Assembly: GCA_025363475.1 (NCBI GenBank)
Contig: JANYDS010000018.1
Coordinates: 62,001-126,000 of the forward strand
Direction: 5' to 3'
Origin: Terriglobia bacterium
Lineage (GTDB): Bacteria; Acidobacteriota; Terriglobia; Bryobacterales; Bryobacteraceae
DNA: 64,000 nt
The notes under the pieces are model-generated. The model did not search any database. It worked only from the letters and a program-made list of their open reading frames with translations, and was not told the origin of the DNA. The position numbers were made by a program, and so were the translations under genes. This document shows, piece after piece, positions 1-64,000 of this stretch (position 1 is the stretch's first letter; each line of letters starts with the position of its first letter).

Positions 1-18
1 ACTGCCGGTGAGGACAGC

Positions 19-774
19 ATGAGAGCAATCATTGCCGACGATGAAGAACTGGCCCGGCGCGTGTTGCGCGAGTATCTGAATGCGCACTCTGATATCGAAA
101 TTGTTGCGGAATGTGCGAATGGTTTCGAAGCAGTCAAAATGGTGACAGAATGTCGTCCGGACGTGCTGTTTCTTGATGTTCAGATGCCGAAGCTCGATGG
201 GTTTGAGGTGCTGGAACTGACCGGTACCGAAACCGCTGTGGTTTTCGTCACCGCGTTCGATCAATACGCGATGAGAGCCTTTGACGCGGCTGCGGTGGAT
301 TATTTACTTAAGCCGTTCAGCGCAACCAGGCTGGGTGAATCGCTGGAGCGGTTGCGGCGTCGCGTGATTCTGAAAGCCCCGGGCCGGTCTGTTACAGAGG
401 CCGTCGAACTGGGAAATGCGGCGCGTGTTCCCGGCGAATTTCTGACACGGATTGTAGTCAAGGACGGGGCGACGGTTCATGTGATCCCATCAACCCGCCT
501 CGACTATGCCGAAGCGCAGGACGATTATGTTTCATTGCGCAGCGAAGGCAAAACCTGGCTGAAGCAACAGACAATTACGAGCCTCGAAGCCGCCCTTGAT
601 CCGCAGCGTTTTCTGAGGCTGCACCGGTCATACCTGGTGAATGTGGACCGGGTAGCGAGGCTGGAACCAAACACCAAAGACACCTGGATTGCAGTGTTGG
701 CAGATAATTCGCGGATTCCGGTAAGCCGCAGCGGCTATTCGCGTTTCACAACGCTGGCAGGAAGCCGCAGATAA
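19..774 (+). CDS. LytTR-family two-component response regulator
   Basis: This 251-residue protein has an N-terminal receiver domain (about residues 1-120) and a C-terminal LytTR DNA-binding domain (about 140-248). The acidic pair D7/D8, the phospho-acceptor D53 in LFLDVQMP and the conserved K98 in LLKPFS are all present, so phosphorylation should work. It is a cytoplasmic transcription regulator of the LytR/AlgR type. Its ATG overlaps an upstream in-frame TGA as ATGA (positions 19-22). The few bases before it read LPVRTA-stop, as at the end of a histidine kinase, so a LytS-like kinase gene probably lies just outside the window. Targets are unknown. Confidence 0.95.
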   Translation: MRAIIADDEELARRVLREYLNAHSDIEIVAECANGFEAVKMVTECRPDVLFLDVQMPKLDGFEVLELTGTETAVVFVTAFDQYAMRAFDAAAVDYLLKPFSATRLGESLERLRRRVILKAPGRSVTEAVELGNAARVPGEFLTRIVVKDGATVHVIPSTRLDYAEAQDDYVSLRSEGKTWLKQQTITSLEAALDPQRFLRLHRSYLVNVDRVARLEPNTKDTWIAVLADNSRIPVSRSGYSRFTTLAGSRR

Positions 775-825
775 ATGGAGGGCGGCCGCCCTCGTCCGCA
801 TCCGGTCCCCTGACCGGGTTCATGA

Positions 826-831
826 TACGCT
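826..831 (+). promoter_or_regulatory. Pribnow-like hexamer, leaderless start
   Basis: TACGCT ends exactly 6 nt before the ATG at 838 and there is no Shine-Dalgarno sequence. This spacing would put the transcription start on or next to the start codon. Confidence 0.4.
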
Positions 832-837
832 CGAAAA

Positions 838-1170
838 ATGAAGATTCTCGGAGCATTTTTTCTTTCCGCAGTAATGGCTCTGGCCGCCGACATCACGGGG
901 ACGTGGACGGCGAATGTGGTGTTGTCCGCCGGCAGCGGCAGTCCAAAACTGGAATTCAAGCAGACCGGTGAAACGTTGACCGGTACCTACCACGGGCAGT
1001 TTGGCGATGCCGCAATTAAAGGAACCGTCAAGGGCGATAAGGTTGAGTTTTCGTTCGGCACCGACCAGGCTGCCGCGAAATATATCGGCACCGTGAACGG
1101 CAAAAAGATGGTGGGAACCGTCGAATACGGCGAACTCGGTTCCGGCACTTTCGACGCGACTAAAGATTAA
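838..1170 (+). CDS. Small secreted protein, GTWT-type family
   Basis: The 110-residue product starts with a clear signal peptide (MKILGAFFLSAVMALA) and is otherwise a short beta-rich domain with a GTWTANV motif near the mature N-terminus and LTGTYHG further on. I do not know its function. It is a paralogue of the protein at 40763-41137, which shares the same layout of signal peptide, GTWTG, LTGT and alternating beta strands. The fold could be a small lipocalin-like or beta-sandwich domain acting outside the cytoplasm; that is a guess. The gene stands alone between the regulator and convergent fabH. Confidence 0.75.
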   Translation: MKILGAFFLSAVMALAADITGTWTANVVLSAGSGSPKLEFKQTGETLTGTYHGQFGDAAIKGTVKGDKVEFSFGTDQAAAKYIGTVNGKKMVGTVEYGELGSGTFDATKD

Positions 1171-1171
1171 C

Positions 1172-2179
1172 TTAGAACGCCCAGCGCCAGAGCGATGCGC
1201 CCACGGTGTAACCAGCTCCAACAGCAGCCATCAAAACCAAGTCGCCTTTTTTCAAACGGCCTTCTGTAATCGCATCGCGCGTAGCCAGCGGAATCGTACC
1301 CGCCGTCGTATTGCCGTAATGGCCAATGTTCATCATCACTTTGGACATCGGCAAACCCAGACGTTCCGCCGTAGCTTCAATAATCCGGCGGTTCGCCTGG
1401 TGCGGAATCAGAATGCTGATATCTTCCGCAGTCAGATTATTGCGCCGCAGCAGTTCGCCACAAACCTGCTGCATCTTGAGCACCGCATACTTGAAAACCT
1501 GCTGGCCTTCCTGATGAACGTAGTGCTGTTTATCGGCCACGGTCTGAGCAGTTGCAGGCATCCGACTGCCGCCCGCCGGCATGCGCAGGAACTGACCCCC
1601 GGAACCATCGATCTCACCAATGAAATCGACAAAACCCAGACCCTGTTCCGTTTCCTCGTCGGTTGTAGTTTCGATCAAAAAAGCACCCGCGCCATCACCA
1701 AAAAGAACGCAGGTAGTGCGATCTTCATAGTTGATGATGCGGCTCATGGTATCAGCACCAATAACCAGAACTTTCTTATGCGTTCCGGCTGCAATGAAAT
1801 TCGCCGCAGTGACAATGCCGTAGACGAAGCCGCTGCACGCCGCAACCAGATCGAAACCCCAGGCCTTGTTAGCCCCCAGATTGTGCTGGACGAGGCATGC
1901 GGTCGCCGGAAACAACATATCCGGAGTCACAGTGCAAACCAGAATGGCATCAAGTTCGGTGGCATCAATTCCACGGCTCTGCAGCGCGGCACGTGCCGCA
2001 GCCGTCGCAAGATCCGACGTCGCCATTTCAGGCGGAGCGATGTGCCGCTCGGAGATTCCGGTGCGATCCAGAATCCAGTCATTATTGGTCTGAACCATCT
2101 TCTCGAGATCAGAATTGGTCAGAACGCCGGGCGGAACGTAGCACCCGACAGCGGAGATTTTGGGTTTAGTGGCAGCCAT
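1172..2179 (-). CDS. fabH: Beta-ketoacyl-ACP synthase III
   Basis: FabH catalyses the first condensation of type II fatty acid synthesis, joining acetyl-CoA (or a branched starter) to malonyl-ACP in the cytoplasm. The thiolase-fold catalytic triad is visible: C115 in AACSG, the His of IPHQANRRI and the Asn of GHYGNTTAGT. The length (335 aa) is normal for the family. The gene converges on the small secreted protein gene, with the two stops almost touching. It is divergent from the SprT-like gene at 2206. No other fab genes are in the window, so FabH is encoded alone here. Confidence 0.96.
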   Translation of the reverse strand: MAATKPKISAVGCYVPPGVLTNSDLEKMVQTNNDWILDRTGISERHIAPPEMATSDLATAAARAALQSRGIDATELDAILVCTVTPDMLFPATACLVQHNLGANKAWGFDLVAACSGFVYGIVTAANFIAAGTHKKVLVIGADTMSRIINYEDRTTCVLFGDGAGAFLIETTTDEETEQGLGFVDFIGEIDGSGGQFLRMPAGGSRMPATAQTVADKQHYVHQEGQQVFKYAVLKMQQVCGELLRRNNLTAEDISILIPHQANRRIIEATAERLGLPMSKVMMNIGHYGNTTAGTIPLATRDAITEGRLKKGDLVLMAAVGAGYTVGASLWRWAF

Positions 2180-2193
2180 CAGACAGGAGTGAG

Positions 2194-2199
2194 TAATCT
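2194..2199 (+). promoter_or_regulatory. Pribnow-like hexamer, leaderless start
   Basis: TAATCT ends 6 nt before the ATG at 2206, with no Shine-Dalgarno in the gap. Same arrangement as at 826-831 and 8509-8514. Confidence 0.4.
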
Positions 2200-2205
2200 C
2201 TTATT

Positions 2206-2958
2206 ATGTTCGATGACAGCACGCGGCTGGAAAATTTTCTCAAGCCGGTCAATGTAGCGAGTTCGCTGTTCTTCGAATCGGCTGCTGAGATCTTCGGCCG
2301 GGTTCACCGCGAGATCCGCCCCCGCACCACCGTACCGCCCATTGCCGTGACGTTTAAGCGCTTCGCCAGCGCCAGCAGCAACGTGCGACTGGCGGACGGC
2401 GGCATCTCTGTGAACATCACCGATGTGCTGGAGAACGCCCCCGCGCCGGTGACCGAAGCGCTGGCTCATATCCTGCTGGGCAAGCTCTATCGCAAGGCCC
2501 CTGTTGCGCAGTACAACCACCGCTACCGGCTTTACATGAACCGAAAGGATATTCGCCACCGGATCGGCGAAGTGATTCAATCGCGGGGCCGCAAAATGCA
2601 GACAGGCCCTGCCGGGGAGCTACACCATCTGGAAGAGCTTTTCGATGAATTGAACGTGCGGTTTTTCGGCGGCATGATGGCAAGGCCGGCGTTGGGCTGG
2701 AGTCCTTCGCGCTCCCGCACACGCCTCGGCCATTACGACCCGTCACACCATATGATCGTAATCAGCCGGATTTTTGATGACCCTCGCACGCCCCGCCTTG
2801 CCCTCGAATACGTAATGTTCCATGAAATGCTGCATCTGGAATATCCGGTTGATCACAGGGGCACCCGACGCTGCGTTCACACGCCGGAATTCAAGGCACA
2901 TGAAAAAACGTTCCCCCAGTTTAAAGAAGTCAAAGCGTTGCTGAAGAAACTCGTGTAA
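2206..2958 (+). CDS. SprT-like zinc metalloprotease
   Basis: The 250-residue cytoplasmic protein carries the zinc-protease motif HEMLH at residues 206-210, with a likely third ligand His225 about fifteen residues later (RRCVHTPEF). This arrangement resembles SprT/WLM-type minimal metalloproteases, with the active site close to the C-terminus. The first 120 residues are not recognisable and may be a partner-binding region. No signal peptide is seen. Its stop abuts the stop of the convergent 5'-nucleotidase gene with no intergenic bases. The substrate is unknown; eukaryotic SprT relatives act on DNA-bound proteins, but that function should not be assumed here. Confidence 0.8.
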   Translation: MFDDSTRLENFLKPVNVASSLFFESAAEIFGRVHREIRPRTTVPPIAVTFKRFASASSNVRLADGGISVNITDVLENAPAPVTEALAHILLGKLYRKAPVAQYNHRYRLYMNRKDIRHRIGEVIQSRGRKMQTGPAGELHHLEELFDELNVRFFGGMMARPALGWSPSRSRTRLGHYDPSHHMIVISRIFDDPRTPRLALEYVMFHEMLHLEYPVDHRGTRRCVHTPEFKAHEKTFPQFKEVKALLKKLV

Positions 2959-4695
2959 CTACTTAAGCCGGGGGCCTTCGCGTGATGTCTCGCGAATCAG
3001 CTCCGCCTCCGCTGCTTCCGGGATAACCTTCCAGTTGCCCACGGCCTTTGCCGGAACCGGTTTCCCGCCACTAAAGTAATCAATCATCAATTCACGGATC
3101 TCTTCCGTGGAACGCCAAACTACCTTTGCATCGCGGAACATCAAATACCCGGCACCCCCGCCGGAGCGGTAATTATTCACCGCGATTCTCAACTTCTGCG
3201 AGTCTTCAAGCGGTTTACCGTGGTAACGCAAATTCTGAATGCGGTGACCTTCGGGCTGCCGCAAATCAATTTCATACTCAACCCCCGCAGCCATGTCGTA
3301 GTTGTAAGAGATCATATCCGGATTGATCAACGGACCAGTGGTGCAGTCCCCGGTACAGGTCCGGTAATAACGCGCCGCATTTTCCAGCGCCGCGCGAACC
3401 ATCTTTCCATCGCCTTCAATCGCATAAAGCGTATTGTCGTAAATATAAAGACCGGCGATCTGGCGGATTGTCATCGGGCCCTGTGCAATTTTCAAACCGC
3501 CGTTCAAAATCGACGCAAAGGAAACATCCGCCTTCGCGTAGTGAAGCTGCACCTGCTGCACCATATCGATCATCGGCGAATCCTGCACGCGGGCGACCGC
3601 GGCATCCATCGCAACCGGACTCTGCGTGACCGGCGTATTGAGATACAACTCGGCGGTCTCATGATAAGGTTTCGCCATTTGAAGAATCGCTTCGTCAGAG
3701 GCAGTCTTATTCGTGACCGGAATCACCCGACTGTTCTTCGACAGAACGCGCCAGTGGCCATCAGCGCCGCTATCGAGTTTGAAATCCATTTCCCCAAGCG
3801 ACATACCCCAGTTACGCGGCTGCATCAGCAGCACATCACCCAGCCTTGCCCCTGCCAGTTCACTGTGTGTATGGCCGAAAATAATGGCATCGATACCCGG
3901 CACCTGAGTCGCGATTTCGTGCACCATGTTTTCGCCCGGCAGGTTATCGAAACGGGTGTCTTCATTGGTGATGACGCCGTTCTTGACTTCCTTCTCCAGA
4001 CCCGCGTGGGCGGCGATGATGACGACGTCAGGATGCTCCTTCTGCTTCACATCCGCAACAGCCCTGGCCGCGGCTGCCTTGCCCTGAAGAAAGCGATAGC
4101 CGGTGTAGTGATCCGGCGTTTCCCACGTGGGTTCGCCCGGCGTAGTGATACCAATAATGGCAATTTTCACCCCATCAACCACCTTGATGAACCAGGGTTC
4201 AAAAGGCTTTGCAGTCGAACCCGTAGTCGTGCCAATATTTGCCGATATCCAGGGGAAATGCGCGGCTGACCGCGCCGCATTCAGATTCTTCAGACCGAAG
4301 TTCCATTCATGGTTGCCAATGGTCATCACGTCATAATGCAGGGCGTTCATGGCCAGCATCATGGGGTCGACCGTGAGCGGCGCAACAGGCGTGATCTTCG
4401 AAGGGAAACTGCCCGTGCGGACGAAATGCTGATAGACGCCTTCCAGCGGCGCACCCTGAATGGTATCGCCGCAATCAATCAGCAGCGTATTCGGGTTACC
4501 CGCGCGCTCGGCCGCAATGAGCGTGGAAATTTTCGCGAGACCCCGCGGCACTTCGCGTCCGGTGAAATAATCCCAGGCATAAATATTGCCATGCAGGTCA
4601 GTGGTCGCAAGAACACGAATATTGACCTCACGGGCACTGGCTCCGGCACTGAGTGCCAGCAGGAGAACCAGGAGTCTGTTTTTCACGCGCGCCAC
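2959..4695 (-). CDS. Secreted 5'-nucleotidase / 2',3'-cyclic phosphodiesterase family protein
   Basis: The 578-residue protein starts with a signal peptide (about residues 1-21), followed by a metallophosphatase domain. Metal-binding motifs are visible: TTDLHGN (D33, H35), DCGDTIQG, IGNHEW, AAHAG and FGHTHSE. A C-terminal 5'-nucleotidase domain (about 350-560) follows and includes GGAGYLMF, typical of the substrate-binding part. The family hydrolyses extracytoplasmic nucleotides to nucleosides and phosphate for scavenging. The start codon read here is GTG. A TACACT hexamer lies 9 nt upstream (4705-4710, minus strand), so the mRNA may be leaderless. Confidence 0.92.
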   Translation of the reverse strand: MARVKNRLLVLLLALSAGASAREVNIRVLATTDLHGNIYAWDYFTGREVPRGLAKISTLIAAERAGNPNTLLIDCGDTIQGAPLEGVYQHFVRTGSFPSKITPVAPLTVDPMMLAMNALHYDVMTIGNHEWNFGLKNLNAARSAAHFPWISANIGTTTGSTAKPFEPWFIKVVDGVKIAIIGITTPGEPTWETPDHYTGYRFLQGKAAAARAVADVKQKEHPDVVIIAAHAGLEKEVKNGVITNEDTRFDNLPGENMVHEIATQVPGIDAIIFGHTHSELAGARLGDVLLMQPRNWGMSLGEMDFKLDSGADGHWRVLSKNSRVIPVTNKTASDEAILQMAKPYHETAELYLNTPVTQSPVAMDAAVARVQDSPMIDMVQQVQLHYAKADVSFASILNGGLKIAQGPMTIRQIAGLYIYDNTLYAIEGDGKMVRAALENAARYYRTCTGDCTTGPLINPDMISYNYDMAAGVEYEIDLRQPEGHRIQNLRYHGKPLEDSQKLRIAVNNYRSGGGAGYLMFRDAKVVWRSTEEIRELMIDYFSGGKPVPAKAVGNWKVIPEAAEAELIRETSREGPRLK

Positions 4696-4721
4696 CTCTG
4701 TTTCAGTGTAGCCGTGCAGCG

Positions 4722-5540
4722 TTACTTCAGATGACGCCGCAGGGTCCAGGCATCCGCCCGGCCACCTTCCTGATCCAGCCGTTTCAAATCGTCACCCACA
4801 TGGACCAGCTTGCCGCTCAGGTGGTTCGATTTATCCGAAGTAAGAAACAGCGCCACCTGGATTTGTTTCTCAGCAGGTGTTCCGCCGGTGCGCCGCGCAC
4901 GTTCAGCATCATCCACTTCCTTACTGCTGATCCGGTCTTCCGCCTCGATGATTTCGTCAGTCATGCTGGAATAAGCCACGCCTGGCGAAAAACAATTCAC
5001 CTGAATATTCTGGTCCCGTACTTCTTCCGCCAGGCTTTCTGCAAACCGCACCACCGCAGCCTTGGTCCCCGCGTAAGCGGCGAAATCAGGTCGCGGAATC
5101 TCTGCCCCATAATCCACAATGATCAGGATTTTGCCTCGTCGCCTTTCCGCAAAATGCGGCAGCACGGCACGACAAGAATTCATGACACCGAGAATGTTAG
5201 TGTCGATCAATTCCTTCCAGTCACGCGGCTTCTGTTCCATGAACGGCCCGATGGGACCGAGCACGGCAGCGTTCGCAATCAGAGTATCCACGCCTCCATA
5301 GAGCGCAGTCATCCGTTCAACCACCGCCGAAACCTGGTCGTACTCGCGAACATCCGCGCGGTGCCGGCTGGCAATGCCGCCTGCATCTTCAATTTCAAGT
5401 TTGGTGCCTTCGAGTTCAGCCAGGCTCCGGCCAAGGAGTCCGACTTTGGCCCCGGCCCGGGCGAAGCCCATGGCGAAGCGCTTGCCGATTCCCCGCCCTG
5501 CCCCTGTGATCAACGCGGTCACGTGCTGGTGCGATTGCAA
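4722..5540 (-). CDS. SDR-family oxidoreductase
   Basis: This is a 272-residue classical short-chain dehydrogenase. It has the cofactor motif TGAGRGIG near residue 12, the NAAVLG (NAG-like) motif, and the catalytic YAGTK. Where the family usually has a catalytic Ser about 13 residues before that Tyr, this protein reads VDYGAE, so Asp or Tyr seems to take the place. The substrate cannot be told. The start is TTG at 5540. A TAGGAT hexamer sits 6 nt upstream (5547-5552, minus strand), the leaderless arrangement seen elsewhere in the window. The gene lies 31 bases before the CoA-binding protein gene, reading the same way. Confidence 0.88.
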   Translation of the reverse strand: MQSHQHVTALITGAGRGIGKRFAMGFARAGAKVGLLGRSLAELEGTKLEIEDAGGIASRHRADVREYDQVSAVVERMTALYGGVDTLIANAAVLGPIGPFMEQKPRDWKELIDTNILGVMNSCRAVLPHFAERRRGKILIIVDYGAEIPRPDFAAYAGTKAAVVRFAESLAEEVRDQNIQVNCFSPGVAYSSMTDEIIEAEDRISSKEVDDAERARRTGGTPAEKQIQVALFLTSDKSNHLSGKLVHVGDDLKRLDQEGGRADAWTLRRHLK

Positions 5541-5546
5541 ATGGGT

Positions 5547-5552
5547 ATCCTA
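5547..5552 (-). promoter_or_regulatory. Pribnow-like hexamer before a TTG start
   Basis: Read on the minus strand, TAGGAT ends 6 nt before the TTG start of the SDR at 5540. It supports TTG as a leaderless start codon, although AGGA could also act as a weak Shine-Dalgarno. Confidence 0.35.
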
Positions 5553-5571
5553 ATATCGCCCGGTTCCTAAC

Positions 5572-5970
5572 CTAACGGGAAACTATTTTGCGGTGCTCTT
5601 TCAAAATACAGCGGTCCATCACAACTTCAAGGCCGGCCGCGCGGGCCTTTGCTGCTGCTTCTTCGTTCTCCACGCCTTCCTGCATCCAGATTCCGCGCGC
5701 GCCCTTGCGAATCGCAGCATCCACAATTTCAGGCACACATTCAGAGCGACGGAAAATATCGACGATATCGACAGTCCCAGGCACTTCATCGAGAGTGGCG
5801 AACGCAGGTTCCCCCAGCACTTCTGTTTCCCCGGGATTCACCGGAATGATGGTGTAACCCTGCGCCTGCATGTACTCAGAGACACCATAGCTGGGCCGGG
5901 AACGTTTCGTCGACAGTCCCACCACAGCGATGGTCTTGCTGGTGCGAAGCAGATTCTCACTCGCCCCCAT
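5572..5970 (-). CDS. CoA-binding domain protein (YccU-like)
   Basis: The 132-residue protein is a single Rossmann-like CoA-binding domain. It shows TIAVVGLSTKRSRPSYGVS near the N-terminus and GARGIWMQEGVENEEAA towards the C-terminus, both typical of the YccU family. The family is thought to bind CoA or a related nucleotide; no reaction is established. Its ATG overlaps the stop of the pseudouridine synthase gene by one base at 5970, so it is the last gene of the scpA-scpB-rluB operon and is probably translationally coupled. Confidence 0.9.
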   Translation of the reverse strand: MGASENLLRTSKTIAVVGLSTKRSRPSYGVSEYMQAQGYTIIPVNPGETEVLGEPAFATLDEVPGTVDIVDIFRRSECVPEIVDAAIRKGARGIWMQEGVENEEAAAKARAAGLEVVMDRCILKEHRKIVSR

Positions 5971-6815
5971 TATTGCCTCTTCACCGATCGCGGCCGCTCT
6001 TCTTTTTTCGCCTTCGGTTTAGGCTTGGGACGATCCTGCTGCGGCTTACTTTGCTGTCTTTGGCGCGGTCTCGGCTGCCCTTCATCCGGATCTGCCGCAC
6101 CTGCCAGACGCATCATCTTTTTCACTTCTTCCGGAGCCAGCAAACGGAACTCGCCCGGTTTCAGCGTTCCCAGTTCTACCGGACCGATGCGAACCCGGCG
6201 CAGCTTTTCCACCAGATGCCCGAAGTGCTTGAACATAGTGCGGATCTGCTGGTTGCGGCCTTCAATCAGCCGGACTTCGTACCAGGGATTATCACCCCGC
6301 CGAATCAGCCGGAGGCCCGCAGGCGAAGTTTTCTTGCCACTCAGCGGAACACCGTTGCGGAATTTCTCTTCTTCCTCTTCGGTGAGCTGACCCTTGGTCT
6401 TCACAAGGTAAGTCTTGGTGACGTGGCTCTTCGCTGCGGTGACGGCGTTGGCAAATTCACCATCATTAGTCAGCAGGATCAGCCCGGTGCTGTGGTAATC
6501 GAGACGACCCACCGGATACACCCGGGCGCGGATGCCCAGCAACAGATCCAGCACCGTAGTACGACGCTGCGGATCACTGGCTGTACTCACCACGTTATCG
6601 GGCTTATTCAGCGCAATGTAGAGGAAGTGATCCAGCTGTTTGATCAGCCGCCCGTCCATTTTGATGTGATCGGTTTCGGGGTCAGCTTTGCTGCCAAGTT
6701 CTGTGATGACTTTGCCGTTTACAGTAACGCGGCCTTCTAAAATCAGTGCTTCCGCTTTACGCCGTGAGGCGATCCCGGCGGTGGCGAGAATCTTCTGGAG
6801 TCGCTCTTCTGGCAT
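5970..6815 (-). CDS. rluB: Ribosomal large subunit pseudouridine synthase B family
   Basis: The 281-residue enzyme has an N-terminal S4 RNA-binding domain (about residues 3-60: RLQKILATAGIASRRKAE) and an RsuA/RluB catalytic domain. The catalytic Asp is in GRLDYHSTG, and the family motif GRNQQIRTMF follows. It would convert a uridine of 23S rRNA to pseudouridine. The C-terminus is a Lys/Arg/Gln/Pro-rich tail of about 40 residues that probably binds RNA non-specifically. The stop of scpB and the start codon here overlap at 6815. The order scpA-scpB-rluB is conserved in many bacteria. Confidence 0.94.
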   Translation of the reverse strand: MPEERLQKILATAGIASRRKAEALILEGRVTVNGKVITELGSKADPETDHIKMDGRLIKQLDHFLYIALNKPDNVVSTASDPQRRTTVLDLLLGIRARVYPVGRLDYHSTGLILLTNDGEFANAVTAAKSHVTKTYLVKTKGQLTEEEEEKFRNGVPLSGKKTSPAGLRLIRRGDNPWYEVRLIEGRNQQIRTMFKHFGHLVEKLRRVRIGPVELGTLKPGEFRLLAPEEVKKMMRLAGAADPDEGQPRPRQRQQSKPQQDRPKPKPKAKKEERPRSVKRQ

Positions 6816-7642
6816 TATTCGGTTGGTCCCGTTAAAGTCTCTGTCTGCGCCGCAATTTCAGCGGCAACTTCTGCTTCCACTTCGAGCGCCGCATCGGCAA
6901 GAACAGCCACCGGCGTATCGGTAATTTCCGCCGGAATGGCCTCGGCGAGAACCACCTCGGAAGGTGCCTCGTTGTCCGTATCGAAACGTCCGATTTCCTG
7001 GAATTCTTTCAAGCTGGGCAGCTCTGCAAGGTCTTTCAAACCGAACTGCACCAAAAATTCCCGGGTCGTTTTATAAAGAATCGGTTTGCCAATCACATGC
7101 TTGCGACCAGCCGTGCCAATCAGCTTGCGGTCGAGCAAAGTCTTGAGCACACCTGCACCCTGCACGCCGCGGATTTCCATAATCTCAGGCGCCGTAATAG
7201 GCTGCTTATAAGCAATCACAGCCAGGGTTTCCAGCGCCGGCAGCGAAAGTTTAAGCGGCGGATTCAAATTCTTAACGAACCGCCGAACCTCTTCATGATG
7301 CTCCGGCTTGGTGGTCATTTTGAAACCACCGGCGATCTCGCGGATACTCAGCCCGCGCTCCGGCAGTTCATAGTCTGCCGCCAGTTTTTCCAACGCCTCT
7401 ATCACCCGGTCACGGGGCTGTTCCACCGCAATGCAGATCTGGTCCAGGGAAAGCGGCTCGTCGGTCACATAAATAATGGCTTCAAGCACAGCCTTGAGCT
7501 TGGCCTCTTCCAGCGTGAAAGCTTCAGGTGCCGGTTCATCGGGCAACAGCTCTTCCGCAGTGAGTTCAAACGGCGTTTCATCCGCCGCTGCTTCAAGCGC
7601 TGCTTCAATGGGTTCAGCCGGGTTTGTTTCGGGGAAATCCAT
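6815..7642 (-). CDS. scpB: Segregation and condensation protein B
   Basis: ScpB forms the SMC-ScpA-ScpB complex that compacts and segregates chromosomes. The central 60-215 region contains the two winged-helix domains of the family, with signatures LEAIIYVTDEPLS and ALETLAVIAYKQPITAPEIMEIRG. Both ends are extended by acidic Glu/Ala-rich low-complexity tails, making it longer (275 aa) than many ScpB proteins. It lies 3 bases after scpA and overlaps rluB, so the three genes are almost certainly cotranscribed on the minus strand. Confidence 0.95.
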   Translation of the reverse strand: MDFPETNPAEPIEAALEAAADETPFELTAEELLPDEPAPEAFTLEEAKLKAVLEAIIYVTDEPLSLDQICIAVEQPRDRVIEALEKLAADYELPERGLSIREIAGGFKMTTKPEHHEEVRRFVKNLNPPLKLSLPALETLAVIAYKQPITAPEIMEIRGVQGAGVLKTLLDRKLIGTAGRKHVIGKPILYKTTREFLVQFGLKDLAELPSLKEFQEIGRFDTDNEAPSEVVLAEAIPAEITDTPVAVLADAALEVEAEVAAEIAAQTETLTGPTE

Positions 7643-7645
7643 TCG

Positions 7646-8431
7646 TTACTTGTAATCCTCTTCAATAGCTGTCAGAGCTTCCAGTTCCGTCTGGTCGAAC
7701 CGGTCACCTTTGGCCAGCGCAATTTCGCCAAACAGGTCAGCCTGCAGAATCTCAATAGTATGCGTTTTAACCATTTCCAGCACGGCCAGGAACAGGCAGA
7801 TCATGGCACGCCTGCTTCGCTGCTGCTCCATCACCTGCAGAATAAAAAGCGGCTTGTCTTTATGCGTGGCTTCCAGCAGCAGACGGATATGTGAAATCAT
7901 GTCGCCCACCGACACTTCTTCATCAGTGATCTCGTAAACCGGGCGCTGTGAAAGCCGCTCCAGCACCGCGCCGAAAGCAGTGATCAGATCAAACAGGCCG
8001 ACATCAAGTCCCGGATCGTCACCATCCTGAATGAATTCCTTCATCCGCGGATTCGACCACACATTCTCTTCAATCAGGCGTTTCTGTTGCAGCATCTCAG
8101 CCGCGTTCTTAAAGCGTTCGTGTTCGAGCAGCCGTTGCACCAGCTCTTCACGCGGATCTTCCGCTGTCTCGCCCTCTTTTTGCAGCGCCGGATCAGTGGG
8201 CAACAGCAGGCGCGACTTGATGTGGATCAAAGTAGCCGCCATAAAGACGAACTCGGCCCCGATGTCCAGATCCATTTCGCGCGCCTGTTCCAGATACTTC
8301 AAATATTGAGACGTAATGGTGGCTATTGGTATATTTCGGATATCAATCTGCTGCTTGCGGATCAGGTCCAGAAGCAGATCGAGGGGTCCCTCATATTGAT
8401 CAACGCGGAAGCTGAGAGACGTTTGGGACAC
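7646..8431 (-). CDS. scpA: Segregation and condensation protein A
   Basis: ScpA is the kleisin that bridges the heads of SMC. The N-terminal kleisin motif FRVDQYEGPLDLLLDLIRKQ and the segment LVFMAATLIHIKSRLLLP-like region are clear, and the C-terminal winged helix ends with ALTAIEEDYK. I chose the GTG at 8431. It follows a GGAGAG sequence by 9 nt and directly precedes conserved sequence. An ATG at 8527 would add 32 unlike residues and overlap the divergent hemD start by 7 bases. With GTG the product is 261 aa. It heads the scpA-scpB-rluB-yccU-like operon. Confidence 0.93.
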   Translation of the reverse strand: MSQTSLSFRVDQYEGPLDLLLDLIRKQQIDIRNIPIATITSQYLKYLEQAREMDLDIGAEFVFMAATLIHIKSRLLLPTDPALQKEGETAEDPREELVQRLLEHERFKNAAEMLQQKRLIEENVWSNPRMKEFIQDGDDPGLDVGLFDLITAFGAVLERLSQRPVYEITDEEVSVGDMISHIRLLLEATHKDKPLFILQVMEQQRSRRAMICLFLAVLEMVKTHTIEILQADLFGEIALAKGDRFDQTELEALTAIEEDYK

Positions 8432-8508
8432 AGTGACCAACTCTCCATTATGACTGACGGGCAAGTGCAGGCAATCAGGGCTAATGCGGGTTTTGGATTC
8501 AGACACCT

Positions 8509-8514
8509 TACAAT
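8509..8514 (+). promoter_or_regulatory. Pribnow-like hexamer, leaderless start of hemD
   Basis: TACAAT ends 6 nt before the hemD ATG at 8521. No Shine-Dalgarno is present. This is the closest match to a consensus -10 among the leaderless candidates. Confidence 0.45.
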
Positions 8515-8520
8515 CGGAAT

Positions 8521-9339
8521 ATGCCATTCAAAGGTGCGCGAGTGCTCTCGCTCGAAACCAGGCGCGCGTCAGAAATGGCCACGCTGATCCGTAAACAGGG
8601 CGGGAAACCCTTTATTGCCCCTTCCATGCGCGAAGTTCCACTGGAAGCGCTGGATGAAGCTTTTGATTTCGGTGAGCGCCTGTTGCGCGATGAATTCGAC
8701 TGCATCCTGCTGCTGACCGGAGCCGGGACACGTCTGCTCTGGAAAGCGCTGCTGACACGATATAAAGAACACGAACTGCGGGCCGCCGCCGGACGCACCA
8801 CCATTGTTCTCAGGGGACCGAAGCCCTCTGCTGCTATCCGCGAACTCGGACTTCCGGCCGGCGTGCTGGTCCCTGAGCCCAACACCTGGCGCGAGGTTCT
8901 TTCTGTCATGGAAGGTCGTCCGGAGACCCGTATTGCTGTCCAGGAATATGGTAAAAGCAATCCGGATCTGCTCGACGGACTCAAAGCACAGGGCAAAACA
9001 GTTACCGCCGTGCGGATCTACGGCTGGGACATGCCGGAAGACACCGCCCCGTTGCGCGATGCCGTACGAAACCTCGCAGCAGGCTGGTTTGACGTGGTGC
9101 TGGTCACCACCGCCACCCAGATGCACAACCTGATGCAGATTGCCGTGGAAGAGAAACTGGAAGCCCGCGTCAAGACGGCTTTCGAACGCGTCTTTATCGG
9201 CTCCATCGGCCCCACCACCAGCGAAGGCATTGAAGAGTACGGCTTGAAAGCGGATTTCGAACCCAGCCACCCCAAAATGGGACTCCTGGTCAATGAGGGC
9301 GCAAGGCACTTTGCACGGCTGGTGGAAGCCTCGCGATAA
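8521..9339 (+). CDS. hemD: Uroporphyrinogen-III synthase
   Basis: HemD closes and inverts ring D of hydroxymethylbilane to give uroporphyrinogen III for haem, sirohaem and cobalamin. The 272-residue protein matches the two-domain HemD fold. Weak but typical motifs are GARVLSLETRRASEMA at the start, DCILLLTGAGTRLLW, and the C-terminal VFIGSIGPTTSEGIEEYGL region. HemD is poorly conserved, so the call rests on overall pattern. It is followed after 12 bases by argS and is divergent from scpA; other hem genes are not in the window. Confidence 0.85.
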   Translation: MPFKGARVLSLETRRASEMATLIRKQGGKPFIAPSMREVPLEALDEAFDFGERLLRDEFDCILLLTGAGTRLLWKALLTRYKEHELRAAAGRTTIVLRGPKPSAAIRELGLPAGVLVPEPNTWREVLSVMEGRPETRIAVQEYGKSNPDLLDGLKAQGKTVTAVRIYGWDMPEDTAPLRDAVRNLAAGWFDVVLVTTATQMHNLMQIAVEEKLEARVKTAFERVFIGSIGPTTSEGIEEYGLKADFEPSHPKMGLLVNEGARHFARLVEASR

Positions 9340-9351
9340 ACTCAAGTTTCC

Positions 9352-11301
9352 GTGTTTCACAATCTGGAAAAGAACATTCACGCCGCTTTCCGCGATGGTT
9401 TGCTGGCACGCTTCGGCCTTGATACTGACTTTGGGCTGGAACAACCGCGCCAGTCTTCGTTTGGCGAAATCGCCGTCCCGGTTGCCTTTCAACTGGCGCG
9501 AACTCTCAAGCAGCCACCCGCGAAAATTGCCGCTGAACTGGTTGACGTGGTCGGCTCCATCCCGGGCGTCGCTGCCATGGAAGTCGCGGGCAACGGGTAT
9601 ATCAATATCCGCTTTGACCGGGCGGCGTTTGCCGAAACGGTGCTAAAAGGCGATGCCGTGCCGGCCAGCAAGCCCGGCAAAACCATCATCGAACACACCA
9701 ACATTAATCCCAATAAGGCCGCCCATATCGGCCATCTGCGCAATGCCGTGCTCGGAGATACGTTCGTGCGCATGCTCCGTGCGGGCGGCAGGCGTGTGGA
9801 AGTTCAGAACTACATCGACAATACTGGCGTCCAGGTTGCCGACGTCGTAGCCGGTTTTCATTTCCTCGAACACAAGACGCTGGCAGATGTGGCTGCGTTG
9901 ATCAACGGCGCAGAGCGCTTCGATTTCATCTGCTGGGAACTCTACGCGCGCACGTCGCAGCACTATAAAGACAACCCTGAAGCCCTCGCCTGGCGCGCTT
10001 CTACTCTGCATGAAATCGAAGCCGGTACCGGTGAACTGGCGGACCTCGCCCACCTGGTCGCAGACAACATCGTAAAACTGCATCTGGCCACCATGCTGCG
10101 GCTCAATATTCAGTACGATGTGCTGCCCCGCGAAAGCGAAATCCTGCACCTCAAGTTCTGGGCCGCTGCCTTTGAATTGCTCAAGGACCGCAAAGCCATC
10201 TACCTCGAAACCGAAGGCAAGAACGCCGGATGCTGGGTGATGCCTTCCTCCGCCTTCCGGGGCGACGATGAGGCCAATGAAGACAGCAAGGTGATCGTGC
10301 GGTCCAACGGCATCGTCACTTACGTGGGCAAAGATATCGCCTACCAGCTCTGGAAATTCGGCCTGCTCGGTAGAGATTTCTACTACCGCCACCACACCCT
10401 CTACGCCGACGGCCACCAGGTCTGGGTCTCCACAGACCACCGCCAGGACCTGCCCGAGCCCGAGTTTGGCAACGGCGAAACGGTTTATAACGTCATCGAT
10501 GTCCGGCAGTCCTATTTGCAGGATGTTGTAGTCGCCGGCCTAAAAGCTCTGGGGTTTTCCGGCCAGGCCGAGCGGTCCATTCACTTCTCCTATGAAATGG
10601 TGGCGCTGTCTCCCCGCTGCTGCGCCGACCTGGGGATGACGCTCTCCGAGGAAGACGCCAAACGCCCCTATATTGAGGTGTCCGGCCGCAAGGGTCTCGG
10701 GGTTAAAGCCGACGACCTCATGGACAAGCTGGTGTCAACCGCATTTACTGAAGTAGCGTTAAGGCATCCAGAAGACAACGAAGCCGCCCAACTGGCAGTT
10801 GCCACCGAAATCGCGATGGGCGCGCTGCGTTACTTCCTGCTGAAATTCACCCGCAACACAGTGATTGCTTTCGATTTCCAGGAAGCGCTCAGCTTCGAGG
10901 GCGAAACCGGACCCTACGTGCAATACTCCGCGGTCCGCGCCCGCAATATTTTCCGCAAACTCGACGCACGGGGCGAGACCATTCCCGATTTCACCACCGC
11001 ACTCTCGCACGAAGCCTTCGCCCGCCACTTCGCTGATGAAGATCTGTGGCAGTTTTTCCTCACGGCCTCGAAGTCAGATTCAGCCGTGGAGCGGGCCACC
11101 GCCTCTGGCGAACCAGCCCAGGTTGCCAAATACGCTTTCCAACTCGCCCAAACCTATAACAACTTCTACCACCAGTTCCAGGTGCTTTCGGAGCCGGATG
11201 CGGAGCGTAGAATTTTCCTTCTCTGGATGACGGATTTCTTCCGCCTTCAGCTGGAACGCACACTTTCCGTGCTCGGAATTGCCGTTCCCGCGTACATGTA
11301 A
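9352..11301 (+). CDS. argS: Arginyl-tRNA synthetase
   Basis: This 649-residue class I synthetase charges tRNA-Arg. The N-terminal Arg-tRNA recognition domain spans about residues 1-90. The HIGH motif is intact (HIGHLRN, residues 125-128, preceded by NINPNKAA). The second ATP-binding loop reads SGRKGLGVK in place of KMSKS, a variation known in ArgS enzymes. The DALR anticodon-binding domain fills the last 130 residues and ends in VLGIAVPAYM. The start is GTG, 12 bases after hemD, so the two are probably cotranscribed. The following unknown gene begins 11 bases after its stop. Confidence 0.97.
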   Translation: MFHNLEKNIHAAFRDGLLARFGLDTDFGLEQPRQSSFGEIAVPVAFQLARTLKQPPAKIAAELVDVVGSIPGVAAMEVAGNGYINIRFDRAAFAETVLKGDAVPASKPGKTIIEHTNINPNKAAHIGHLRNAVLGDTFVRMLRAGGRRVEVQNYIDNTGVQVADVVAGFHFLEHKTLADVAALINGAERFDFICWELYARTSQHYKDNPEALAWRASTLHEIEAGTGELADLAHLVADNIVKLHLATMLRLNIQYDVLPRESEILHLKFWAAAFELLKDRKAIYLETEGKNAGCWVMPSSAFRGDDEANEDSKVIVRSNGIVTYVGKDIAYQLWKFGLLGRDFYYRHHTLYADGHQVWVSTDHRQDLPEPEFGNGETVYNVIDVRQSYLQDVVVAGLKALGFSGQAERSIHFSYEMVALSPRCCADLGMTLSEEDAKRPYIEVSGRKGLGVKADDLMDKLVSTAFTEVALRHPEDNEAAQLAVATEIAMGALRYFLLKFTRNTVIAFDFQEALSFEGETGPYVQYSAVRARNIFRKLDARGETIPDFTTALSHEAFARHFADEDLWQFFLTASKSDSAVERATASGEPAQVAKYAFQLAQTYNNFYHQFQVLSEPDAERRIFLLWMTDFFRLQLERTLSVLGIAVPAYM

Positions 11302-11312
11302 GGCTGAAGGCG

Positions 11313-12014
11313 ATGGAACCGGCGACACGCGAACCCTTCAATTATTTCAACTACTTCACTGAGATTGAAGAACATTTCCAGAGGGTGAGGGGCACCAGTC
11401 TGTTCCTGCTGTCTCCGCTCGACTGGGCACTGCTCGAAACCTGGAAGAATTCCGGCGTTCCCCTCGAAGCCGTGTTGCGGGGCATCGATGCTGCCTTCGA
11501 AAAGTGGCGTGCGAAGAAAACGCGCTCACAGCTGGTGAATTCAATCGCCTACTGTACCCAAGCCGTAATGACTGAGGCCCAGCGTGCAGCCGACGGCGGC
11601 ACTTCGGGCACGGCGGCTTCCCAGACCGGAGAGTCAGCCGCCTTCGCGCCAGAAGTCTTGAAAACCTACCTCTCGGGCAACGAAGCCGCTGTACGGTCAT
11701 GCGGAATAGCAGAATTCGCCCCCGTCGCTGATTCGCTGGCCCGCATCATTAACGAACTGCCAGTGTTGTCGGCTGATCTGGAAGCACTGGAGCAACGCCT
11801 GTCCATGCTGGAGCAGAAACTGATCGCCATAATCCGCGCGACTCTGCCCGAAGAGAAAGCTCTGCGGATGCGCGTAGAACTCGATACCCACCTGCGACCC
11901 TGGCGCAGCAAGATGACAGCCCCACAGCTTTCCATGCTCGAAGCCCAGTTTCTCGAACGTGCCGCGCTGGAATCCGCAGGACTACCCCGGCTCAGCCTGT
12001 TTTACCTTCGGTGA
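11313..12014 (+). CDS. Unknown cytoplasmic protein downstream of argS
   Basis: I do not recognise this 233-residue protein. It has no signal peptide or membrane segment and appears mostly helical. An N-terminal region (about 10-85) with the motif SPLDWALLETWKNSGVPLEAV loosely resembles replication-initiator or DnaD-like helical domains, but not enough for a call. A Gly/Ala/Ser-rich linker (about 88-110) follows, then a Leu-rich helical part with heptad-like spacing (LEALEQRLSMLEQKL), possibly a coiled coil. It starts 11 bases after argS and is likely the last gene of hemD-argS. Confidence 0.7.
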   Translation: MEPATREPFNYFNYFTEIEEHFQRVRGTSLFLLSPLDWALLETWKNSGVPLEAVLRGIDAAFEKWRAKKTRSQLVNSIAYCTQAVMTEAQRAADGGTSGTAASQTGESAAFAPEVLKTYLSGNEAAVRSCGIAEFAPVADSLARIINELPVLSADLEALEQRLSMLEQKLIAIIRATLPEEKALRMRVELDTHLRPWRSKMTAPQLSMLEAQFLERAALESAGLPRLSLFYLR

Positions 12015-12137
12015 TTTTTGCGTTCGCTGACGTCCGGCGGTCACTCATATTGGCAAAAGTGTTTTTTTCCGAACACTATTTTCTTACAACTAACCGTTTC
12101 ATGGTATCGTCATGAATAGTGGCTATGGCCAACTTTA

Positions 12138-12158
12138 GACCGAAGTCTCATTTCGGTC
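12138..12158 (+). repeat. Small hairpin in the intergenic region
   Basis: GACCGAA (12138-12144) and TTCGGTC (12152-12158) form a 7-bp stem with a 7-nt loop. No T-run follows directly, so it is not a typical terminator. It may form the 5' part of a longer RNA or the 3' end of the upstream mRNA. Confidence 0.4.
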
Positions 12159-12195
12159 CGTAACTTTTCCTTTTTAAATTCGTCTGTAATTTTAA

Positions 12196-12224
12196 CGGGA
12201 TGCAGTTGATCCCGCAGATTTTTT
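12196..12224 (+). terminator. Probable intrinsic terminator after the argS operon
   Basis: CGGGAT (12196-12201) pairs with ATCCCG (12209-12214) around a 7-nt loop. After three bases comes ATTTTTT (12218-12224). The stem is short but the layout is that of a Rho-independent terminator, placed to end transcription from hemD-argS. Confidence 0.5.
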
Positions 12225-12280
12225 CACAACCGGTGTCGTCCCCCGTTACGATTAAACTCGTTTCCCGGGATGGCCCAGCT

Positions 12281-12362
12281 GACAGGTGCAATCCTCCGAG
12301 TGCCTGCCGGTTTTTCGTGAAGACGGCAGGTGCCCTCCTCCGAGCGCCTGCCGTATTTTTTT
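12281..12362 (+). ncRNA. Candidate small RNA: tandem hairpins with anti-SD loops
   Basis: Two similar hairpins stand in tandem. Hairpin 1 (12283-12307) has a 7-bp stem with two G-U pairs and loop AATCCTCCGA. Hairpin 2 (12323-12354) has an 11-bp stem with one G-U pair and loop CCTCCTCCGA, followed at once by ATTTTTTT, a strong intrinsic terminator. Both loops are complementary to Shine-Dalgarno sequences. The pattern recalls C-rich-loop regulatory RNAs such as RsaE in Firmicutes or the cuckoo RNAs of Alphaproteobacteria. I see no clear promoter; the 5' end may lie near 12225, after the preceding terminator. This is an inference from structure only. Confidence 0.5.
12323..12362 (+). terminator. 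Strong intrinsic terminator (hairpin 2)
   Basis: An 11-bp stem (12323-12333 with 12344-12354), a 10-nt loop and a seven-T run form a near-ideal Rho-independent terminator. It is too far (over 300 bases) from the end of the upstream gene to be its first terminator, which favours a separate transcript. Confidence 0.75.
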
Positions 12363-12393
12363 GTTCCAATACCGAACCTCTGGCGTTCTGCGG

Positions 12394-12412
12394 TTGTTTC
12401 AGACTGAAACAA
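12394..12412. repeat. Perfect 19-bp palindrome, candidate operator
   Basis: TTGTTTCAG, one central A, then CTGAAACAA: 9-bp arms with no mismatch. The length and one-base centre suit a dimeric repressor site better than an RNA hairpin. It lies 228 bp upstream of the dehydrogenase start at 12640. No regulator is encoded next to it. Confidence 0.45.
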
Positions 12413-12473
12413 TTGACTCTCCCGCCCTTACCCCGTCCCTTTACAAACAAGGGTTTCTGCTTTGGTTCATTGC

Positions 12474-12572
12474 GTGCTTGAGGAGAATGCGTGAAATACA
12501 GTCGCAGTGACTCAAGCCCGGTGAAGCCAATCCTCCCTGACTCCCTCCCCTTTTAGTTTTACCCTCAAGCAC
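12474..12572 (+). repeat. Long-range inverted repeat with alternative partner
   Basis: GTGCTTGAGG (12474-12483) is perfectly complementary to CCTCAAGCAC (12563-12572). The same left arm can instead pair over 7 bp with CTCAAGC at 12511-12517. The left arm contains AGGAG. The enclosed DNA is pyrimidine-rich with CCTCCC at 12532-12537 and CTCCCTCCCC at 12541-12550. Together these could form a switchable RNA structure. The rest of the intergenic region up to the dehydrogenase shows no gene I can support. Confidence 0.4.
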
Positions 12573-12626
12573 ACCTCAAATCCCTCCAAAATCCTCATTC
12601 ACCGGCTTGGGCCTCTTGCGGACAGG

Positions 12627-12632
12627 TACAAT
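12627..12632 (+). promoter_or_regulatory. Pribnow-like hexamer before dehydrogenase start
   Basis: TACAAT ends 7 nt before the ATG at 12640, with no Shine-Dalgarno between. It supports both the chosen start and a leaderless mRNA. Confidence 0.4.
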
Positions 12633-12639
12633 TCTGTTT

Positions 12640-13530
12640 ATGGCAAAACTTGGCTTTCTCGGTCTCGGCCTTATGGGCTATCCAATGGCGCGCAATCTGG
12701 CGAAAGCCGGTAACGACGTCGCAGTCTGGTCTCATACCGGCTCAAAAGCAACCAAACTGGCAGCCGAAGCCAGCGTAACCGTTTGCGAAACCCCCGCTCA
12801 GGTAGCAGCCCATGCCGAATGCACCTTCGTTTGCGTCGGCAATTCCAAAATGTCAGAGAAAGTGATTCTCGGGCCGGACGGCCTCAAAAGCGGGGCGGCC
12901 AAAGGCTCGGTCATCGTCGACGCCAGCACGGTCAGTCCGTCTTCGAGTCGCCGCATTCACGAAGAACTGGCAGCCGTGGGAATAGATTTCCTCGGCGCGC
13001 CCTGCACCGGCTCAACCCCTGGCGCAACCAATGCCACCCTTACCTTTATGATCGGCGGCGAGCAGAAAGTCTTCGAACGCGCCAGGCCCTGGTTCGAATT
13101 GATGGGGAAGAAACTCTATTACTGCGGCGGCCCGGGCATGGGACTCCACGCCAAACTCACCCAGAACCTGGTCCTGGCGAATATCCTGCAGGCTTTCAAC
13201 GAGGGGATAGTCCTCAGCACCAAGGCCGGTATGGATCCGGCCCTCATGCTCGATATCCTGGCCAACAGCGCCGCCAAGTCGGGCCTGATCGACTACAAAG
13301 CCCCCTTCATCTTCAAGCGCGACTTCACAACTAACTTCTCTGTAAAGTGGATGCACAAGGACATCGGCCTCATGCTGGAGTCCGCCGAAGAGCTGTCCGT
13401 ACCCCTTTTTCTGACTTCTGTCACCCGTCAGCTTTTTCAGGCAGCCATAGCCACCGGGCATGGTGAAGAAGATATCTGCTCTACAATCAAGGTGTTAGAG
13501 GCAATGACCGGAGTCGAAGTCAAAGGCTGA
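12640..13530 (+). CDS. NAD(P)-dependent beta-hydroxyacid dehydrogenase
   Basis: The 296-residue enzyme belongs to the 3-hydroxyisobutyrate/tartronate-semialdehyde/glyoxylate reductase family. The N-terminal Rossmann motif GFLGLGLMGYPMARNL is clear. A substrate-binding segment near GAPCTGSTPGATNATLTFMIGG corresponds to the family's DAPVSGG region, and the catalytic Lys lies in GLHAKLTQN. The usual KxxNN is here KLTQN. The substrate cannot be assigned. I chose ATG 12640 over a TTG 33 bases upstream because conserved sequence starts right after it and a TACAAT box sits 7 nt before it. The gene is flanked by two structured intergenic regions. Confidence 0.9.
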   Translation: MAKLGFLGLGLMGYPMARNLAKAGNDVAVWSHTGSKATKLAAEASVTVCETPAQVAAHAECTFVCVGNSKMSEKVILGPDGLKSGAAKGSVIVDASTVSPSSSRRIHEELAAVGIDFLGAPCTGSTPGATNATLTFMIGGEQKVFERARPWFELMGKKLYYCGGPGMGLHAKLTQNLVLANILQAFNEGIVLSTKAGMDPALMLDILANSAAKSGLIDYKAPFIFKRDFTTNFSVKWMHKDIGLMLESAEELSVPLFLTSVTRQLFQAAIATGHGEEDICSTIKVLEAMTGVEVKG

Positions 13531-13549
13531 TGTATTGAATGGTACCTAT

Positions 13550-13573
13550 CCAAAATTTGTATACATATTTTGG
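13550..13573. repeat. Near-perfect 24-bp palindrome
   Basis: CCAAAAT at 13550 and ATTTTGG at 13573 flank TGTATACA. One position pair out of twelve is mismatched. It lies 20 bases after the dehydrogenase stop and touches the next inverted repeat. It could be an operator or the stem of an AT-rich hairpin. Confidence 0.5.
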
Positions 13574-13611
13574 TTGATTCCAAAATCAATCTATCCTATT
13601 ATTGGAATCAA
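13574..13611. repeat. 10-bp inverted repeat with 18-bp spacer
   Basis: TTGATTCCAA (13574-13583) and TTGGAATCAA (13602-13611) are perfect complements. It directly follows the palindrome at 13550-13573 and directly precedes the structured leader, forming a continuous block of symmetric DNA upstream of dxr. Confidence 0.5.
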
Positions 13612-13712
13612 GCCGGGGAGTTCAAAGTAACTCCCACCAAAGCGAGACTAACCTCTAAAACTGAAAGACCCCTGAAGCAAACTCCCCGGCGCCCGCAAGG
13701 GTCTGGTCTTTC
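13612..13712 (+). ncRNA. Structured leader upstream of dxr, candidate cis-regulatory RNA
   Basis: GCCGGGGAGTT (13612-13622) pairs perfectly over 11 bp with AACTCCCCGGC (13680-13690). Part of the same left arm (13616-13622) can instead form a local 7-bp hairpin with AACTCCC (13629-13635). GAAAGACC (13663-13670) pairs over 8 bp with GGTCTTTC (13705-13712), which is incompatible with the 11-bp helix unless a pseudoknot forms. Such mutually exclusive helices are the hallmark of riboswitches and attenuators. The sequence does not match the TPP, SAM-I, glycine, cobalamin or c-di-GMP-I consensus features I know. Confidence 0.45.
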
Positions 13713-13760
13713 GGACGTCTCGGCAAAGCAGTAAACCCCACCCGGTGTGTCATTGGTATC

Positions 13761-14987
13761 ATGAGGCTGTCGCCGCGCATGTCTACCCGTACCCTGACCA
13801 TTTTGGGCTCCACCGGTTCCATTGGAACCAATACTCTCGATGTTGTGCGACAAAACCCGGAACGTTTCCGCGTCTTCGCACTAGCGGCAGGGCGCAACAT
13901 TGAATTGCTGACCCGGCAAATCGAAGAATTCCGGCCCTCTGTGGTCGTGATCCAGGACCAGCACGATCTCTCCCGCCTCGCCTCAAGCCTTACCGATTCT
14001 GGAATTATCCCGAAATCTGAACTCCCGCAACTGCTGAGCGGACCAGAAGCCTTGATCCAAATCGCCACCGCCAACGAATGCGATACGGTGATGTCCTCAA
14101 TCGTCGGCGTAGCCGGTTTACCCGCCACCTACGAAGCAATTTGCCACAGGAAACGTGTCGGGCTCGCCAATAAAGAGGTTCTGGTCTCCGCCGGGAAACT
14201 GGTCATGGAAGCCGTCGCACGGCACGGAGCTGAGATGATCCCTGTTGATTCTGAACACAACGGCGCCCACCAGTGCCTGCGTGCAGGCCTCCGCGCCGAA
14301 GCCACCAAACTCATCCTCACCGCCTCGGGTGGCCCGTTCCGCCTTACTCCCATAGAAGCGCTGGAGCATGTAACTCCGGCCCAGGCGTTGAATCATCCCA
14401 CCTGGAAAATGGGCAACCGCATCACCATAGATTCAGCCACACTTATGAACAAAGGCTTTGAAGTAATTGAAGCCTGCTGGCTCTTCGATTTCGCCCCCAC
14501 CGATGTGGAAGTGGTCGTTCACCCACAGTCAACAGTTCATGCCATGGTGGAGTACAACGATGGCAGTGTGGTTGCACAAGTTTCGGCGACGGATATGCGA
14601 ATGCCGATTCAATACGCCCTCACCTGGCCGGAACGTGCCCAGGCACCAGTAAAGAAAATCAACTGGGCTGAAAGTCGCAGCTGGGAGTTTCACGCCCCCG
14701 ACTTCGCCAAATTCCCCTTGCTCGGGCTGGCCTACGAAGCCCAGACCGCAGGCGGCGCAGCAACCTGCGTTCTCAATGCGGCGGATGAAATTGCCGTCGA
14801 AGCGTTTCTGGCGGAAAAGATCAGCTTCAACGCCATCGCCCGAACCGTGGCAGAAACCTTGCAACGCATGCCCGTCACCCAGCCGTCCACAATAAGTGAA
14901 ATAATAGAAATTGATCTGGTCGCACGTGAAATGGCTCGCAACGTAATCGCGAAACACAAAGTCTCCTTCGCTGCATCTACCCAATAA
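13761..14987 (+). CDS. dxr: 1-deoxy-D-xylulose 5-phosphate reductoisomerase
   Basis: Dxr (IspC) makes 2-C-methyl-D-erythritol 4-phosphate from DXP with NADPH, the committed step of the MEP isoprenoid pathway. The NADPH-binding motif ILGSTGSIGTNTLDVV, the metal and substrate segment PVDSEHNGAHQCL and ILTASGGPFR, and NHPTWKMGNRITIDSATLMNKGFEVIEA-type motif are all recognisable. The length is about 402-408 aa. ATG 13779 would fit the family start equally well and would remove six residues; neither start has a good Shine-Dalgarno. It is followed after 3 bases by rseP, the common dxr-rseP pairing. Confidence 0.96.
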   Translation: MRLSPRMSTRTLTILGSTGSIGTNTLDVVRQNPERFRVFALAAGRNIELLTRQIEEFRPSVVVIQDQHDLSRLASSLTDSGIIPKSELPQLLSGPEALIQIATANECDTVMSSIVGVAGLPATYEAICHRKRVGLANKEVLVSAGKLVMEAVARHGAEMIPVDSEHNGAHQCLRAGLRAEATKLILTASGGPFRLTPIEALEHVTPAQALNHPTWKMGNRITIDSATLMNKGFEVIEACWLFDFAPTDVEVVVHPQSTVHAMVEYNDGSVVAQVSATDMRMPIQYALTWPERAQAPVKKINWAESRSWEFHAPDFAKFPLLGLAYEAQTAGGAATCVLNAADEIAVEAFLAEKISFNAIARTVAETLQRMPVTQPSTISEIIEIDLVAREMARNVIAKHKVSFAASTQ

Positions 14988-14990
14988 CCC

Positions 14991-16328
14991 ATGGCGCTCT
15001 CTTTTCTGCTCAATATCTGGTGGCTGCTGGTGCTGATCGGGATCATGATTCTGATCCACGAACTGGGCCATTTCTGGGCCGCGCGCGCGTTCGACGTCAA
15101 GGTTGAAGTCTTCAGCTTTGGCTTTGGACCACGCCTGTTTGGCTTCAAACGCGGCGAAACCGACTACCGTTTTTCCCTGATCCTCTTCGGCGGCTACGTG
15201 AAAATGTCCGGCGAACAGCCGGGCGACCCGGAAGCTGAGGACCCCCGCAGCGTGCTCAATAAACCACGCTGGCAGCGCTTAATCATCACGGCAGCGGGTC
15301 CCTTGATGAATGTGGTGCTGGCCGTCGCAGTCCTCACCGGGCTCTATATGGTGTCGTACGAGCGGATTGTAGATGAAGGCGGAGCCATCATCGGCCACGT
15401 GATGGCCGATTCTCCTGCAGCCAAAGCCGGCCTTCAGCCAGGCGACAAAATTGTCCGCCTCGACGGCAAGAATAATCCGGATTGGGAAGACATCGTCTCC
15501 AAAGAACTGCCGGGTGCCGAACGGCCCATGACCCTCACCATCGAACGCGCCGGACAGCGGCTCCCCGTCTCGGTCACCCCCATGCTCGATGAAAAAGACG
15601 GCGTGGGATCAGCAGGCTGGGAAGGCCAGAATGTGATTCAGATTGGCGCGGTTAATGAGGGCATGCCCGCAGAAACTGCCGGTTTGAAAAAGGGCGACCT
15701 GCTGCTGAGAATCAATAACCTGCCGATCCACTCCCGATTCACCCTGCCCGAAGTGATCCGCAAGAGTGACGGCAAACCCGTAACTATCGAATACAGCCGC
15801 GACGGCACTTCCCGCACCGTAACCCTCACACCAGCCTTCAAAAACCCGGACGGCACAGCGCGCTGGATGATCGGCGTGGCGTCGGATGTCAAATGGAACA
15901 TCCAGAAAACCAGCCTCTCCTTCCCCGCAGCCTTGAACCAGTCCGTGGTTCAGAATGGAAAAAACGGTCTGTTAATTTTTGGCTTCCTCCGCGGCATGGT
16001 GGAGCGGCGGATGTCCGCCAAGAACCTCGAAGGCCCCATCGGAATTGCGCATCAGGCCAAGGAAGCAGCTCAGGAAGGGCCTGCCGCATTCCTGCAGTTG
16101 ATGAGTGTGGTCAGTCTGAACCTGGCCATTGTGAATCTGCTGCCCATCCCGATCCTCGATGGCGCGATGATCCTCACCCTGCTCATTGAAATGGTGATGG
16201 GTCGCGATATCAGCGTCGGCGTAAAAGAAACCGCCCTCAAGGTCGGCTTTGTATTCCTCATGATGCTGATGGTTTTCGTGATTTACAACGACATCGCCCG
16301 GCGTTTTACTCCCGGATTGTTCCTTTGA
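14991..16328 (+). CDS. rseP: RIP metalloprotease, site-2 protease
   Basis: RseP is an inner-membrane zinc protease that cuts anti-sigma factors and signal peptides within the membrane. HELGH is at residues 23-27 in the first membrane segment. Two PDZ domains follow (about 115-200 and 205-290), with carboxylate-loop-like ADSPAAKAGLQPGD and NEGMPAETAGLKKGD. The second active-site motif NLLPIPILDG lies near the C-terminus, with two further membrane segments around it. The length of 445 aa is typical. The ATG is 3 bases after dxr, so both share a transcript. No anti-sigma factor is encoded nearby. Confidence 0.95.
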   Translation: MALSFLLNIWWLLVLIGIMILIHELGHFWAARAFDVKVEVFSFGFGPRLFGFKRGETDYRFSLILFGGYVKMSGEQPGDPEAEDPRSVLNKPRWQRLIITAAGPLMNVVLAVAVLTGLYMVSYERIVDEGGAIIGHVMADSPAAKAGLQPGDKIVRLDGKNNPDWEDIVSKELPGAERPMTLTIERAGQRLPVSVTPMLDEKDGVGSAGWEGQNVIQIGAVNEGMPAETAGLKKGDLLLRINNLPIHSRFTLPEVIRKSDGKPVTIEYSRDGTSRTVTLTPAFKNPDGTARWMIGVASDVKWNIQKTSLSFPAALNQSVVQNGKNGLLIFGFLRGMVERRMSAKNLEGPIGIAHQAKEAAQEGPAAFLQLMSVVSLNLAIVNLLPIPILDGAMILTLLIEMVMGRDISVGVKETALKVGFVFLMMLMVFVIYNDIARRFTPGLFL

Positions 16329-16416
16329 ACATCGCAGAACAATAAACAGCAGCCCAACCATGAAAATCACCGAACCTTATCTCGTTTGACGAACATCTGG
16401 TAATCTGAACAAGCCC

Positions 16417-17997
16417 ATGGAGAGTACCTGTGTTCGCCAAACTGACGTACCGGGAACATCTAAACTGTTTGCCGATCTGACCCATCATTTCGACAGGGTC
16501 AGTGACCTTTATCCCTTCCCCCCCAACAGCATTGATTCTCTGGTTGCGGCATCGCAGTTCGAATTTCCTGACGCCCGCCGCGCCGCCATCGTTCAAGCCC
16601 TCACGCCGCTGAATAAGGGCAATCCCTCTTTGGATGAACTCGCCAAACCCGGTACCGTCGCTATCGTCACGGGCCAGCAGGTCGGCTTGTTTTCCGGCCC
16701 CGCCTACACCGTTTACAAAGCGCTTACGGCCATCAAAGCAGCTGAATCGCTCAATGAACGCGGCGTCCCGGCAGTCCCCGTATTCTGGCTCGCCACCGAA
16801 GATCATGACATTGCCGAAGTAGACCACGTCTGGGTTTTCAACGCGGAATACGTGCCGGTCAAGATCCGCATGAACGCGCCACAGGATGATCAGGCCCCGT
16901 CCCCCGTCGGCAACGTTCCGCTGCGTGATATTCCCCTCGCTGAATTGCGTGCCGCGCTTGCAGGCCTGCCTTTTGCCGATGAAGCAGTCGCGCTCGTTGA
17001 AAATGCCTATGCCCCGGGCCAAACCATGGGTTCAGCCTTCGGCAGCATCATCAAAGCTCTCTTCGGTCGCTATGGCCTGCTGCTCATCGATCCCATGGAC
17101 CGGGCTGTTCGCGAAATCGCGGCACCGCTGATGGCTGATGCCGTCCGGCGCATGCCCGAACTGATTGACGCCCTGATGGCACGTTCCAAAGACCTGGAAG
17201 CCCGCGGCTACCATGCACAGGTTTTAGTCGATCAGAACACTTCGCTCGCCTTCCTCCTCGAAGGCGGCCACCGTTTGGTCCTCCGCCGCTCCGGTGATGA
17301 GTTTCTGGCCCCGCATCATCGTCTTTCCACCGAACAGCTTGCCAGCAGAGCCGCAGACCTTTCGCCCAATGCACTGCTCCGTCCAGTCGTTCAGGATTAC
17401 CTGCTGCCCACCGCTGCCTATATCGGCGGACCGGCGGAACTCGCTTACCTGGCGCAGTCGCAAGTGCTCTACCGTGAACTGCTTGATCATCAGCCCGCAG
17501 CCTTCCCCCGTGCAGGCTTCACCGTGGTAGACGAGCGCACCCACAAACGAATGGTCCGATACCAGCTTGACCCAGCAGACCTCTACCGGCGTGCAGACAT
17601 TCTGCATGACGCCATTGCCGGACGTCTGGTGCCACCAAGCCTGAAAGAAAGCATGACGCGGACCGAAGCCACCTTCAGCAAAGCTCTGGACGCCCTGAAC
17701 GCCGACCTCCAGCGTTTCGACGTCACCCTGGCAGCGGCCCTGACAACCAGCCGCCGCAAAATCGAATATCAGGTGGGCAAGATCACCCGGAAAACCGCCA
17801 AACAAATCATGACGCGGGACGAACAGGCCACCCGTGATTCCGCTTCTCTCAGCGGCTTGGTTTTCCCGGAAAACCACCTCCAGGAACGCCTCTACTCCAT
17901 CATCCCGTTCATCGCACGCTTCGGCCCCGGCCTCATCGACGAACTCTATTCCGCCGTCCAGACCGAGTGCCCTGACCACCAGTTCGCCGTCGTCTAA
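16417..17997 (+). CDS. bshC: Bacillithiol biosynthesis cysteine-adding enzyme
   Basis: The 526-residue protein matches BshC, which adds cysteine to glucosaminyl-malate in the last step of bacillithiol synthesis. Family signatures include VTGQQVGLFSGPAYTVYKALTAI, FWLATEDHDIAEVDHVWV and the C-terminal NHLQERLYSIIPFIARFGPGLI. No bshA or bshB is in the window, so the claim that the organism makes bacillithiol rests on this gene alone. A TAATCT hexamer lies 10 nt before the ATG (16401-16406) and there is no Shine-Dalgarno. The gene is separated by 88 bases from rseP and is probably its own unit. Confidence 0.93.
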   Translation: MESTCVRQTDVPGTSKLFADLTHHFDRVSDLYPFPPNSIDSLVAASQFEFPDARRAAIVQALTPLNKGNPSLDELAKPGTVAIVTGQQVGLFSGPAYTVYKALTAIKAAESLNERGVPAVPVFWLATEDHDIAEVDHVWVFNAEYVPVKIRMNAPQDDQAPSPVGNVPLRDIPLAELRAALAGLPFADEAVALVENAYAPGQTMGSAFGSIIKALFGRYGLLLIDPMDRAVREIAAPLMADAVRRMPELIDALMARSKDLEARGYHAQVLVDQNTSLAFLLEGGHRLVLRRSGDEFLAPHHRLSTEQLASRAADLSPNALLRPVVQDYLLPTAAYIGGPAELAYLAQSQVLYRELLDHQPAAFPRAGFTVVDERTHKRMVRYQLDPADLYRRADILHDAIAGRLVPPSLKESMTRTEATFSKALDALNADLQRFDVTLAAALTTSRRKIEYQVGKITRKTAKQIMTRDEQATRDSASLSGLVFPENHLQERLYSIIPFIARFGPGLIDELYSAVQTECPDHQFAVV

Positions 17998-18032
17998 CGG
18001 CGATCAAGATCAGCCACCGAAGAAGTACGTTA

Positions 18033-18038
18033 TATACT
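18033..18038 (+). promoter_or_regulatory. Pribnow-like hexamer before cytochrome c gene
   Basis: TATACT ends 8 nt before the ATG at 18047, without a Shine-Dalgarno. It supports that start and suggests a leaderless mRNA for the cytochrome/PQQ dehydrogenase pair. Confidence 0.45.
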
Positions 18039-18046
18039 TCTCTCGA

Positions 18047-18337
18047 ATGGGATTCAAACTCTATCTGCTCCTCGCGTTCGTTTTTTTTGCCTCATTTGCC
18101 TTTGCGGATGACCTTCCGGAAGCCCCGGCAAAGAAACTGGTAACCACTGTGTGCTCTGGTTGCCATGACCTTGGCACGGCAATAGGCGATAAACGGTCTG
18201 CCGCTGGCTGGAAAGACGTTGTGGACAAGATGGCAGAGCGGGGCGCCCGCGCCACAGATGAAGAGTTCGCAGCCATCACCGAATACCTCACCAAATACTT
18301 CGCTCTCCCCGCTAAAGTGGAAAAAACCACCAAATAA
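18047..18337 (+). CDS. Small secreted monohaem cytochrome c
   Basis: The 96-residue product has a signal peptide (MGFKLYLLLAFVFFASFAFA) and a single haem-binding CSGCH motif in TTVCSGCHDLG, followed by helical cytochrome c sequence. It should carry electrons in the periplasm. I chose ATG 18047, since the signal peptide begins there and a TATACT box is 8 nt upstream; the same frame stays open further upstream but only as an antisense-like overlap with bshC. The PQQ dehydrogenase gene starts 2 bases after its stop, so the cytochrome is probably its electron acceptor. Confidence 0.9.
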   Translation: MGFKLYLLLAFVFFASFAFADDLPEAPAKKLVTTVCSGCHDLGTAIGDKRSAAGWKDVVDKMAERGARATDEEFAAITEYLTKYFALPAKVEKTTK

Positions 18338-18339
18338 TT

Positions 18340-20208
18340 ATGACTTTTCTCAGAATCTGCGCCTTCGCCGGCCTCGCCTGCTTTACCCTTGCCGCGCAAA
18401 CCAAAAGCCCTGCCACCAACTGGGCGGGTTACAGCGGCGACCCCGGTGGCCAGCGCTACTCCCCCCTGACTCAGGTCAACACGAAGAACGTCACAAAGCT
18501 CAAACTGGCCTGGCAGTATGGCATTGAGGCTGCGGCGATTCCCAGTGCGGGTCCGGGGCGCGGCGGCGGCATATCGCCCACGGAAGCAGTGCCAATCGTG
18601 GTCGATGGTGTCATGTACACACCCACCGTACGGCGGACCATCGTTGCGCTTGAACCCGAGACGGGTAAAGAACTTTGGGTATACGATCTGGGCCGCGCCG
18701 GTTCACCCCTGCGCGGAGTCGCCTACTGGCCCGGTGACAAAGATTTTCCGTCGCAGATTATGGTCGGTACCAGTGACGGACACCTGATCGCCCTTAACGC
18801 CAAAACCGGTAAGCTGGTCCCCGGCTTCAGCAAGGAAGGCATGCTCGATCTGCGCGCCGGCGTGGCTGACAAGTTCCCCGCTATGCCGTATCACATGAGT
18901 TCACCCGGCGCGGTCTACAAGAACACCATCATCACCGGCGCACAGGGTCAGGAAGAGAACCCTGACGGACCTTCTATGGATATACGCGCGTGGGATATCC
19001 GCAGCGGAAAACTGCTCTGGACATTCCATCCCCTGCCTCAGCCTGGCGAGCCCGGTTATGAGACCTGGCCGAAAGATTCCTGGATCAACGGCGGTTCCCC
19101 TGCCAACTGGGGTGCCATGACCATCGATACTGCACGCGGTCTGGCATTCCTCCCCATCGGTCAGCCGGCCTCGCAATACTACGGTGGCGCACGCCCCGGC
19201 GACAACCTGTTTTCCTCTTCCATCGTTTGCCTCGACATCAATACCGGCAAAATGAAATGGCATTTCCAGATGACCCACCATGACCTTTGGGATTACGATG
19301 CCGAAGCCGCCCCGTCTCTAATTGACATTGTGCAGAAGGGGAAAAAGATCCCCGCAGTGGTGGCGATCTCCAAGATCTCCCTGATGTTCTTCCTCAACCG
19401 TGAAACCGGCAAGCCCATCTATCCGGTGGAAGAACGCCCCGTTCCGCAGAGCGATATTCCGGGTGAGCATACGTCAAAGACGCAGCCTTTCCCCGTCAAA
19501 CCTCCACCACTGGCGCGGCATGGCCTGAAGGCCGATGAGATCTTCACCGGCGAACCGGAACATGAGAAATTCTGTCGTGAATTAGTTGAAAAAATCGGCG
19601 GCATCCACAACTACGGCGCTTACACGCCCTACAGCGACAAGGAATACCGCATCGTGTTCCCCGGCCAGCAGGGCGGCGCGAATTATGGTGGCGTCTCCAT
19701 TGACCCCAAACTGAATTACGTCTTCGTCAACATCCGCAACGTGGGCGGTATGGGACGTATGGATAAACAGGCCGATACCGATGTTGTCGGCTACCGGCGC
19801 TTCAGCCCCCTCGGCCGCGGCACCACCAATCAGCGGTTTTGGGACCCGTCAAATCAGCTTCCCTGCCAGCCCGGTCCGTGGTCAGAGCTTTATGCCGTGA
19901 ACGCAAATACGGGCGATATTGCCTGGCATGTGCCGTTCGGTGTGAGCGATGCGCTCGAAGCCAAAGGTATCCATAATATCGGTGCCTTCGGACAGGGCGG
20001 CACCATCGCCACTGCCGGTGGTCTGGTCTTCATCGCAGGCACCAACGACCGCCGCTTCCGGGCCTTTGAATCCAAAACCGGCAAGATGCTCTGGGAAACC
20101 AAACTCGACGTGCAAGGCCAGACCAACCCAATGACCTACACGGGCAAGGACGGCAAGCAGTACGTAGTGATCATGAGCACAGGCGTAAACGCCTACGCCC
20201 TCGAATAG
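18340..20208 (+). CDS. Secreted PQQ-dependent dehydrogenase
   Basis: This 622-residue protein has a signal peptide (about residues 1-20) and an eight-bladed quinoprotein propeller. Tryptophan-docking motifs such as GKELWVYDL, GKLLWTFHP and GKMLWETKLDVQG recur, and the family's MTHHDLWDYD segment is present. The substrate is probably an alcohol, sugar or aldose; I cannot say which. There is no attached haem domain, so the small cytochrome c encoded 2 bases upstream is the likely partner. Together they form a periplasmic oxidation module. The gene converges on the DHDPS-like gene at 20210. Confidence 0.92.
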   Translation: MTFLRICAFAGLACFTLAAQTKSPATNWAGYSGDPGGQRYSPLTQVNTKNVTKLKLAWQYGIEAAAIPSAGPGRGGGISPTEAVPIVVDGVMYTPTVRRTIVALEPETGKELWVYDLGRAGSPLRGVAYWPGDKDFPSQIMVGTSDGHLIALNAKTGKLVPGFSKEGMLDLRAGVADKFPAMPYHMSSPGAVYKNTIITGAQGQEENPDGPSMDIRAWDIRSGKLLWTFHPLPQPGEPGYETWPKDSWINGGSPANWGAMTIDTARGLAFLPIGQPASQYYGGARPGDNLFSSSIVCLDINTGKMKWHFQMTHHDLWDYDAEAAPSLIDIVQKGKKIPAVVAISKISLMFFLNRETGKPIYPVEERPVPQSDIPGEHTSKTQPFPVKPPPLARHGLKADEIFTGEPEHEKFCRELVEKIGGIHNYGAYTPYSDKEYRIVFPGQQGGANYGGVSIDPKLNYVFVNIRNVGGMGRMDKQADTDVVGYRRFSPLGRGTTNQRFWDPSNQLPCQPGPWSELYAVNANTGDIAWHVPFGVSDALEAKGIHNIGAFGQGGTIATAGGLVFIAGTNDRRFRAFESKTGKMLWETKLDVQGQTNPMTYTGKDGKQYVVIMSTGVNAYALE

Positions 20209-20209
20209 A

Positions 20210-21205
20210 TCAGGCGCGAAGCCATGGCTTCAAAGCCTCAAATCGGAATTCAATCTCAGCAATTTCTTCCGCCGAAACGCGGACGTCTTTCTGCCGCGAA
20301 ACGGCGGTTTTGAAAATACCGCGCTTCTTCATCAAATACAACCGCGCGCCAGGAATATCGTGGTCCAGATTCAACAGCAGCAGCAGCTTGCTGAAAAGCT
20401 CGCGCTTCTCCACCATCTTGTTCTGCCGGTGCAGGTTCCAAAGCTGTGCATAGATATCGGCATACATCGCGCCACCCGTGATGGTGCCGTCAGAACCCAC
20501 CCGCATTTCATACAGGGAACCAGTGCCAAACGTGGCGCCAAACACCCGTTTGATCGGGTCCGGACGATGAGCGATCAAACCCTTCATCCGCGCAATAACC
20601 GGGTCATGCTCTTCTTTGATATACCCAAAATTAGGAAATTCCCGCGCCAGCGCCACCATAAAATCCACACTCAGTTCCAGCCCCGGCGCGCCGCCTGACG
20701 TTTGCGTGAAAACCGGGCGTTTCGCCAGCTTGCAGAGTTCCCGATAATATTCGTGATACTCGTCAAGCGACTTCGCTTTTGTCGGAGGAATCGCAATCAT
20801 CGCATCGGGTGCCAGTTGCTCCGCATGAGCGGCATATTCCAGCATCTCGGCGGTATCCCCACCTTGCACTCCGAGAATGAGCACAGGCTTCTTGCCTTGC
20901 GCCGCTTTGGCCAGAACATCCATGCCGCGCAGGCGTTCTTGTTTCGTAAGTTGAACCAGTTCGCTCGAGAATTGCGGCCAGACCAGACCCTGCACACCGC
21001 ACTTGTCCAGAAACGCCACTTCATGCGCAAGGTCTTCGTAATCGAGCGCTTTTGCTTCTGTAAACGGAGTAGAAAGAATAATGAATGCGCCGCGCAAATC
21101 TTTCGCCCCGGCTGCAGCGAAAGGTGCGGCTTCCGCGGCGGAACTCGTCAGTGCTGCGGACCCGGCAGCGGCAAACCAGTCCCTTCGTGTAAACCCGGTG
21201 TTCAT
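20210..21205 (-). CDS. Dihydrodipicolinate synthase family protein with Tat-like signal
   Basis: The 331-residue protein begins with a twin-arginine-type leader (TRRDWFAAAG, then an Ala-rich stretch ending AEAAPFAAAG) followed by a DapA/NAL-type (beta/alpha)8 barrel. The barrel shows GAFIILSTPFTE at its start and a likely Schiff-base Lys in FGYIKEEHD. DapA proper is cytoplasmic, so an exported member suggests a different aldol-type lyase for a sugar acid or similar compound. The lysine pathway role should not be assumed. A TAGCAT hexamer is 9 nt before the ATG (21215-21220, minus strand). Confidence 0.85.
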   Translation of the reverse strand: MNTGFTRRDWFAAAGSAALTSSAAEAAPFAAAGAKDLRGAFIILSTPFTEAKALDYEDLAHEVAFLDKCGVQGLVWPQFSSELVQLTKQERLRGMDVLAKAAQGKKPVLILGVQGGDTAEMLEYAAHAEQLAPDAMIAIPPTKAKSLDEYHEYYRELCKLAKRPVFTQTSGGAPGLELSVDFMVALAREFPNFGYIKEEHDPVIARMKGLIAHRPDPIKRVFGATFGTGSLYEMRVGSDGTITGGAMYADIYAQLWNLHRQNKMVEKRELFSKLLLLLNLDHDIPGARLYLMKKRGIFKTAVSRQKDVRVSAEEIAEIEFRFEALKPWLRA

Positions 21206-21406
21206 TTGCAGGAAATGCTATCACGAATACTACCGGGCCGCTGCCCGCGTACACGCAGGCAGGGGACACTTCCAGTCCAATTACGTGATTTCACGCAGGG
21301 CGTGAGAACCGCTGCCAACGCGCCAGGCCATTGTTTGCTTAGCTTTTACAGGCGCCTCCCTTCGGCCACCCGCTTGCCCTCAAGCCGCGCCAGGAGCACA
21401 CACGTA

Positions 21407-22426
21407 ATGGCTGCAGCGGTTTTTGCAATTCCACAACCCACCTCGGACTCTGGACACAAGCTTCTGGATACGACAACCAGTGCCTCGTTCGACGAGATTG
21501 TTGGCCGCAGCACCGCGCTGAACCGGGTATTGCGAGACGTTGAAATCGTTGCTCCCACAGATGCAACCGTCCTGATTCTGGGGGAAACCGGTACAGGCAA
21601 GGAGTTAATCGCTCGCGCACTGCATGGGATGAGCAGGCGCAAGAACTGTCCCTTCGTAACACTGAATTGTGCCGCCATTCCTACCGGCCTTCTGGAGAGC
21701 GAACTGTTCGGCTATGAACGAGGCGCCTTTACCGGTGCCTTGTCGCAAAAGATCGGGCGCTTCGAAATGGCCCACAGAGGCACCCTTTTTCTGGACGAAA
21801 TTGGCGATATCCCTTTGGAGTTACAACCCAAATTGCTGAGGGCGTTGCAGGAAAAGTCATTTGAGAGGCTGGGCGGCACCAGAACAATTCCGATCAACGT
21901 GCGGCTGCTGGCGGCAACCAACCGCGACCTGAAGCAGATGATTCGCGACAAGAGCTTTCGCAGCGACCTTTATTACCGCTTGAAGGTCTTCCCGATCATC
22001 ATTCCTCCGCTACGGGAGCGTCCACAGGACATACCTGCGCTCACCGAACACTTCATACAAAAATATTCCCTGGAAATGGGCCGTCAAGTTGAAACCATTC
22101 CATCCGGGACGATCCGCGCGCTGATGACCTGGCACTGGCCCGGCAACATTCGCGAACTGGAAAACTTCATTCAAAGATCAGTCATCCTTTCATCCGGAAA
22201 AATACTTCGGGCTCCTCTGGAAGAACTGGGTTCCGACGCAATAGAACCTGCAGGCGGCACCCTCGAAGAAGTGGAGCGCAGGTACATCCTGCGCGTTCTC
22301 CGCGAGACCGTGGGTGTGACCCGCACCGCTGCCTTCCGCTTGGGTATACCGCGCCCGACGCTCGACACCCTCATGCTTAAACTGCGAATAACCCGGGGAG
22401 ATTTTGTGCAAAAAACGTCTCACTGA
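21407..22426 (+). CDS. Sigma-54 activator, AAA+ and Fis HTH, no sensor domain
   Basis: The 339-residue protein is a bacterial enhancer-binding protein. After about 30 unstructured residues it goes straight into the AAA+ domain, with Walker A GETGTGKE, GAFTGA loop (RGAFTGALSQ), Walker B LFLDEIG and arginine-finger region FRSDLYYRL. A C-terminal Fis-type HTH follows (GVTRTAAFRLGIPRPTL). There is no GAF, PAS or receiver domain. I chose ATG 21407, preceded by AGGAG; the frame is open further upstream, but that part is antisense to the DHDPS-like gene. It sits 68 bases before another activator that lacks the HTH. Confidence 0.88.
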   Translation: MAAAVFAIPQPTSDSGHKLLDTTTSASFDEIVGRSTALNRVLRDVEIVAPTDATVLILGETGTGKELIARALHGMSRRKNCPFVTLNCAAIPTGLLESELFGYERGAFTGALSQKIGRFEMAHRGTLFLDEIGDIPLELQPKLLRALQEKSFERLGGTRTIPINVRLLAATNRDLKQMIRDKSFRSDLYYRLKVFPIIIPPLRERPQDIPALTEHFIQKYSLEMGRQVETIPSGTIRALMTWHWPGNIRELENFIQRSVILSSGKILRAPLEELGSDAIEPAGGTLEEVERRYILRVLRETVGVTRTAAFRLGIPRPTLDTLMLKLRITRGDFVQKTSH

Positions 22427-22479
22427 GCGCCTGATTCCCGCTGGCTGCATTGTTCTGTCCACAGTTCTGCCAATTCCTC

Positions 22480-22485
22480 TATACT
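22480..22485 (+). promoter_or_regulatory. Pribnow-like hexamer before second activator
   Basis: TATACT ends 9 nt before the ATG at 22495. No good -35 is seen at the expected distance. Confidence 0.3.
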
Positions 22486-22494
22486 TGGCAGTCA

Positions 22495-23724
22495 ATGGTC
22501 CCGTGCGAAACAAATCCTGCCAGGAAGATTTCGGTCGTAATCATTGATGACAATGCCGCCAGCCTGGAGTTGCTTTCAACCGCGCTCGCCTCGGACGACG
22601 TCAGCATCGTTACCACCGAAGATCCCGAGGAAGGGCTTGAAATTATTTTTCGCGAGCACCCGCAAATCGTAATCACAGATCTGGTAATGCCCGGCACAGA
22701 CGGCCTCGACGTGCTCGACCGCGTGGTCGCATTCGATCCCGCAATTGATGTAGTTGTGATCACAGCCTGGGATTCAAGCGAAACAGCCGTTGAGGCGATC
22801 CGCAGGGGCGCGGCCGACTACCTCAAAAAGCCAGTGCCGTTTGCAGTTCTGCGGGAGCGGATTGCAAGGCTGGTCGGGGACGCACAGCGGCGTCACCGGG
22901 CCTTCACGTTCAGCCCGGAGACCGTGGACGCAGCCCAATTCGAAGGGATGATCGGTCGCAGCCCTGCCATGTGGGAGATGTTCGCGCGCATTCGGCGGGT
23001 CGCTCCGCATTTCCGGACGGTCCTGATCGGCGGCGAGACGGGCACCGGCAAAGAGTTCGTAGCCCGCGCGCTCCACAACCTTAGCCCTGTCAGGAACGGG
23101 CGCTTCGTTGTTCTCAACTGTTCGGCGGTAGTGGAAGATTTGTTTGAAAGCGAGTTGTTCGGACACGTCCGCGGTGCGTTCACCGGCGCAGTTCAGGACA
23201 AAGCGGGGCTTTTCGAACACGCGGATAAAGGCACACTGTTCCTCGACGAGATCGGGGACATGCCGCTTAGCACTCAGGCCAAGCTGCTGCGCGTTCTTCA
23301 GAATCAGGAGGTGCAGAGAGTCGGCTCCCTGACTGCCCGGCGGGTGGATGTCCGTGTCATCGCGGCGACCCATCGCGATCTGCGGGCGGCGATTGCCGAA
23401 AAGCAGTTCCGCGAAGACCTCTATTACCGGCTCACCATGGTGGAGATCACGACGTCGGCGCTGGAAGCCCACATGGAAGATCTGCCCCTCTTAATCAAAC
23501 ACTTCCTCGACCGGTTCTCGCGCGAGTATGGGAAAGAAATCGAAGGCCTGACCCGACGCGCCCAAATCGTTCTGGCACGCCATACCTGGCCAGGCAACAT
23601 CAGAGAACTCGAGAATGTGATCGGACACGGCTGCATGATGGCTCGCGGCTCATCGGTTGAGATTCAGGACCTTCCGGAATATCTTCGGTCGCCTGTGAAG
23701 GCGCGGGCGGCGGGCGGAAGTTAA
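22495..23724 (+). CDS. NtrC-type response regulator lacking the DNA-binding domain
   Basis: The 409-residue protein has a receiver domain (VVIIDDN, phospho-Asp in IVITDLVMPG, Lys in YLKKPVP) and an AAA+ sigma-54 activation domain with GETGTGKE, RGAFTGAVQ, LFLDEIGD and FREDLYYRL. After the WPGNIRELENVIGHG segment it ends within about 35 residues (PEYLRSPVKARAAGGS), with no Fis-type HTH, and no HTH is seen in other frames downstream. The usual PLRER motif after LYYRL is replaced by SALEAHMEDLPLL. It may act from solution or by mixing with the neighbouring HTH-bearing activator. A start at TTG 22450 is less likely. Confidence 0.88.
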   Translation: MVPCETNPARKISVVIIDDNAASLELLSTALASDDVSIVTTEDPEEGLEIIFREHPQIVITDLVMPGTDGLDVLDRVVAFDPAIDVVVITAWDSSETAVEAIRRGAADYLKKPVPFAVLRERIARLVGDAQRRHRAFTFSPETVDAAQFEGMIGRSPAMWEMFARIRRVAPHFRTVLIGGETGTGKEFVARALHNLSPVRNGRFVVLNCSAVVEDLFESELFGHVRGAFTGAVQDKAGLFEHADKGTLFLDEIGDMPLSTQAKLLRVLQNQEVQRVGSLTARRVDVRVIAATHRDLRAAIAEKQFREDLYYRLTMVEITTSALEAHMEDLPLLIKHFLDRFSREYGKEIEGLTRRAQIVLARHTWPGNIRELENVIGHGCMMARGSSVEIQDLPEYLRSPVKARAAGGS

Positions 23725-23735
23725 ATCCGACCGGT

Positions 23736-25118
23736 TTATTTGGTCTGCAGAGTAACGCCAGCCGGGCTGGTTACACTGCTCGAACGGATCTGGATTTGGT
23801 GGCTGCCCGCCGTCATCTGCGGCAGCCGGAAGTTGACCTGAAGCACTCCATTCACGATTGACGGCGCACCGCCCGCGTATTGCGTGTCCATGACTTTCCC
23901 GTCAATCAGAAGCACCGGTTTTACCGCAGGTACAGGCAGCACGTTGCCCACAATAGCGCCGTCAGCAAGAGTGCTCGCCGGCGTAGCGACTCCATACCCG
24001 TGGCCGTAAAGTACAAGGTCATCGCCCAGTTGCGCCGGTTTAGCCGCGTTCACCACCGAACCATCCAGGTTGCGCACGATCGCGGCATCATTTTTGCCCG
24101 TACCATCCAGCGTGAAAAGACCCGGGTTTGCTGCCACCACAGGCAGTTGAACAGCGCTGGTCTGGATGCCGGCATATTCCATCACTAGTTTCACACTGGT
24201 TTTGCCAGCCAAATTATTAGGGGCAACCACACTCACCTGACCCGTAGAGGCGTAAATAATTGCCCCCGGCGTTCCATCAAAAAGCACCCGCGTGGCGGCC
24301 AGAGAGTTAGTCACCGCTCCGGCGTCACTAACAGCCAGGGTCGTGAGAGCTGAAGGACCAATGAACTTCCCAAAAATCGTCAGCAGTTCGCCCGGGGCAA
24401 TCCCCGCAGTACCGCTTGCCAGATAAGTAGCTGAATCCGTAAACCCGGCAGCGGTTACCGAAGGAGTCACCGTCTCAATCGATTTCACCAGCATGTAATT
24501 AGCTGCTACCACCGCACCCCGGCTGTTGTAATTCACCAGCGGGATCTGCGAGAAAACACTCGATCCACCGTCATAAACCTTCAGCGCCGCGATCGCGTCC
24601 ATAACAGCCAGACCCGGGTCATTTGCAACCACTCCGAACACCGTAAAACTCTGACTGTTGAGAATGCCGGAGTTGTCTGTCAGATTGAAAAACCATTGAT
24701 TGCTGCCGCTGTTGATATCCGATCCCGATAGCGCCATGGCCATGGTCCCGCGCGTGTTCGAAACCTTATATTCGTTCTTTACTGTTGCGTATTTCGCGCT
24801 CGTGAAGGGTCCGTTGCCAGGGGTCCCGTCACTCTGCACCGGCAATTGATACCCGCCGCCCTGAATCACAAAACCCGACACGGAGCGGTGGAACAAAGAG
24901 TTGACATAGACGCCAGTATTCACATAGTTCAGAAAATTGGCCACGGTGAGCGGAGCCGAGACAGGGTCCAAAGTCACGTCAATGTCGCCCAAAGTCGTGT
25001 GGAAACGAATAGTTTGCGCCTCGATTGCGGATGCAAAAGCCAGCAGCAGGCAGATACGAATTTTAAAGGAGATCAAAGCCAAGTTTAACGTACGTGTAAC
25101 CCCGGTTACCCGTTGCAT
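23736..25118 (-). CDS. Secreted cyclophilin fused to a TIGR03437 domain
   Basis: The 460-residue protein has a signal peptide, a cyclophilin peptidyl-prolyl isomerase domain (about residues 36-205: DPVSAPLTVANFLNYV, FHRSVSGFVIQGGG, GTMAMALSGSDINSGSNQWFFNL) and a C-terminal region (about 225-460) of the Solibacter-specific family TIGR03437, seen in GELLTIFGKFIG, YASTGQVSVVAPNNLAGK and YGHGYG. The C-terminal domain is probably a secretion or surface-attachment module; its role is unproven. The first ATG at 25118 overlaps the start of the divergent receptor gene by 6 bases, so one of the two starts is probably further inside. Confidence 0.9.
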   Translation of the reverse strand: MQRVTGVTRTLNLALISFKIRICLLLAFASAIEAQTIRFHTTLGDIDVTLDPVSAPLTVANFLNYVNTGVYVNSLFHRSVSGFVIQGGGYQLPVQSDGTPGNGPFTSAKYATVKNEYKVSNTRGTMAMALSGSDINSGSNQWFFNLTDNSGILNSQSFTVFGVVANDPGLAVMDAIAALKVYDGGSSVFSQIPLVNYNSRGAVVAANYMLVKSIETVTPSVTAAGFTDSATYLASGTAGIAPGELLTIFGKFIGPSALTTLAVSDAGAVTNSLAATRVLFDGTPGAIIYASTGQVSVVAPNNLAGKTSVKLVMEYAGIQTSAVQLPVVAANPGLFTLDGTGKNDAAIVRNLDGSVVNAAKPAQLGDDLVLYGHGYGVATPASTLADGAIVGNVLPVPAVKPVLLIDGKVMDTQYAGGAPSIVNGVLQVNFRLPQMTAGSHQIQIRSSSVTSPAGVTLQTK

Positions 25119-27683
25119 GGGAATGCCAGCAGAGCGATTAGCCTGCTAACCTTAATTCGATTACTTCCCGTGCCTATGCTTTTTCTGCTCGTCGCGCTGC
25201 TCGGAGCAACCGCGGGCCAAACCCAATCCGAGCCACCGGTGCCGCCCGTCGCGCCCCCGCCAGCGGAAAGCACCGCCGGTGAAAGCCGCCGCAACGAAAA
25301 CGTCCAGTTCAATCAAATCGACAACAACGGCCAGAAGGAAGCGCAAAACCGTCTGGGCACAACCGCCACCGCGGTAGATGAATTCAAGCCGGACCAAAAC
25401 TATTTCGGCGCAGAGTTCGGTAACCGGCCTGTCGGCCAGATCCACCTAGCGCCAACGGGGAACACGGCAAACGGCCTGCATATCGCACTGTTTGAAACCC
25501 ACGGCAACAGCGTTTTCACCGCACGGTCATTCTTTCAATCCGGTGGAGTCAAGCCGGCGCGGACCAATCAATACGGCTTCCAGACAGGCACCGGCTTGTG
25601 GAAAAATTCCTACCTTTCGCTGCAGGGCTCGCAGGATAGAAACAGCGGCTTTGTGAACGGCAACGTCCTGGTGCCACTGCCTTCTGAACGCACTCTGCTC
25701 ACAACAAACCCGGCAGCGGTCCTGCTGCTGCAGCGCTTTCTCAAAGCCTACCCGGCTGAACTCCCCAATCGCACCGATATTGATCCGCGTGCCTTGAACA
25801 CCAACGCCCCGCAAGCCATCAACACCAGTTCCACTGCGGAACAGTTCGAACAGAAGCTGGGCACCCGAGACCGTTTGCTTTTCCGCCATACATTCCTCAC
25901 CCAGCAGATCAACGCCTTTGAACTGGTGGCAGGGCAGAACCCCGACACCACAACGCGGAACCACGATGCGCGTATCACCTGGGTGCACGTCATAAATCCC
26001 CGTATCAGCCTCAATGCCTCCACCAGCTTTGACCGCGTCCATACGCTCCTGGTGGCGGAGCCGAATGCCGCAGGCCCCACAGTCACCATCGGCACCGCGT
26101 GGACCTCTCTGGGGCCCGCCTCTACCCTGCCAATCGACCGTGTGCAAAACCGCTTCCGCCAGGCTGCGGCGATTCGTGTGCAGCACGGCAACCACGCCTT
26201 TTCCCTGGGCGGCGAATTGAGCCGCTTGCAATTCAATGGGCGTGAGACTTCCAGCAACCGCGGCACCTTCTATTTCCGCAATAATTTCGGCAATGATGCC
26301 ATTACCAACTTCCGCCTGGGCCTGCCAGACCGTGCCTCCGTTGGCTTTGGCGGACTCGACCGGGGCTTTCGCGAGTGGCGCCCGCAGCTATACGCAGGCG
26401 ATGTGTGGCATGTCTCGAGCCGCCTGACGGCAAGCTTAGCCCTCCGCTATCTGCCCATCACTGCACCCTCGGAAGTGAACCACCTGACCACTGTGACTTT
26501 CCCCTGTGCCTGCAAAAATGTGGCACCGGGTCTGGGCCTCGCTTACCACCTGCCCGCCAGTTGGGGCACACTCCGCACGAATTACAGTCTGGTCTACGGC
26601 GATATTTTCAACACCACATTTCAACAGTTGCGCTGGAACCCGCCAGGGTTTCTCAAGGCGGAGGTTCAGGCCCCTAACCTGCTTGATCCCTACGCCACGC
26701 TGGATCGCGGGCCAAACGCCCGGGCCACCGTCTATCAGCTTTCGCCAGATCTCGAAACACCCTATTCCCACCAGTACAACTTGCAATGGGAAGTCGCCAT
26801 CCACAAGACCTGGAAAATGCAACTCGCCTACGCGGGCAGCCGCACCTGGAAGCTCTTCTATATGGATTACGCGAACCGCGCGTTGCCCACGGGTACGCTC
26901 ACCACCGCCAACATTACAGCCCGCCGTCCGGACCCGCGCTACTTCGATCTGCGCCTCGTCGAAAACGCCTCCCGCGCTTACTTCGATTCCGGGCGCGCAA
27001 CCCTGCAAATTCCGCGCTGGCACGGCCTGTCCGGTGACGCCTCCTACTGGTTCAGCAAAGCCATCGACACCGGCGGCTCCTATACCAACACGGCTGCCGG
27101 CGACGACATCACCCAAGGCTACAGCCAAAGCGAAAATCTGATCGCGCAGGATCTCAAGGGGCCAAGTTCATTCGATCAGTCACACTCAGTGCTGGTGCAT
27201 ATGAACTACGATTTGCATAAATGGTCTCTGTCTGCCATCTGGCTCGCCAAGAGCGGCCTGCCTTTCACAGTATTCACGGGTTCAGACAGTCCCGGTTTCG
27301 GCAATGTGGATGGAGTGCAGGGTGACCGCCCGAACCTCTTGAATCCCACGATCCTCGGGCAAACCGTCGGCAATCCGGATACCTCCACTGCGTTACTGCC
27401 CCGCTCGGCCTTTGCATTCATTCAACCTGGCCAGTCGCGCGGCAACCTGGGTGTGAATACGTTTCGCCGCGGTGGCATTCGCAACATGAATGCCACCCTG
27501 ACGCACGTCTGGACGGTACACCGCGAGTGGTCTGTGGCCTTTCGCGCCGAAGCAATCAATCTGATGAACACGCCCCAGTTCGCCGCCCCGGTCACTGATC
27601 TCACCTCCCCGGCATTCGGCAAAATCACCAATACGTTGAACGACGGGCGTACCTTCCGACTGTCCCTGCGAGCAGGTTTCTAA
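25113..27683 (+). CDS. TonB-dependent-receptor-like outer-membrane beta-barrel protein
   Basis: The 856-residue protein has a signal region (hydrophobic MLFLLVALLGATAGQ), a Pro-rich linker, and a long beta-strand-rich part ending in LSLRAGF, whose terminal Phe is typical of outer-membrane barrels. It resembles Oar-type receptors of Acidobacteria but lacks the N-terminal carboxypeptidase-regulatory domain seen in the receptor at 47924. The plug region is not clear. Ligand unknown. ATG 25176 would begin exactly at the hydrophobic core and would clear the overlap with the divergent cyclophilin gene; the ATG at 25113 adds 21 residues including basic ones. Confidence 0.8.
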   Translation: MHGNASRAISLLTLIRLLPVPMLFLLVALLGATAGQTQSEPPVPPVAPPPAESTAGESRRNENVQFNQIDNNGQKEAQNRLGTTATAVDEFKPDQNYFGAEFGNRPVGQIHLAPTGNTANGLHIALFETHGNSVFTARSFFQSGGVKPARTNQYGFQTGTGLWKNSYLSLQGSQDRNSGFVNGNVLVPLPSERTLLTTNPAAVLLLQRFLKAYPAELPNRTDIDPRALNTNAPQAINTSSTAEQFEQKLGTRDRLLFRHTFLTQQINAFELVAGQNPDTTTRNHDARITWVHVINPRISLNASTSFDRVHTLLVAEPNAAGPTVTIGTAWTSLGPASTLPIDRVQNRFRQAAAIRVQHGNHAFSLGGELSRLQFNGRETSSNRGTFYFRNNFGNDAITNFRLGLPDRASVGFGGLDRGFREWRPQLYAGDVWHVSSRLTASLALRYLPITAPSEVNHLTTVTFPCACKNVAPGLGLAYHLPASWGTLRTNYSLVYGDIFNTTFQQLRWNPPGFLKAEVQAPNLLDPYATLDRGPNARATVYQLSPDLETPYSHQYNLQWEVAIHKTWKMQLAYAGSRTWKLFYMDYANRALPTGTLTTANITARRPDPRYFDLRLVENASRAYFDSGRATLQIPRWHGLSGDASYWFSKAIDTGGSYTNTAAGDDITQGYSQSENLIAQDLKGPSSFDQSHSVLVHMNYDLHKWSLSAIWLAKSGLPFTVFTGSDSPGFGNVDGVQGDRPNLLNPTILGQTVGNPDTSTALLPRSAFAFIQPGQSRGNLGVNTFRRGGIRNMNATLTHVWTVHREWSVAFRAEAINLMNTPQFAAPVTDLTSPAFGKITNTLNDGRTFRLSLRAGF

Positions 27684-27686
27684 CTT

Positions 27687-27730
27687 GGGGCAGGGCGGGT
27701 TCCCTGCCCCGCAGCCGACGACCTCGTCGG
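27687..27730 (+). terminator. Two GC-rich hairpins after the receptor gene
   Basis: GGGGCAGGG (27687-27695) pairs perfectly with CCCTGCCCC (27702-27710). A second hairpin of 6 bp follows (CCGACG / CGTCGG, 27715-27730). There is no T-run, so termination here would be atypical or Rho-dependent; it may instead protect the mRNA end. Confidence 0.45.
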
Positions 27731-27759
27731 CATCCGTGTCGGCCACCCGCATTTAGACA

Positions 27760-27765
27760 TATACT
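27760..27765 (+). promoter_or_regulatory. Possible -10 box with normal leader
   Basis: TATACT lies 25 nt before the ATG at 27791, and GAAGGAG precedes the start by 8 nt. This gene therefore appears to have an ordinary leader with a Shine-Dalgarno, unlike many in the window. Confidence 0.4.
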
Positions 27766-27790
27766 AGAGACGTTTCGAAGGAGCACACTT

Positions 27791-29125
27791 ATGAGAACCC
27801 ACCGGCCCCTGTACGGCCTGCTCGCGCTGGCAGCCCTGCTGAGTGCAGCGGAATCAGGGCGAGCACAAGCCCCCGCAACATTCACCAAAGACATCGCGCC
27901 CATCCTGCAGCAGAACTGCCAGTCCTGCCACAGACCCGGCCAAATCGGCCCGATGTCCCTCCTCACCTATCAGGAAGCCAGACCCTGGGCCCGCTCCATC
28001 AAACAACAGGTAGTCGAGCGCAACATGCCCCCGTGGTTCATTGACCGCCACATCGGTATCCAAAAATTCAAAAACGACATCTCTCTGACTGAAGCCCAGA
28101 TCGCCACCATTTCCAGATGGGTGGATGCGGGCGCGCCGGAAGGCGATCCGAAGGACGCTCCAAAAGCACGAGTCTTTGACGACAGCGACCGCTGGCACAT
28201 CGGCAAGCCCGACGTTGTCGTAACCCTCAAGAAAGATCTAATCGTGAAAGCGAAACAGCCGGACGCCTGGACCGACCTCGGCACCGAAGACCTCGGCCTC
28301 AAAACCGACCGCTACGTCACCGCCATTGAGATCAAACCCATCAAAGGTTTTAAAGTGATTCACCATGCCACCTCGACACTGGCTGAACCGGATGATGAAG
28401 AAGCCATGGCAACCATGAAGGGCACCAGTAACCTCGAAGAATATGCCGTGGGCAAATATGGCAACATCTTCCCGGAAGGTACGGGAATGCTGGTGAAAGC
28501 GGGCGCGAAGATCTTCGTGAACCTGCATACACACGCCGTAGGCGAAGAGACGGCAGGGAACATCGCCTGGGGCCTGAAGCTGCTCCCCGAAGGCACCAAG
28601 CCAGCCCATGTAATGCATTCACAGCAACTGGGCGGACCCGGTACAGATATCGATATCCCGCCGAATCAGAAGAACGTGCGGGTTGACGGCTACACCGTAT
28701 TTACCAAGCCGGCGGTCATCACTTCCTATCAGGCCCACATGCACAACCGTGGCCAGGCCCAGTGCGTGGAACTGATCTACCCCGAATCCACTCAAAGCAG
28801 AGTCGGCAACGCCAAAACCGAAACTATGAGTTGCGTGGACCGGTTCAAATTCGACTGGCATGTCTCCTACGAATATGCCGACGAAGTCCAGCCGATCATC
28901 CCGGCAGGAACCATCCTGCATGTGATCTCGCTCTACGACAACACCGCCGGCAATAAATTTAACCCTGATCCCTCCAACTGGATCGGACCCGGCAACCGCA
29001 CCATCGACGAAATGGGCTTCGCCTGGATTGACTGGTATGACCTGACAGACCAGGAATACACTCAGGCCGTTGCCAACCGCAAGACACTTCAGAAAAAGGC
29101 AGGTACGCAAACTGCTGCCCGTTAA
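27791..29125 (+). CDS. Secreted cytochrome c / copper monooxygenase-like protein
   Basis: The 444-residue protein has a signal peptide (about residues 1-26), a cytochrome c domain with one CQSCH motif (QQNCQSCHRPGQIGPMS), then a region resembling the type II copper, ascorbate-dependent monooxygenase (PHM/DBM) fold. Candidate copper ligands are HH in FKVIHHATS, HTH in VNLHTHAVG and HMH in YQAHMHNRG. Such haem-copper fusions are common in Acidobacteria, but the substrate is unknown. It should act in the periplasm or outside. It has a good Shine-Dalgarno (AAGGAG). The next gene overlaps or follows within 30 bases. Confidence 0.8.
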   Translation: MRTHRPLYGLLALAALLSAAESGRAQAPATFTKDIAPILQQNCQSCHRPGQIGPMSLLTYQEARPWARSIKQQVVERNMPPWFIDRHIGIQKFKNDISLTEAQIATISRWVDAGAPEGDPKDAPKARVFDDSDRWHIGKPDVVVTLKKDLIVKAKQPDAWTDLGTEDLGLKTDRYVTAIEIKPIKGFKVIHHATSTLAEPDDEEAMATMKGTSNLEEYAVGKYGNIFPEGTGMLVKAGAKIFVNLHTHAVGEETAGNIAWGLKLLPEGTKPAHVMHSQQLGGPGTDIDIPPNQKNVRVDGYTVFTKPAVITSYQAHMHNRGQAQCVELIYPESTQSRVGNAKTETMSCVDRFKFDWHVSYEYADEVQPIIPAGTILHVISLYDNTAGNKFNPDPSNWIGPGNRTIDEMGFAWIDWYDLTDQEYTQAVANRKTLQKKAGTQTAAR

Positions 29126-29999
29126 TTCACGCAGCTTACTGCTGGCGGTTATGTTCTGTGCAGCCGGTGCCATACCAGGCACCGTGCACGCGCAGAGTAT
29201 TAAAGACACTCTGCCGCCAGAGATTGATATCAAGCGCGGTTCCGGCCAGACCATCCAGCCTGTCTATGAAGGCTGGCAGGAATATCCGGATGGTCACATC
29301 AGCATCTGGTTCGGCTATTTAAACCGGAATTTTGAGGAACAGATCGACATTCCAGTGGGTCCTTTGAACACCGTTGATTTCACCCCTGGTGGTGATTCCG
29401 GTCAGCCCACGCATTTCTATCCGCGCCGCCAGAAGTTCCTGTTCAAAGTGGATGTCCCTGCAAATTTTGACCGGAAGAAGAAAGTGATCTGGGCCGTCAC
29501 CGCAGCAGGCCAGAAGCTGACTGCCACGGGTTGGCTCCAGGCGGAATGGGAAATTGACGAAGGGACGAAAATGGAGAATAATGGCGGCGCGCCTGACCCC
29601 GACAACCACCCGCCCATGATCACCGGCACCGGTTCGCAGACTGGAGTCGTCGGGAAACCTTTAACCCTGACAGCCTCAGCGACTGATGACGGGCTGCCGA
29701 AACCATCTGCTGATCTGCCGCGATCAAAGACCACCGCCGCAGCACCCTCAACAGCACCACTGGGCGGCAAGAAAACCCGGGGTGTGTCGATTAACTGGAT
29801 TGTGGTTCGTACTCCTGCATCTGGAGGTATGGCTTCGTTTGATCAGGAGAATACCGGAACACCCGTTTATGGCAAGCCGGTGCAAAGTTCAATGAATGTC
29901 ACTTTTTCGGCACCCGGAAATTATTGGCTACGGGCCATTGCAAGCGATACTTCGCTTGAAACGGGGCATGATGTAAAGGTGACCGTCACTGGGAAGTAG
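29070..29999 (+). CDS. Secreted protein with Ig-like segment, unknown function
   Basis: I do not recognise the family. The product has a hydrophobic leader (SLLLAVMFCAAGAIPG, ending VHAQS), a beta-rich N-terminal domain that includes YPDGHISIWFGYLNRN, and a C-terminal part with PPMITGTGSQTGVVGKPLTLTASATDDG and NYWLRAIASDT, which look like an Ig/PKD-type fold. The start is uncertain. TTG 29070 overlaps the upstream gene by 56 bases; ATG 29151 would leave a short uncharged leader. It lies directly downstream of the cytochrome/copper protein and may be coexpressed and secreted with it. Confidence 0.65.
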   Translation: MPTARHFRKRQVRKLLPVNSRSLLLAVMFCAAGAIPGTVHAQSIKDTLPPEIDIKRGSGQTIQPVYEGWQEYPDGHISIWFGYLNRNFEEQIDIPVGPLNTVDFTPGGDSGQPTHFYPRRQKFLFKVDVPANFDRKKKVIWAVTAAGQKLTATGWLQAEWEIDEGTKMENNGGAPDPDNHPPMITGTGSQTGVVGKPLTLTASATDDGLPKPSADLPRSKTTAAAPSTAPLGGKKTRGVSINWIVVRTPASGGMASFDQENTGTPVYGKPVQSSMNVTFSAPGNYWLRAIASDTSLETGHDVKVTVTGK

Positions 30000-30029
30000 T
30001 ACACCGAATCCGGCAAAACGCGAACCCGG

Positions 30030-30337
30030 TCAAGCCGCAGTGGGCAGTGGCCCTGCGCGATTGATCCGTTTCATTTCACGGGGTGAGTGCGTGGCTTCCC
30101 AAAGGTCACTTCTCCGCTGGATATTCAGCCAGAAATCCGCACTATTGCCGAAGACACGAGCCAGATGAGCGCGGTCGCTGCTGTAACGGAGCGGCGGTGG
30201 TTGCAGAGTTCGTTCACGTGCTTCCGCTGCACTCCCATCGCCTCTGCGAGCGCGCTTTGCGTCAAGCCCAGCGGTTCCATAAACTCTTCCGCCAATATTT
30301 CGCCGACGCCCGCCGGCTTCCGTTTTGTCGTCAACAT
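30030..30337 (-). pseudogene. Frameshifted HigA-type antitoxin
   Basis: From ATG 30337 the sequence reads KPAGVGEILAEEFMEPLGLT and an XRE-type HTH (QSALAEAMGVQRKHVNEL), as in HigA antitoxins. Frame is lost after TAATAL near 30180. In the next frame the normal ending continues as LARVFGNSADFWLNIQRRSD, to a stop at 30030. A single missing base, probably CC shortened to C in CTC(C)ATCTGG, explains this. In the present reading the protein stops early at 30125 with a wrong tail. The toxin remnant lies 10 bases upstream. Either a decayed module or a sequencing error. Confidence 0.7.
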
Positions 30338-30347
30338 GGTCCCCTCA

Positions 30348-30490
30348 CTAATAGCTGTGGTCGTCGAGACAGATCCCGTCCGCTTCGCCACGGTCACTAT
30401 CCCAACCAAAAATAAGTCGGCAGGATTGCCTCGCAACTTCTCAAAATGATTGCTCGGCGACACGCGTAAATCCTGGTCCGTGGTCGCGAC
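30348..30490 (-). pseudogene. HigB/RelE-type toxin remnant
   Basis: Upstream of the antitoxin, on the same strand, a fragment reads QDLRVSPSNHFEKLRGN. Then, in another frame, CRLIFGWDSDRGEADG ends in LDDHSY and a TAG at 30348-30350. These are the central and C-terminal parts of a HigB-type ribonuclease toxin. The linking segment (about a dozen residues) and the N-terminus are missing. The toxin-then-antitoxin order is that of higBA loci. The toxin cannot be functional as it stands. Confidence 0.5.
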
Positions 30491-30541
30491 ACTTCACCTC
30501 ACGTTCGATTTGACGCGGGTACCAGAGTGCCGTGTTCGTGA

Positions 30542-31486
30542 TTACTTTGTTTCCAGTTCCAGCTTCCGGGCGCCACCAAGGATATCCGTCATGGCGTAGT
30601 TGCCTTCATGGCACGCGTATTCATACACCGGCCCCGCCGTGGCCACGAACGGATATTCCATCGTCCAGGGTTTTGCATAGGTCGCCGGGTCGTCAATCGT
30701 AACCCGGTACAAAATGCTGCCCGAGTCCTGGCGTTTGAAACGCTCCACCACCCTCAGACCGGCAGAAGCACCCCGGTAAGCGGTCCGCGAATCGAAATTC
30801 GTTGTTTCCACCACCAGCGTGTCGCCTTCCCAATGTCCGATCGAATCGCCCAGCATCTGACTAATATGCTTCGGGCCATGCGTCCCGTTGATCCGAATCA
30901 CGCGGATGTCATGGACCATCTCCACCTGAATCATCAGATAGTCCGGTGTTTGCACGATCTGATAGTTGTTGTTGTAAAGCACCGGCATCATGGGCGGTCC
31001 GGAAGTCGAGCCAAAACCTATGATGCACCGTTCACTCAAAGGCCTGTCTTTCACGTCATTGAAACTCCCCGCGCCGCGGGTGGCGGCAGCGATCCGCTGA
31101 GGAACCCTGCCATCCGGGGGATCAACAATCAGTGAGGTGCGCCTGACCCCGTCAATCTTTGCCAGTTCCGAACCGCGATCCACAAACAAGTTGTTATACG
31201 CACCAACCCCCGGGCCGCCGGTCGCCCGGTTGAAATTGCTGCTGACATCGCTGTCGAGCGTATTGGCTTCAACATCCTTTCTTTCAAACGCGCGGGCTTC
31301 GGCTTCAGTCACCGTCGCTTTGCCAGAGAATTCTGCCGGGCGTTCGAGCGGCGTCAGCGTGGCATTCGTCCAGATTCCTGTGAAGTCCGGATGACCATCC
31401 GGAGTGCGGGGCAGTTTTTGCCCGCAGACGGGGCCTGCCACCACTACGGCAAGAAGCCCAACTACAAAAGAGAGCCGATGTTTCAT
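30542..31486 (-). CDS. Secreted protein of an acidobacterial paralogous family (copy 1)
   Basis: The start is taken as ATG 31486, preceded by AGGAGA at 8 nt; an ATG 18 bases upstream is possible. The 314-residue product has a signal peptide (MKHRLSFVVGLLAVVVAG) and then the conserved pattern TPDGHPDFTGIWTNATLTPLER, DPPDGR, GDSIGHWEGDTLVVETTNF and YEYACHEGNYA. I know this as an expanded uncharacterised family in Acidobacteria; no function is established. It is a paralogue of the gene at 32288-33274, and the two flank a substrate-binding protein gene on the same strand, probably in one operon. Confidence 0.8.
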   Translation of the reverse strand: MKHRLSFVVGLLAVVVAGPVCGQKLPRTPDGHPDFTGIWTNATLTPLERPAEFSGKATVTEAEARAFERKDVEANTLDSDVSSNFNRATGGPGVGAYNNLFVDRGSELAKIDGVRRTSLIVDPPDGRVPQRIAAATRGAGSFNDVKDRPLSERCIIGFGSTSGPPMMPVLYNNNYQIVQTPDYLMIQVEMVHDIRVIRINGTHGPKHISQMLGDSIGHWEGDTLVVETTNFDSRTAYRGASAGLRVVERFKRQDSGSILYRVTIDDPATYAKPWTMEYPFVATAGPVYEYACHEGNYAMTDILGGARKLELETK

Positions 31487-31516
31487 TTGAAATCTCCTGT
31501 CCATACTCTGTCTGGT

Positions 31517-32281
31517 TTAGCGAACCGGTTGCATCCGCAGCGAGCGGTATACCGCTGCTGCCTCGGGTGATGAGAAGAATTTGAGAAGCGCGCGGGCCAC
31601 CGCGGGGTCTTCCGCATGAGCCGATACGAAACCCGTCAGCATCGTGGGAGTAGAAATCGCCGGCGGCAATGGCCCCACCACATCAATGCCAGGATCATCC
31701 ATTTCGCTCAGGAAGGTCAGGCCGATTTCGACCTCCCCTTTCGCCAGCAGCGCCATGGCCCCCGCGCCACCTGCCGCGAGTCTGAGCTTCGGACCTATCT
31801 GTTCGGCAATGCCCAGCTTCTTGAGAGTTTCACTGAAACTAACACCGGCGGCCGCGCCACCAGCGGGGTCTGGATATGCCACCGAACCCGCCGTCAGGAG
31901 CATACGTTTGACGGCTTCCGGGGTCGAGATATCGGGCCGGGGCGCACCCTTCCGCACCGCGACTCCCACCGCAACAGATGCCAGTTCCACGGCGCTGTCC
32001 GCCAGGACGTTGCCTGAAGCCAGAACCTCCGGATAAGGGGGCTGAATGATTGAGACGTCGAATGGCTCGCCCCGCGCGACCTGGCTTTTGGTGCCGAGAC
32101 CGGAGCCGAACGTTGCTTTCACCTTGCGGCCTGCCGTGCGTTCAAAGCCCGGAATCAGCTGCTCAGCCGCTGCCCGGACGCCCCCAGGGGCAAGTAAGGT
32201 GATCTCGCTATTTTGCGCGCTGGCAAGTCCGCACAAGCCAGCCAGAATAACCGCGATGACTGACGAAGGTGGTATCCGCAT
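31517..32281 (-). CDS. Molybdate-type ABC substrate-binding protein
   Basis: The 254-residue protein has a signal peptide (ending GLASAQ) and a periplasmic binding fold of the ModA type (ITLLAPGGVRAAAEQLIPGFER, GSGLGTKSQVARGEPFDVSI, LAKGEVEIGLTFLSEM). ModA binds molybdate or tungstate, but distant members bind other ligands. No permease or ATPase gene is nearby, so this is an orphan. Its start is 7 bases after the stop of the upstream paralogous secreted protein gene, suggesting translation coupling and an operon of three secreted or periplasmic proteins. Confidence 0.85.
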   Translation of the reverse strand: MRIPPSSVIAVILAGLCGLASAQNSEITLLAPGGVRAAAEQLIPGFERTAGRKVKATFGSGLGTKSQVARGEPFDVSIIQPPYPEVLASGNVLADSAVELASVAVGVAVRKGAPRPDISTPEAVKRMLLTAGSVAYPDPAGGAAAGVSFSETLKKLGIAEQIGPKLRLAAGGAGAMALLAKGEVEIGLTFLSEMDDPGIDVVGPLPPAISTPTMLTGFVSAHAEDPAVARALLKFFSSPEAAAVYRSLRMQPVR

Positions 32282-32287
32282 GTTCAG

Positions 32288-33274
32288 CTATTTTCGGGCA
32301 GCCGCTTCTGCTTCGATCTTCCGCGCTCCGCCCAGAATATCTTCAATCGCGTAGTTGCCTTCATGGCAGGCGTATTCGTAAATGGGGCCTTTAGCCGCCA
32401 CAAAAGGCAATTCAACAGTCCACGGTATGGTCCACGTTGCGGGGTCATCAAGGGTGGCTTTGTACACGATATTATTCACATCATACCGGGTAAAACGCTC
32501 TGTGACCTTCAGATCTTTGGATGAGCCGCGGATATGAGTCTGGTCATTGAAATTTGCGGTCTCAACCACCAGCGTGTCGCCTTCCCAGTGCCCGATGGAA
32601 TCGCCCAGCCACTGGCGAATGCTCTGTGGCGCGTGCTTCGCATTCATGCGAATAATACGCGCGTCATGAATCTCTTCCACCATGATCACCACCGCCTCCG
32701 GGGTCTGGAAGATCTGGTAGTTATTGTTGTACAGGGTCGGCAGCATGGGCGGACCCGCCATGGAAACAAACAGGCAGCGCTCCGAGAGACCCCGGTTCTT
32801 CACATTGTCCACGTTGTTGCCCCGGGGTGCAGCGCCCCGATTGCGTTCGCGCGCCTGCTGCGTCAAGGCGGGTATTTTGCCATCGGGCGGATCGACAATC
32901 ATTGATGTCCGCTTCACCCCATCCACACGAGCCAGTTCCGAGCCCATGTCATAAAAAAGGACGTTGTAGGCCCCGGTTCCGGCAGACCCTTTCCCGACAT
33001 GCAACGGGCCGTCCGAGGTCCCGTCCAGTTCCTTCCAGGACTCGGCGTCTTTCTGCTCCCAAATTTTCGCTTCCGCATCCGTGAGAGTGGCCTTGCCGGC
33101 GAAGGCGGGCGACCGTTCCAAAGGTGTCCTCGTGGAGTTGGCCCAGACACCCTCCAGATCGGGGTGGCCGTCTGCAGTTCGCGGCATCTTCCAGGGCGCT
33201 TTGTTTTGCGCAGAAAGTACCGTCGCAGCCAGCAACACAATCGTCCACACGCGCATCAGATTCTGGTAAGTCAT
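32288..33274 (-). CDS. Secreted protein of an acidobacterial paralogous family (copy 2)
   Basis: Start chosen at ATG 33274, which follows GAGG by 9 nt; an ATG at 33331 would add 19 unlike residues. The 328-residue product has a signal peptide (LMRVWTIVLLAATVLSAQ) and the family pattern TADGHPDLEGVWANSTRTPLER, DPPDGK, LYNNNYQIFQTPEA, GDSIGHWEGDTLVVETANF and YEYACHEGNYA. It is clearly paralogous to 30542-31486. Function unknown. It heads an apparent operon with the binding protein and copy 1. The gap to the DUF5916 gene downstream on the chromosome is 66 bases. Confidence 0.82.
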   Translation of the reverse strand: MTYQNLMRVWTIVLLAATVLSAQNKAPWKMPRTADGHPDLEGVWANSTRTPLERSPAFAGKATLTDAEAKIWEQKDAESWKELDGTSDGPLHVGKGSAGTGAYNVLFYDMGSELARVDGVKRTSMIVDPPDGKIPALTQQARERNRGAAPRGNNVDNVKNRGLSERCLFVSMAGPPMLPTLYNNNYQIFQTPEAVVIMVEEIHDARIIRMNAKHAPQSIRQWLGDSIGHWEGDTLVVETANFNDQTHIRGSSKDLKVTERFTRYDVNNIVYKATLDDPATWTIPWTVELPFVAAKGPIYEYACHEGNYAIEDILGGARKIEAEAAARK

Positions 33275-33340
33275 GGCAATTTGCCTCAGATAGAGCATAT
33301 CGCCTTTTGGCGATTCCGGCTGCCCTCCCAAAGCAGGTGT

Positions 33341-35629
33341 TTAAAACTGATGCGTGTAGATGATTTTGCTGGCAGCCCTGCGATCCTGTGTGATGAAGCC
33401 CGCACCGGGAGTAATCGGGTCCAGCCAGTCCTGCGAGTAAACGATGTACACATCGTTCCCTGGTTTCGCGATCCAGCGGAAACGCGCCTGCCAGCCCATG
33501 AGCCGCGTGACGTTGTCGTACTGAATGTTATTCGAGATACCGATGCGCGGATTCAACTGATAGGAAGCACTCACGCGATAAATATTCGTTGTAAAGCTGC
33601 CTTGCGGCAATTCTACCCGGTTCCAGTCGAAATTGCTCGAAATCAGCAGTCCGGGTCGCCAACGCTGATTAAAGCCGACCGCCATTTCTTTCCGCGTGCC
33701 GGAGTAAAACGTGCCCACAGAACCGGTGGCAAACAGCCCGACCTTGCGTCGGTTCGCCGTATTCACGGTGAATTTGGCGCGGACAAAACTGTGACCAACA
33801 TCCTTCGGCAGCAGCACACGAGCCGAAATCAAAAAATCAGTTGCGGGATTCTCATAGCTGGGGGTGACATCCAGACTGAAGCCTTCCCCGCTTTGGAATT
33901 CCATGCCCAGTAATTGAATGTTGAGCGCGCCGCTCCGCGCGACGTTATTCAAATCCGTATAAAGATCAAGAGATGTATTGAAAATATAGCGGCGGACGAT
34001 ACTGCTGTTTTCCGGCCGGGGCGCGAACTGTACAAGGCCGCTGTACTGCCGAATATCATTGCGCTGCAGAAATCCGACTGAGGGATTCCAGCCGTGGCCT
34101 GCTTCGCGGACAAAGGCCCGGCCACTCCAGCGGTCGTTGGGGTAGTCGATGCGGAGCCCCCAGGCGCGATTGTCGCCGTAATGGAAACGGTCGCTGTCCC
34201 AGAGGTAGAAACCACTCAGTTCCAGGTTTTTTGAGCCCCGGAACCGGGATGATGAGAGCGAGAAATCGGCCCCCGCGGTCATGCTGGTATCCACCAGACC
34301 TAATCGGTTCGACCGGCGAGTGTAAATGACACCGGCGTAAGACTGGCGCAGGAAACGGCGTCTGCCGCGAAACACTGTGAAGTCGTCACCAGCTTTGATG
34401 GAGGAATTAGCCGTACGAACGTCCAGGAACCCGATGTCGTAGTGCCCCACCTGGCCAGTAACTTTGGCACCATATTCGATGCGCTGCGCAGACCCGTCAG
34501 AGTTCAGGCCGATGCTGCGGCTGAAGTACGGCAGAATTAGATTATCAGGTTCGCGCCCAAAGCTGAGGAAGTTGGAGCCTTCCAGAAAGAAGGTCCGCTT
34601 CTCAGGAAAGAACAGCGCGAACTGGGTCAGATTGACCTGCCGCTGGTCAACTTCGGTCTCCGCGAAATCCGTATTCAGGGTGAAATTGGCTTTGATTTGC
34701 GGGGTGATGCTGTACGTAATATCGGCCCCGCCTGTTGCGTGATAACTAGCCGGCTGACCCGTCACCGTATTGTCCGAGTACTTTCCAATCATGTAGGGCT
34801 GCACGGTCAGGCCATGCCCCTGACTGATTTCGGAGAGACCCTCGAGCAGGCCAGCGCCGGAGACGCGTTTTAAATTTTGATTTCTGCTCCAGCCGTTCCA
34901 GAGAGCTTCTTCGTTCTTTCGTTTAATGCTTCGCTGGAAATTGATTCCCCAGGCCGGAGCCTTGGGATCGAATGCCACGGTGCGAAACGGCAGCACCATT
35001 TCCACACTCCAGCCGAGGCTGGTTCGAGATACGCGCAGATTCCAGATGCCATCCCAACCGCGTATTTCGCTCCCACCGCCACCTCCTCCACCGCCGCCAC
35101 CTCCTCCACCGCGCTCGCCACCGCCACCACCCACAATCAGGCTGTCACTCATGACACCGCTGGGATTGGTTTCGAAGAAGTACCCGCTGATGCCATTGAG
35201 AAACGGGTCAATCACTACCTGAAAACGGTCATCACCGGGGAGGTTGCCGTCTCTCACCATTTGATTGCGTTTCAGTTGCGTGGGCTCGGAATCGAAGCAC
35301 ATAGCTCCGATATAGAGATTTTCGCCATCGAACAGGACGCGGACCTCAGTCTTTTCGGTAGTAACTTCCCCGTTGTGCGGCTCCTGCTGAACGAAGTCAG
35401 TGGCCGGTTTGGCGTTTTTCCACGCAGGTTCATCCAGACGGCCATCCAGTTTGATGGTCTCTCCCTGCGGTAAACGATAGGCGTGGATCACCGGCCTCGA
35501 TTCATAGCCGGGCAGGTTTGACATCTCCCGCTCGGGGTCGGCTTGTTTAGTTGAGGGCTCTTGAGCGCCGAAGACGCCGGGACACACCAGTAGGACAAGG
35601 TATGCAGCTAGAGATGAATTTCTGTCCAT
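33341..35629 (-). CDS. DUF5916 outer-membrane protein with CBM9-like domain and Gly tract
   Basis: The 762-residue protein has a signal peptide (about residues 1-22) and an N-terminal carbohydrate-binding-family-9-like domain (about 50-240: IKLDGRLDEPAWKNAKPATDF, VRVLFDGENLYIGAMCFD). A DUF5916 beta-barrel follows and ends in KIIYTHQF with terminal Phe. Inside the N-terminal domain a nearly pure glycine tract of about 20 residues interrupts the sequence (coded around 35070-35133). Start chosen at ATG 35629 with GGAG 11 nt upstream; the frame remains open for another 223 codons but only as antisense of the Gly-rich gene at 35815. Function unknown. Confidence 0.88.
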   Translation of the reverse strand: MDRNSSLAAYLVLLVCPGVFGAQEPSTKQADPEREMSNLPGYESRPVIHAYRLPQGETIKLDGRLDEPAWKNAKPATDFVQQEPHNGEVTTEKTEVRVLFDGENLYIGAMCFDSEPTQLKRNQMVRDGNLPGDDRFQVVIDPFLNGISGYFFETNPSGVMSDSLIVGGGGGERGGGGGGGGGGGGGSEIRGWDGIWNLRVSRTSLGWSVEMVLPFRTVAFDPKAPAWGINFQRSIKRKNEEALWNGWSRNQNLKRVSGAGLLEGLSEISQGHGLTVQPYMIGKYSDNTVTGQPASYHATGGADITYSITPQIKANFTLNTDFAETEVDQRQVNLTQFALFFPEKRTFFLEGSNFLSFGREPDNLILPYFSRSIGLNSDGSAQRIEYGAKVTGQVGHYDIGFLDVRTANSSIKAGDDFTVFRGRRRFLRQSYAGVIYTRRSNRLGLVDTSMTAGADFSLSSSRFRGSKNLELSGFYLWDSDRFHYGDNRAWGLRIDYPNDRWSGRAFVREAGHGWNPSVGFLQRNDIRQYSGLVQFAPRPENSSIVRRYIFNTSLDLYTDLNNVARSGALNIQLLGMEFQSGEGFSLDVTPSYENPATDFLISARVLLPKDVGHSFVRAKFTVNTANRRKVGLFATGSVGTFYSGTRKEMAVGFNQRWRPGLLISSNFDWNRVELPQGSFTTNIYRVSASYQLNPRIGISNNIQYDNVTRLMGWQARFRWIAKPGNDVYIVYSQDWLDPITPGAGFITQDRRAASKIIYTHQF
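35070..35133 (-). repeat. Glycine-codon simple repeat
   Basis: Degenerate GGT/GGC/GGA repeats within the DUF5916 gene encode an almost uninterrupted glycine run (only Glu-Arg breaks it). Triplet slippage would change linker length without a frameshift. Confidence 0.7.
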
Positions 35630-35814
35630 GTAGGGGGATTCTCCATCATAATATGACGGCAGTTGCGCACTCTCTATGTGGTGCAACACAGCCACCGTGG
35701 TGGTTGAGCCAGAATCGCGGACCCGGGCAAACCAGAGTAAGTCCTTTTGTATGAATCCGAGCGAACTGGAAGGCCGCTTGCACCGTGGAAAACCAAAGCC
35801 AGGAGGCTTATTGA

Positions 35815-36258
35815 ATGAAGAATCTGACGGGAAGCGTGCTCCGCAAGACAACACTGGCAGCGGTCGCGATGGCAGCTTTCTTATGCCTGGCAAATCCGGA
35901 TATCGCTTCGGCACAACGACGCGGCGCCGGTGCCGCTCCAGGAGCGCGCGGTGGACAACAGGGTGGCGGTTCTTACCGCGGATCGTCGCGACCCTATGCC
36001 CCGGATCACTATCGCGGCTCGGGCGGCGGTTACCGTGACGGGGGCTATCGTGGCGGCGGTTACCGCGGCGAGGGCTATCGTAGCGGGGGCTATCGAGGTT
36101 ACCGACCGAATTACTATTACGGACCCAGCTTCGGCTATGGTTACGGCTACGGATATAGTCCGGCATACGTTGCCCCTGCCTGTGGTTACTACGACCGCTG
36201 GGGCTATTGGCGCAGTGATCCGGCCTGCTATTACGACTATTACGGTCCGGCCTATTAG
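35815..36258 (+). CDS. Secreted Gly/Tyr/Arg-rich low-complexity protein
   Basis: The 147-residue protein has a signal peptide (about residues 1-33, ending IASAQ) and a mature part made of imperfect GGYR repeats (YRGGGYRGEGYRSGGYRGYR), a YGYGYGYG run and a Tyr/Cys/Trp-bearing C-terminus. A good AGGAGG precedes the ATG by 8 nt. It resembles repetitive exported proteins that coat cell surfaces, but no family is recognised. It is divergent from the DUF5916 gene with its Gly tract. Confidence 0.75.
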   Translation: MKNLTGSVLRKTTLAAVAMAAFLCLANPDIASAQRRGAGAAPGARGGQQGGGSYRGSSRPYAPDHYRGSGGGYRDGGYRGGGYRGEGYRSGGYRGYRPNYYYGPSFGYGYGYGYSPAYVAPACGYYDRWGYWRSDPACYYDYYGPAY

Positions 36259-36274
36259 CACGCCATTCGCGTGG

Positions 36275-36280
36275 TATGAT
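36275..36280 (+). promoter_or_regulatory. Pribnow-like hexamer before hydrolase gene
   Basis: TATGAT ends 5 nt before a GTG at 36286 and 23 nt before the preferred ATG at 36304. Transcription would start near 36287, giving either a leaderless GTG start or a short leader with AAGGGG. Confidence 0.35.
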
Positions 36281-36303
36281 TCGCCGTGAAGGGGTCACAA
36301 ATC

Positions 36304-37209
36304 ATGGAAAATTGCACCACGGAACGTAAGACCGCCGCAGAATATCCGCAGGAACTGCTCAACCTGTTTGACCTTTACGTCCACGGGGAAATCGACCGCC
36401 GCACATTTCTGAACGGGGCGCAAAAGTTCGCCACCGGGACGCTAACGGCGGTTGGGATCGGGGAGAGCCTGCGACCGAATTATGCGTGGGCGCAGCAGGT
36501 GCCGAAGAACGATGCGCGCATCAAGGCGGAATACATCACGGTAGATTCTCCTCTGGGCCACGGTTCCATAAAAGGTTATTTTGCGAAACCAGCCAACGCC
36601 ACGGGCAAACTGCCTGCGGTGTTGGTTATCCATGAAAATCGCGGCCTCAATCCTTACATTGAGGACGTGGCCCGGCGCTTGGCGACCGCCAATTTCATCG
36701 CTTTCGCCCCCGATGGCCTGACCAGCGCCGGCGGCTACCCTGGCGATGATGAAAAGGGCGTGGCGATGTTTGGGCCGGTTGATAAACCGAAGATGATTGA
36801 AGATTTCATCGCTTCAGCGAAGTGGCTTAAAAACCGGCCGGACTCCAGCGGAAAACTCGGCGCTGTCGGTTTCTGTTTCGGCGGCGGGATTGTAAATACC
36901 CTGGCGGTGCGCATGGGCGGTGACCTGAACGCCGGGGTTCCTTTCTACGGAGCGCAGCCGCCTGCCGCGGATGTGCCGAAGATCAAGGCACCCCTGCTGC
37001 TTCAGTACGCTTCCCTCGACGCACGGCTTACTGACGGCTGGCCCGCTTATGAAGCGGCACTCAAAGCCAGCAATGCAACCTATACCGGGTATGTCTATCA
37101 GGGTGCCAACCACGGCTTTCACAATGACACGACACCGCGCTACGACAAGGCCAACGCAGACCTCGCGTGGCAAAGATCACTCGATTTCTTCAATAAATAC
37201 CTGCGCTGA
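36304..37209 (+). CDS. Exported dienelactone hydrolase family protein
   Basis: The 301-residue alpha/beta hydrolase has the nucleophile Cys in GFCFGGG, the catalytic His in ANHGFHND and an Asp in SLDARLTDG. About 30 residues from the N-terminus lies [21 protein letters not shown], a twin-arginine-type signal preceded by a long n-region; this layout is usual for this subfamily. Start chosen at ATG 36304 (AAGGGG 9 nt upstream); GTG 36286 is possible. The natural substrate is unknown; the family cleaves dienelactones and other esters. A second, different family member is at 53753-54550. Confidence 0.9.
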
Positions 37210-37216
37210 CAAACAC

Positions 37217-37837
37217 TCACTTGAGGACGTGTTCCACCGCGGAAGCACAGCGTTGCAGCGTCGCCTCGAAGGGCTGCGGAGAGAGCGTACCGACACCTAA
37301 TACCAGGGAGATCTGGCCGTTGACAGCTCTCACCGTACAGGCCGGATAGCCTTTGCCCGCAAGCCAGACATTGGCTTCGGTGAGGATCCCGGGGATGGCC
37401 GCGACTGGCATCCGGCTCAGGGCTGAATTCAGGCGCTGCATGCCGGCGACCTTCCTCTCCAGCGGTTCCTCCGCGACGGGTTCCACAGCGGGGGTGGCTG
37501 ACCCCGGCTGCGCATGTGCAGACTCTGACTTCGGCCAGTAAACCCAGACTCCCAAAAATGCCACGACGGTCACGAGACCGAGCACCAGCAGCCACGCTCT
37601 GCCACGCGATTCCACCACGCAGACAGGTTCTGCTGCTGTGACTGCGACGGCGGCAACAACCCTCGGCAGTCGGCTGCGGATATACCGCGCCGCTGGTCTG
37701 ACTGGCTTTGCGCTCGTATCTTCCGGCCTCGCACGGGTTTCAAACCCGCCCAGCTCCAGACGGGGACGTTCCCGGCGCAAGCCTCGGCCATCATAACCGC
37801 GAATTAATGACGGTTTCATCGGTTCCCATTCGTGCAT
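37217..37837 (-). CDS. Single-pass membrane protein, unknown
   Basis: The 206-residue protein has an Arg-rich N-terminal cytoplasmic part (about 1-78), one membrane segment (about 80-101: AWLLVLGLVTVVAFLGVWVYW), a Pro/Ala/Glu linker and a C-terminal soluble domain (about 125-206) with Cys residues. No family is recognised. An internal ATG at 37819 is an alternative start. The gene converges on the dienelactone hydrolase and is divergent from the NHL protein gene. Confidence 0.6.
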   Translation of the reverse strand: MHEWEPMKPSLIRGYDGRGLRRERPRLELGGFETRARPEDTSAKPVRPAARYIRSRLPRVVAAVAVTAAEPVCVVESRGRAWLLVLGLVTVVAFLGVWVYWPKSESAHAQPGSATPAVEPVAEEPLERKVAGMQRLNSALSRMPVAAIPGILTEANVWLAGKGYPACTVRAVNGQISLVLGVGTLSPQPFEATLQRCASAVEHVLK

Positions 37838-37942
37838 TTGCTTCTTATTCGTGGAAGCACAGCTATCGGCGGTTCGGGCAGGTTACTTTAGGGTCCGTTA
37901 CGGAAAATGTCCCTCAGGCTCGACTGGCGACCTGCGAACAGA

Positions 37943-37948
37943 TAAAAT
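37943..37948 (+). promoter_or_regulatory. Pribnow-like hexamer, leaderless start
   Basis: TAAAAT ends 7 nt before the ATG at 37956, with no Shine-Dalgarno. Confidence 0.4.
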
Positions 37949-37955
37949 CTGAACC

Positions 37956-38993
37956 ATGTCACATTCTGTTTCGCGCACCATGACCCTGCTGCTGTGCTCT
38001 GCCGCCCTAGTCTTAGGCCAGGCAAGCTACCCGGCACCGAATGCCAAAGACCTGCCGAACCCTTACAAGACGAACACGGGTTGGGCACAGCTGCCTGACG
38101 GGCGGAAATGGGGTTCCACAGCAGGCATTGATGTCGGCCCTGACGGCAATATCTGGGCTTATGACCGCTGTGCAGCCAATAACTGTGCGGAATCAGAACT
38201 CGATCCCGTGGTGGAGTTTGATCAGAAGACCGGCAAAGCGCTAAAGCACTTCGGCAAAGGGCTGTTTGTGCAGCCGCACGGTTTTTATGTGGATAAGCAG
38301 AGCAACGTCTGGGTGACGGACGCACAGGCGACCAAAGACGGGTCAAAGGGCCTGCAGGTAGTGAAGTTCAGCCCGGATGGCAAAGTTCTGCTCACCCTTG
38401 GCAAGAAAGGCACCAGCGGCGTGGGTCCGAATATGTTTGGCGCGCCCACCGATGTGATTGTGGCCCCCAACGGCGACATCTTTGTAACCGACGGACATTC
38501 TGGCTGCAACTGCCCCAACGACCGCGTGGTGAAATTCGACAAGACCGGCAAGTTCCTGATGGAGTTCGGCAAGAAGGGCGCAGGCCCGGGCGAGTTTGAA
38601 GGGCCGCATGCCCTGGCTTTCGATGCCAAAGGGCGACTGTTCGTGGGCGACCGCACCAATAATCGTGTGCAGATCTTCGACCAGAAAGGCAAGTTCATCG
38701 CGGAATGGAAACAGTTCGGTCGCCCGAGCGGTATCTTCATCAGCGGTGATACGTTCTATGTGACCGATTCCGAATCGCAATCGGAAAAGCCGGAAGCTTA
38801 TGGGTATAACCCAGGCGTGCATCGGGGAATTCGCATTGGCAGCATCAAGACAGGTAAGGTTACGGCGTTTATTCCTGACCCTGAACCCAAAGGCGGTACA
38901 AGCATTTCGGAAGGCGTGGCTGCGGATCATTACGGCAATATCTACGGAGCAGAAGTCGGGCCGCGTGACCTCAAGCGGTACACGAAGAATTAG
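37956..38993 (+). CDS. Secreted NHL-repeat propeller protein
   Basis: The 345-residue product has a signal peptide (about residues 1-21) and an NHL-type six-bladed propeller with repeats such as GPDGNIWAYDR, SNVWVTDA, GDIFVTDGHSG and GRLFVGDRTNNRVQIFD. The layout resembles bacterial relatives of peptidyl-alpha-hydroxyglycine lyase (PAL), but catalytic residues cannot be confirmed by eye, so a scaffold role is equally possible. The frameshifted NTF2-like gene begins 5 bases after its stop. A TAAAAT box 7 nt upstream suggests leaderless translation. Confidence 0.82.
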   Translation: MSHSVSRTMTLLLCSAALVLGQASYPAPNAKDLPNPYKTNTGWAQLPDGRKWGSTAGIDVGPDGNIWAYDRCAANNCAESELDPVVEFDQKTGKALKHFGKGLFVQPHGFYVDKQSNVWVTDAQATKDGSKGLQVVKFSPDGKVLLTLGKKGTSGVGPNMFGAPTDVIVAPNGDIFVTDGHSGCNCPNDRVVKFDKTGKFLMEFGKKGAGPGEFEGPHALAFDAKGRLFVGDRTNNRVQIFDQKGKFIAEWKQFGRPSGIFISGDTFYVTDSESQSEKPEAYGYNPGVHRGIRIGSIKTGKVTAFIPDPEPKGGTSISEGVAADHYGNIYGAEVGPRDLKRYTKN

Positions 38994-38998
38994 CCGTG

Positions 38999-39439
38999 AT
39001 GACCCGTCTGCTTTACGCTGCGGTCGCGATGCTGGCCGTCACGAGCCTTACATGCGCCGAGACCAATGCTGAATTGAACGAACAGGTTCGCAAAACGGAA
39101 ATTGCGTTTGCGGAAACCATGGTTGATCGTGATCTGGCGGCCTGTGCGGCTTTTTTAACGGATGACTCCGTGTTCATGCCCAACGGAAAGCCGTCGCGCG
39201 GCAGCAGTGAAATTGTGGCGGCGCGGAAACTCTTGTTTGAAGTGGCTTCCGCGCCGTTTTCATGGGAGCCTCAGTTATGTTGAGGTTTTGCCGTCCGGTA
39301 GCTTGCACTTTCTTCCGGCCCTGTGCGCGATCCCACGGGCAAGCGCACCGGCACCTATAATTCCGTCTGGCGTCGGGAGCCGGATGGGAAATGGAAAATC
39401 ATTCTCGACAGCGGTTGCCCGAATATCAGCTGCCAGTAG
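38999..39439 (+). pseudogene. Frameshifted secreted NTF2-like (DUF4440) protein
   Basis: Reading from ATG 38999 gives a signal peptide and an NTF2-like domain (IAFAETMVDRDLAACAAFLTDDSVFMPNG) up to FSWEPQ near 39272, then a premature stop. One frame over, the sequence continues YVEVLPSGSL for about 10 codons, and in a third change returns as SSGPVRDPTGKRTGTYNSVWRREPDG to a TAG at 39437-39439. One extra T (CAG-T-TAT) and one missing G (TTG-CAC) within about 35 bases explain both shifts, and total length stays a multiple of three. Either a pseudogene or two base-call errors. Confidence 0.75.
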
Positions 39440-39454
39440 CCGTGAATCGCTATT

Positions 39455-39646
39455 ATGGTACCCATGAGTACCGAAACTGACATTCCCGGAACTGGCATCC
39501 CAATTGTTGCTGTTCTCTATCTGGCTTTTGAACCTGCCTGGCTGGCCCTTTCCCGCGCGGATCGCGGCGTGTGGGCCGCGCGGGTGGCAGATATTGTGAC
39601 GCTTCATCCGGGGGTCTCTGAGGAATATGAGCGGTCGGCCCGTTGA
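39455..39646 (+). pseudogene. Truncated darcynin-like fragment (tentative)
   Basis: A 63-codon reading frame encodes VAVLYLAFEPAWLALSRADR and VADIVTLHPGV, which resembles the N-terminal third of darcynin-type proteins (a TPxWL...R...HxGV pattern). The usual FDAEAF continuation is absent. It overlaps the start of the TetR gene by 20 bases. It could be a remnant cut off when the TetR gene arrived, or a chance frame. Confidence 0.3.
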
Positions 39647-40157
39647 CGCGGATCTGAGCGCACGGATTCTCACGGAATCCCTCCGGTTGATTGCCGATGC
39701 AGGGTTTCATAGTATGAAGGTTGAAGACGTTGCGGTTGCGTGCGGTACCAGCAAACAGGCAGTCTATCGGCGATGGCGCAGCAAGCAGGAACTGGCAGCC
39801 GAGGCGGTTCTCTTTGCACTGGAACAGGCGAATCCGGAAGCACCGGACAGCGGCGATTTTCGCGCGGATTTAATTGCGGTGCTCAACAACGCCTTTCTTT
39901 CGTGGAACGACACGCCGCTGGGCAATGCGATTCGGGCGCTGCTTGCGGAGCGACAGGACCCAGACTTGGTTCTTTGCCTGCAGCAGGCTGATCAGGCTCG
40001 TCGCAACGTCTTGCGGGTCATCTTGCGGCAGCACGCACCAAAGCGCGATCCTGAGTTGACCATCGACTTATTGCTGGGCGGAGCGTGGCTCAGATTCCTG
40101 CGGGAAGGTTCGGTTCCACGCGGATACGCAAAGCGGGTAGTGAACAGCCTATTCTGA
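39627..40157 (+). CDS. TetR/AcrR-family transcriptional regulator
   Basis: The 176-residue protein has an N-terminal TetR HTH (ILTESLRLIADAGFHSMKVEDVAVACGTSKQAVYRRWRSK, about residues 14-53) and a helical ligand-binding domain. It likely represses a nearby gene when no ligand is bound. Candidates are the DinB-family gene 5 bases downstream, with which it is probably cotranscribed, or the fragment upstream. AGGA lies just 3-4 bases before the ATG, an unusually tight spacing. Confidence 0.9.
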   Translation: MSGRPVDADLSARILTESLRLIADAGFHSMKVEDVAVACGTSKQAVYRRWRSKQELAAEAVLFALEQANPEAPDSGDFRADLIAVLNNAFLSWNDTPLGNAIRALLAERQDPDLVLCLQQADQARRNVLRVILRQHAPKRDPELTIDLLLGGAWLRFLREGSVPRGYAKRVVNSLF

Positions 40158-40162
40158 GAAGT

Positions 40163-40654
40163 ATGACCATCGGAACCGAGCTGGCCCTGATCTACCGTCG
40201 CGATTTATCGCGCCTGCTGCAACAGGTTGAGGCCTTCCCTGACGATGCAACTCTCTGGAAGACGCTGCCGGGCGTGACCAACTGTGCTGGAAATCTGGTC
40301 CTGCACCTCGAAGGGAATCTGCGGGAGTTTGTGGGCCGGCAACTGGGCGGGCAGGATTATCAGCGGCAGCGCCCGCTCGAATTCAGCACTACCGGACTTA
40401 CAAAAGCGAACCTCACTGAACGAATCCACAGGCTGCGCGAAACAATTCCGCACGCAATCGAAGGTATTTCTGATGCCAGGATGGCCGCCAGCTACCCGGA
40501 GGATTTTCTTGGCGTGCCGCTTTCTGCGCTACAAATGCTGATCCATCTGAATGGGCACCTTGGTTTCCATTTGGGGCAAATCGACTACCTGCGCCGAATC
40601 GTGACGGGAAATGGAGCAATCACACAGGCGGACCTGCGGGCAACATCTAAATAA
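40163..40654 (+). CDS. DinB-like four-helix protein
   Basis: The 163-residue protein matches the DinB/DUF1572 type: His in LVLHLEGNLREFVG and two more in HLNGHLGFHLGQIDYLRR form the usual three-His metal site. These proteins are metal-binding four-helix bundles, some acting as thiol-dependent transferases; a few function with bacillithiol, which is worth noting because bshC is in this window. The link is only suggestive. Start taken at ATG 40163, as the upstream in-frame part overlaps the TetR gene. Confidence 0.82.
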   Translation: MTIGTELALIYRRDLSRLLQQVEAFPDDATLWKTLPGVTNCAGNLVLHLEGNLREFVGRQLGGQDYQRQRPLEFSTTGLTKANLTERIHRLRETIPHAIEGISDARMAASYPEDFLGVPLSALQMLIHLNGHLGFHLGQIDYLRRIVTGNGAITQADLRATSK

Positions 40655-40689
40655 TGCGTAAAGAGCCTGTAAACACTGTGTCAACCGCC

Positions 40690-40719
40690 TTGACATGGTC
40701 GTGCTGACCGGCATAGTCT
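40690..40719 (+). promoter_or_regulatory. Sigma-70-like promoter
   Basis: TTGACA (40690-40695), 18-bp spacer, TAGTCT (40714-40719). It would transcribe the small secreted protein gene at 40763 with a leader of about 36 nt containing AAAGGAG. Confidence 0.55.
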
Positions 40720-40762
40720 GGGATGGACTTACTCTCCAGCCGCGCAAAGGAGCCGGCATTAA

Positions 40763-41137
40763 ATGAAAAAACGCTTCTCCCGATTTCTTACCATTGCCGC
40801 GGCCACACTGATTCTGGCTGTTGCAGCTTTCGCGGCCCCTGTTGACGGCACCTGGACCGGCACACTCGCCACTCCCAACGGGGACTTTCCCCAGGTGTTC
40901 AAGCTGAAGGCCGATGGTGCCAGGCTGACCGGCACCATGGCTGGCCTTGACGGCGCAGACATTCAGATCACGGACGGCAAGATCGACGGCACGAAGGTTT
41001 CCTTCAGCGTCAAGCTGAGTTTCAGTGGCAACGATATCGTTCTCAACTACAACGGCGTTGTGGCAGACGACAAGATCACTTTTGCCGGTGAAGCGATGGG
41101 CCAGGCCTTTGAAGTTGTCGTAACCAAAGCCAAATAG
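40763..41137 (+). CDS. Small secreted protein, GTWT-type family (second copy)
   Basis: The 124-residue product has a signal peptide (FLTIAAATLILAVAAFA) and a beta-rich domain starting VDGTWTGTLATPNGDF and containing ARLTGTMAG. It is a paralogue of the protein at 838-1170. I do not know its function. It has an ordinary promoter and an AAAGGAG site 11 nt before the ATG. It converges on the amidohydrolase gene with 16 bases between stops, where a short CCCCG/CGGGG hairpin lies. Confidence 0.78.
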   Translation: MKKRFSRFLTIAAATLILAVAAFAAPVDGTWTGTLATPNGDFPQVFKLKADGARLTGTMAGLDGADIQITDGKIDGTKVSFSVKLSFSGNDIVLNYNGVVADDKITFAGEAMGQAFEVVVTKAK

Positions 41138-41153
41138 TTCGGTACTTCCCCGT

Positions 41154-42521
41154 TTAACGGGGTTTCTGCCAGACGGCTAGCATCGCATCGCGGTCGACGG
41201 GAACCCCGTTTAAGTAAACCTTTTCTATTTTCCTGCTATTTTTAATACTCTCCAGCGGGTTCGCGGCAAGCACGATGAAGTCCGCGCTCTTCCCTGCTCT
41301 CAAACTCCCTTTATCTTTAAGCCCCAATAGTTCTGCTGGTCGGCTGGTTGCAGCGATAATGGCTTCGGCGGGCGTGATGCCCAGTTGCACGTAGCGGGCG
41401 ATCTCGTGATGGTCAGCGATGCCGAAGGTGCTGCGCGCGGAAATTCCGGCGTCGGTGCCAAGTACCAGGCGGGCGCCCGCAGCAATCATTTTTGGAAAGT
41501 TGTTGGCGAGCATTGCCTCGCGTGTCTGGTAAGCGGCCGAAGCCGGTCCACACGATGATGCGCTGACTGCTGCGACGAATTTGGCGGGCAAGGTTTTCTC
41601 CATGAGCGGGTCCATCGCAGGGTCATGTTCGCAGATTTCACTGCGGTCGCTGAGGCCCATCACGGTAGTCCAATAAGGCTTGTGCTGGCGGATCAGCGAC
41701 AGCAGTTCCTCATCAACCTTTTCATTACCGACGATATGGACCAGGACGTCAGCCCCGGCGCGGACTACAGCCTTCTGGTCTTCGAGAGCGATGGCGTGGG
41801 CTTGCACGATCATGTGGTGATGGTGGGCTTCGTCGATGACGGCGTTATAGACCTCAGGCGTCATTTTTGGATAGGTGCCCCGCCGGTCATCTACCCAGAT
41901 TTTGACGCTCGGCAAATGGTGCGCGGCCATACTGCGGACAGCAGCACGGGCTTCGGCCGCAGTTGAGACTTCATAGACGGCACGGGTTACTTTGGTACCA
42001 CGCAGCAGGATGGCGTCCGGGCCACCATTGGGCGGGGCCATTCCCGGGACAAAGAGTAACCGCGACGCGACGCCGAATTTCCCGCCAGCCTGATCTTTTT
42101 GAAACTGGAGTGACGAATCTGTCGGGCTGCTGCCGACGGTCTGTGTGACGCTAACACCGTAGTAGAGTTCCCGCCGCAGATGATCTGCGATGTTTTCCGG
42201 CGAGTAGTTTTCCGGAGCCCAGTTTTCATCTCCCGCCGCGCTGAAGCCTTCGTAGCCGATGTGGACATGGGAGTTGATCATGGCAGGCATAACGGTTTTG
42301 CCGGTGAGATCGACGCGGGATGCATTGCGAGGGGTGCGAATGCTGCCTTTGGTCCCGACCGCTTGAATGCGCCCGTTCCGGACCAGAAACGCGCCGTTTT
42401 CGATGACGGGGCTGGAGTCGCCGATGATCAACCGGGCGCCTTCATAGAGCGTGGGCGAGGTTTGGGCGAAAGCAAGGCAAGAGACGCTGAGAACGGCAGT
42501 GACGAGCTTCATACAGCTCAA
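41154..42521 (-). CDS. Secreted amidohydrolase, imidazolonepropionase-like
   Basis: The 455-residue protein has a signal peptide (about residues 1-19) and a metal-dependent amidohydrolase barrel. HxH is in INSHVHIGYEG, the possible carboxylated Lys in SVKIWVDD, further His in VQAHAIA and LVHIVGN, and the Asp in LVLGTDAGIS. The C-terminal beta-domain carries GSLRAGKSADFIVL. The substrate is unknown; secreted relatives include dipeptidases and Xaa-Pro type enzymes. A TAGACT hexamer lies 8 nt before the ATG (42530-42535, minus strand). Confidence 0.9.
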   Translation of the reverse strand: MSCMKLVTAVLSVSCLAFAQTSPTLYEGARLIIGDSSPVIENGAFLVRNGRIQAVGTKGSIRTPRNASRVDLTGKTVMPAMINSHVHIGYEGFSAAGDENWAPENYSPENIADHLRRELYYGVSVTQTVGSSPTDSSLQFQKDQAGGKFGVASRLLFVPGMAPPNGGPDAILLRGTKVTRAVYEVSTAAEARAAVRSMAAHHLPSVKIWVDDRRGTYPKMTPEVYNAVIDEAHHHHMIVQAHAIALEDQKAVVRAGADVLVHIVGNEKVDEELLSLIRQHKPYWTTVMGLSDRSEICEHDPAMDPLMEKTLPAKFVAAVSASSCGPASAAYQTREAMLANNFPKMIAAGARLVLGTDAGISARSTFGIADHHEIARYVQLGITPAEAIIAATSRPAELLGLKDKGSLRAGKSADFIVLAANPLESIKNSRKIEKVYLNGVPVDRDAMLAVWQKPR

Positions 42522-42613
42522 GTCTATTTCACGCCGACATAGCCTTTACAAATCAAGGGGCGGTGTCATAGTGAATGGAGGCGAAATATCCAGATTTTCG
42601 TTAAAAGCGTGCA

Positions 42614-43894
42614 ATGACAGACCCGGTAGACCTTAAGACGCTTTCCGTAAGAGAAAGCGAACAAGTTGAGTGGAAAGAGAACGTCGCCGATACAGACGAC
42701 GTTGCCGAAACCCTCTCTGCGTTTGCCAACGACTGGTCTAACCTCGGTGGCGGCTATGTTGTCTGCGGGGCGAAAGAAGAAAAGGACGAATACGGCTTTC
42801 CGAAGATTGCGATAGTGGGACTTTCCGCGTCGAGAATCAAGGAAGTTGAAGGCAAAGTTCTTGCCGCATGCAGGGACAGGGTTTCACCTTCCATTGCGCC
42901 ACTAGTCCAGGAACTGCCCACGGAGTTTCCTGACAAGCGTGTACTTGTATTCATCATGCCCGCAACCAGAACCGCTCACCTTTTCCGAAGGCGCGATGGG
43001 GCGGGAAAGCACTATGTGCGAATCAGCAGAGAGACAAGAGAAGCACGGAACGGCATCCTTCGAGAGCTTCTTGTGCGTAAAGGGATCACTGAAGAGTGGG
43101 ACAGGCGCCCGTGCACTACCGCGACGATTAATGATCTGGACCTGCTGGCGTTGAGGGATGCGCTCCAGCGCATGAATGTTTTTCATCCGGATCGCGGAAT
43201 CGATGAGTATTTGTCCGACGAACGTTCGTTGAGCCCTTTTGTCCCGCCCCTATGCTTCCGCGAACCGCTGACAGATACATTCCGACCGCGTAACTTTGCC
43301 ATGCTGTTGTTCGGCCGGAACCTCCAATTTCACATACCCGGGGCGTACGCGCTTTTCTCGGTCTATCCCGGTATTGACCGCTCTGAGTCACACGCCGAGC
43401 GGTATGAACTCTCCGGTACCCTGGTGGACCAGGCGCGCCGACTGGTCGAACTGCTGGACATGCAATCCTACGTTGCATTCGACAAGACAAACCGGGCATC
43501 TCCGAACGCCGTCAAGTATCCGCCTCAGGCCCTGCATGAGGCCATGATCAACGCGCTTGCTCACCGCGACTATGAAATTGCCGAACCCACCCGTACAACG
43601 GTTTTTTCAGACCGTATTGAGGTTTTGTCACCCGGGTCCTTGCCCACCGGAGTGCTGATCGACCAGTTGCGAAAAGGCCAGTCTCCGGCGAAATGGAGGA
43701 ATCAGAGCCTCGCCTGGTTCCTGAACCGGCTGCAACTTGCGCAGGCTGAAGGCCAGGGAATTCCAACAATCCTGCGCTCCATGCGTGAAGAGGGCTGTCC
43801 TCCTCCGCAGTTTGAAGTGAGCGAAACCCGCGTGGTCTGTCTGCTCCCTGCCCATCCGCGGCACGGCCTGGTGCGGGAACGCCAGCTTTTATAG
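42614..43894 (+). CDS. AlbA_2 (Schlafen-type) and GHKL-ATPase domain protein
   Basis: The 426-residue cytoplasmic protein has an N-terminal AlbA_2/Schlafen-type DNA-binding domain (about 10-140: ESEQVEWKENV, GGGYVVCGAKEE, KHYVRISRETREARNG) and a C-terminal HATPase_c_4 domain (about 300-400: PPQALHEAMINALAHRDYE, FSDRIEVLSPG, NQSLAWFLNRLQLAQAEGQGIP). Such proteins are usually called putative transcription regulators or ATP-dependent helicase-related proteins; some sit in defence islands. Here the neighbours are metabolic, so no defence role can be argued from context. It ends before a bidirectional terminator. Confidence 0.88.
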   Translation: MTDPVDLKTLSVRESEQVEWKENVADTDDVAETLSAFANDWSNLGGGYVVCGAKEEKDEYGFPKIAIVGLSASRIKEVEGKVLAACRDRVSPSIAPLVQELPTEFPDKRVLVFIMPATRTAHLFRRRDGAGKHYVRISRETREARNGILRELLVRKGITEEWDRRPCTTATINDLDLLALRDALQRMNVFHPDRGIDEYLSDERSLSPFVPPLCFREPLTDTFRPRNFAMLLFGRNLQFHIPGAYALFSVYPGIDRSESHAERYELSGTLVDQARRLVELLDMQSYVAFDKTNRASPNAVKYPPQALHEAMINALAHRDYEIAEPTRTTVFSDRIEVLSPGSLPTGVLIDQLRKGQSPAKWRNQSLAWFLNRLQLAQAEGQGIPTILRSMREEGCPPPQFEVSETRVVCLLPAHPRHGLVRERQLL

Positions 43895-43935
43895 CAAAGA
43901 ATTGAAAACATAGGGCCTTGCTTGCCCTGCACCAC

Positions 43936-43972
43936 AAAAAAGCCCCGATCCTGCGACCGGGGCTTTTCTTTT
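43936..43972. terminator. Bidirectional intrinsic terminator
   Basis: AAAAGCCCCG (43938-43947) and CGGGGCTTTT (43958-43967) form a 10-bp stem around a 10-nt loop, with A-run before and T-run after. It serves both the AlbA_2 gene and convergent glnA. Confidence 0.9.
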
Positions 43973-43990
43973 TCACGTCCTTGATCCAGT

Positions 43991-45421
43991 TTAGAACTGG
44001 TTCCAGAGGTACTGATTGTAAACCTCGTGGTGGAACTGAACTTCCTGCGGTTTCACAATAGTCCCCAGCAAACGCGGGCAACGATCCGCCGACGCTTTCT
44101 TCAGATCCAGATAACGATCCTTCACATCCTCACCAAACAGCGTGGTCATCCAGGCCGAATTCTTGAAGTCCGTTGAAGCATCGTAAATGTTGTCCGGCAG
44201 ATAGCGCTTAGCGGTACGCAGGCCCTTCATCGTAGAAATATTGCCGTCAATTCCCGTCTTGAAGATGCTGTAAAGCACCATGTACGGGTTGGCATCCGGG
44301 GCCACCGCGCGGACTTCAATGCGCGAACTTTTTTCGTTCCCGATCGGCACACGAACCATGGAACCACGATCAACCGCCGAGGCAATGATCTGGTTCGGGG
44401 CTTCAAAATGCGGATCAAGGCGACGATACGCATTCACGCTGGGGTTCAAAACCAAACACATATCGTTGCCGGCAGTGAGAATACGGTCAACAAACTTCCA
44501 GGCGAACTTACTGATTTTTTCCTCGCCGGCCGGATCCCAGAACAAGTTCTTCTTGCCTTTGGAAATGGAAACGTTGGTGTGCATACCGCTGCCGTTCACA
44601 CCAACTACCGGCTTCGGCAGGAAGCTGGCGGTCATACCCATATTGCGCGCAACCTGACGGCACAGGAACTTGTAAAGCTGAATCTGATCAGCCGCAGTCA
44701 CCACGTCGCTATAGGTGTAATTGATTTCAAACTGCGACGGCGCAACTTCCGGATGATCTTTCTCATTCTCGAAGCCCATCGCCCGCTGTACTTCAGCCGC
44801 TCGGTCAATGAACGTCCGCAGATCGTCACCGGGGAGCGAATGATAATAGCCACCGGTGTTGACGTATTCAAACTTGCCCGTCTCATTGAAGTGGCGCTCG
44901 GCATCCATACCCTTAAACAGGAAGCCTTCAATTTCGTTGGCAGCATTCAGCGTGTAATCGTTGGTGGCACGCTGCGCCGCCGCATATGATTTCAAAACGC
45001 CGCGGATGTCGCCAATGTAAGGGCTGCCGTCTTTGTCGATGACTTCACCGAAGATGAGGACCTTGCCCGCACCGAAATAATCGGCCGGAGCCCAGTAGAA
45101 AGCATTCCAGTCGAGGCGCAGACGCAGATCACTTTCCTTCTGCGCAGTAAAACCGCGGATGGAAGACCCGTCGAACGTCAGGTTGTCATAGCTCTTTACG
45201 AGAAACTTCTTATCGTAATCAAGCATGTGCAGGCGACCTTCCAGATCGCTGAACAAAACGGTGACGGCTTTGATGCCCTTTTCGTCGGTCAGATACTTGA
45301 GCCGCTCTTCCTGGAGAGCCTCAATGGGAACCCGTGCGTGGCGCTGCGCTTTCGCATTCAGATTCAGTTCTTCGAGCTGCGCATAGGGCAGGCTCAGGAA
45401 TTCCTGGAGTAGGTTTGACAT
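43991..45421 (-). CDS. glnA: Type I glutamine synthetase
   Basis: GlnA makes glutamine from glutamate, ammonia and ATP in the cytoplasm. The 476-residue protein shows FDGSSIRGF, NEIEGFLF-type metal ligands, HPEVAPSQFEINY, VVGVNGSGMHTN and an ATP-loop region near DRGSMVRVPIG. A Tyr in DNIYDAS sits near where GSI-beta enzymes are adenylylated (NLYDL), but the surroundings differ, so control by adenylylation is doubtful. No Shine-Dalgarno is seen. A promoter with 17-bp spacing lies just upstream. No glnB or glnE is in the window. Confidence 0.95.
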   Translation of the reverse strand: MSNLLQEFLSLPYAQLEELNLNAKAQRHARVPIEALQEERLKYLTDEKGIKAVTVLFSDLEGRLHMLDYDKKFLVKSYDNLTFDGSSIRGFTAQKESDLRLRLDWNAFYWAPADYFGAGKVLIFGEVIDKDGSPYIGDIRGVLKSYAAAQRATNDYTLNAANEIEGFLFKGMDAERHFNETGKFEYVNTGGYYHSLPGDDLRTFIDRAAEVQRAMGFENEKDHPEVAPSQFEINYTYSDVVTAADQIQLYKFLCRQVARNMGMTASFLPKPVVGVNGSGMHTNVSISKGKKNLFWDPAGEEKISKFAWKFVDRILTAGNDMCLVLNPSVNAYRRLDPHFEAPNQIIASAVDRGSMVRVPIGNEKSSRIEVRAVAPDANPYMVLYSIFKTGIDGNISTMKGLRTAKRYLPDNIYDASTDFKNSAWMTTLFGEDVKDRYLDLKKASADRCPRLLGTIVKPQEVQFHHEVYNQYLWNQF

Positions 45422-45446
45422 AAGCTTCGGGGGTTACGAACCTTTG

Positions 45447-45475
45447 ATTATGCCGAATCGGCTGGACGCCCGCAA
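45447..45475 (-). promoter_or_regulatory. Sigma-70-like promoter of glnA
   Basis: On the minus strand, TTGCGG (45470-45475), 17-bp spacer, CATAAT (45447-45452). The start point would be about 20 nt before the glnA ATG, giving a very short leader without Shine-Dalgarno. Confidence 0.5.
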
Positions 45476-45573
45476 CAGATTTGGCCATCCGTATGGATAG
45501 GTAATTTCTATCTGCATGATTTGCGATGCTGATGGAACCATCTTTAATTAGCCGATTCAACCTGCCACCTGGA

Positions 45574-45579
45574 TACCAT
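45574..45579 (+). promoter_or_regulatory. Pribnow-like hexamer before a GTG start
   Basis: TACCAT ends exactly 6 nt before GTG 45586, supporting that GTG as a leaderless start for the small membrane protein. Confidence 0.4.
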
Positions 45580-45585
45580 GGGCCT

Positions 45586-45954
45586 GTGCGAACCGTTATC
45601 GCCTGCGTCATGGTCGCCCTGCTCGTTCTGCCGGCAGTCGCACAAAAAGACGTCAGGAACCAGGTTGGAGCCATACCGATCGGTAAAGGAATCACGGTGG
45701 AAACCAAAGATGGCCGTAAACTCCACGGCCACCTCAGCAGCATCGAGGCCGACTCGTTTTCATTGCGAGAGGTAGATCAGCAAATCCTAATGACCGTCCG
45801 TTACGAAGAGGCCACCAAAATCTCGCGCGGCTTTGGGCATAAGGGTTTCGCCGGCCAGCGCGTCGACCCGCGCCGAAGCCTCATTGTAGGCGTGGTGGTA
45901 GTCGGAGCGCTGCTGGCCCGGGTGTTTGGCACCGTACTTTCAGACCATTCCTAG
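45586..45954 (+). CDS. Small exported or membrane protein with Sm/SH3-like segment
   Basis: Starting at GTG 45586 gives 122 residues: a signal peptide or anchor ([20 protein letters not shown]), a small beta domain ([20 protein letters not shown] and [10 protein letters not shown], resembling an Sm-like strand pattern), and a C-terminal hydrophobic helix ([18 protein letters not shown]). The family is not recognised. An in-frame ATG at 45526 is possible but would add 20 residues without signal-peptide character, and the TACCAT box favours the GTG. It converges on the malate synthase gene, overlapping its stop by 4 bases. Confidence 0.65.
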
Positions 45955-47477
45955 TCGAGGTACTCATACGCCGGCAGCGTCAGAAACTCACTGAACTCAC
46001 TGTCGAGCATCATCTTGCCGAAAATGTCCGCCGCAATTTTGAATTTTCCGTTCGGATTATCTGCATGGCGTGCTGTTTCAGAAGCCAGGATGCCCTTAAC
46101 CAGTTCCGGCGTAACCACGCGGCCGTCATCCAGCTTTGCGCCGTGTTTCGCCCACTGCCAAACCTGCGCGCGGGAAATTTCCGCCGTCGCCGCATCTTCC
46201 ATCAAGTTGTAAATGGGTACTGCCCCATTACCGCGCAGCCACGCTTCCAGATATTGGATGCCGACGTCGATATTCAGCCGCACTCCGTCCTCCGTGATGG
46301 TTCCCGCCGGGATCGCAAGCAAATCAGCCGCAGTCACGCGAACTTCCTCACGCTTCCGGTCAATCTGATTCGCCTGCGGCATGAATTCATCAAACACCTG
46401 CTTTGCAACCGTGACCAGAGCAGGATGGGCGACCCAAGTCCCGTCATGGCCGGCTTTGACTTCGCGCAGTTTATCGAGCCGCACCTTTTCCAGCGCCGCA
46501 TCATTGGCCGCCGGGTCATTCTTAATCGGAATCTGCGCCGCCATGCCACCCATCGCATGAATGCCCCGCTTGTGACAGGTCTGGATCAGCAAATCCACAT
46601 ACGACGCCAGAAAATGCACCGTCATCGTCACCTGCGCGCGATTCGGCAGCATAAAGTCAGGACGGTTGCGGAACTTCTTAATGAAGCTGAAAATGTAATC
46701 CCAGCGACCACAGTTCAAACCAGCCGAATGATCCTTTAACTCCCACAGGATCTCGTTCATTTCGAACGCGGCGAGAATGGTTTCAATCAGCACCGTAGCG
46801 CGGATGGACCCCTGCGGAATCCCCAGATAATCCTGCGTGAAAACAAACACGTCATTCCACAGCCGGGCTTCCAGGTGAGATTCGATTTTGGGCAGATAGA
46901 AGTACGGTCCGCTGCCGCGCTTCAGAAGTTCGGCAGCGTTGTGGAACATGTAGAGGCCGAAATCGTACAAGCCGCCAGAAATCTGCTCGCCATCCACCAG
47001 ATAGTGCTTTTCAAGAAGATGCCAGCCGCGAGGGCGAACCAGCAGCACGGCAGTCTTCTCATTAAGCTGGTAGGTCTTGCCTTCCGGGCTGGTGAAACCA
47101 ATTTCGCGCCGGATGGCATCACGCAGGTTGACCTGCCCATCAACCACATTGCGACCGGTAGGTGAATTCGCATCCTCAAAATCGGCCATGAAAACACTGG
47201 CACCGCAATTGAGAGCGTTTATGATCATCTTGCGATCAACCGGGCCGGTAATTTCCACGCGCCGGTCCGTAAGATCTGCCGGGATGGGAGCTACCGTCCA
47301 GGCAGATTCGCGGATTTCACGAGTCTCCGGCAAAAAATCAGGTAGCGCTCCGTTGTCAATTGCCTGCTGACGGACCACCCGCCGGGCGAGCAATTCCACA
47401 CGCCGACCGTTGAACTTGCGGTGCAAGTCATCCAGAAAAGCCTTCGCGGCTGGAGAAAGAATATCGTTGTCAGTCAT
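45951..47477 (-). CDS. aceB: Malate synthase A
   Basis: The 508-residue enzyme condenses glyoxylate and acetyl-CoA to malate. Family motifs are clear: [13 protein letters not shown] with catalytic-region acids, [53 protein letters not shown] and [19 protein letters not shown]. The length fits the A isoform. Isocitrate lyase is not in this window, so whether it works in a glyoxylate shunt or in glyoxylate disposal cannot be said. It lies 3 bases after the FmdB-like gene, on the same strand, so they may be cotranscribed. Confidence 0.96.
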
Positions 47478-47480
47478 GGC

Positions 47481-47711
47481 TTAATTCCTGGTACACATTC
47501 CGGGGGTCCCGCACATTCCTGCCGGGCACCCGCCTTGTGTCGCCGAGGCGCTGGCTGAAGCTCCGGCCCGGGCCGCAAACGTGGAATATTCCTGCTGCAG
47601 GTGTTTGCCGCCACAGGCCGGGCAACCGGTTGCGCAGGCGTCTTCGCTGCGGCGCACCAGCTTTTCAAATTTGTCGCCACAGGCTTCACATCGGTATTCG
47701 TAGATCGGCAT
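47481..47711 (-). CDS. FmdB-family zinc-ribbon protein
   Basis: The 76-residue protein begins [20 protein letters not shown] and has a second CxxC in [10 protein letters not shown], the zinc ribbon of FmdB/putative regulatory proteins. A Gly/Ala/Ser stretch and a Cys-rich C-terminus ([14 protein letters not shown]) follow. Its role is unknown in most bacteria. I chose the ATG at 47711 because the family begins MPxYEYxC; a start 24 codons earlier is not supported. It precedes malate synthase by 3 bases. Confidence 0.88.
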
Positions 47712-47829
47712 AAAGGTCTTACCCAATCTTATCTCGGGCAGTCGCAGGGCGCAGGCATTGCTGCACGATGAAACCGTTATCAATTGAACATCAACAAAAT
47801 CTTATGCTTTACCACCACAGAGTTAGGTA

Positions 47830-47858
47830 TTGACACCCTGTGACAAAAGCGAAAGAAT
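47830..47858 (+). promoter_or_regulatory. Sigma-70-like promoter of the receptor gene
   Basis: TTGACA (47830-47835), 17-bp spacer, AAGAAT (47853-47858). The leader to the ATG at 47924 is about 58 nt and holds AGGGAGAG as a Shine-Dalgarno. Confidence 0.6.
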
Positions 47859-47923
47859 AACGGGGAGTTTTACTCTTGGGGCTTTGGCTCAGGTTAGAAA
47901 CAATTCGCTAAAAAGGGAGAGAC

Positions 47924-50900
47924 ATGTCCAGACTGACATCTTCGTTGATGATCGCTGTATTGAGTTTTACGGCTGCCGCAGGCAGTATGTTCGCTCAATC
48001 CTCGACCGGGACGATCGTAGGCACAGTAACTGACGCGTCGGGAGCAGTTGTACCGGCCGCGGCACTCACAATCACAAATAAGGCAAACTCTGCCGCACGC
48101 AGTGTTGTCGCAGACGACGCCGGTACATACAGCGCCCCGGCTTTGGCCGCGGGCGAATACGAAGTAAAAGCAGAGAAGGCAGGTTTCAAGACTGCCCTGC
48201 GCGACGCAACCGTACAGGCAGGCGGCAACATCAGTGTGAACATCGCACTCTCAATTGGTTCCGCCAGCGAAGTGGTAACGATCGAAGCGGCCTCCGCGCA
48301 GATCAACTATGAAAGCAACGCGATTCAGGGTGTAATTGACCGGTCTTCGGTCCAAGATCTGCCGCTGAACGGACGCAGCTTTATGCAACTTGCGGTGCTG
48401 GAACCAGGTGTCACCATCTCCAGCGGTTCTACGGCGCAGTTCAACAACCTGTTTACCGTGAGCGTCCTTGGTGCTGGAAACCGCACCGCGTTCACCGTTG
48501 ACGGCGGGAACATTTCGGACAATATTGATACCGGCGGCGGCTCGGCTTCCATGAACATTTCTCAGGATGTAATTCAGGAATTCCAGCTGTCAACCGTAAA
48601 CTTTGATTTGGCGACGCCCATCAGCATCGGCGGCGCGATTAACGTTGTCACCCGCTCGGGCAGCAACGAACTGCATGGCAGCGCGTATTTCTACTTCCGC
48701 GACCATAACATGTCGGCTTATCCCGGTTTGCAGCGCCAGTCGATCACGAACGACCCGTTTTTCGTCCGTCGCAACCCCGGCGGCACCATTGGCGGACCGA
48801 TCAAAAAAGACAAATTGTTCTTCTTCGTCAACAACGAACGCATCAATCAGGTTCAGTCCATCATCAGCCAGGCAATCGGTTTTGCTCCCGGTACTGTTGA
48901 CAACCTGACCGGCGTTTACAGAAGCCCGTACAAAGGCAATCAGGTAACTGCCCGCGTAGACTACCGGATCTCCGAAAAACACATTCTTTTCGCCCGCTAC
49001 TCACATGACGGTAACAGCGGCTTCGGTCAGGTGTTCTCGCCGCAGGCGAGCCCCTCCAACTGGGTAAAGAACCTGAATTGGGCGGACCAGAGCATCATCG
49101 GTCTCACCAGCACGCTGACGCCGCGGCTCGTCAACGATACCCGTATTCAGTACATGTACTGGAGCAATCATAACCTTCAGCCAACCGCAGCTGACTGCCC
49201 TGAACCCTCCTGTATTGGTGCAGGTCTGCCAGCCCTGCTGGCTATCGTGGGCAGCAATCTGGGTTTTGGCGGCGCAGCGATTGGCGCCAACCCGAATGCT
49301 CCACAGACGCGCAACACGCGCCGCTACGAAATTAACGAAACGATGACATGGCAGGTTGGCGCACACCGTATTAAGTTTGGCGGCGATGTCAACCGTCAGG
49401 GCACAAGCGGCCAGTGGGGCTTCTGCACTCCCTATTGCGAAGGCGTACTGGCTCCGGGCAACAACACTTATGCCTTCATCGGAGTCAGCGCTCCTTCCAC
49501 ACCGATTACGAAGACGTCGGATTTCTATAACCTGCCGTTCTTTAGCCTCGCCAGCGGTATCTTCACCGGTATCGGCGTCGGCCCGTCGAACCAGACCCCG
49601 CTCTACCTGAAGGGTTCCAGCACTTATGAGAGCCAGTACCGCGCTTTCGTTCAGGACACATGGAAGTTCCGTCCGAACCTGACGCTCAACTATGGCATTG
49701 CGTGGAACGCGCAGATCGGGTACTTCACCCCTCTGCCGCAGGCTCCCTTCCTGACTCCGATCATTGAATCGCAGTTCGGCACGGGACACATGGGTATCAC
49801 CCCGAACAACACGAAAGACTTCTCACCTTCCATCGGCTTCGCATGGAGCCCAGGCAAGGCTGGCAAGACTGTCATTCGTGGCGGGGCTGGTATCTATTGG
49901 GATGTCGTACCTGGCTATTATCACCTCCGCACTCCGGCGGCGAATGGTCCGCTCGGCGACGGTCGTTCTACTTTGAGCTCCTTGGCCTTCACGAATATCT
50001 TCCCCGGCATCATCTCCAACGGCGTGGGTTTGCCCGTTGGCGCACCGATCCCGGTGGGACAGATCACCAACCTGACACTCGGTCAGTTTGACCAGATCTA
50101 CAAACAGCAGATCGATTTGATCACTGCCAAGTTGTCGCCGATTCCGCCCAGCAGCGGTGCGTTCACAACGACCGGGATTGATGTATCGAAGTCGGCCATC
50201 GAGATTTTCCCGCCTTCATATCCGGTTGCCCGAAGCTATCAGATTTCGATTGGCGCACAGCGTGACCTGAGCCATGGTTACGTTCTCACTGCGGATTACG
50301 CAATGCGCCAGGGCGAGAACCTCAGCCAGGGCGAACTCGACTACAACCTCAACAGCCGGTATATTGCCGGTGTGGCCACTCCCGTCATCCCCACCTGTAA
50401 GGCAGCCCAGTTGTTTGTTGTCGGTCAGCAGTGCTCAGCGGGTGCCATCACCTTCTGGACACCCCAGGGCCGTTCGCGTTATAACGGCCTGCTCATGAAA
50501 CTGAACAAGCGGATGTCAAACCATTACAGCTTTATCGCTTCGTATCAGCTCGCCGGACAGCGTGCCAGCACTGGTGTTCAGGATCTTCTGAACCGCGGCG
50601 GCAGCTACGCTCCGAGCCTTGCACGGCAGACCTTGAACGTTGCCGGGACCGTACACATGATGTGGGGTATCGATCTGAGCGTTAACTCGTCGGCAATCAG
50701 CAAGTCGCCGATTAATGTTACGGTCGCAAGTCTCTTTCCGGTCGGCAGCGCACCCGCCAGCACCAGCGGTGCATTCCCGCTGCCTACTCTGGGCCTGAAC
50801 TGCCTCAACGTTGGCTGCGGCAAGTCCGACCTTTCGGCCGCCGTTGATACCTTTAACTCGACGATCGCAGGCACCAAGAACGCACAGAACAATACGATTC

Positions 50901-51172
50901 CAAAACTGACTCTGCCGACCGGCAACTACGCGCTGGGCGACGGAATTCTGAATCAGGATTTCGGTTTGAGCAAGACGTTCTCCTATAAAGAACGGTACAA
51001 GTTCAACATCAAGGGCGAAGTGTTTAACGCATTCAACATTTCGAACTATTCAGGTTATTCATTCAACCTGAGCAGCCCCGGAACGTTCGGACAGCCCTCA
51101 GCCCGTGCCGCGCAGACCTTCGGATCTGCCGGACCTCGCGCCTTCCAGGTTTCCGGCCGTTTCTCGTTCTAA
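47924..51172 (+). CDS. Oar-like TonB-dependent receptor
   Basis: The 1082-residue outer-membrane protein has a signal peptide (about residues 1-25), a carboxypeptidase-regulatory-like beta-sandwich (about 27-118: TGTIVGTVTDASGAVVPAA, AGEYEVKAEKAGFKT), a plug region (DRSSVQDLPLNGRSFMQLAVLEPGV, INVVTRSGSNELHGSAYFYFRDHN) and a long 22-strand-type barrel ending VSGRFSF. It probably takes up a large or scarce compound, perhaps a carbohydrate, with energy from TonB; the ligand is unknown. Codon use and promoter suggest strong expression. A terminator follows directly. Confidence 0.93.
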   Translation: MSRLTSSLMIAVLSFTAAAGSMFAQSSTGTIVGTVTDASGAVVPAAALTITNKANSAARSVVADDAGTYSAPALAAGEYEVKAEKAGFKTALRDATVQAGGNISVNIALSIGSASEVVTIEAASAQINYESNAIQGVIDRSSVQDLPLNGRSFMQLAVLEPGVTISSGSTAQFNNLFTVSVLGAGNRTAFTVDGGNISDNIDTGGGSASMNISQDVIQEFQLSTVNFDLATPISIGGAINVVTRSGSNELHGSAYFYFRDHNMSAYPGLQRQSITNDPFFVRRNPGGTIGGPIKKDKLFFFVNNERINQVQSIISQAIGFAPGTVDNLTGVYRSPYKGNQVTARVDYRISEKHILFARYSHDGNSGFGQVFSPQASPSNWVKNLNWADQSIIGLTSTLTPRLVNDTRIQYMYWSNHNLQPTAADCPEPSCIGAGLPALLAIVGSNLGFGGAAIGANPNAPQTRNTRRYEINETMTWQVGAHRIKFGGDVNRQGTSGQWGFCTPYCEGVLAPGNNTYAFIGVSAPSTPITKTSDFYNLPFFSLASGIFTGIGVGPSNQTPLYLKGSSTYESQYRAFVQDTWKFRPNLTLNYGIAWNAQIGYFTPLPQAPFLTPIIESQFGTGHMGITPNNTKDFSPSIGFAWSPGKAGKTVIRGGAGIYWDVVPGYYHLRTPAANGPLGDGRSTLSSLAFTNIFPGIISNGVGLPVGAPIPVGQITNLTLGQFDQIYKQQIDLITAKLSPIPPSSGAFTTTGIDVSKSAIEIFPPSYPVARSYQISIGAQRDLSHGYVLTADYAMRQGENLSQGELDYNLNSRYIAGVATPVIPTCKAAQLFVVGQQCSAGAITFWTPQGRSRYNGLLMKLNKRMSNHYSFIASYQLAGQRASTGVQDLLNRGGSYAPSLARQTLNVAGTVHMMWGIDLSVNSSAISKSPINVTVASLFPVGSAPASTSGAFPLPTLGLNCLNVGCGKSDLSAAVDTFNSTIAGTKNAQNNTIPKLTLPTGNYALGDGILNQDFGLSKTFSYKERYKFNIKGEVFNAFNISNYSGYSFNLSSPGTFGQPSARAAQTFGSAGPRAFQVSGRFSF

Positions 51173-51191
51173 AACCGCAGTTCCTCAACCC

Positions 51192-51227
51192 GGCCCCGGA
51201 TCAGCTTATGCTGGTCCGGGGCCTTTT
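51192..51227 (+). terminator. Intrinsic terminator after the receptor gene
   Basis: GGCCCCGGA (51192-51200) pairs with TCCGGGGCC (51215-51223), extended by an inner CAGC/GCTG pair, followed by TTTT. Twenty bases after the stop codon. Confidence 0.85.
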
Positions 51228-51343
51228 CTATTTTGACTGCGCAAACATTTGCACTCCCATTCCGAGCCGCGCCCGCAAGTAAGTGCTGCTCAACTCTTTC
51301 AGAAGTCTCTACTCTCTACAACTACCCGGTCTGAATTAACGGT

Positions 51344-52939
51344 TCAGCGTTTCGCAGCACACCGGCGAGCAAGGTCAAGATACGCATGGTCGCCCGCGTA
51401 CGACACCTCAAGTTCGGCACAATATGAACCGAACGTCGCTTCTATATGGCGGGTCGAAGGCTTGGTTAAACGCTTCAGGGCACGGCCCGCCGGTTTGTTC
51501 GCAAGCGCTTCCGAAAGCTGACGGCCCTCAATCGAAGCAGGCACCGGCAGCCCTTCCAGAGCCAGCAGGGTGGCCGTAATATCCTGATTTCCCGCTGGCA
51601 AATCAATCGTCTTACCCTGCTGGAAATCTTTGCCGGTCGCGAACAGAACCGTATGAGTGGTGTACGGATTCAAGCTGCCGTGGCCACTGTGTACAGTCTG
51701 ATCTCTGGCACCCGGACGACTGGCGATCAACTGCGTGCCTGCCACCCCGAATGGGTTCTTCGCGGCATCCCAGCGCCAGGTAACAATCATGTCCGGGCCA
51801 TGCGAGGGCAGACATTCGTGCGCCAGCTCCAGCGCAAATGTACCGGGTACAAAACCTTTTTCCTTGCCGGGCTTGCAACCGAATGTTCCCTTAGACGGAC
51901 GCGCGGCGGCGACAAAAACCGCGTTCGTATTTTCACCCGCCTGGAACTTCGTAACCAGTTGCTCAATCTTGTCCGCAGCGTGACCCTTGACGTAAAAAAA
52001 CGATGTTCCGCCCTCGTTGTCGACCACAATATCATCAGACATCTTCAAGTCACGTACCGGCGCGAGCAGTTCCACCGCCGGTTCATAATCGAAACCGTGA
52101 TCACAGGTCACGATGATATCGGTCTTGCCTTCCAAACCCATCTGGCGAAGCTTATCGAGCAGCAGACCCAGTTGCTGATCCACCAGCCGCAGTGAAGCCA
52201 GCGCTTCGGGCGAGCCGACGCCGAACGCGTGCTGTGCGACGTCGGGCTGATCCATCCAGTCGATGATCACCTCTGGATGCAACTTTTCAAGCACGTATTC
52301 CCGGAGAACGCGCTCCGTCCAGACCAGCGACGCATCTCCGCTGTCGCCCTTTTCCGTGCCATAGCGACTGAGGAGCTCGCGGTTCAGGTCGTCCGGAAAA
52401 GCAACGCGCGCGTTATTCTCAAAACCAGAGTTGATGAGCACACCTTTTCCGAAAGGCGCGGTCGGATTGAGCAGTACCGCATTCCCTGTCGAACCGGAAC
52501 TGACAGCCACATATTGAATCCCCGCGGCAGCGAAATATTCCCCCAGTGACTTCGGCCCCACCACTCGCCCACCATTGATTTTGGCGAGGCTCAACAGCGT
52601 CTGATAGTCCCCGTCATTGAGGAGCTTCGGCGATACCGATGGTAAATACAATGCGTTGCTGACAATGCCGTGGGCCGCAGGCAGCATCCCCGTGGAAATC
52701 GACGCGGTGTTAACCCGCGTTACAGATGGAAAAACGGAATGCGACCGCGTATAAGAGACGCCCGTCTTGCGCAACCGGTCCAGGTTTGGCATCACCTCCG
52801 GAGTGATGGAATCCGGGCGGAGTCCGTCAATCACCAGGACGATCGCCAGCGCCGGACGCTCCTGAGGCGGCGGGGCGGCAAATAGCAGGGGGAGGGCGAG
52901 AACGGCCAGCCCTGGCAGAACGGATCTCGTTATCGTCAT
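51344..52939 (-). CDS. Secreted alkaline-phosphatase-superfamily phosphodiesterase
   Basis: The 531-residue protein (from ATG 52939, GGAGG 6 nt upstream) has a signal peptide and a nucleotide pyrophosphatase/phosphodiesterase-type domain. IVLVIDGLRPDSITPEVMPNLDRL holds the first metal Asp, SVFPSVTRVNTASISTG the nucleophile Thr or Ser, then DWMDQPDVAQHAFG, VTCDHGFDYEP and HSGHGSL complete the two-zinc site. It likely cuts phosphodiesters outside the cytoplasm; the substrate is unknown. It is divergent from the frameshifted SDR with 68 bases between starts. Confidence 0.9.
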   Translation of the reverse strand: MTITRSVLPGLAVLALPLLFAAPPPQERPALAIVLVIDGLRPDSITPEVMPNLDRLRKTGVSYTRSHSVFPSVTRVNTASISTGMLPAAHGIVSNALYLPSVSPKLLNDGDYQTLLSLAKINGGRVVGPKSLGEYFAAAGIQYVAVSSGSTGNAVLLNPTAPFGKGVLINSGFENNARVAFPDDLNRELLSRYGTEKGDSGDASLVWTERVLREYVLEKLHPEVIIDWMDQPDVAQHAFGVGSPEALASLRLVDQQLGLLLDKLRQMGLEGKTDIIVTCDHGFDYEPAVELLAPVRDLKMSDDIVVDNEGGTSFFYVKGHAADKIEQLVTKFQAGENTNAVFVAAARPSKGTFGCKPGKEKGFVPGTFALELAHECLPSHGPDMIVTWRWDAAKNPFGVAGTQLIASRPGARDQTVHSGHGSLNPYTTHTVLFATGKDFQQGKTIDLPAGNQDITATLLALEGLPVPASIEGRQLSEALANKPAGRALKRLTKPSTRHIEATFGSYCAELEVSYAGDHAYLDLARRCAAKR

Positions 52940-52982
52940 CGTGCGCCTCCGCAACTTGGAAGGATGATTGTCGCATGATGAG

Positions 52983-52997
52983 GTTATCGTTGATAAC
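52983..52997. repeat. Short palindrome in divergent promoter region
   Basis: GTTATC, GTT, GATAAC: 6-bp arms, 15 bp in all. It lies 11 bases before the SDR start and could be an operator shared by the two divergent genes. Confidence 0.35.
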
Positions 52998-53007
52998 GAG
53001 GAACACA

Positions 53008-53752
53008 ATGCGCATGGCACAAAATCATCAACGCAAAATCGCGCTGATCACCGGAGCGAACAAGGGAATCGGTTACGAAGTAGCCCGGCAGCTGGGTGCG
53101 CAAGGCATCACGGTGCTGCTGGCCGCGCGCAACCCGCAATTGGGAGAGGCCGCGCTGCCGCGAAACTAAAGGCCGCCGGCGCGGATGCCCAGTTCATCGA
53201 GCTGGATGTGACTGTGTCTGAAACGATCACAAAAGCTGCCGAGACCATACGGAAGACATACGGCAAAATCGACATCCTCATCAACAATGCGGGAATTACC
53301 GCCAGGGACGACGGGCCGCCCAGCGTCCCAATCCGGCAGCGGTTCGGCGGATACTCGACGTCAACTTCTTCGGAGTACTCGCGGTCACTCAGGCTATGCT
53401 GCCTCTGGTGCGCAATTCTGTTTCGGGCCGCATCGTGATGGTTTCCAGCGGACTTGGTTCGCTCACCTGGAATGCTGACCCACAATGGCCGTTTGCGGCC
53501 GTAAAACCTCTGGGGTACAACGGTTCCAAAGCAATTCTGAACATGATGACGGTTCAACTCGCCTGGGAACTCCGCGACACTCCCATCAAAGTGAATACAG
53601 TGAATCCCGGCTATACCAAAACCGATTTAAATGACAACAGCGGCACGCAAACAGTGGAAGAAGGGGCTGCGGAAACCGTGCGCCAGACGCTGGTGCCCGA
53701 TGATGCCGTCACCGGCGGTTTCTTCCAAACCGGTGGAACCATTCCCTGGTAG
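53008..53752 (+). pseudogene. Frameshifted SDR (carbonyl-reductase type)
   Basis: From ATG 53008 (GAGGA 5 nt upstream) the sequence reads IALITGANKGIGYEVARQLG until about 53150. The frame then shifts and continues AAAKLKAAGADAQFIELDV and IDILINNAGIT to about 53325, shifts again and finishes as ILDVNFFGVLAVTQAMLPLV, RIVMVSSGLGS, YNGSKAILNMMTVQ to the stop at 53752. All SDR motifs are present if two single-base deletions are restored (one near GCCGCG, one in a CCC run), giving 248 residues. It is either a pseudogene or two homopolymer errors. Confidence 0.82.
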
Positions 53753-54550
53753 TCAGCCTCGCGTCTTGTCTCTCAGAAATCCGATGACCCGTTGCTCTGC
53801 CGCCTTCGCCGGGCCGGTATTCTTCATGTGAAAGGTCAGGACGGAATGTGGTGGCCGTTCTGATGGTCCCGCGTCCTGATCATCCAGTTCAATGGCTTCA
53901 AACTGGTCACCGAATTCACGTTTATAGGTGTCGAACCGTGCATCAGGCACCAGTTTGTCGCTCTTGAAACGCAGGCCGATCATCGACAGCCCTTCTCTGG
54001 CGAATCGCTGTTTGGCGCAGGCGATTTCGTCGGTCGAAACATCAATACCCGCTGCGCGTTTCTTTGAACCGGCGGCGAAAGGCATTGACGGTTGCGACAA
54101 CACCGGTGCCACTACCGCAGGCTCGGTCATCATAGCCAGCGCGAAACCGCCCGTGAAGCACATACCGACGGCACCCACTCCCCTGCCCCCGCACTCCTTG
54201 TGGACGTTGCGTGCCAGAGCGCGCAGCCAGTCGACAATCGGACTCGACTTCCCGGCGGACCAGCAGGTAAATTCACGCCGAATGCAAATGGCGCTAAGGA
54301 TGGAGCCAACATCGTAACCCGTGCTCGCCGGACGACCCGGTTCACCAAACAAACTGGGGAGAAAGACAGTCATCCCCGCTTCCGCCACCCGATCAGCGAA
54401 GCGGATCACCAGCGGATGCAGACCGGGAATTTCATGAGTGATAATTACCGCGGGACCAATGCCGCGACGATACACAGGGCGGGTCCACGGAGCTTCCGTG
54501 AAGTCAAATTTTTCGTAACCGGAGAGCGCCGCTTCGTAGTTTTCCGGCAT
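53753..54550 (-). CDS. Dienelactone hydrolase family protein (cytoplasmic)
   Basis: The 265-residue alpha/beta hydrolase has the nucleophile motif GMCFTGGFAL, an oxyanion-region HEIPGLHP and a C-terminal His in PHSVLTFHM. There is no signal sequence, unlike the family member at 36304. Substrate unknown. Its ATG shares one base with the TGA of the small membrane protein gene upstream (TGATG at 54548-54552), so the two are translationally coupled. It converges on the frameshifted SDR, with the stop codons adjacent. Confidence 0.85.
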   Translation of the reverse strand: MPENYEAALSGYEKFDFTEAPWTRPVYRRGIGPAVIITHEIPGLHPLVIRFADRVAEAGMTVFLPSLFGEPGRPASTGYDVGSILSAICIRREFTCWSAGKSSPIVDWLRALARNVHKECGGRGVGAVGMCFTGGFALAMMTEPAVVAPVLSQPSMPFAAGSKKRAAGIDVSTDEIACAKQRFAREGLSMIGLRFKSDKLVPDARFDTYKREFGDQFEAIELDDQDAGPSERPPHSVLTFHMKNTGPAKAAEQRVIGFLRDKTRG

Positions 54551-54762
54551 CAGGCACGATCAACCTGGCGGCATTGGATAAAGCTACCCATCGTTGCCAC
54601 ACAGACTGAGGCTATGAGCATGGCGACATGGTGCGGGGCCGGTCGATGCATGGAGTGGTACAAAATCACGGCGGCACCAATGAAACTAAGCAGCAGGATC
54701 AGCATGAACCCGGCGAAGGCCGGAATCTTTCGGGCGTGGCTGGAATAACTTTGTTCGGCCAT
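54550..54762 (-). CDS. Small two-pass membrane protein
   Basis: The 70-residue protein has two hydrophobic helices (IPAFAGFMLILLLSFIGAAV and MLIASVCVATMGSF) joined by a short His/Pro-rich loop (HSMHRPAPHH). No family is recognised. It overlaps the start of the dienelactone hydrolase gene, so it is likely cotranscribed with it. A TAAGAT hexamer is 8 nt before the ATG (54771-54776, minus strand) and no Shine-Dalgarno is seen. Confidence 0.65.
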   Translation of the reverse strand: MAEQSYSSHARKIPAFAGFMLILLLSFIGAAVILYHSMHRPAPHHVAMLIASVCVATMGSFIQCRQVDRA

Positions 54763-54811
54763 TGAGCGTTATCTTACCGTCAACCAGGCCCTGCACGCGG
54801 AATTTTGAAGT

Positions 54812-55096
54812 TCAGTTTTGCTGGTGACGTTTCGCCCGGCGAACAGCCTCGGCTATCAATTCGTCCATTGCCCCCGGCGCCAGTTCCACGCTGTCGGGTT
54901 TTGACAGAATGGCGCACTCCATACAGCAGACCTGAACCGCCGGATTTGCGATCAGGAAGTTCTGTCCCGCAGGTGCCAGACTCACCCCGCAGCCGCATTT
55001 GAAACAGGTATACCCATGCCGCGTTCCCGCGACGTGACACTCCGTCTGGTCTGTTCGGACCGCCACCAGAACCCGGTCATCCGGAGCGTCGTTCAT
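54812..55096 (-). CDS. Small Cys-rich protein, unknown
   Basis: The 94-residue protein has a possible metal-binding set of cysteines (TCFKCGCGVS and VCCMEC), with an N-terminal part containing ECHVAGTRHG and a charged C-terminal helix (MDELIAEAVRRAKRHQ). No family is recognised; a zinc-ribbon-like fold is plausible. The start lies 10 bases after the cca stop, so it may be the last gene of xerD-cca. A TAAAAT hexamer 7 nt upstream also allows its own leaderless transcript. Confidence 0.6.
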   Translation of the reverse strand: MNDAPDDRVLVAVRTDQTECHVAGTRHGYTCFKCGCGVSLAPAGQNFLIANPAVQVCCMECAILSKPDSVELAPGAMDELIAEAVRRAKRHQQN

Positions 55097-55106
55097 TGTT
55101 TCTATT

Positions 55107-56414
55107 TTAGGCTCCAGAAGTCTTGCGCCGCCCGTTCACCGGCGGAATGACAACAACTTCTGGTTCAGGAACCACAATTTTCTTCGGGCGTGCATTCAAA
55201 TGAGCGGCAACACGGTCCCTCAATGCCTTATGAAATTTCGGCGTGCCGGGTTTGAGCCCTGTTGCGGCAATCTGTTCCTCGGTAATTTCCTCGGCCTGAC
55301 CGAGGTACTTCTGGTAGTAAGTCCGGATGCGGTCCTGCACCATGCGCTGCGCTGAACTGTAGAGCACCATCAGCACCACGTCAGAAGACGCGGCATTGAT
55401 TGCTTGGTAGATGTGCGATGGACGGTTGACCTTGGCTGACTTGAGGAGTGCCTCCAGCTTCTTCGCCTGGGCATCCAGCTGTTTCAACTGGTCTGCTTCC
55501 GGTTTCGACAGACCAAAAGTCGCCAGAAGTTCGGTCCGTTCCCGAGAACCCAGTTTTTCCGTCAAAATATGCAAAAACGCGATACCAGCCGTTTCAGTTC
55601 CTGAGGGAAGCACTCCGTGGAGCAATTTTTCAAACTTAGTCAGGCCGGAAGCGTTCAACTTGGCTCCCGAAAGCCCCGGGCAAAGCGCAGTCAGAAGCCC
55701 CAGCTTGTCAAAAGCTTCCAACGCATTGACGGCATTCGCTTCACCGGCAAGCGCCCGAACTTCCGCCGCCAGAACAGTCCCGGAAGAATGTTTCTGCAGA
55801 CCACTCGCCAAAGCGTGATCCAGCTGAGCCTGCAGGCGGGGCGCAAGGGTAAAGCCCAGCACATGCTGAAAACGGACCAGCCGGAAAATTCGGGCCGGGT
55901 CGTCATAGAAGATATAAGAGTTGGTTGCGCGCAGTTCCCGGTTCTGCAAATCGGCCTGACCGTTGGTGGGGTCAACCAGCAAACCCCTCGAACCGCGGTT
56001 AAGAGTCAATCCCATGGCGTTCATGGTAAAGTCGCGCCGCGACAGGTCTTCATGAATACCAGCAGGAGCAATTTGAGGTTTCCCGCCCGGTTTGACGAAT
56101 TTTTCCGTGCGTGAATTGGCAACGGAAGCGCGGATCCCTCCAGGCAAATTCAGTTCCACCCAGCGCTTCAGCGGATCTGCCGACACAACGTGGCCACCCA
56201 GCGCCTCGGCTAAAGCCTTCCCGGCTTTCGGGGCATCGTGCTCCACCGTGAAATCAAGGTCGTACACACGCGCACCACGAAGCACGTCACGCATGGCTCC
56301 GCCGGTGAGCCACACGTTCATTCCCGCTTCCGTGGCAATCCGCTGCATTTCCAGCACGACGCGGTGCTGACTGGCGTCCAGGTGGCTCTCCAGCTGGAAT
56401 ATGTAATCGCTCAT
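55107..56414 (-). CDS. cca: CCA-adding enzyme / poly(A) polymerase family nucleotidyltransferase
   Basis: The 435-residue protein has the class II nucleotidyltransferase head (LTGGAMRDVLRGARVYDLDF, with the DxD metal pair), the second motif RRDFTMNAMGLTL, and the RNA-binding helical domain DPARIFRLVRFQHVLGF. It would add or repair tRNA 3'-CCA ends or polyadenylate RNA; sequence alone cannot separate the two. The C-terminus ends in a basic tail (KKIVVPEPEVVVIPPVNGRRK). It follows xerD by 38 bases on the same strand. Confidence 0.9.
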   Translation of the reverse strand: MSDYIFQLESHLDASQHRVVLEMQRIATEAGMNVWLTGGAMRDVLRGARVYDLDFTVEHDAPKAGKALAEALGGHVVSADPLKRWVELNLPGGIRASVANSRTEKFVKPGGKPQIAPAGIHEDLSRRDFTMNAMGLTLNRGSRGLLVDPTNGQADLQNRELRATNSYIFYDDPARIFRLVRFQHVLGFTLAPRLQAQLDHALASGLQKHSSGTVLAAEVRALAGEANAVNALEAFDKLGLLTALCPGLSGAKLNASGLTKFEKLLHGVLPSGTETAGIAFLHILTEKLGSRERTELLATFGLSKPEADQLKQLDAQAKKLEALLKSAKVNRPSHIYQAINAASSDVVLMVLYSSAQRMVQDRIRTYYQKYLGQAEEITEEQIAATGLKPGTPKFHKALRDRVAAHLNARPKKIVVPEPEVVVIPPVNGRRKTSGA

Positions 56415-56452
56415 CGTTTATTCATGCTCTCCGGGCTCGTTCAGGGTACATC

Positions 56453-57367
56453 TCAGGCTCTGGGGTGATGCTGGTCCAGGGTTTCGCGCAGCCGCGAACG
56501 GACTACATGGGTATAAATTTCGGTTGTCGCCAGGTCGCTGTGGCCCAGCATGGTTTGCACGCTCCGCAGGTCCGCGCCGCCCTCAAGCAGATGGGTGGCG
56601 AAGGTATGCCGTAGCACGTGCGGAGACAAATTGTGAAAGATGCCGGCTTTCCGGCCGCTCAGCTTAATGGCAGCCCAAAAGGCTTGCCGGGTCATTCCAC
56701 CGCCCCGCGAAGTAACAAACAGCACGGGAGAAGTCTTGCCTTTTAACAAACTCACACGCGCGGTATCGATATAAACTTTGACGGCTTCGAGGGCGTCAAA
56801 ATGCACCGGAACAATCCGCTGTTTGTTACCCTTGCCGGTCACGCGGATCAATCCAAGGCCGAAATCGATGCTGGTCTGTCTAAGCCCAATCAGTTCACTC
56901 GCCCGGATACCGGTGGCGTAAAGCAGCTCAAACATGGCACGGTCACGCACGCCACTCGCCTTCGTCAGATCAGTTGCGGCGAGCAGTTTTTCGGTCTGAT
57001 CACGATTGAGGAATTTCGGAATCGTCTTCCATTGTTTGGGGCTGGTCAGGTGCTCAGTCGGGTCACCGGTGATTTTGGCTTCGCTCTGCAGAAACCGGAA
57101 AAACGTACGGATCGAGCTAAGGTGGCGGGCTATGCTCCGGCTACTTAACTCTGCCAGATACAGCGAGTTGACGTAGGAAACAAGATGTTCTGCTTGCGGA
57201 AATTCCCCGCCGGTCCGCGGCTCCAGCCACGCTGCCAGACGGTTCAGGTCCAGGCTGCAGGCCTCAAGGGAATTACGGGCGAGCCCCTTCTCCATCCGCG
57301 AATGGACAAGGAACGCCCTGACAGCAAGAGAGACCGGCGACTCGTCTGCGCGTCCCGTTTCCGTCAA
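56453..57367 (-). CDS. xerD: Tyrosine recombinase XerD-type
   Basis: The 304-residue protein has the SAM-like N-terminal core-binding domain (about 10-95) and the tyrosine recombinase domain. The catalytic set is complete: Arg in ATGIRASELIG, Lys in TGKGNKQRIVP, HxxR in SPHVLRHTFATHLL, His in LGHSDLATTEIYTHV and the Tyr in the same motif. Context (next to cca, no integrase-like neighbours) points to chromosome dimer resolution at dif rather than a mobile element. The start is TTG 57367 with AGGAAGG four bases upstream. No dif site was identified in the window. Confidence 0.92.
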   Translation of the reverse strand: MTETGRADESPVSLAVRAFLVHSRMEKGLARNSLEACSLDLNRLAAWLEPRTGGEFPQAEHLVSYVNSLYLAELSSRSIARHLSSIRTFFRFLQSEAKITGDPTEHLTSPKQWKTIPKFLNRDQTEKLLAATDLTKASGVRDRAMFELLYATGIRASELIGLRQTSIDFGLGLIRVTGKGNKQRIVPVHFDALEAVKVYIDTARVSLLKGKTSPVLFVTSRGGGMTRQAFWAAIKLSGRKAGIFHNLSPHVLRHTFATHLLEGGADLRSVQTMLGHSDLATTEIYTHVVRSRLRETLDQHHPRA

Positions 57368-57478
57368 GACACCTTCCTTCGGAGCTAATGATACAATACC
57401 GGCGAAAATGTTTAAATCAAATCCGGTGCAATCGTTACATCAATTTGTAACCCGGTTCTGCCCCGGACGCCGCTAACT

Positions 57479-57955
57479 GTGGGCAGCTCAACCGTAAAGA
57501 AGGTGATCGTGCGGCGCTTCGACCGGGAAGCGCTGAATGGTTTTGTTAATCCTTTCAGCTACTTGCAGCCAACTGCGATTGAATTGCTGCGGCCCGAAGG
57601 CTCGCTGGCGCTGGTGCCCTACGCGGAAGTGAAATCGGTTTGTTTCGTCAGAGACTTTGAAGGTCCGCCGGAAACAGGTCGTGTCTTCCTCACCCGCCCC
57701 AAGCTCCCAGGACTTTGGGTTCGTTTGGTTTTTCGGGATGGCGACGTGCTCGATGGCATTCTGCCCAACGACCTGCTTTCGTGGGAAATCGCAGGCTATA
57801 CCGTGATACCGCCCGAACCCGATTCCAACAACCAGCGCGTCTTCGTGCCGCGGGAAGCGTTGAAAAGCATACAAGTGCTGGGTGTTGTGGGCAGTCCGCT
57901 GCGTATGAAACGCAAGAAAGCTGCTGCCAGCGACGACCAGCCATCACTCTTTTAG
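57479..57955 (+). CDS. Unknown cytoplasmic protein, first of the apt-prs-ribosomal run
   Basis: I do not recognise this 158-residue protein. It starts at GTG 57479 and is beta-rich without signal or membrane segments. Conserved-looking features are VIVRRFDREALNGFVNPFSYLQ near the start and FLTRPKLPGLWVRLVFRDGDVLDGILPNDLL in the middle, ending in a basic KRKK stretch. The gene precedes the receiver-domain gene by about 20-35 bases on the same strand, so a signalling link with a small beta-domain partner is possible but unproven. Confidence 0.65.
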   Translation: MGSSTVKKVIVRRFDREALNGFVNPFSYLQPTAIELLRPEGSLALVPYAEVKSVCFVRDFEGPPETGRVFLTRPKLPGLWVRLVFRDGDVLDGILPNDLLSWEIAGYTVIPPEPDSNNQRVFVPREALKSIQVLGVVGSPLRMKRKKAAASDDQPSLF

Positions 57956-57989
57956 CGATGATCTGGGATAGAATGTGGAGCAGGGTTCA

Positions 57990-58385
57990 GTGAACACTTT
58001 ACTGCTGATAGTTGACGACGAGCCGGATATTCTGAGTTTGATCTCACTTCTGCTGACCGAAAGCGGCTTCGAGATTGCGACGGCCAACCGCGCTGAGTCA
58101 GCTATCGAACTTTTCAATTCTCTGCCGCGCCGCCCGGATCTGGTCCTGACCGACGTCGTGATGCCGGGCATGAGCGGCCCCATGCTCATCGATCGACTGG
58201 GAGCCGTTGATCCCGAACTACGAGTGCTCTTCATGTCTGGTTATGATGACCGGCAAGTGGTGCAGCGCTATGTGGTGCAACAGGGTTATAGCCTGATCAC
58301 GAAACCCTTCACGCACAGTGGGTTGCAGGCCGCTATCCAGAAAGCTCTTGCAGGCCCCGCCACCAGCGGAGTTACTCGATCCTGA
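57990..58385 (+). CDS. Single-domain response regulator
   Basis: The 131-residue protein is a stand-alone receiver: LLIVDDEPD, phospho-Asp in LVLTDVVMPGMSG, Ser/Thr in VLFMSGYDD and Lys in LITKPF. No output domain follows. It probably passes a phosphate signal by protein contact, as CheY-like or Spo0F-like proteins do. GTG 57990 follows GGAG by 9 nt and is preferred to GTG 57975. Its TGA overlaps the CTG start of the acylphosphatase as CTGA. Confidence 0.88.
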   Translation: MNTLLLIVDDEPDILSLISLLLTESGFEIATANRAESAIELFNSLPRRPDLVLTDVVMPGMSGPMLIDRLGAVDPELRVLFMSGYDDRQVVQRYVVQQGYSLITKPFTHSGLQAAIQKALAGPATSGVTRS

Positions 58386-58648
58386 CCGCGCGACGCTGGC
58401 TCGTTACCGGTCGCGTCCAGGGTGTCGGGTTTCGGTCCTTTGTCGAATTCCATGCCCGTGAGCTGGAACTGACCGGCTGGGTTCGCAATCGGGACGACGG
58501 CGATGTGGAAACTTACGCGGTTGGATCTGCCGCTCGCCTTGACGACCTGGCGGCACGTTTACATACCGGCCCGCGTCGGGCTGAGGTAAGAACCGTTGAA
58601 GAACAGGCCGCACCCATGCAACAATTGGATGCTTTTCACATCAAGTAA
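58382..58648 (+). CDS. acyP: Acylphosphatase with apparent CTG start
   Basis: The 88-residue product is a complete acylphosphatase, which hydrolyses acyl phosphates such as acetyl phosphate or carbamoyl phosphate. The signature GRVQGVGFRSFV holds the catalytic Arg (residue 18), and GWVRNRDDGDVE holds the catalytic Asn (residue 36). No ATG, GTG or TTG exists in frame between the upstream stop codon (58289-58291) and the conserved core. The best start is CTG 58382, whose last bases form a CTGA overlap with the preceding TGA, as ATGA overlaps do elsewhere. ATC 58379 is a less likely alternative. Confidence 0.85.
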   Translation: MTARRWLVTGRVQGVGFRSFVEFHARELELTGWVRNRDDGDVETYAVGSAARLDDLAARLHTGPRRAEVRTVEEQAAPMQQLDAFHIK

Positions 58649-58666
58649 ACCGGAGTCCCATACCTC

Positions 58667-59188
58667 TTGCAACATCTCAAGTCCCTGATCCGCGAAATTC
58701 CGGATTTTCCCAAACCCGGAATCTTGTTCTACGACATTACGACCCTCTTGAAGGATAAAGATGGCCTGCGCGAGACTATCGCCGGCCTGAAGGCCCCGTA
58801 CGCGGGCCTGGGCGTGGATGTCGTGGTTGGCGTGGAGGCACGGGGTTTCATTTTTGCACCCGTGCTGGCCTGTGAGTTGAACGCTGGCTTCGTCCCCGTC
58901 CGCAAGCCGAAGAAATTGCCGGGACTGCGCGCCCATGTGACTTACGATCTGGAATACGGCACGGACACGCTCGAAATCCACCGCGATGCCATCTTCGATG
59001 GCTGCCGCGTATTGATTGTGGATGATTTGCTCGCCACCGGTGGTACCGCGAAGGCGACAGTTGATCTGATTGAGCAACTAGGCGGTAAAGTAGTGGGCGT
59101 GGCCTTCGCGATTGAACTGACGTTCCTCGGCGGCCGCGAAAAGCTGGCGGGTTACGATGTGTTCTCGCTCATTCAGTACGACAAATGA
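58667..59188 (+). CDS. apt: Adenine phosphoribosyltransferase
   Basis: Apt salvages adenine with PRPP to AMP. The 173-residue protein shows [44 protein letters not shown] and the PRPP-binding [14 protein letters not shown]. Start is TTG 58667, about 11 nt after CGGAG; conserved sequence begins at once. ispE overlaps its stop as ATGA. Prs, which makes PRPP, is encoded two genes downstream, so supply and use of PRPP are co-encoded. Confidence 0.95.
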
Positions 59189-60117
59189 CGTTGTCGGTCC
59201 GCGTACCCGCATACGCGAAACTCAATCTCGGCCTGCGGGTGCTATACAAACGCCCCGACAACTACCATGAGCTGCGCACTGTCTTTCAGACCATTTCCCT
59301 GGCTGACCGGCTCGACATCGCCTTCACTCCCGCTCGGAAGACAACGATAGACATCGCGGGGACTCCGGAAATTCCCGACAATCTGGTTGGACGGGCGGCT
59401 CATGCCGTACTCGAAGCCCTTAAAATTCATGCGGATATCCGATTTGAGTTAAAGAAGCGGATTCCCTCGGGTGCCGGGCTGGGTGGCGGGTCCTCTGACG
59501 CAGCCGCCGTGCTACTCGCGTTGCCTGTTCTCGCCGGGAAACACCTTCCACCGGCAAAATTGAACGCGATCGCCACGAGACTCGGCAGCGACGTACCGTT
59601 TTTCCTCTACGGTGGGACAGCGCTGGGCCTGGGGCGCGGCGAAGAGCTCTATCCCCTGCAGGGCAGCCGCGTGCGGCACGCTCTTCTGATAGCGCCCGCA
59701 GTTCACTCTTCCACCGCCGATGCCTACCGGGGCATGGCCGAACAATTGACATCAATTCCGTTACAAAATAAACTGGATAGTTTCCAGCAAAACCTGTGGC
59801 ACGATGGCGCCGGGCCTGCCGAAAACGACTTCGAACCTGTCGTTTTCGCCCAATACCCCGAGCTCAAACGTATCAAGGCACGGCTGGTGCGTCTGGGTGC
59901 CAGATCCGCAGCCATGACAGGCAGCGGCTCTGCTCTCTTCGGAGTCTTTGAAACTGCCGCGCAGCTTGACCGGGCGCAGGCGTCATTCCCTGACGAAAAG
60001 GTATTTCGAGTATCGTTCCTGAGCCGCGCTCAATACCGTTCCTCCTGGACACGCGCCCTCAAGTCCCACATAAAGGATCACAATATATGGCCGCCCCGAA
60101 GCGAGCACGCGTCTTGA
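59185..60117 (+). CDS. ispE: 4-diphosphocytidyl-2-C-methyl-D-erythritol kinase
   Basis: IspE phosphorylates CDP-methylerythritol in the MEP isoprenoid pathway. The 310-residue GHMP kinase has the N-terminal [12 protein letters not shown] motif, the ATP loop [15 protein letters not shown], a substrate loop [21 protein letters not shown] and motif [12 protein letters not shown]. It overlaps apt by 4 bases and prs by 31 bases, so these three are tightly coupled. dxr of the same pathway is at 13761, with its own leader. Confidence 0.95.
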
Positions 60118-61058
60118 ACCCCGACCGCATCAAAATCTTCACCGGTTCCGCCAACCCCGCGCTGGCAACCGAGATCTGCGAAAACCTGGGCCTCGAACTG
60201 GGCCAGACCAAGCTCAAGCGCTTCTCGGACGGCGAAATCAGTCTGCAAATCCTCGAAAATGTGCGCGGCGCCGATTGTTTCGTCATTCAGCCCACCTGTA
60301 CGCCCGTGGATTTCAACCTGATGGAAGCCTTGATCATGATCCATGCTCTGAAGCTCTCTTCTGCAGAGCGCATCACAGTGGTGTTGCCTTATTACGGTTA
60401 TGGACGTCAGGATCGTAAAGACAAGCCCCGCGTCCCCATCTCAGCCAAACTCGTGGCGTCGCTTCTCGAAACGGCCGGCGCGGACCGGATCATGGCGCTC
60501 GACCTGCATGCAGCCCAGATTCAGGGCTTCTTTGAGAAACCGGTGGACCACCTGTTTTTCCGCCCGGTGACGATTGATTACTTCAAACCCCAGAACATTC
60601 CGGACCTGACCATCGTTTCGCCGGATGCCGGTGGCGTGGAGCGCGCAAGGTCGATTGCCAAGCGCTTGAATGCGCCCCTGGCCATCATCGACAAGCGCCG
60701 CGAAGAGGCCAATGTCGCTGAAGTCATGAACGTCATCGGTGATGTCTCAGGCAAGAATTGTCTGATCGTTGACGATTTGATTGATACAGCAGGTACACTA
60801 GTGAAAGGTGCCGAGGCTTTGTTCGAGCACGGGGCGATCAGCGTCACGGCTTGTGCAACCCATGCGGTACTTTCCGGACCGGCTGTGCAGCGGATCGCGG
60901 AATCGCGAATTAAGGAAGTGGTGTTCTCAAACTCCATCCCCTTGAGTGAAGAAGCAAGAAAGTGCAAAAAGATCCGGCAACTGTCGGTAGCACCTTTACT
61001 CGCAAGGGCTGTGGAATCGATTCATCAGGAAACTTCTATTAGCGCGTTGTTTTTGTAG
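60087..61058 (+). CDS. prs: Ribose-phosphate pyrophosphokinase
   Basis: Prs makes PRPP from ribose 5-phosphate and ATP. The 323-residue protein has RFSDGEISLQI, LPYYGYGRQDRKDKPRVPISAKL-type catalytic loop, LDLHAAQIQGFF, SPDAGGVERA and the PRPP-binding NCLIVDDLIDTAGT. It starts inside the 3' end of ispE (31-base overlap in a different frame). An rplY gene follows after 89 bases; the prs-rplY-pth order is a widely conserved cluster. Regulation is probably shared with translation genes. Confidence 0.96.
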   Translation: MAAPKRARVLNPDRIKIFTGSANPALATEICENLGLELGQTKLKRFSDGEISLQILENVRGADCFVIQPTCTPVDFNLMEALIMIHALKLSSAERITVVLPYYGYGRQDRKDKPRVPISAKLVASLLETAGADRIMALDLHAAQIQGFFEKPVDHLFFRPVTIDYFKPQNIPDLTIVSPDAGGVERARSIAKRLNAPLAIIDKRREEANVAEVMNVIGDVSGKNCLIVDDLIDTAGTLVKGAEALFEHGAISVTACATHAVLSGPAVQRIAESRIKEVVFSNSIPLSEEARKCKKIRQLSVAPLLARAVESIHQETSISALFL

Positions 61059-61147
61059 TACAGGTTTTTGTGGTTTTGCAGGACCGCAACCCACGACTTG
61101 CCGCTTCGGTGGCAAAACGGACTTGCGCAATCTAAAGGAGAACGGAA

Positions 61148-61822
61148 TTGAGAATTGAAGCAGTAGTCGCTGCGGAGACTCGTGAGAGTCGCGGCAAGAA
61201 TGAAGCAAAGCGTCTTCGCGTTACCGGCCGCATTCCGGCAGTGGTTTACGGGGCGTTTAAAGAACCCGTCGCCGTCAGCGTCAACCCCAAGGACATCCTG
61301 AAGGTTCTGCATAGCAAGACGGGTCACAACTCGATCTTCGACGTGTCAATTACGGGCGGCGAAACCACCCCCGTGATCGTTGCGGAAGAGCAGTATCACC
61401 CGATCAAGGGCACCCTGATGCACATTGATCTCAAGCGCATCGATCTTACCCGCAAGCTGCGCGTGCCGGTGCCGATCCATTTGACCGGCGAAGCCAAGGG
61501 CGTCAAACAGCAGGGCGGTATTCTCGATCTGGTTACCCGCTCCATTGAAATTGAGTGCATTCCGGACGACATTCCGAACCAGTTCGATGTCGATGTCACC
61601 GAGTTGCTGATCGGTTCCAATATCCGCGTCTCTGAACTCCCCGTCAAAGAAGGCGTTCGCATCCTCACTCCTGCTGATGCCGTGATCGTGCACGTGGTTG
61701 GTATCCGCGAAGAAGCAGCGGCTGCAGTCGTTGCTGAACCTGAAGTAGCTAAGAAGGGCAAGAAAGAAGCGGCTCCGGCTGCTGCCGCTGCCCCGGCTCC
61801 TGAAAAGGGCAAGAAAAAGTAA
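61148..61822 (+). CDS. rplY: 50S ribosomal protein L25, CTC long form
   Basis: The 224-residue protein has an N-terminal L25 domain that binds 5S rRNA (RIEAVVAAETRESRGKNEAKRLR, GRIPAVVYGAFKEPVAV) and the C-terminal beta-domain of the general-stress CTC form (about 95-185), then an Ala/Glu/Lys-rich tail ending EKGKKK. The start is TTG 61148 with AAGGAG upstream. Pth follows after 6 bases. Confidence 0.94.
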   Translation: MRIEAVVAAETRESRGKNEAKRLRVTGRIPAVVYGAFKEPVAVSVNPKDILKVLHSKTGHNSIFDVSITGGETTPVIVAEEQYHPIKGTLMHIDLKRIDLTRKLRVPVPIHLTGEAKGVKQQGGILDLVTRSIEIECIPDDIPNQFDVDVTELLIGSNIRVSELPVKEGVRILTPADAVIVHVVGIREEAAAAVVAEPEVAKKGKKEAAPAAAAAPAPEKGKKK

Positions 61823-61828
61823 TCCGGC

Positions 61829-62419
61829 ATGTTTCTGGTGGCCGGCCTTGGTAATCCCGGCGAGCAGTATGCTGCAACGCCCCATAACCTGGGGTTCCTT
61901 GTGGTGGACCGGCTCGCCGCACGTCACAGCATTCGCGTGACACGCAAGGAATGCCAGGCGCTGGTCGGCCAGGGAAACATTGGTGGCAAAACAGTATTGT
62001 TAGCCAAACCCCAGACATTTATGAACCTCAGCGGACTGGCAGTTAAACCGCTGCTTGAAAAGAACGAAATTGCGGTCACGGACATGCTGCTGGTCTATGA
62101 CGAACTCGATCTTCCCTGGGGTTCGGTCCGCGTGAAACCGAAAGGTTCGCCCGCGGGGCACAACGGCGCTATCGATGTGATTGCAAAACTCGGTACGCAG
62201 CAAGTTCCCCGGCTCCGCCTTGGTGTCCATCCCGGACACCAGATTACAAGCGGAGTCGATTATCTGCTGTCGCGTTTTACGCGGCGGCAAACTGAAACCC
62301 TGGATGAGTTCATCGACCTTGCGGCCGATGCAGCTGAATCCATAATCGCCGAAGGCGTCGAAAAGTCCATGACGAAATTTAATCGTCGCGCCCAAGGTTC
62401 TACAACAGAGGAAGAATGA
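61829..62419 (+). CDS. pth: Peptidyl-tRNA hydrolase
   Basis: Pth releases peptides from prematurely dropped peptidyl-tRNA. The 196-residue protein begins [22 protein letters not shown] with the catalytic His (residue 20 of the HNLGF context), followed by [20 protein letters not shown] and [13 protein letters not shown]. Length and motifs are typical. The rpsF ATG overlaps its TGA as ATGA at 62416-62419, giving translational coupling in the rplY-pth-rpsF-rpsR-rplI series. Confidence 0.96.
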
Positions 62420-63018
62420 GAATCTACGAAAATCTGTTCATCGTAAAACCCGATGCAACAGAAGAAGAGATCGATGCCCTCGTTGACCTGATGAGCAAGG
62501 GGATCACCCAGTTTGGTGGCACCATTGACAAGGTTGACAAGTGGGGAAAACGGCGTCTTGCCTACCGCGTTGAAAAGCAGCGCGAAGGCTTCTATGTGCT
62601 GCTCCAGTTCAGTGCCGAACCGGCAACGGTGAAGGAATTCGAACGTCGTATGCGCGTGCAGGATTCCATCATTAAGTTCCTGACGGTGCGTATTGATGAG
62701 ACGCTGAAGCGGCTCGACAAGCGCAAGAAGGAACGTGAGAAGCGTGCTCACCGCAGGCCTCAGGCAGCGGCTCCGCAGCCCTCGCTCGCACAGCAGATGC
62801 TGGGTGGCGTGGCTGGTGATGGCGCGGCGCATCCTTTACCTGGTGCTCCCGTTGCTGTTCCCGCAGCTCCGGCTCATCCGGCGCCTGCGCAGCCCGTTGC
62901 TGAAGTTGAACAGCCCGCTGTTGTTGAACAGCCAGTTGTTGAGCAGCCCGTGGCAGAAGCAGCCGTTCCGGCAGCAGTCGCCACAGAACCCGGCCCTGAC
63001 AGCCAGCCCACTGAGTAA
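62416..63018 (+). CDS. rpsF: 30S ribosomal protein S6 with long C-terminal extension
   Basis: The first 100 residues are a normal S6 ([47 protein letters not shown]), which binds S18 in the small subunit platform. The protein then has a basic stretch ([19 protein letters not shown]) and about 85 extra residues rich in Ala, Pro, Val, Glu, with repeats of the type [11 protein letters not shown]. Most S6 proteins are 95-135 aa; this one is 200. The extension should be disordered and face outward. rpsR follows after 23 bases. Confidence 0.95.
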
Positions 63019-63041
63019 TTAGAGGACACAGGAGATCTCAT

Positions 63042-63344
63042 ATGCCAGAACCAAGAGGCGGAAGGCCGATCGCGGCTTCACAACGCCCCACCGGCGGCGA
63101 CAAAGCTGCCGCAGTGGGCAAGAAACAGTATTTCCGGCGTAAGAAAGTATGCCGGTTCTGCGTCGAGAAGATCGACGATATCAATTACAAAGACATGCGC
63201 ATGCTGCAGGCGTTCATCGCCGAGCGTGGCAAGATTGTTCCGCGCCGCATCTCCGGGGTTTGCGCACAGCACCAGCGCCGCCTCACCGATGCAATCCTGA
63301 AAGCGCGTAACATTGCTCTGCTGCCGTTCGCGGCGGCGGTCTAA
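63042..63344 (+). CDS. rpsR: 30S ribosomal protein S18
   Basis: The 100-residue protein has an extra N-terminal Gly/Ala-rich stretch (about 25 residues) before the S18 core [42 protein letters not shown] and [24 protein letters not shown]. The two Cys of CRFC are the kind found in zinc-binding S18 paralogues, though the second pair is reduced to CAQH. It is cotranscribed with rpsF and rplI. An AGGAGA sequence precedes the start. Confidence 0.95.
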
Positions 63345-63358
63345 GGAGGATTCGCAAT

Positions 63359-63805
63359 ATGGAAGTCATTCTTAGAGCAGATATCGAACACCTCGGCAGC
63401 CGCGGCGATCTGGTAACGGTCGCCCCCGGTTATGCCCGCAATTTTCTGCTGCCCAAGCGGTTTGCTGTCGCGGCAACGGACTCCAACCGCAAGATTGTGG
63501 AGCAGGAACGCCAGTCGCATCTGCGTAAAGAAGCCAAGCAGATCGGCGAAGCGCAGGATCTGGCCAAGCTGGTGGAAGCAGTTTCGATCACCATCAAGCG
63601 CAAGGCTGGGGAAACCGATCATTTGTTTGGTTCGGTTACCGCCAGCGATGTTGCTGATGTGCTGGCACTTCAGGGTTATAACGTCGAGCGGCGTAAAATC
63701 CAGCTCGATGAACCGATTCGCACGCTGGGAGAACATAAAGTCTCTGTGCGTTTGCATCGGGAAGTGACTGCTGAAGTTACGGTGAATGTCGTTCGCGAAG
63801 ATTAA
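63359..63805 (+). CDS. rplI: 50S ribosomal protein L9
   Basis: The 148-residue protein has the N-terminal L9 RNA-binding domain (MEVILRADIEHLGSRGDLVTVAPGYARNFLLPKR-type signature, residues 1-50), the long connecting helix and the C-terminal domain (GETDHLFGSVTASDVADVL, TLGEHKVSVRLHREV). AAGGAGGA precedes its ATG. It is the last gene of the run, followed by a strong terminator. The usual partners ssb and dnaB are not between or directly after these genes. Confidence 0.96.
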   Translation: MEVILRADIEHLGSRGDLVTVAPGYARNFLLPKRFAVAATDSNRKIVEQERQSHLRKEAKQIGEAQDLAKLVEAVSITIKRKAGETDHLFGSVTASDVADVLALQGYNVERRKIQLDEPIRTLGEHKVSVRLHREVTAEVTVNVVRED

Positions 63806-63821
63806 AGTCGAGACGAATTAC

Positions 63822-63861
63822 AAAAAAGGGAGGCATCCGAAAGGGTGCCTCCCTTTTTTTT
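63822..63861. terminator. Strong bidirectional terminator with GAAA tetraloop
   Basis: An 11-bp stem (63828-63838 with 63843-63853, one G-U pair) closes on a GAAA tetraloop, with six A before and eight T after. It ends the ribosomal operon and can equally end a convergent minus-strand gene. Confidence 0.93.
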
Positions 63862-63876
63862 GCTCTTCGCGCGGAC

Positions 63877-64000
63877 CTAACTAAACTCTCCTTTCGTCGC
63901 CATTGGAAACATTGCGATTTGCGCCGCCTTGAGGGCAATTGAGTAAGGAACTGCATAACCGAACGTGGGTGCGTCGATCTTGGAAACCCAAGGGTAGCGT
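63877..64000 (-). CDS. C-terminal end of a minus-strand gene running off the window (tentative)
   Basis: On the minus strand a frame open to the window edge ends at a TAG (63877-63879). Its last residues read KIDAPTFGYAVPYSIALKAA and QIAMFPMATKGEFS. The composition is protein-like, and the terminator with A-run on its left side is what a convergent gene would need. Only about 40 codons are visible, so no function can be given. Confidence 0.4.
   Translation of the reverse strand, partial: RYPWVSKIDAPTFGYAVPYSIALKAAQIAMFPMATKGEFS

Follow-up and report, generated by a model that had tools for sequence, protein, structure and literature searches.

The window, by which we mean the whole stretch of 64,000 nucleotides that was analysed, from the genome of a Terriglobia bacterium, contains two successive hairpins whose loops are complementary to Shine-Dalgarno sites, the second of them running into a tract of seven thymines. 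The question that this locus raises is whether it encodes a small RNA acting in trans, as had been proposed in a sequence-only reading of the same DNA, and if so, how far that RNA extends, from which promoter it is made and how widely it is distributed. Small RNAs are almost unknown in Acidobacteriota: the table of a review lists four distinct annotated ones for the phylum (PMC9029176). A search of the literature, covering open-access papers, yielded no RNA of this kind in Acidobacteria, in line with what that reading had stated. The structured RNA gene is conserved and is preceded by promoter-like signatures, and there is in our view hardly any doubt that the element is a real RNA gene. What the initial proposal did not include are the promoter signatures, how far the RNA extends in the 5' direction and its distribution across the family. 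The features are listed in Table 1.

Table 1. Features of the RNA locus, in coordinates of the window.
Feature	Position	Strand	Basis or remark
Upstream gene, 233 aa	11313..12014	+	synteny marker outside the RNA; no Pfam match
Extended -10 TGGTATCGT	12102..12110	+	predicted start near 12117; no good -35 by eye
Predicted small RNA, long form	12117..12362	+	start predicted from the extended -10; ~246 nt
ECF-sigma-type element: GTAAC (12160-12164), 16 nt, CGTC (12181-12184)	12160..12184	+	predicted start near 12191
Predicted small RNA, short form	12191..12362	+	start predicted from the ECF-type element; ~172 nt
5' hairpin CGGGAU...AUCCCG	12196..12214	+	fold of the short form
Long-range helix P0: UUCAC (12223-12227) with GUGAA (12317-12321)	12223..12321	+	RNAalifold, 12 genus sequences
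Hairpin 1, anti-Shine-Dalgarno loop AAUCCUCCGA at 12290-12299	12277..12312	+	fold and genus covariation
Hairpin 2, loop CCUCCUCCGA at 12334-12343, T7 at 12356-12362	12323..12362	+	fold and covariation

Both hairpins, their loops and the seven-T end are as originally described, and the region folds better than its shuffled counterparts. More specifically, hairpin 1 consists of AGCTG-a-CAGGTGC, the loop AATCCTCCGA and GTGCCTG-c-CGGTT, whereas hairpin 2 consists of ACGGCAGGTGC, the loop CCTCCTCCGA and GCGCCTGCCGT (12323-12354), followed by an A and the T-tract; together with that tract, hairpin 2 would serve both as intrinsic terminator and as second anti-Shine-Dalgarno loop. The minimum free energy of the stretch 12240-12370 is -45.8 (z -3.2, with 1 of 200 dinucleotide shuffles equally good), and that of the two predicted forms is -68.5 (short form, 12191-12363) and -86.1 (long form, 12117-12363), each with a z of -4.7 and with none of 200 shuffles equally good. 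The element had been placed between 12281 and 12362, but it reaches further in the 5' direction. Consensus folding of longer sequences from the genus of the window has P0 enclosing an inner helix P1 (GG..C.GC with GCGG..CC) and hairpin 1. In counts over 11 sequences that were read off by hand and not blind, with bulges of 0-2 nt placed by eye, four of the five P0 pairs are kept in 11 of 11 and the end pair in 8 of 11 (L005, a poor fit, omitted), and all P1 pairs are kept in 11 of 11, with changes on both sides in 4 of 6 pairs (L002 omitted); the MAFFT alignment mis-registers L002 and L003 near P0. One P0 pair varies between C-G, U-G and U-A among 11 genus sequences. A helix of 3 bp that appeared in the covariance model of both hairpins (R1, columns 8-10 with 54-56) shows one-sided variation and competes with P1, and is probably wrong or an alternative. 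In some relatives (L004 and L005, by eye) a different hairpin is found near the position of the 5' hairpin.

Within the genus, the element was found in 15 of the 18 other genomes by the combined use of blastn and R1. When 61 genomes were searched by blastn with 12015-12640, 13 of them had matches; every one of these belongs to the genus (12 of the 18 others and the window's own), and the matches in the relatives all lie within 12220-12373. The R1 search added the genus genomes G004, G014 and G018. The match in G016 is cut by a contig end, such that hairpin 2 alone is readable. In an alignment of 12 genus sequences, selected by a pattern with UCCUCC twice, loop 1 (UCCUCCGAG) and loop 2 (UCCUCCG) are identical throughout. 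The stems of both hairpins show changes on both sides in 11 of 27 pairs (6.3 in shuffles), and 93.2% of the cells are paired (87.5 in shuffles, 26-44 in slid structures); for hairpin 1 the corresponding figures are 8 of 13 pairs and 86.5%. The loop is not absolute: hairpin 1 of L024 has ACCUCC and hairpin 2 of L029 has CUUCUCC. Selection on the stems had initially been argued from a comparison of the two hairpins with each other. These differ mainly by G-U versus G-C pairs and are therefore weak evidence of selection, but the covariation between genomes is strong. Indeed, the covariance search among relatives that had been suggested as a check found both conservation of the hairpins and covariation, and the proposal of a small RNA gene is supported to that extent; transcription and action in trans are predictions. 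In G010, the anti-Shine-Dalgarno terminator hairpin recurs some 200 nt downstream, along with an altered second copy of the RNA (L007 on contig C88 and L015 on C80), and two contigs of this genome end near the repeat.

The distribution extends well beyond the genus. At E<=0.1, R1 has matches in 106 of the 200 family genomes, and among 62 of its matches that were read, 3 of them from the genus, 58 have UCCUCC in a hairpin at the matched place, a count in which L077 was added by eye and for which R1 itself favours that loop; the exceptions are L029, L054, L084 and L085. The part that is constant across the family loci is the terminator hairpin with its UCCUCC-containing loop. The 5' part is variable and comprises two anti-Shine-Dalgarno hairpins in the genus, a GCCAGC hairpin preceding the terminator hairpin in what we call type B, or one anti-Shine-Dalgarno hairpin. 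For further counts we used a set of 71 loci, which are related and hence not independent, and for which the hairpin finder demanded UCCUCC; eight missed loci were added by hand, including L029 and L054, which are without UCCUCC. Left out were L077, which lacks a T-tract and a strict ECF motif, L084 and L085, which are without that loop, L013, L015 and L016 (at contig ends or copies of a repeat), as well as the duplicate retrievals L017-L023. An alignment of 56 terminal hairpins, made by omitting 15 of the 71 (nine near-duplicates, the shifted L025, L029, L054 and L055, and L032 and L082 with odd loops), has 96.6% of its cells paired and 112 cells changed on both sides as against 33.7 in shuffles, while the number of pairs with both-side changes (9 of 12) is little above that in shuffles (7.4).

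The covariance model built from these 56 hairpins (R2) matches 138 of the 200 family genomes, at least 82 of them outside the training set, and 55 of 76 genera at E<=1e-5; at that threshold the other 62 genomes gave no match. A single match is found in 134 of the 138. The window's genome has seven R2 matches, namely the two hairpins and five others, of which the three that were read have different loops. Outside the family, among 349 genomes of the class and 347 of the phylum, R2 gives weak matches in 48 genomes; UCCUCCGA is in none of the 22 such matches that were read, and the loop of L129 has CCCUCC. An exact pattern run against a named genome collection had 16 matches: nine are titled Bryobacterales, Bryobacteraceae, Ca. 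Solibacter or Ca. Sulfopaludibacter, and seven only Acidobacteria, Acidobacteriia or Terriglobia. The family that carries the RNA is thus probably Bryobacteraceae (order Bryobacterales). With respect to a mobile origin, the exact pattern had no matches in viral contigs. L077 (G126:C49) is a hairpin with the loop AGUCCUCCGG and no T-tract, located just behind a frame with a PEP-CTERM-like end, and a full copy is present elsewhere in G126.

The neighbouring genes differ in their association with the RNA. A homolog of the upstream gene is found upstream on the same strand in 19 of the 71 loci, the window's own included, a number that is a lower bound since 37 of the loci have only about 400 nt of flank. 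The loci with this homolog span the genus, type B and single-hairpin types. No counterpart of the dehydrogenase gene downstream in the window turned up elsewhere, whether in 33 further loci with flanks of up to 1.5 kb or in the 37 with about 400 nt, for which the test carries little weight. The sharing of the upstream but not the downstream gene favours homology among the types and a free-standing unit. The window also has a C-rich stretch on the plus strand (12528-12600), with repeated CCTCCC/CCCTCC, that separates the RNA from the following gene.

The RNA of the window has two promoter-like signatures upstream of it. Of these, the extended -10 element lies 58 nt upstream of the GTAAC of the other. 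Within 300 nt upstream of the terminal hairpin the pattern TGNTANNNT is present in 14 of the 15 genus loci, with two downstream and none in reverse complement, and over the 71 loci it is found upstream in 41 as compared with 5 downstream and 8 in reverse complement. In 10 of 13 type B loci an extended -10 occupies positions -37 to -40 relative to the GCCAGC hairpin, as compared with 3 of 225 control windows, a placement that had been noticed by eye before it was counted. The second signature has the layout of ECF-sigma-dependent genes, i.e. a -35 AAC and a -10 CGTC at a distance of 16-17 nt, and examples of Streptomyces sigma-E promoters are alike in layout (e.g. GCAACC...CGTCTT; PMC6767563). 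As NNAAC-N16/17-CGTC it is found in the 300 nt that precede the terminal hairpin in 46 of the 71 loci, while the controls gave 1 for the reverse complement, 3 for the downstream side and 2.2 for shuffles. Each of the 46 has a GNAAC site, with a spacer of 17 in 32 and of 16 in 14, and the element begins 73-191 nt upstream of the terminal hairpin. In held-out loci, an uneven sample that was drawn from the top R2 scorers and is dominated by three genera (g37, g54 and g5), it was present in 5 of 15, versus 0 and 1 in the controls and below the discovery rate; a looser pattern gave 9 of 15 upstream, 1 reverse and 4 downstream.

When 86 loci are taken together, 28 have the ECF-type element alone, 26 the extended -10 alone, 23 both and 9 neither, where for the ECF-bearing loci the extended -10 was sought only in the 110 nt before the ECF element and where overlap accounts for part of L041 and all of L057 among the 23. 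In the loci with both (22-23 of 86, including the window) the extended -10 comes first and is followed by the ECF-type element at a distance of 2-83 nt. Nine of the 15 genus loci have the ECF-type element, which by the controls is too many for chance. The element overlaps an inverted repeat with arms of 6-8 in L043, L044, L052, L078, L106, L120 and L122 (counted without a control); in L044, L106, L115, L120 and L122 the repeat over GNAAC...CGTC is perfect, with arms of 5-8, as if the element were also an RNA hairpin or an operator. Considering this overlap and its position downstream of the extended -10, the ECF-type element may be a piece of the RNA. For the window and its genus this leaves two readings, a second promoter in tandem or a conserved segment within the longer RNA. 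Our first reading, in which it was the promoter of the window RNA, was weakened by the result for the held-out loci and by the extended -10 upstream. As the window has both signatures, the RNA may start near 12117, near 12191, or at both. It is likely that the extended -10 is used in the genus, and ECF control in part of the family seems probable as well; that the window's own copy is under ECF control is a possibility towards which we are somewhat sceptical.

A genome-wide view of the ECF-type motif is in place here. The strict GTAAC/CGTCW pattern has 16 sites in the window's genome compared with 51 for a reversed control, and the site of the RNA has the top matrix score of the 16 (24.4, the next being 19.8) with a matrix that includes this very site. 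The second-best strict site (L203; G000:C58:45934-45959, minus strand) is situated just upstream of a gene for an ABC-transporter ATPase, possibly a co-regulated operon. Among 30 of the genome's 35 sigma genes that were examined there was no convincing candidate for an autoregulated ECF sigma gene: the loose motif 78 nt upstream of the sigma gene L178 has a 15-nt spacer, and in the ECF sigma gene L177 (G000:C28) a GAAAC-N17-CGTC lies over the first possible start codon. L177 is followed by frames that by eye resemble a zinc-finger anti-sigma factor and Spy/CpxP.

In the window no Rfam family reaches its threshold. The nearest family is ar14 (RF02344; NfeR1 of Sinorhizobium meliloti), to which the RNA itself, by its scores, does not belong: the best is 36.3 bits (L006), with 28.6 for the window locus and 31.3 for L033, against a gathering score of 58.8. 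In one search ar14 was the best sub-threshold match for 5 of 7 sources, in another for 1 of 20. Both RNAs have hairpins with variable stems and similar anti-Shine-Dalgarno loops, and the last hairpin is a terminator in the acidobacterial RNA, as it is in ar14. Nevertheless, ar14 has three hairpins, each with a CCUCCUCCC loop (PMC10746234), whereas the acidobacterial RNA has the loop NNUCCUCCGA on two hairpins in the genus and on one or two elsewhere among the family loci read. The promoter of NfeR1 is of the sigma70 type (CTTAGAC-N17-CTATAT), which the acidobacterial family may partly share in view of the extended -10 in 41 of the 71 loci. The ECF-type element of many acidobacterial loci is unlike ar14, and the host phylum is Acidobacteriota, while ar14 is alphaproteobacterial. 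The silencing of mRNAs by ar14 via its anti-Shine-Dalgarno loops has been confirmed genetically (PMC7143759), and NfeR1 has been described as Hfq-independent (PMC10746234).

If the ECF-type element is a promoter, the acidobacterial RNA would resemble MicA and RybB in being under ECF control, and repression with Hfq would be expected. MicA and RybB are envelope-stress small RNAs of enterobacteria that are controlled by sigma-E, an ECF factor, and that repress together with Hfq. They pair through a 5' seed, whereas the acidobacterial RNA presumably pairs through its loops, and we know of no sequence relation between them. RsaE/RoxS likewise has a C-rich single-stranded motif that is aimed at initiation regions, but the motif, the structure and the phylum are different, and no family of that type was among the Rfam matches, including those below threshold. 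C-rich loops are also found in the CcsR or cuckoo RNAs. In Rhodobacter sphaeroides CcsR1-4 are stress-sigma small RNAs with an RpoHI/RpoHII promoter and are cut by RNase E from a transcript that carries the protein gene ccaF1 (PMC10253847, PMC8307010). The gene upstream of the acidobacterial RNA is without a Pfam match and hence not a recognised DUF1127 protein.

Regarding targets, the pattern CTCGGAGGA-N4-10-ATG has 82 matches in the 19 genus genomes as compared with 31 for the reversed pattern; G018 alone contributes 17 of these 82, and at least 3 are due to the antisense strand of the RNA itself. Among the 27 that were read there was no recurring target. In a scan of the window and 400 kb of stretches of its genome (L242-L261), with rough start calls, GGAGG precedes 7 of 302 roughly called genes versus 6.0 in shuffles, and 1 of 162 surer calls, which suggests that this genome makes little use of canonical Shine-Dalgarno sites. 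No clear target class emerged among the 302 gene calls. A preference for exported or PEP-CTERM-like proteins, a lead taken from a few of the 27 matches, was dropped: GGAGG precedes 4 of 71 such genes and 3 of 231 others (p=0.055), and the duplex energies for exported proteins are not significantly different (p=0.37 and 0.13). Either few mRNAs may be targeted, or the pairing may extend beyond Shine-Dalgarno sites. The 17 sites of G018 (1-9 in the other genus genomes, 0-6 in controls) include three that are identical (CTCGGAGGAAGCCCTATG), and the one that was read precedes a 501-aa frame beginning with MPTERQLAANREN; these sites have the appearance of a repeated gene family whose ribosome-binding sites are strong.

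The observations allow for more than one explanation. The loops of a trans-acting regulator might pair with G-rich sites inside mRNAs or other RNAs, instead of with Shine-Dalgarno sites. The GGAGG count before gene starts, which is not enriched over shuffles, is in agreement with this, as is a conserved core (UCCUCCGAG) that is longer than an anti-Shine-Dalgarno sequence. However, the start calls behind that count are rough, the core is the 16S-type anti-Shine-Dalgarno sequence, CTCGGAGGA precedes ATG more often than its reversed pattern does, and the closest family known works at initiation regions (PMC7143759). On the whole we regard pairing at such other sites as unlikely. It is also conceivable that the hairpins bind a protein, for instance to titrate an RNA-binding regulator. 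Loops that hardly differ, carried by stems that vary, are seen in protein-sponge RNAs of the CsrB/RsmY type as well, and a recurring mRNA target is absent from the matches read. Yet the loops are devoid of the GGA core that is a feature of CsrA/RsmA sites, and their identity to an anti-Shine-Dalgarno sequence would have to be a coincidence, so that protein binding in place of base pairing appears decidedly unlikely.

Two further explanations tie the hairpins to an adjacent gene. The strong terminator at the end, together with the recurrence of the same upstream gene in 19 of the 71 loci, would suit a terminator or a 3'-UTR-derived stabiliser of that gene without a function in trans. We consider this improbable given that the other 52 loci, many with flanks of only about 400 nt, gave no match to the gene, that promoter signatures lie upstream of the hairpin, that the loop is conserved, which is not required for termination, and that the 22 terminators read outside the family have other loops. 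The same-strand gene that starts at 12646 in the window could point to a cis-acting leader or attenuator, but that gene was not detected at any other locus (33 with up to 1.5 kb of flank, and 37 short ones that weigh little), and the hairpin ends in a terminator with no antiterminator seen, which leaves such a role very improbable. Finally, the region might be a short protein-coding gene, either the plus-strand frame 12200-12481 or the minus-strand frame 12148-12450. In 10 of 12 genus loci some frame does stay open through both hairpins, and short pieces of the plus-strand frame are recovered by tblastn, the best outside the window with E=1e-6 (L007); these pieces, however, lie mainly in the hairpins with shifting frames, L009 and L014 are without an open frame and L012 has only a different one, and the changes in the stems are compensatory. 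A coding function is therefore hardly credible.

The best explanation, to which we assign a somewhat better than even chance, is that the locus forms a free-standing gene whose product, a small RNA of about 170-250 nt, acts in trans by masking initiation sites; anti-Shine-Dalgarno action in trans, taken by itself, we hold to be reasonably probable. In the genus of the window an extended -10 promoter of the sigma70 type would give rise to the long form, and the ECF-type element, some 50 nt further in, would add a stress-induced start or else be part of the RNA. About one third of the counted loci have the ECF-type element alone, and there it is probably the promoter. The exposed UCCUCCGA loops would pair with G-rich initiation sites (CGGAGGA-like) of chosen mRNAs and so block the binding of ribosomes, as in ar14/NfeR1, while P0 and the variable 5' part would help to expose the loops or contribute to specificity. 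All 19 genus genomes have Hfq and the RNA ends in seven Ts, so the RNA appears compatible with Hfq, which may bind the U-tail and would then be used by it.

A broader reading, which we put forward tentatively and judge rather unlikely to hold as a whole, starts from the apparent rarity of GGAGG ribosome-binding sites in the family: a dedicated anti-Shine-Dalgarno RNA would select the few mRNAs with a strong GGAGG, such that the canonical Shine-Dalgarno site becomes a regulatory address, and its input would have been rewired between housekeeping and ECF control, with both in tandem in the genus. In the same tentative reading the RNA, and often its genomic place, would have been kept while the promoters changed.

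The RNA is present in most of the examined genomes of a large family of soil bacteria, and it stays below every Rfam threshold in the window. The structural model and the promoter candidates make its regulation testable. If the proposed mode of action is true, it would constitute an anti-Shine-Dalgarno RNA outside the Proteobacteria, arisen by convergence or by deep descent.
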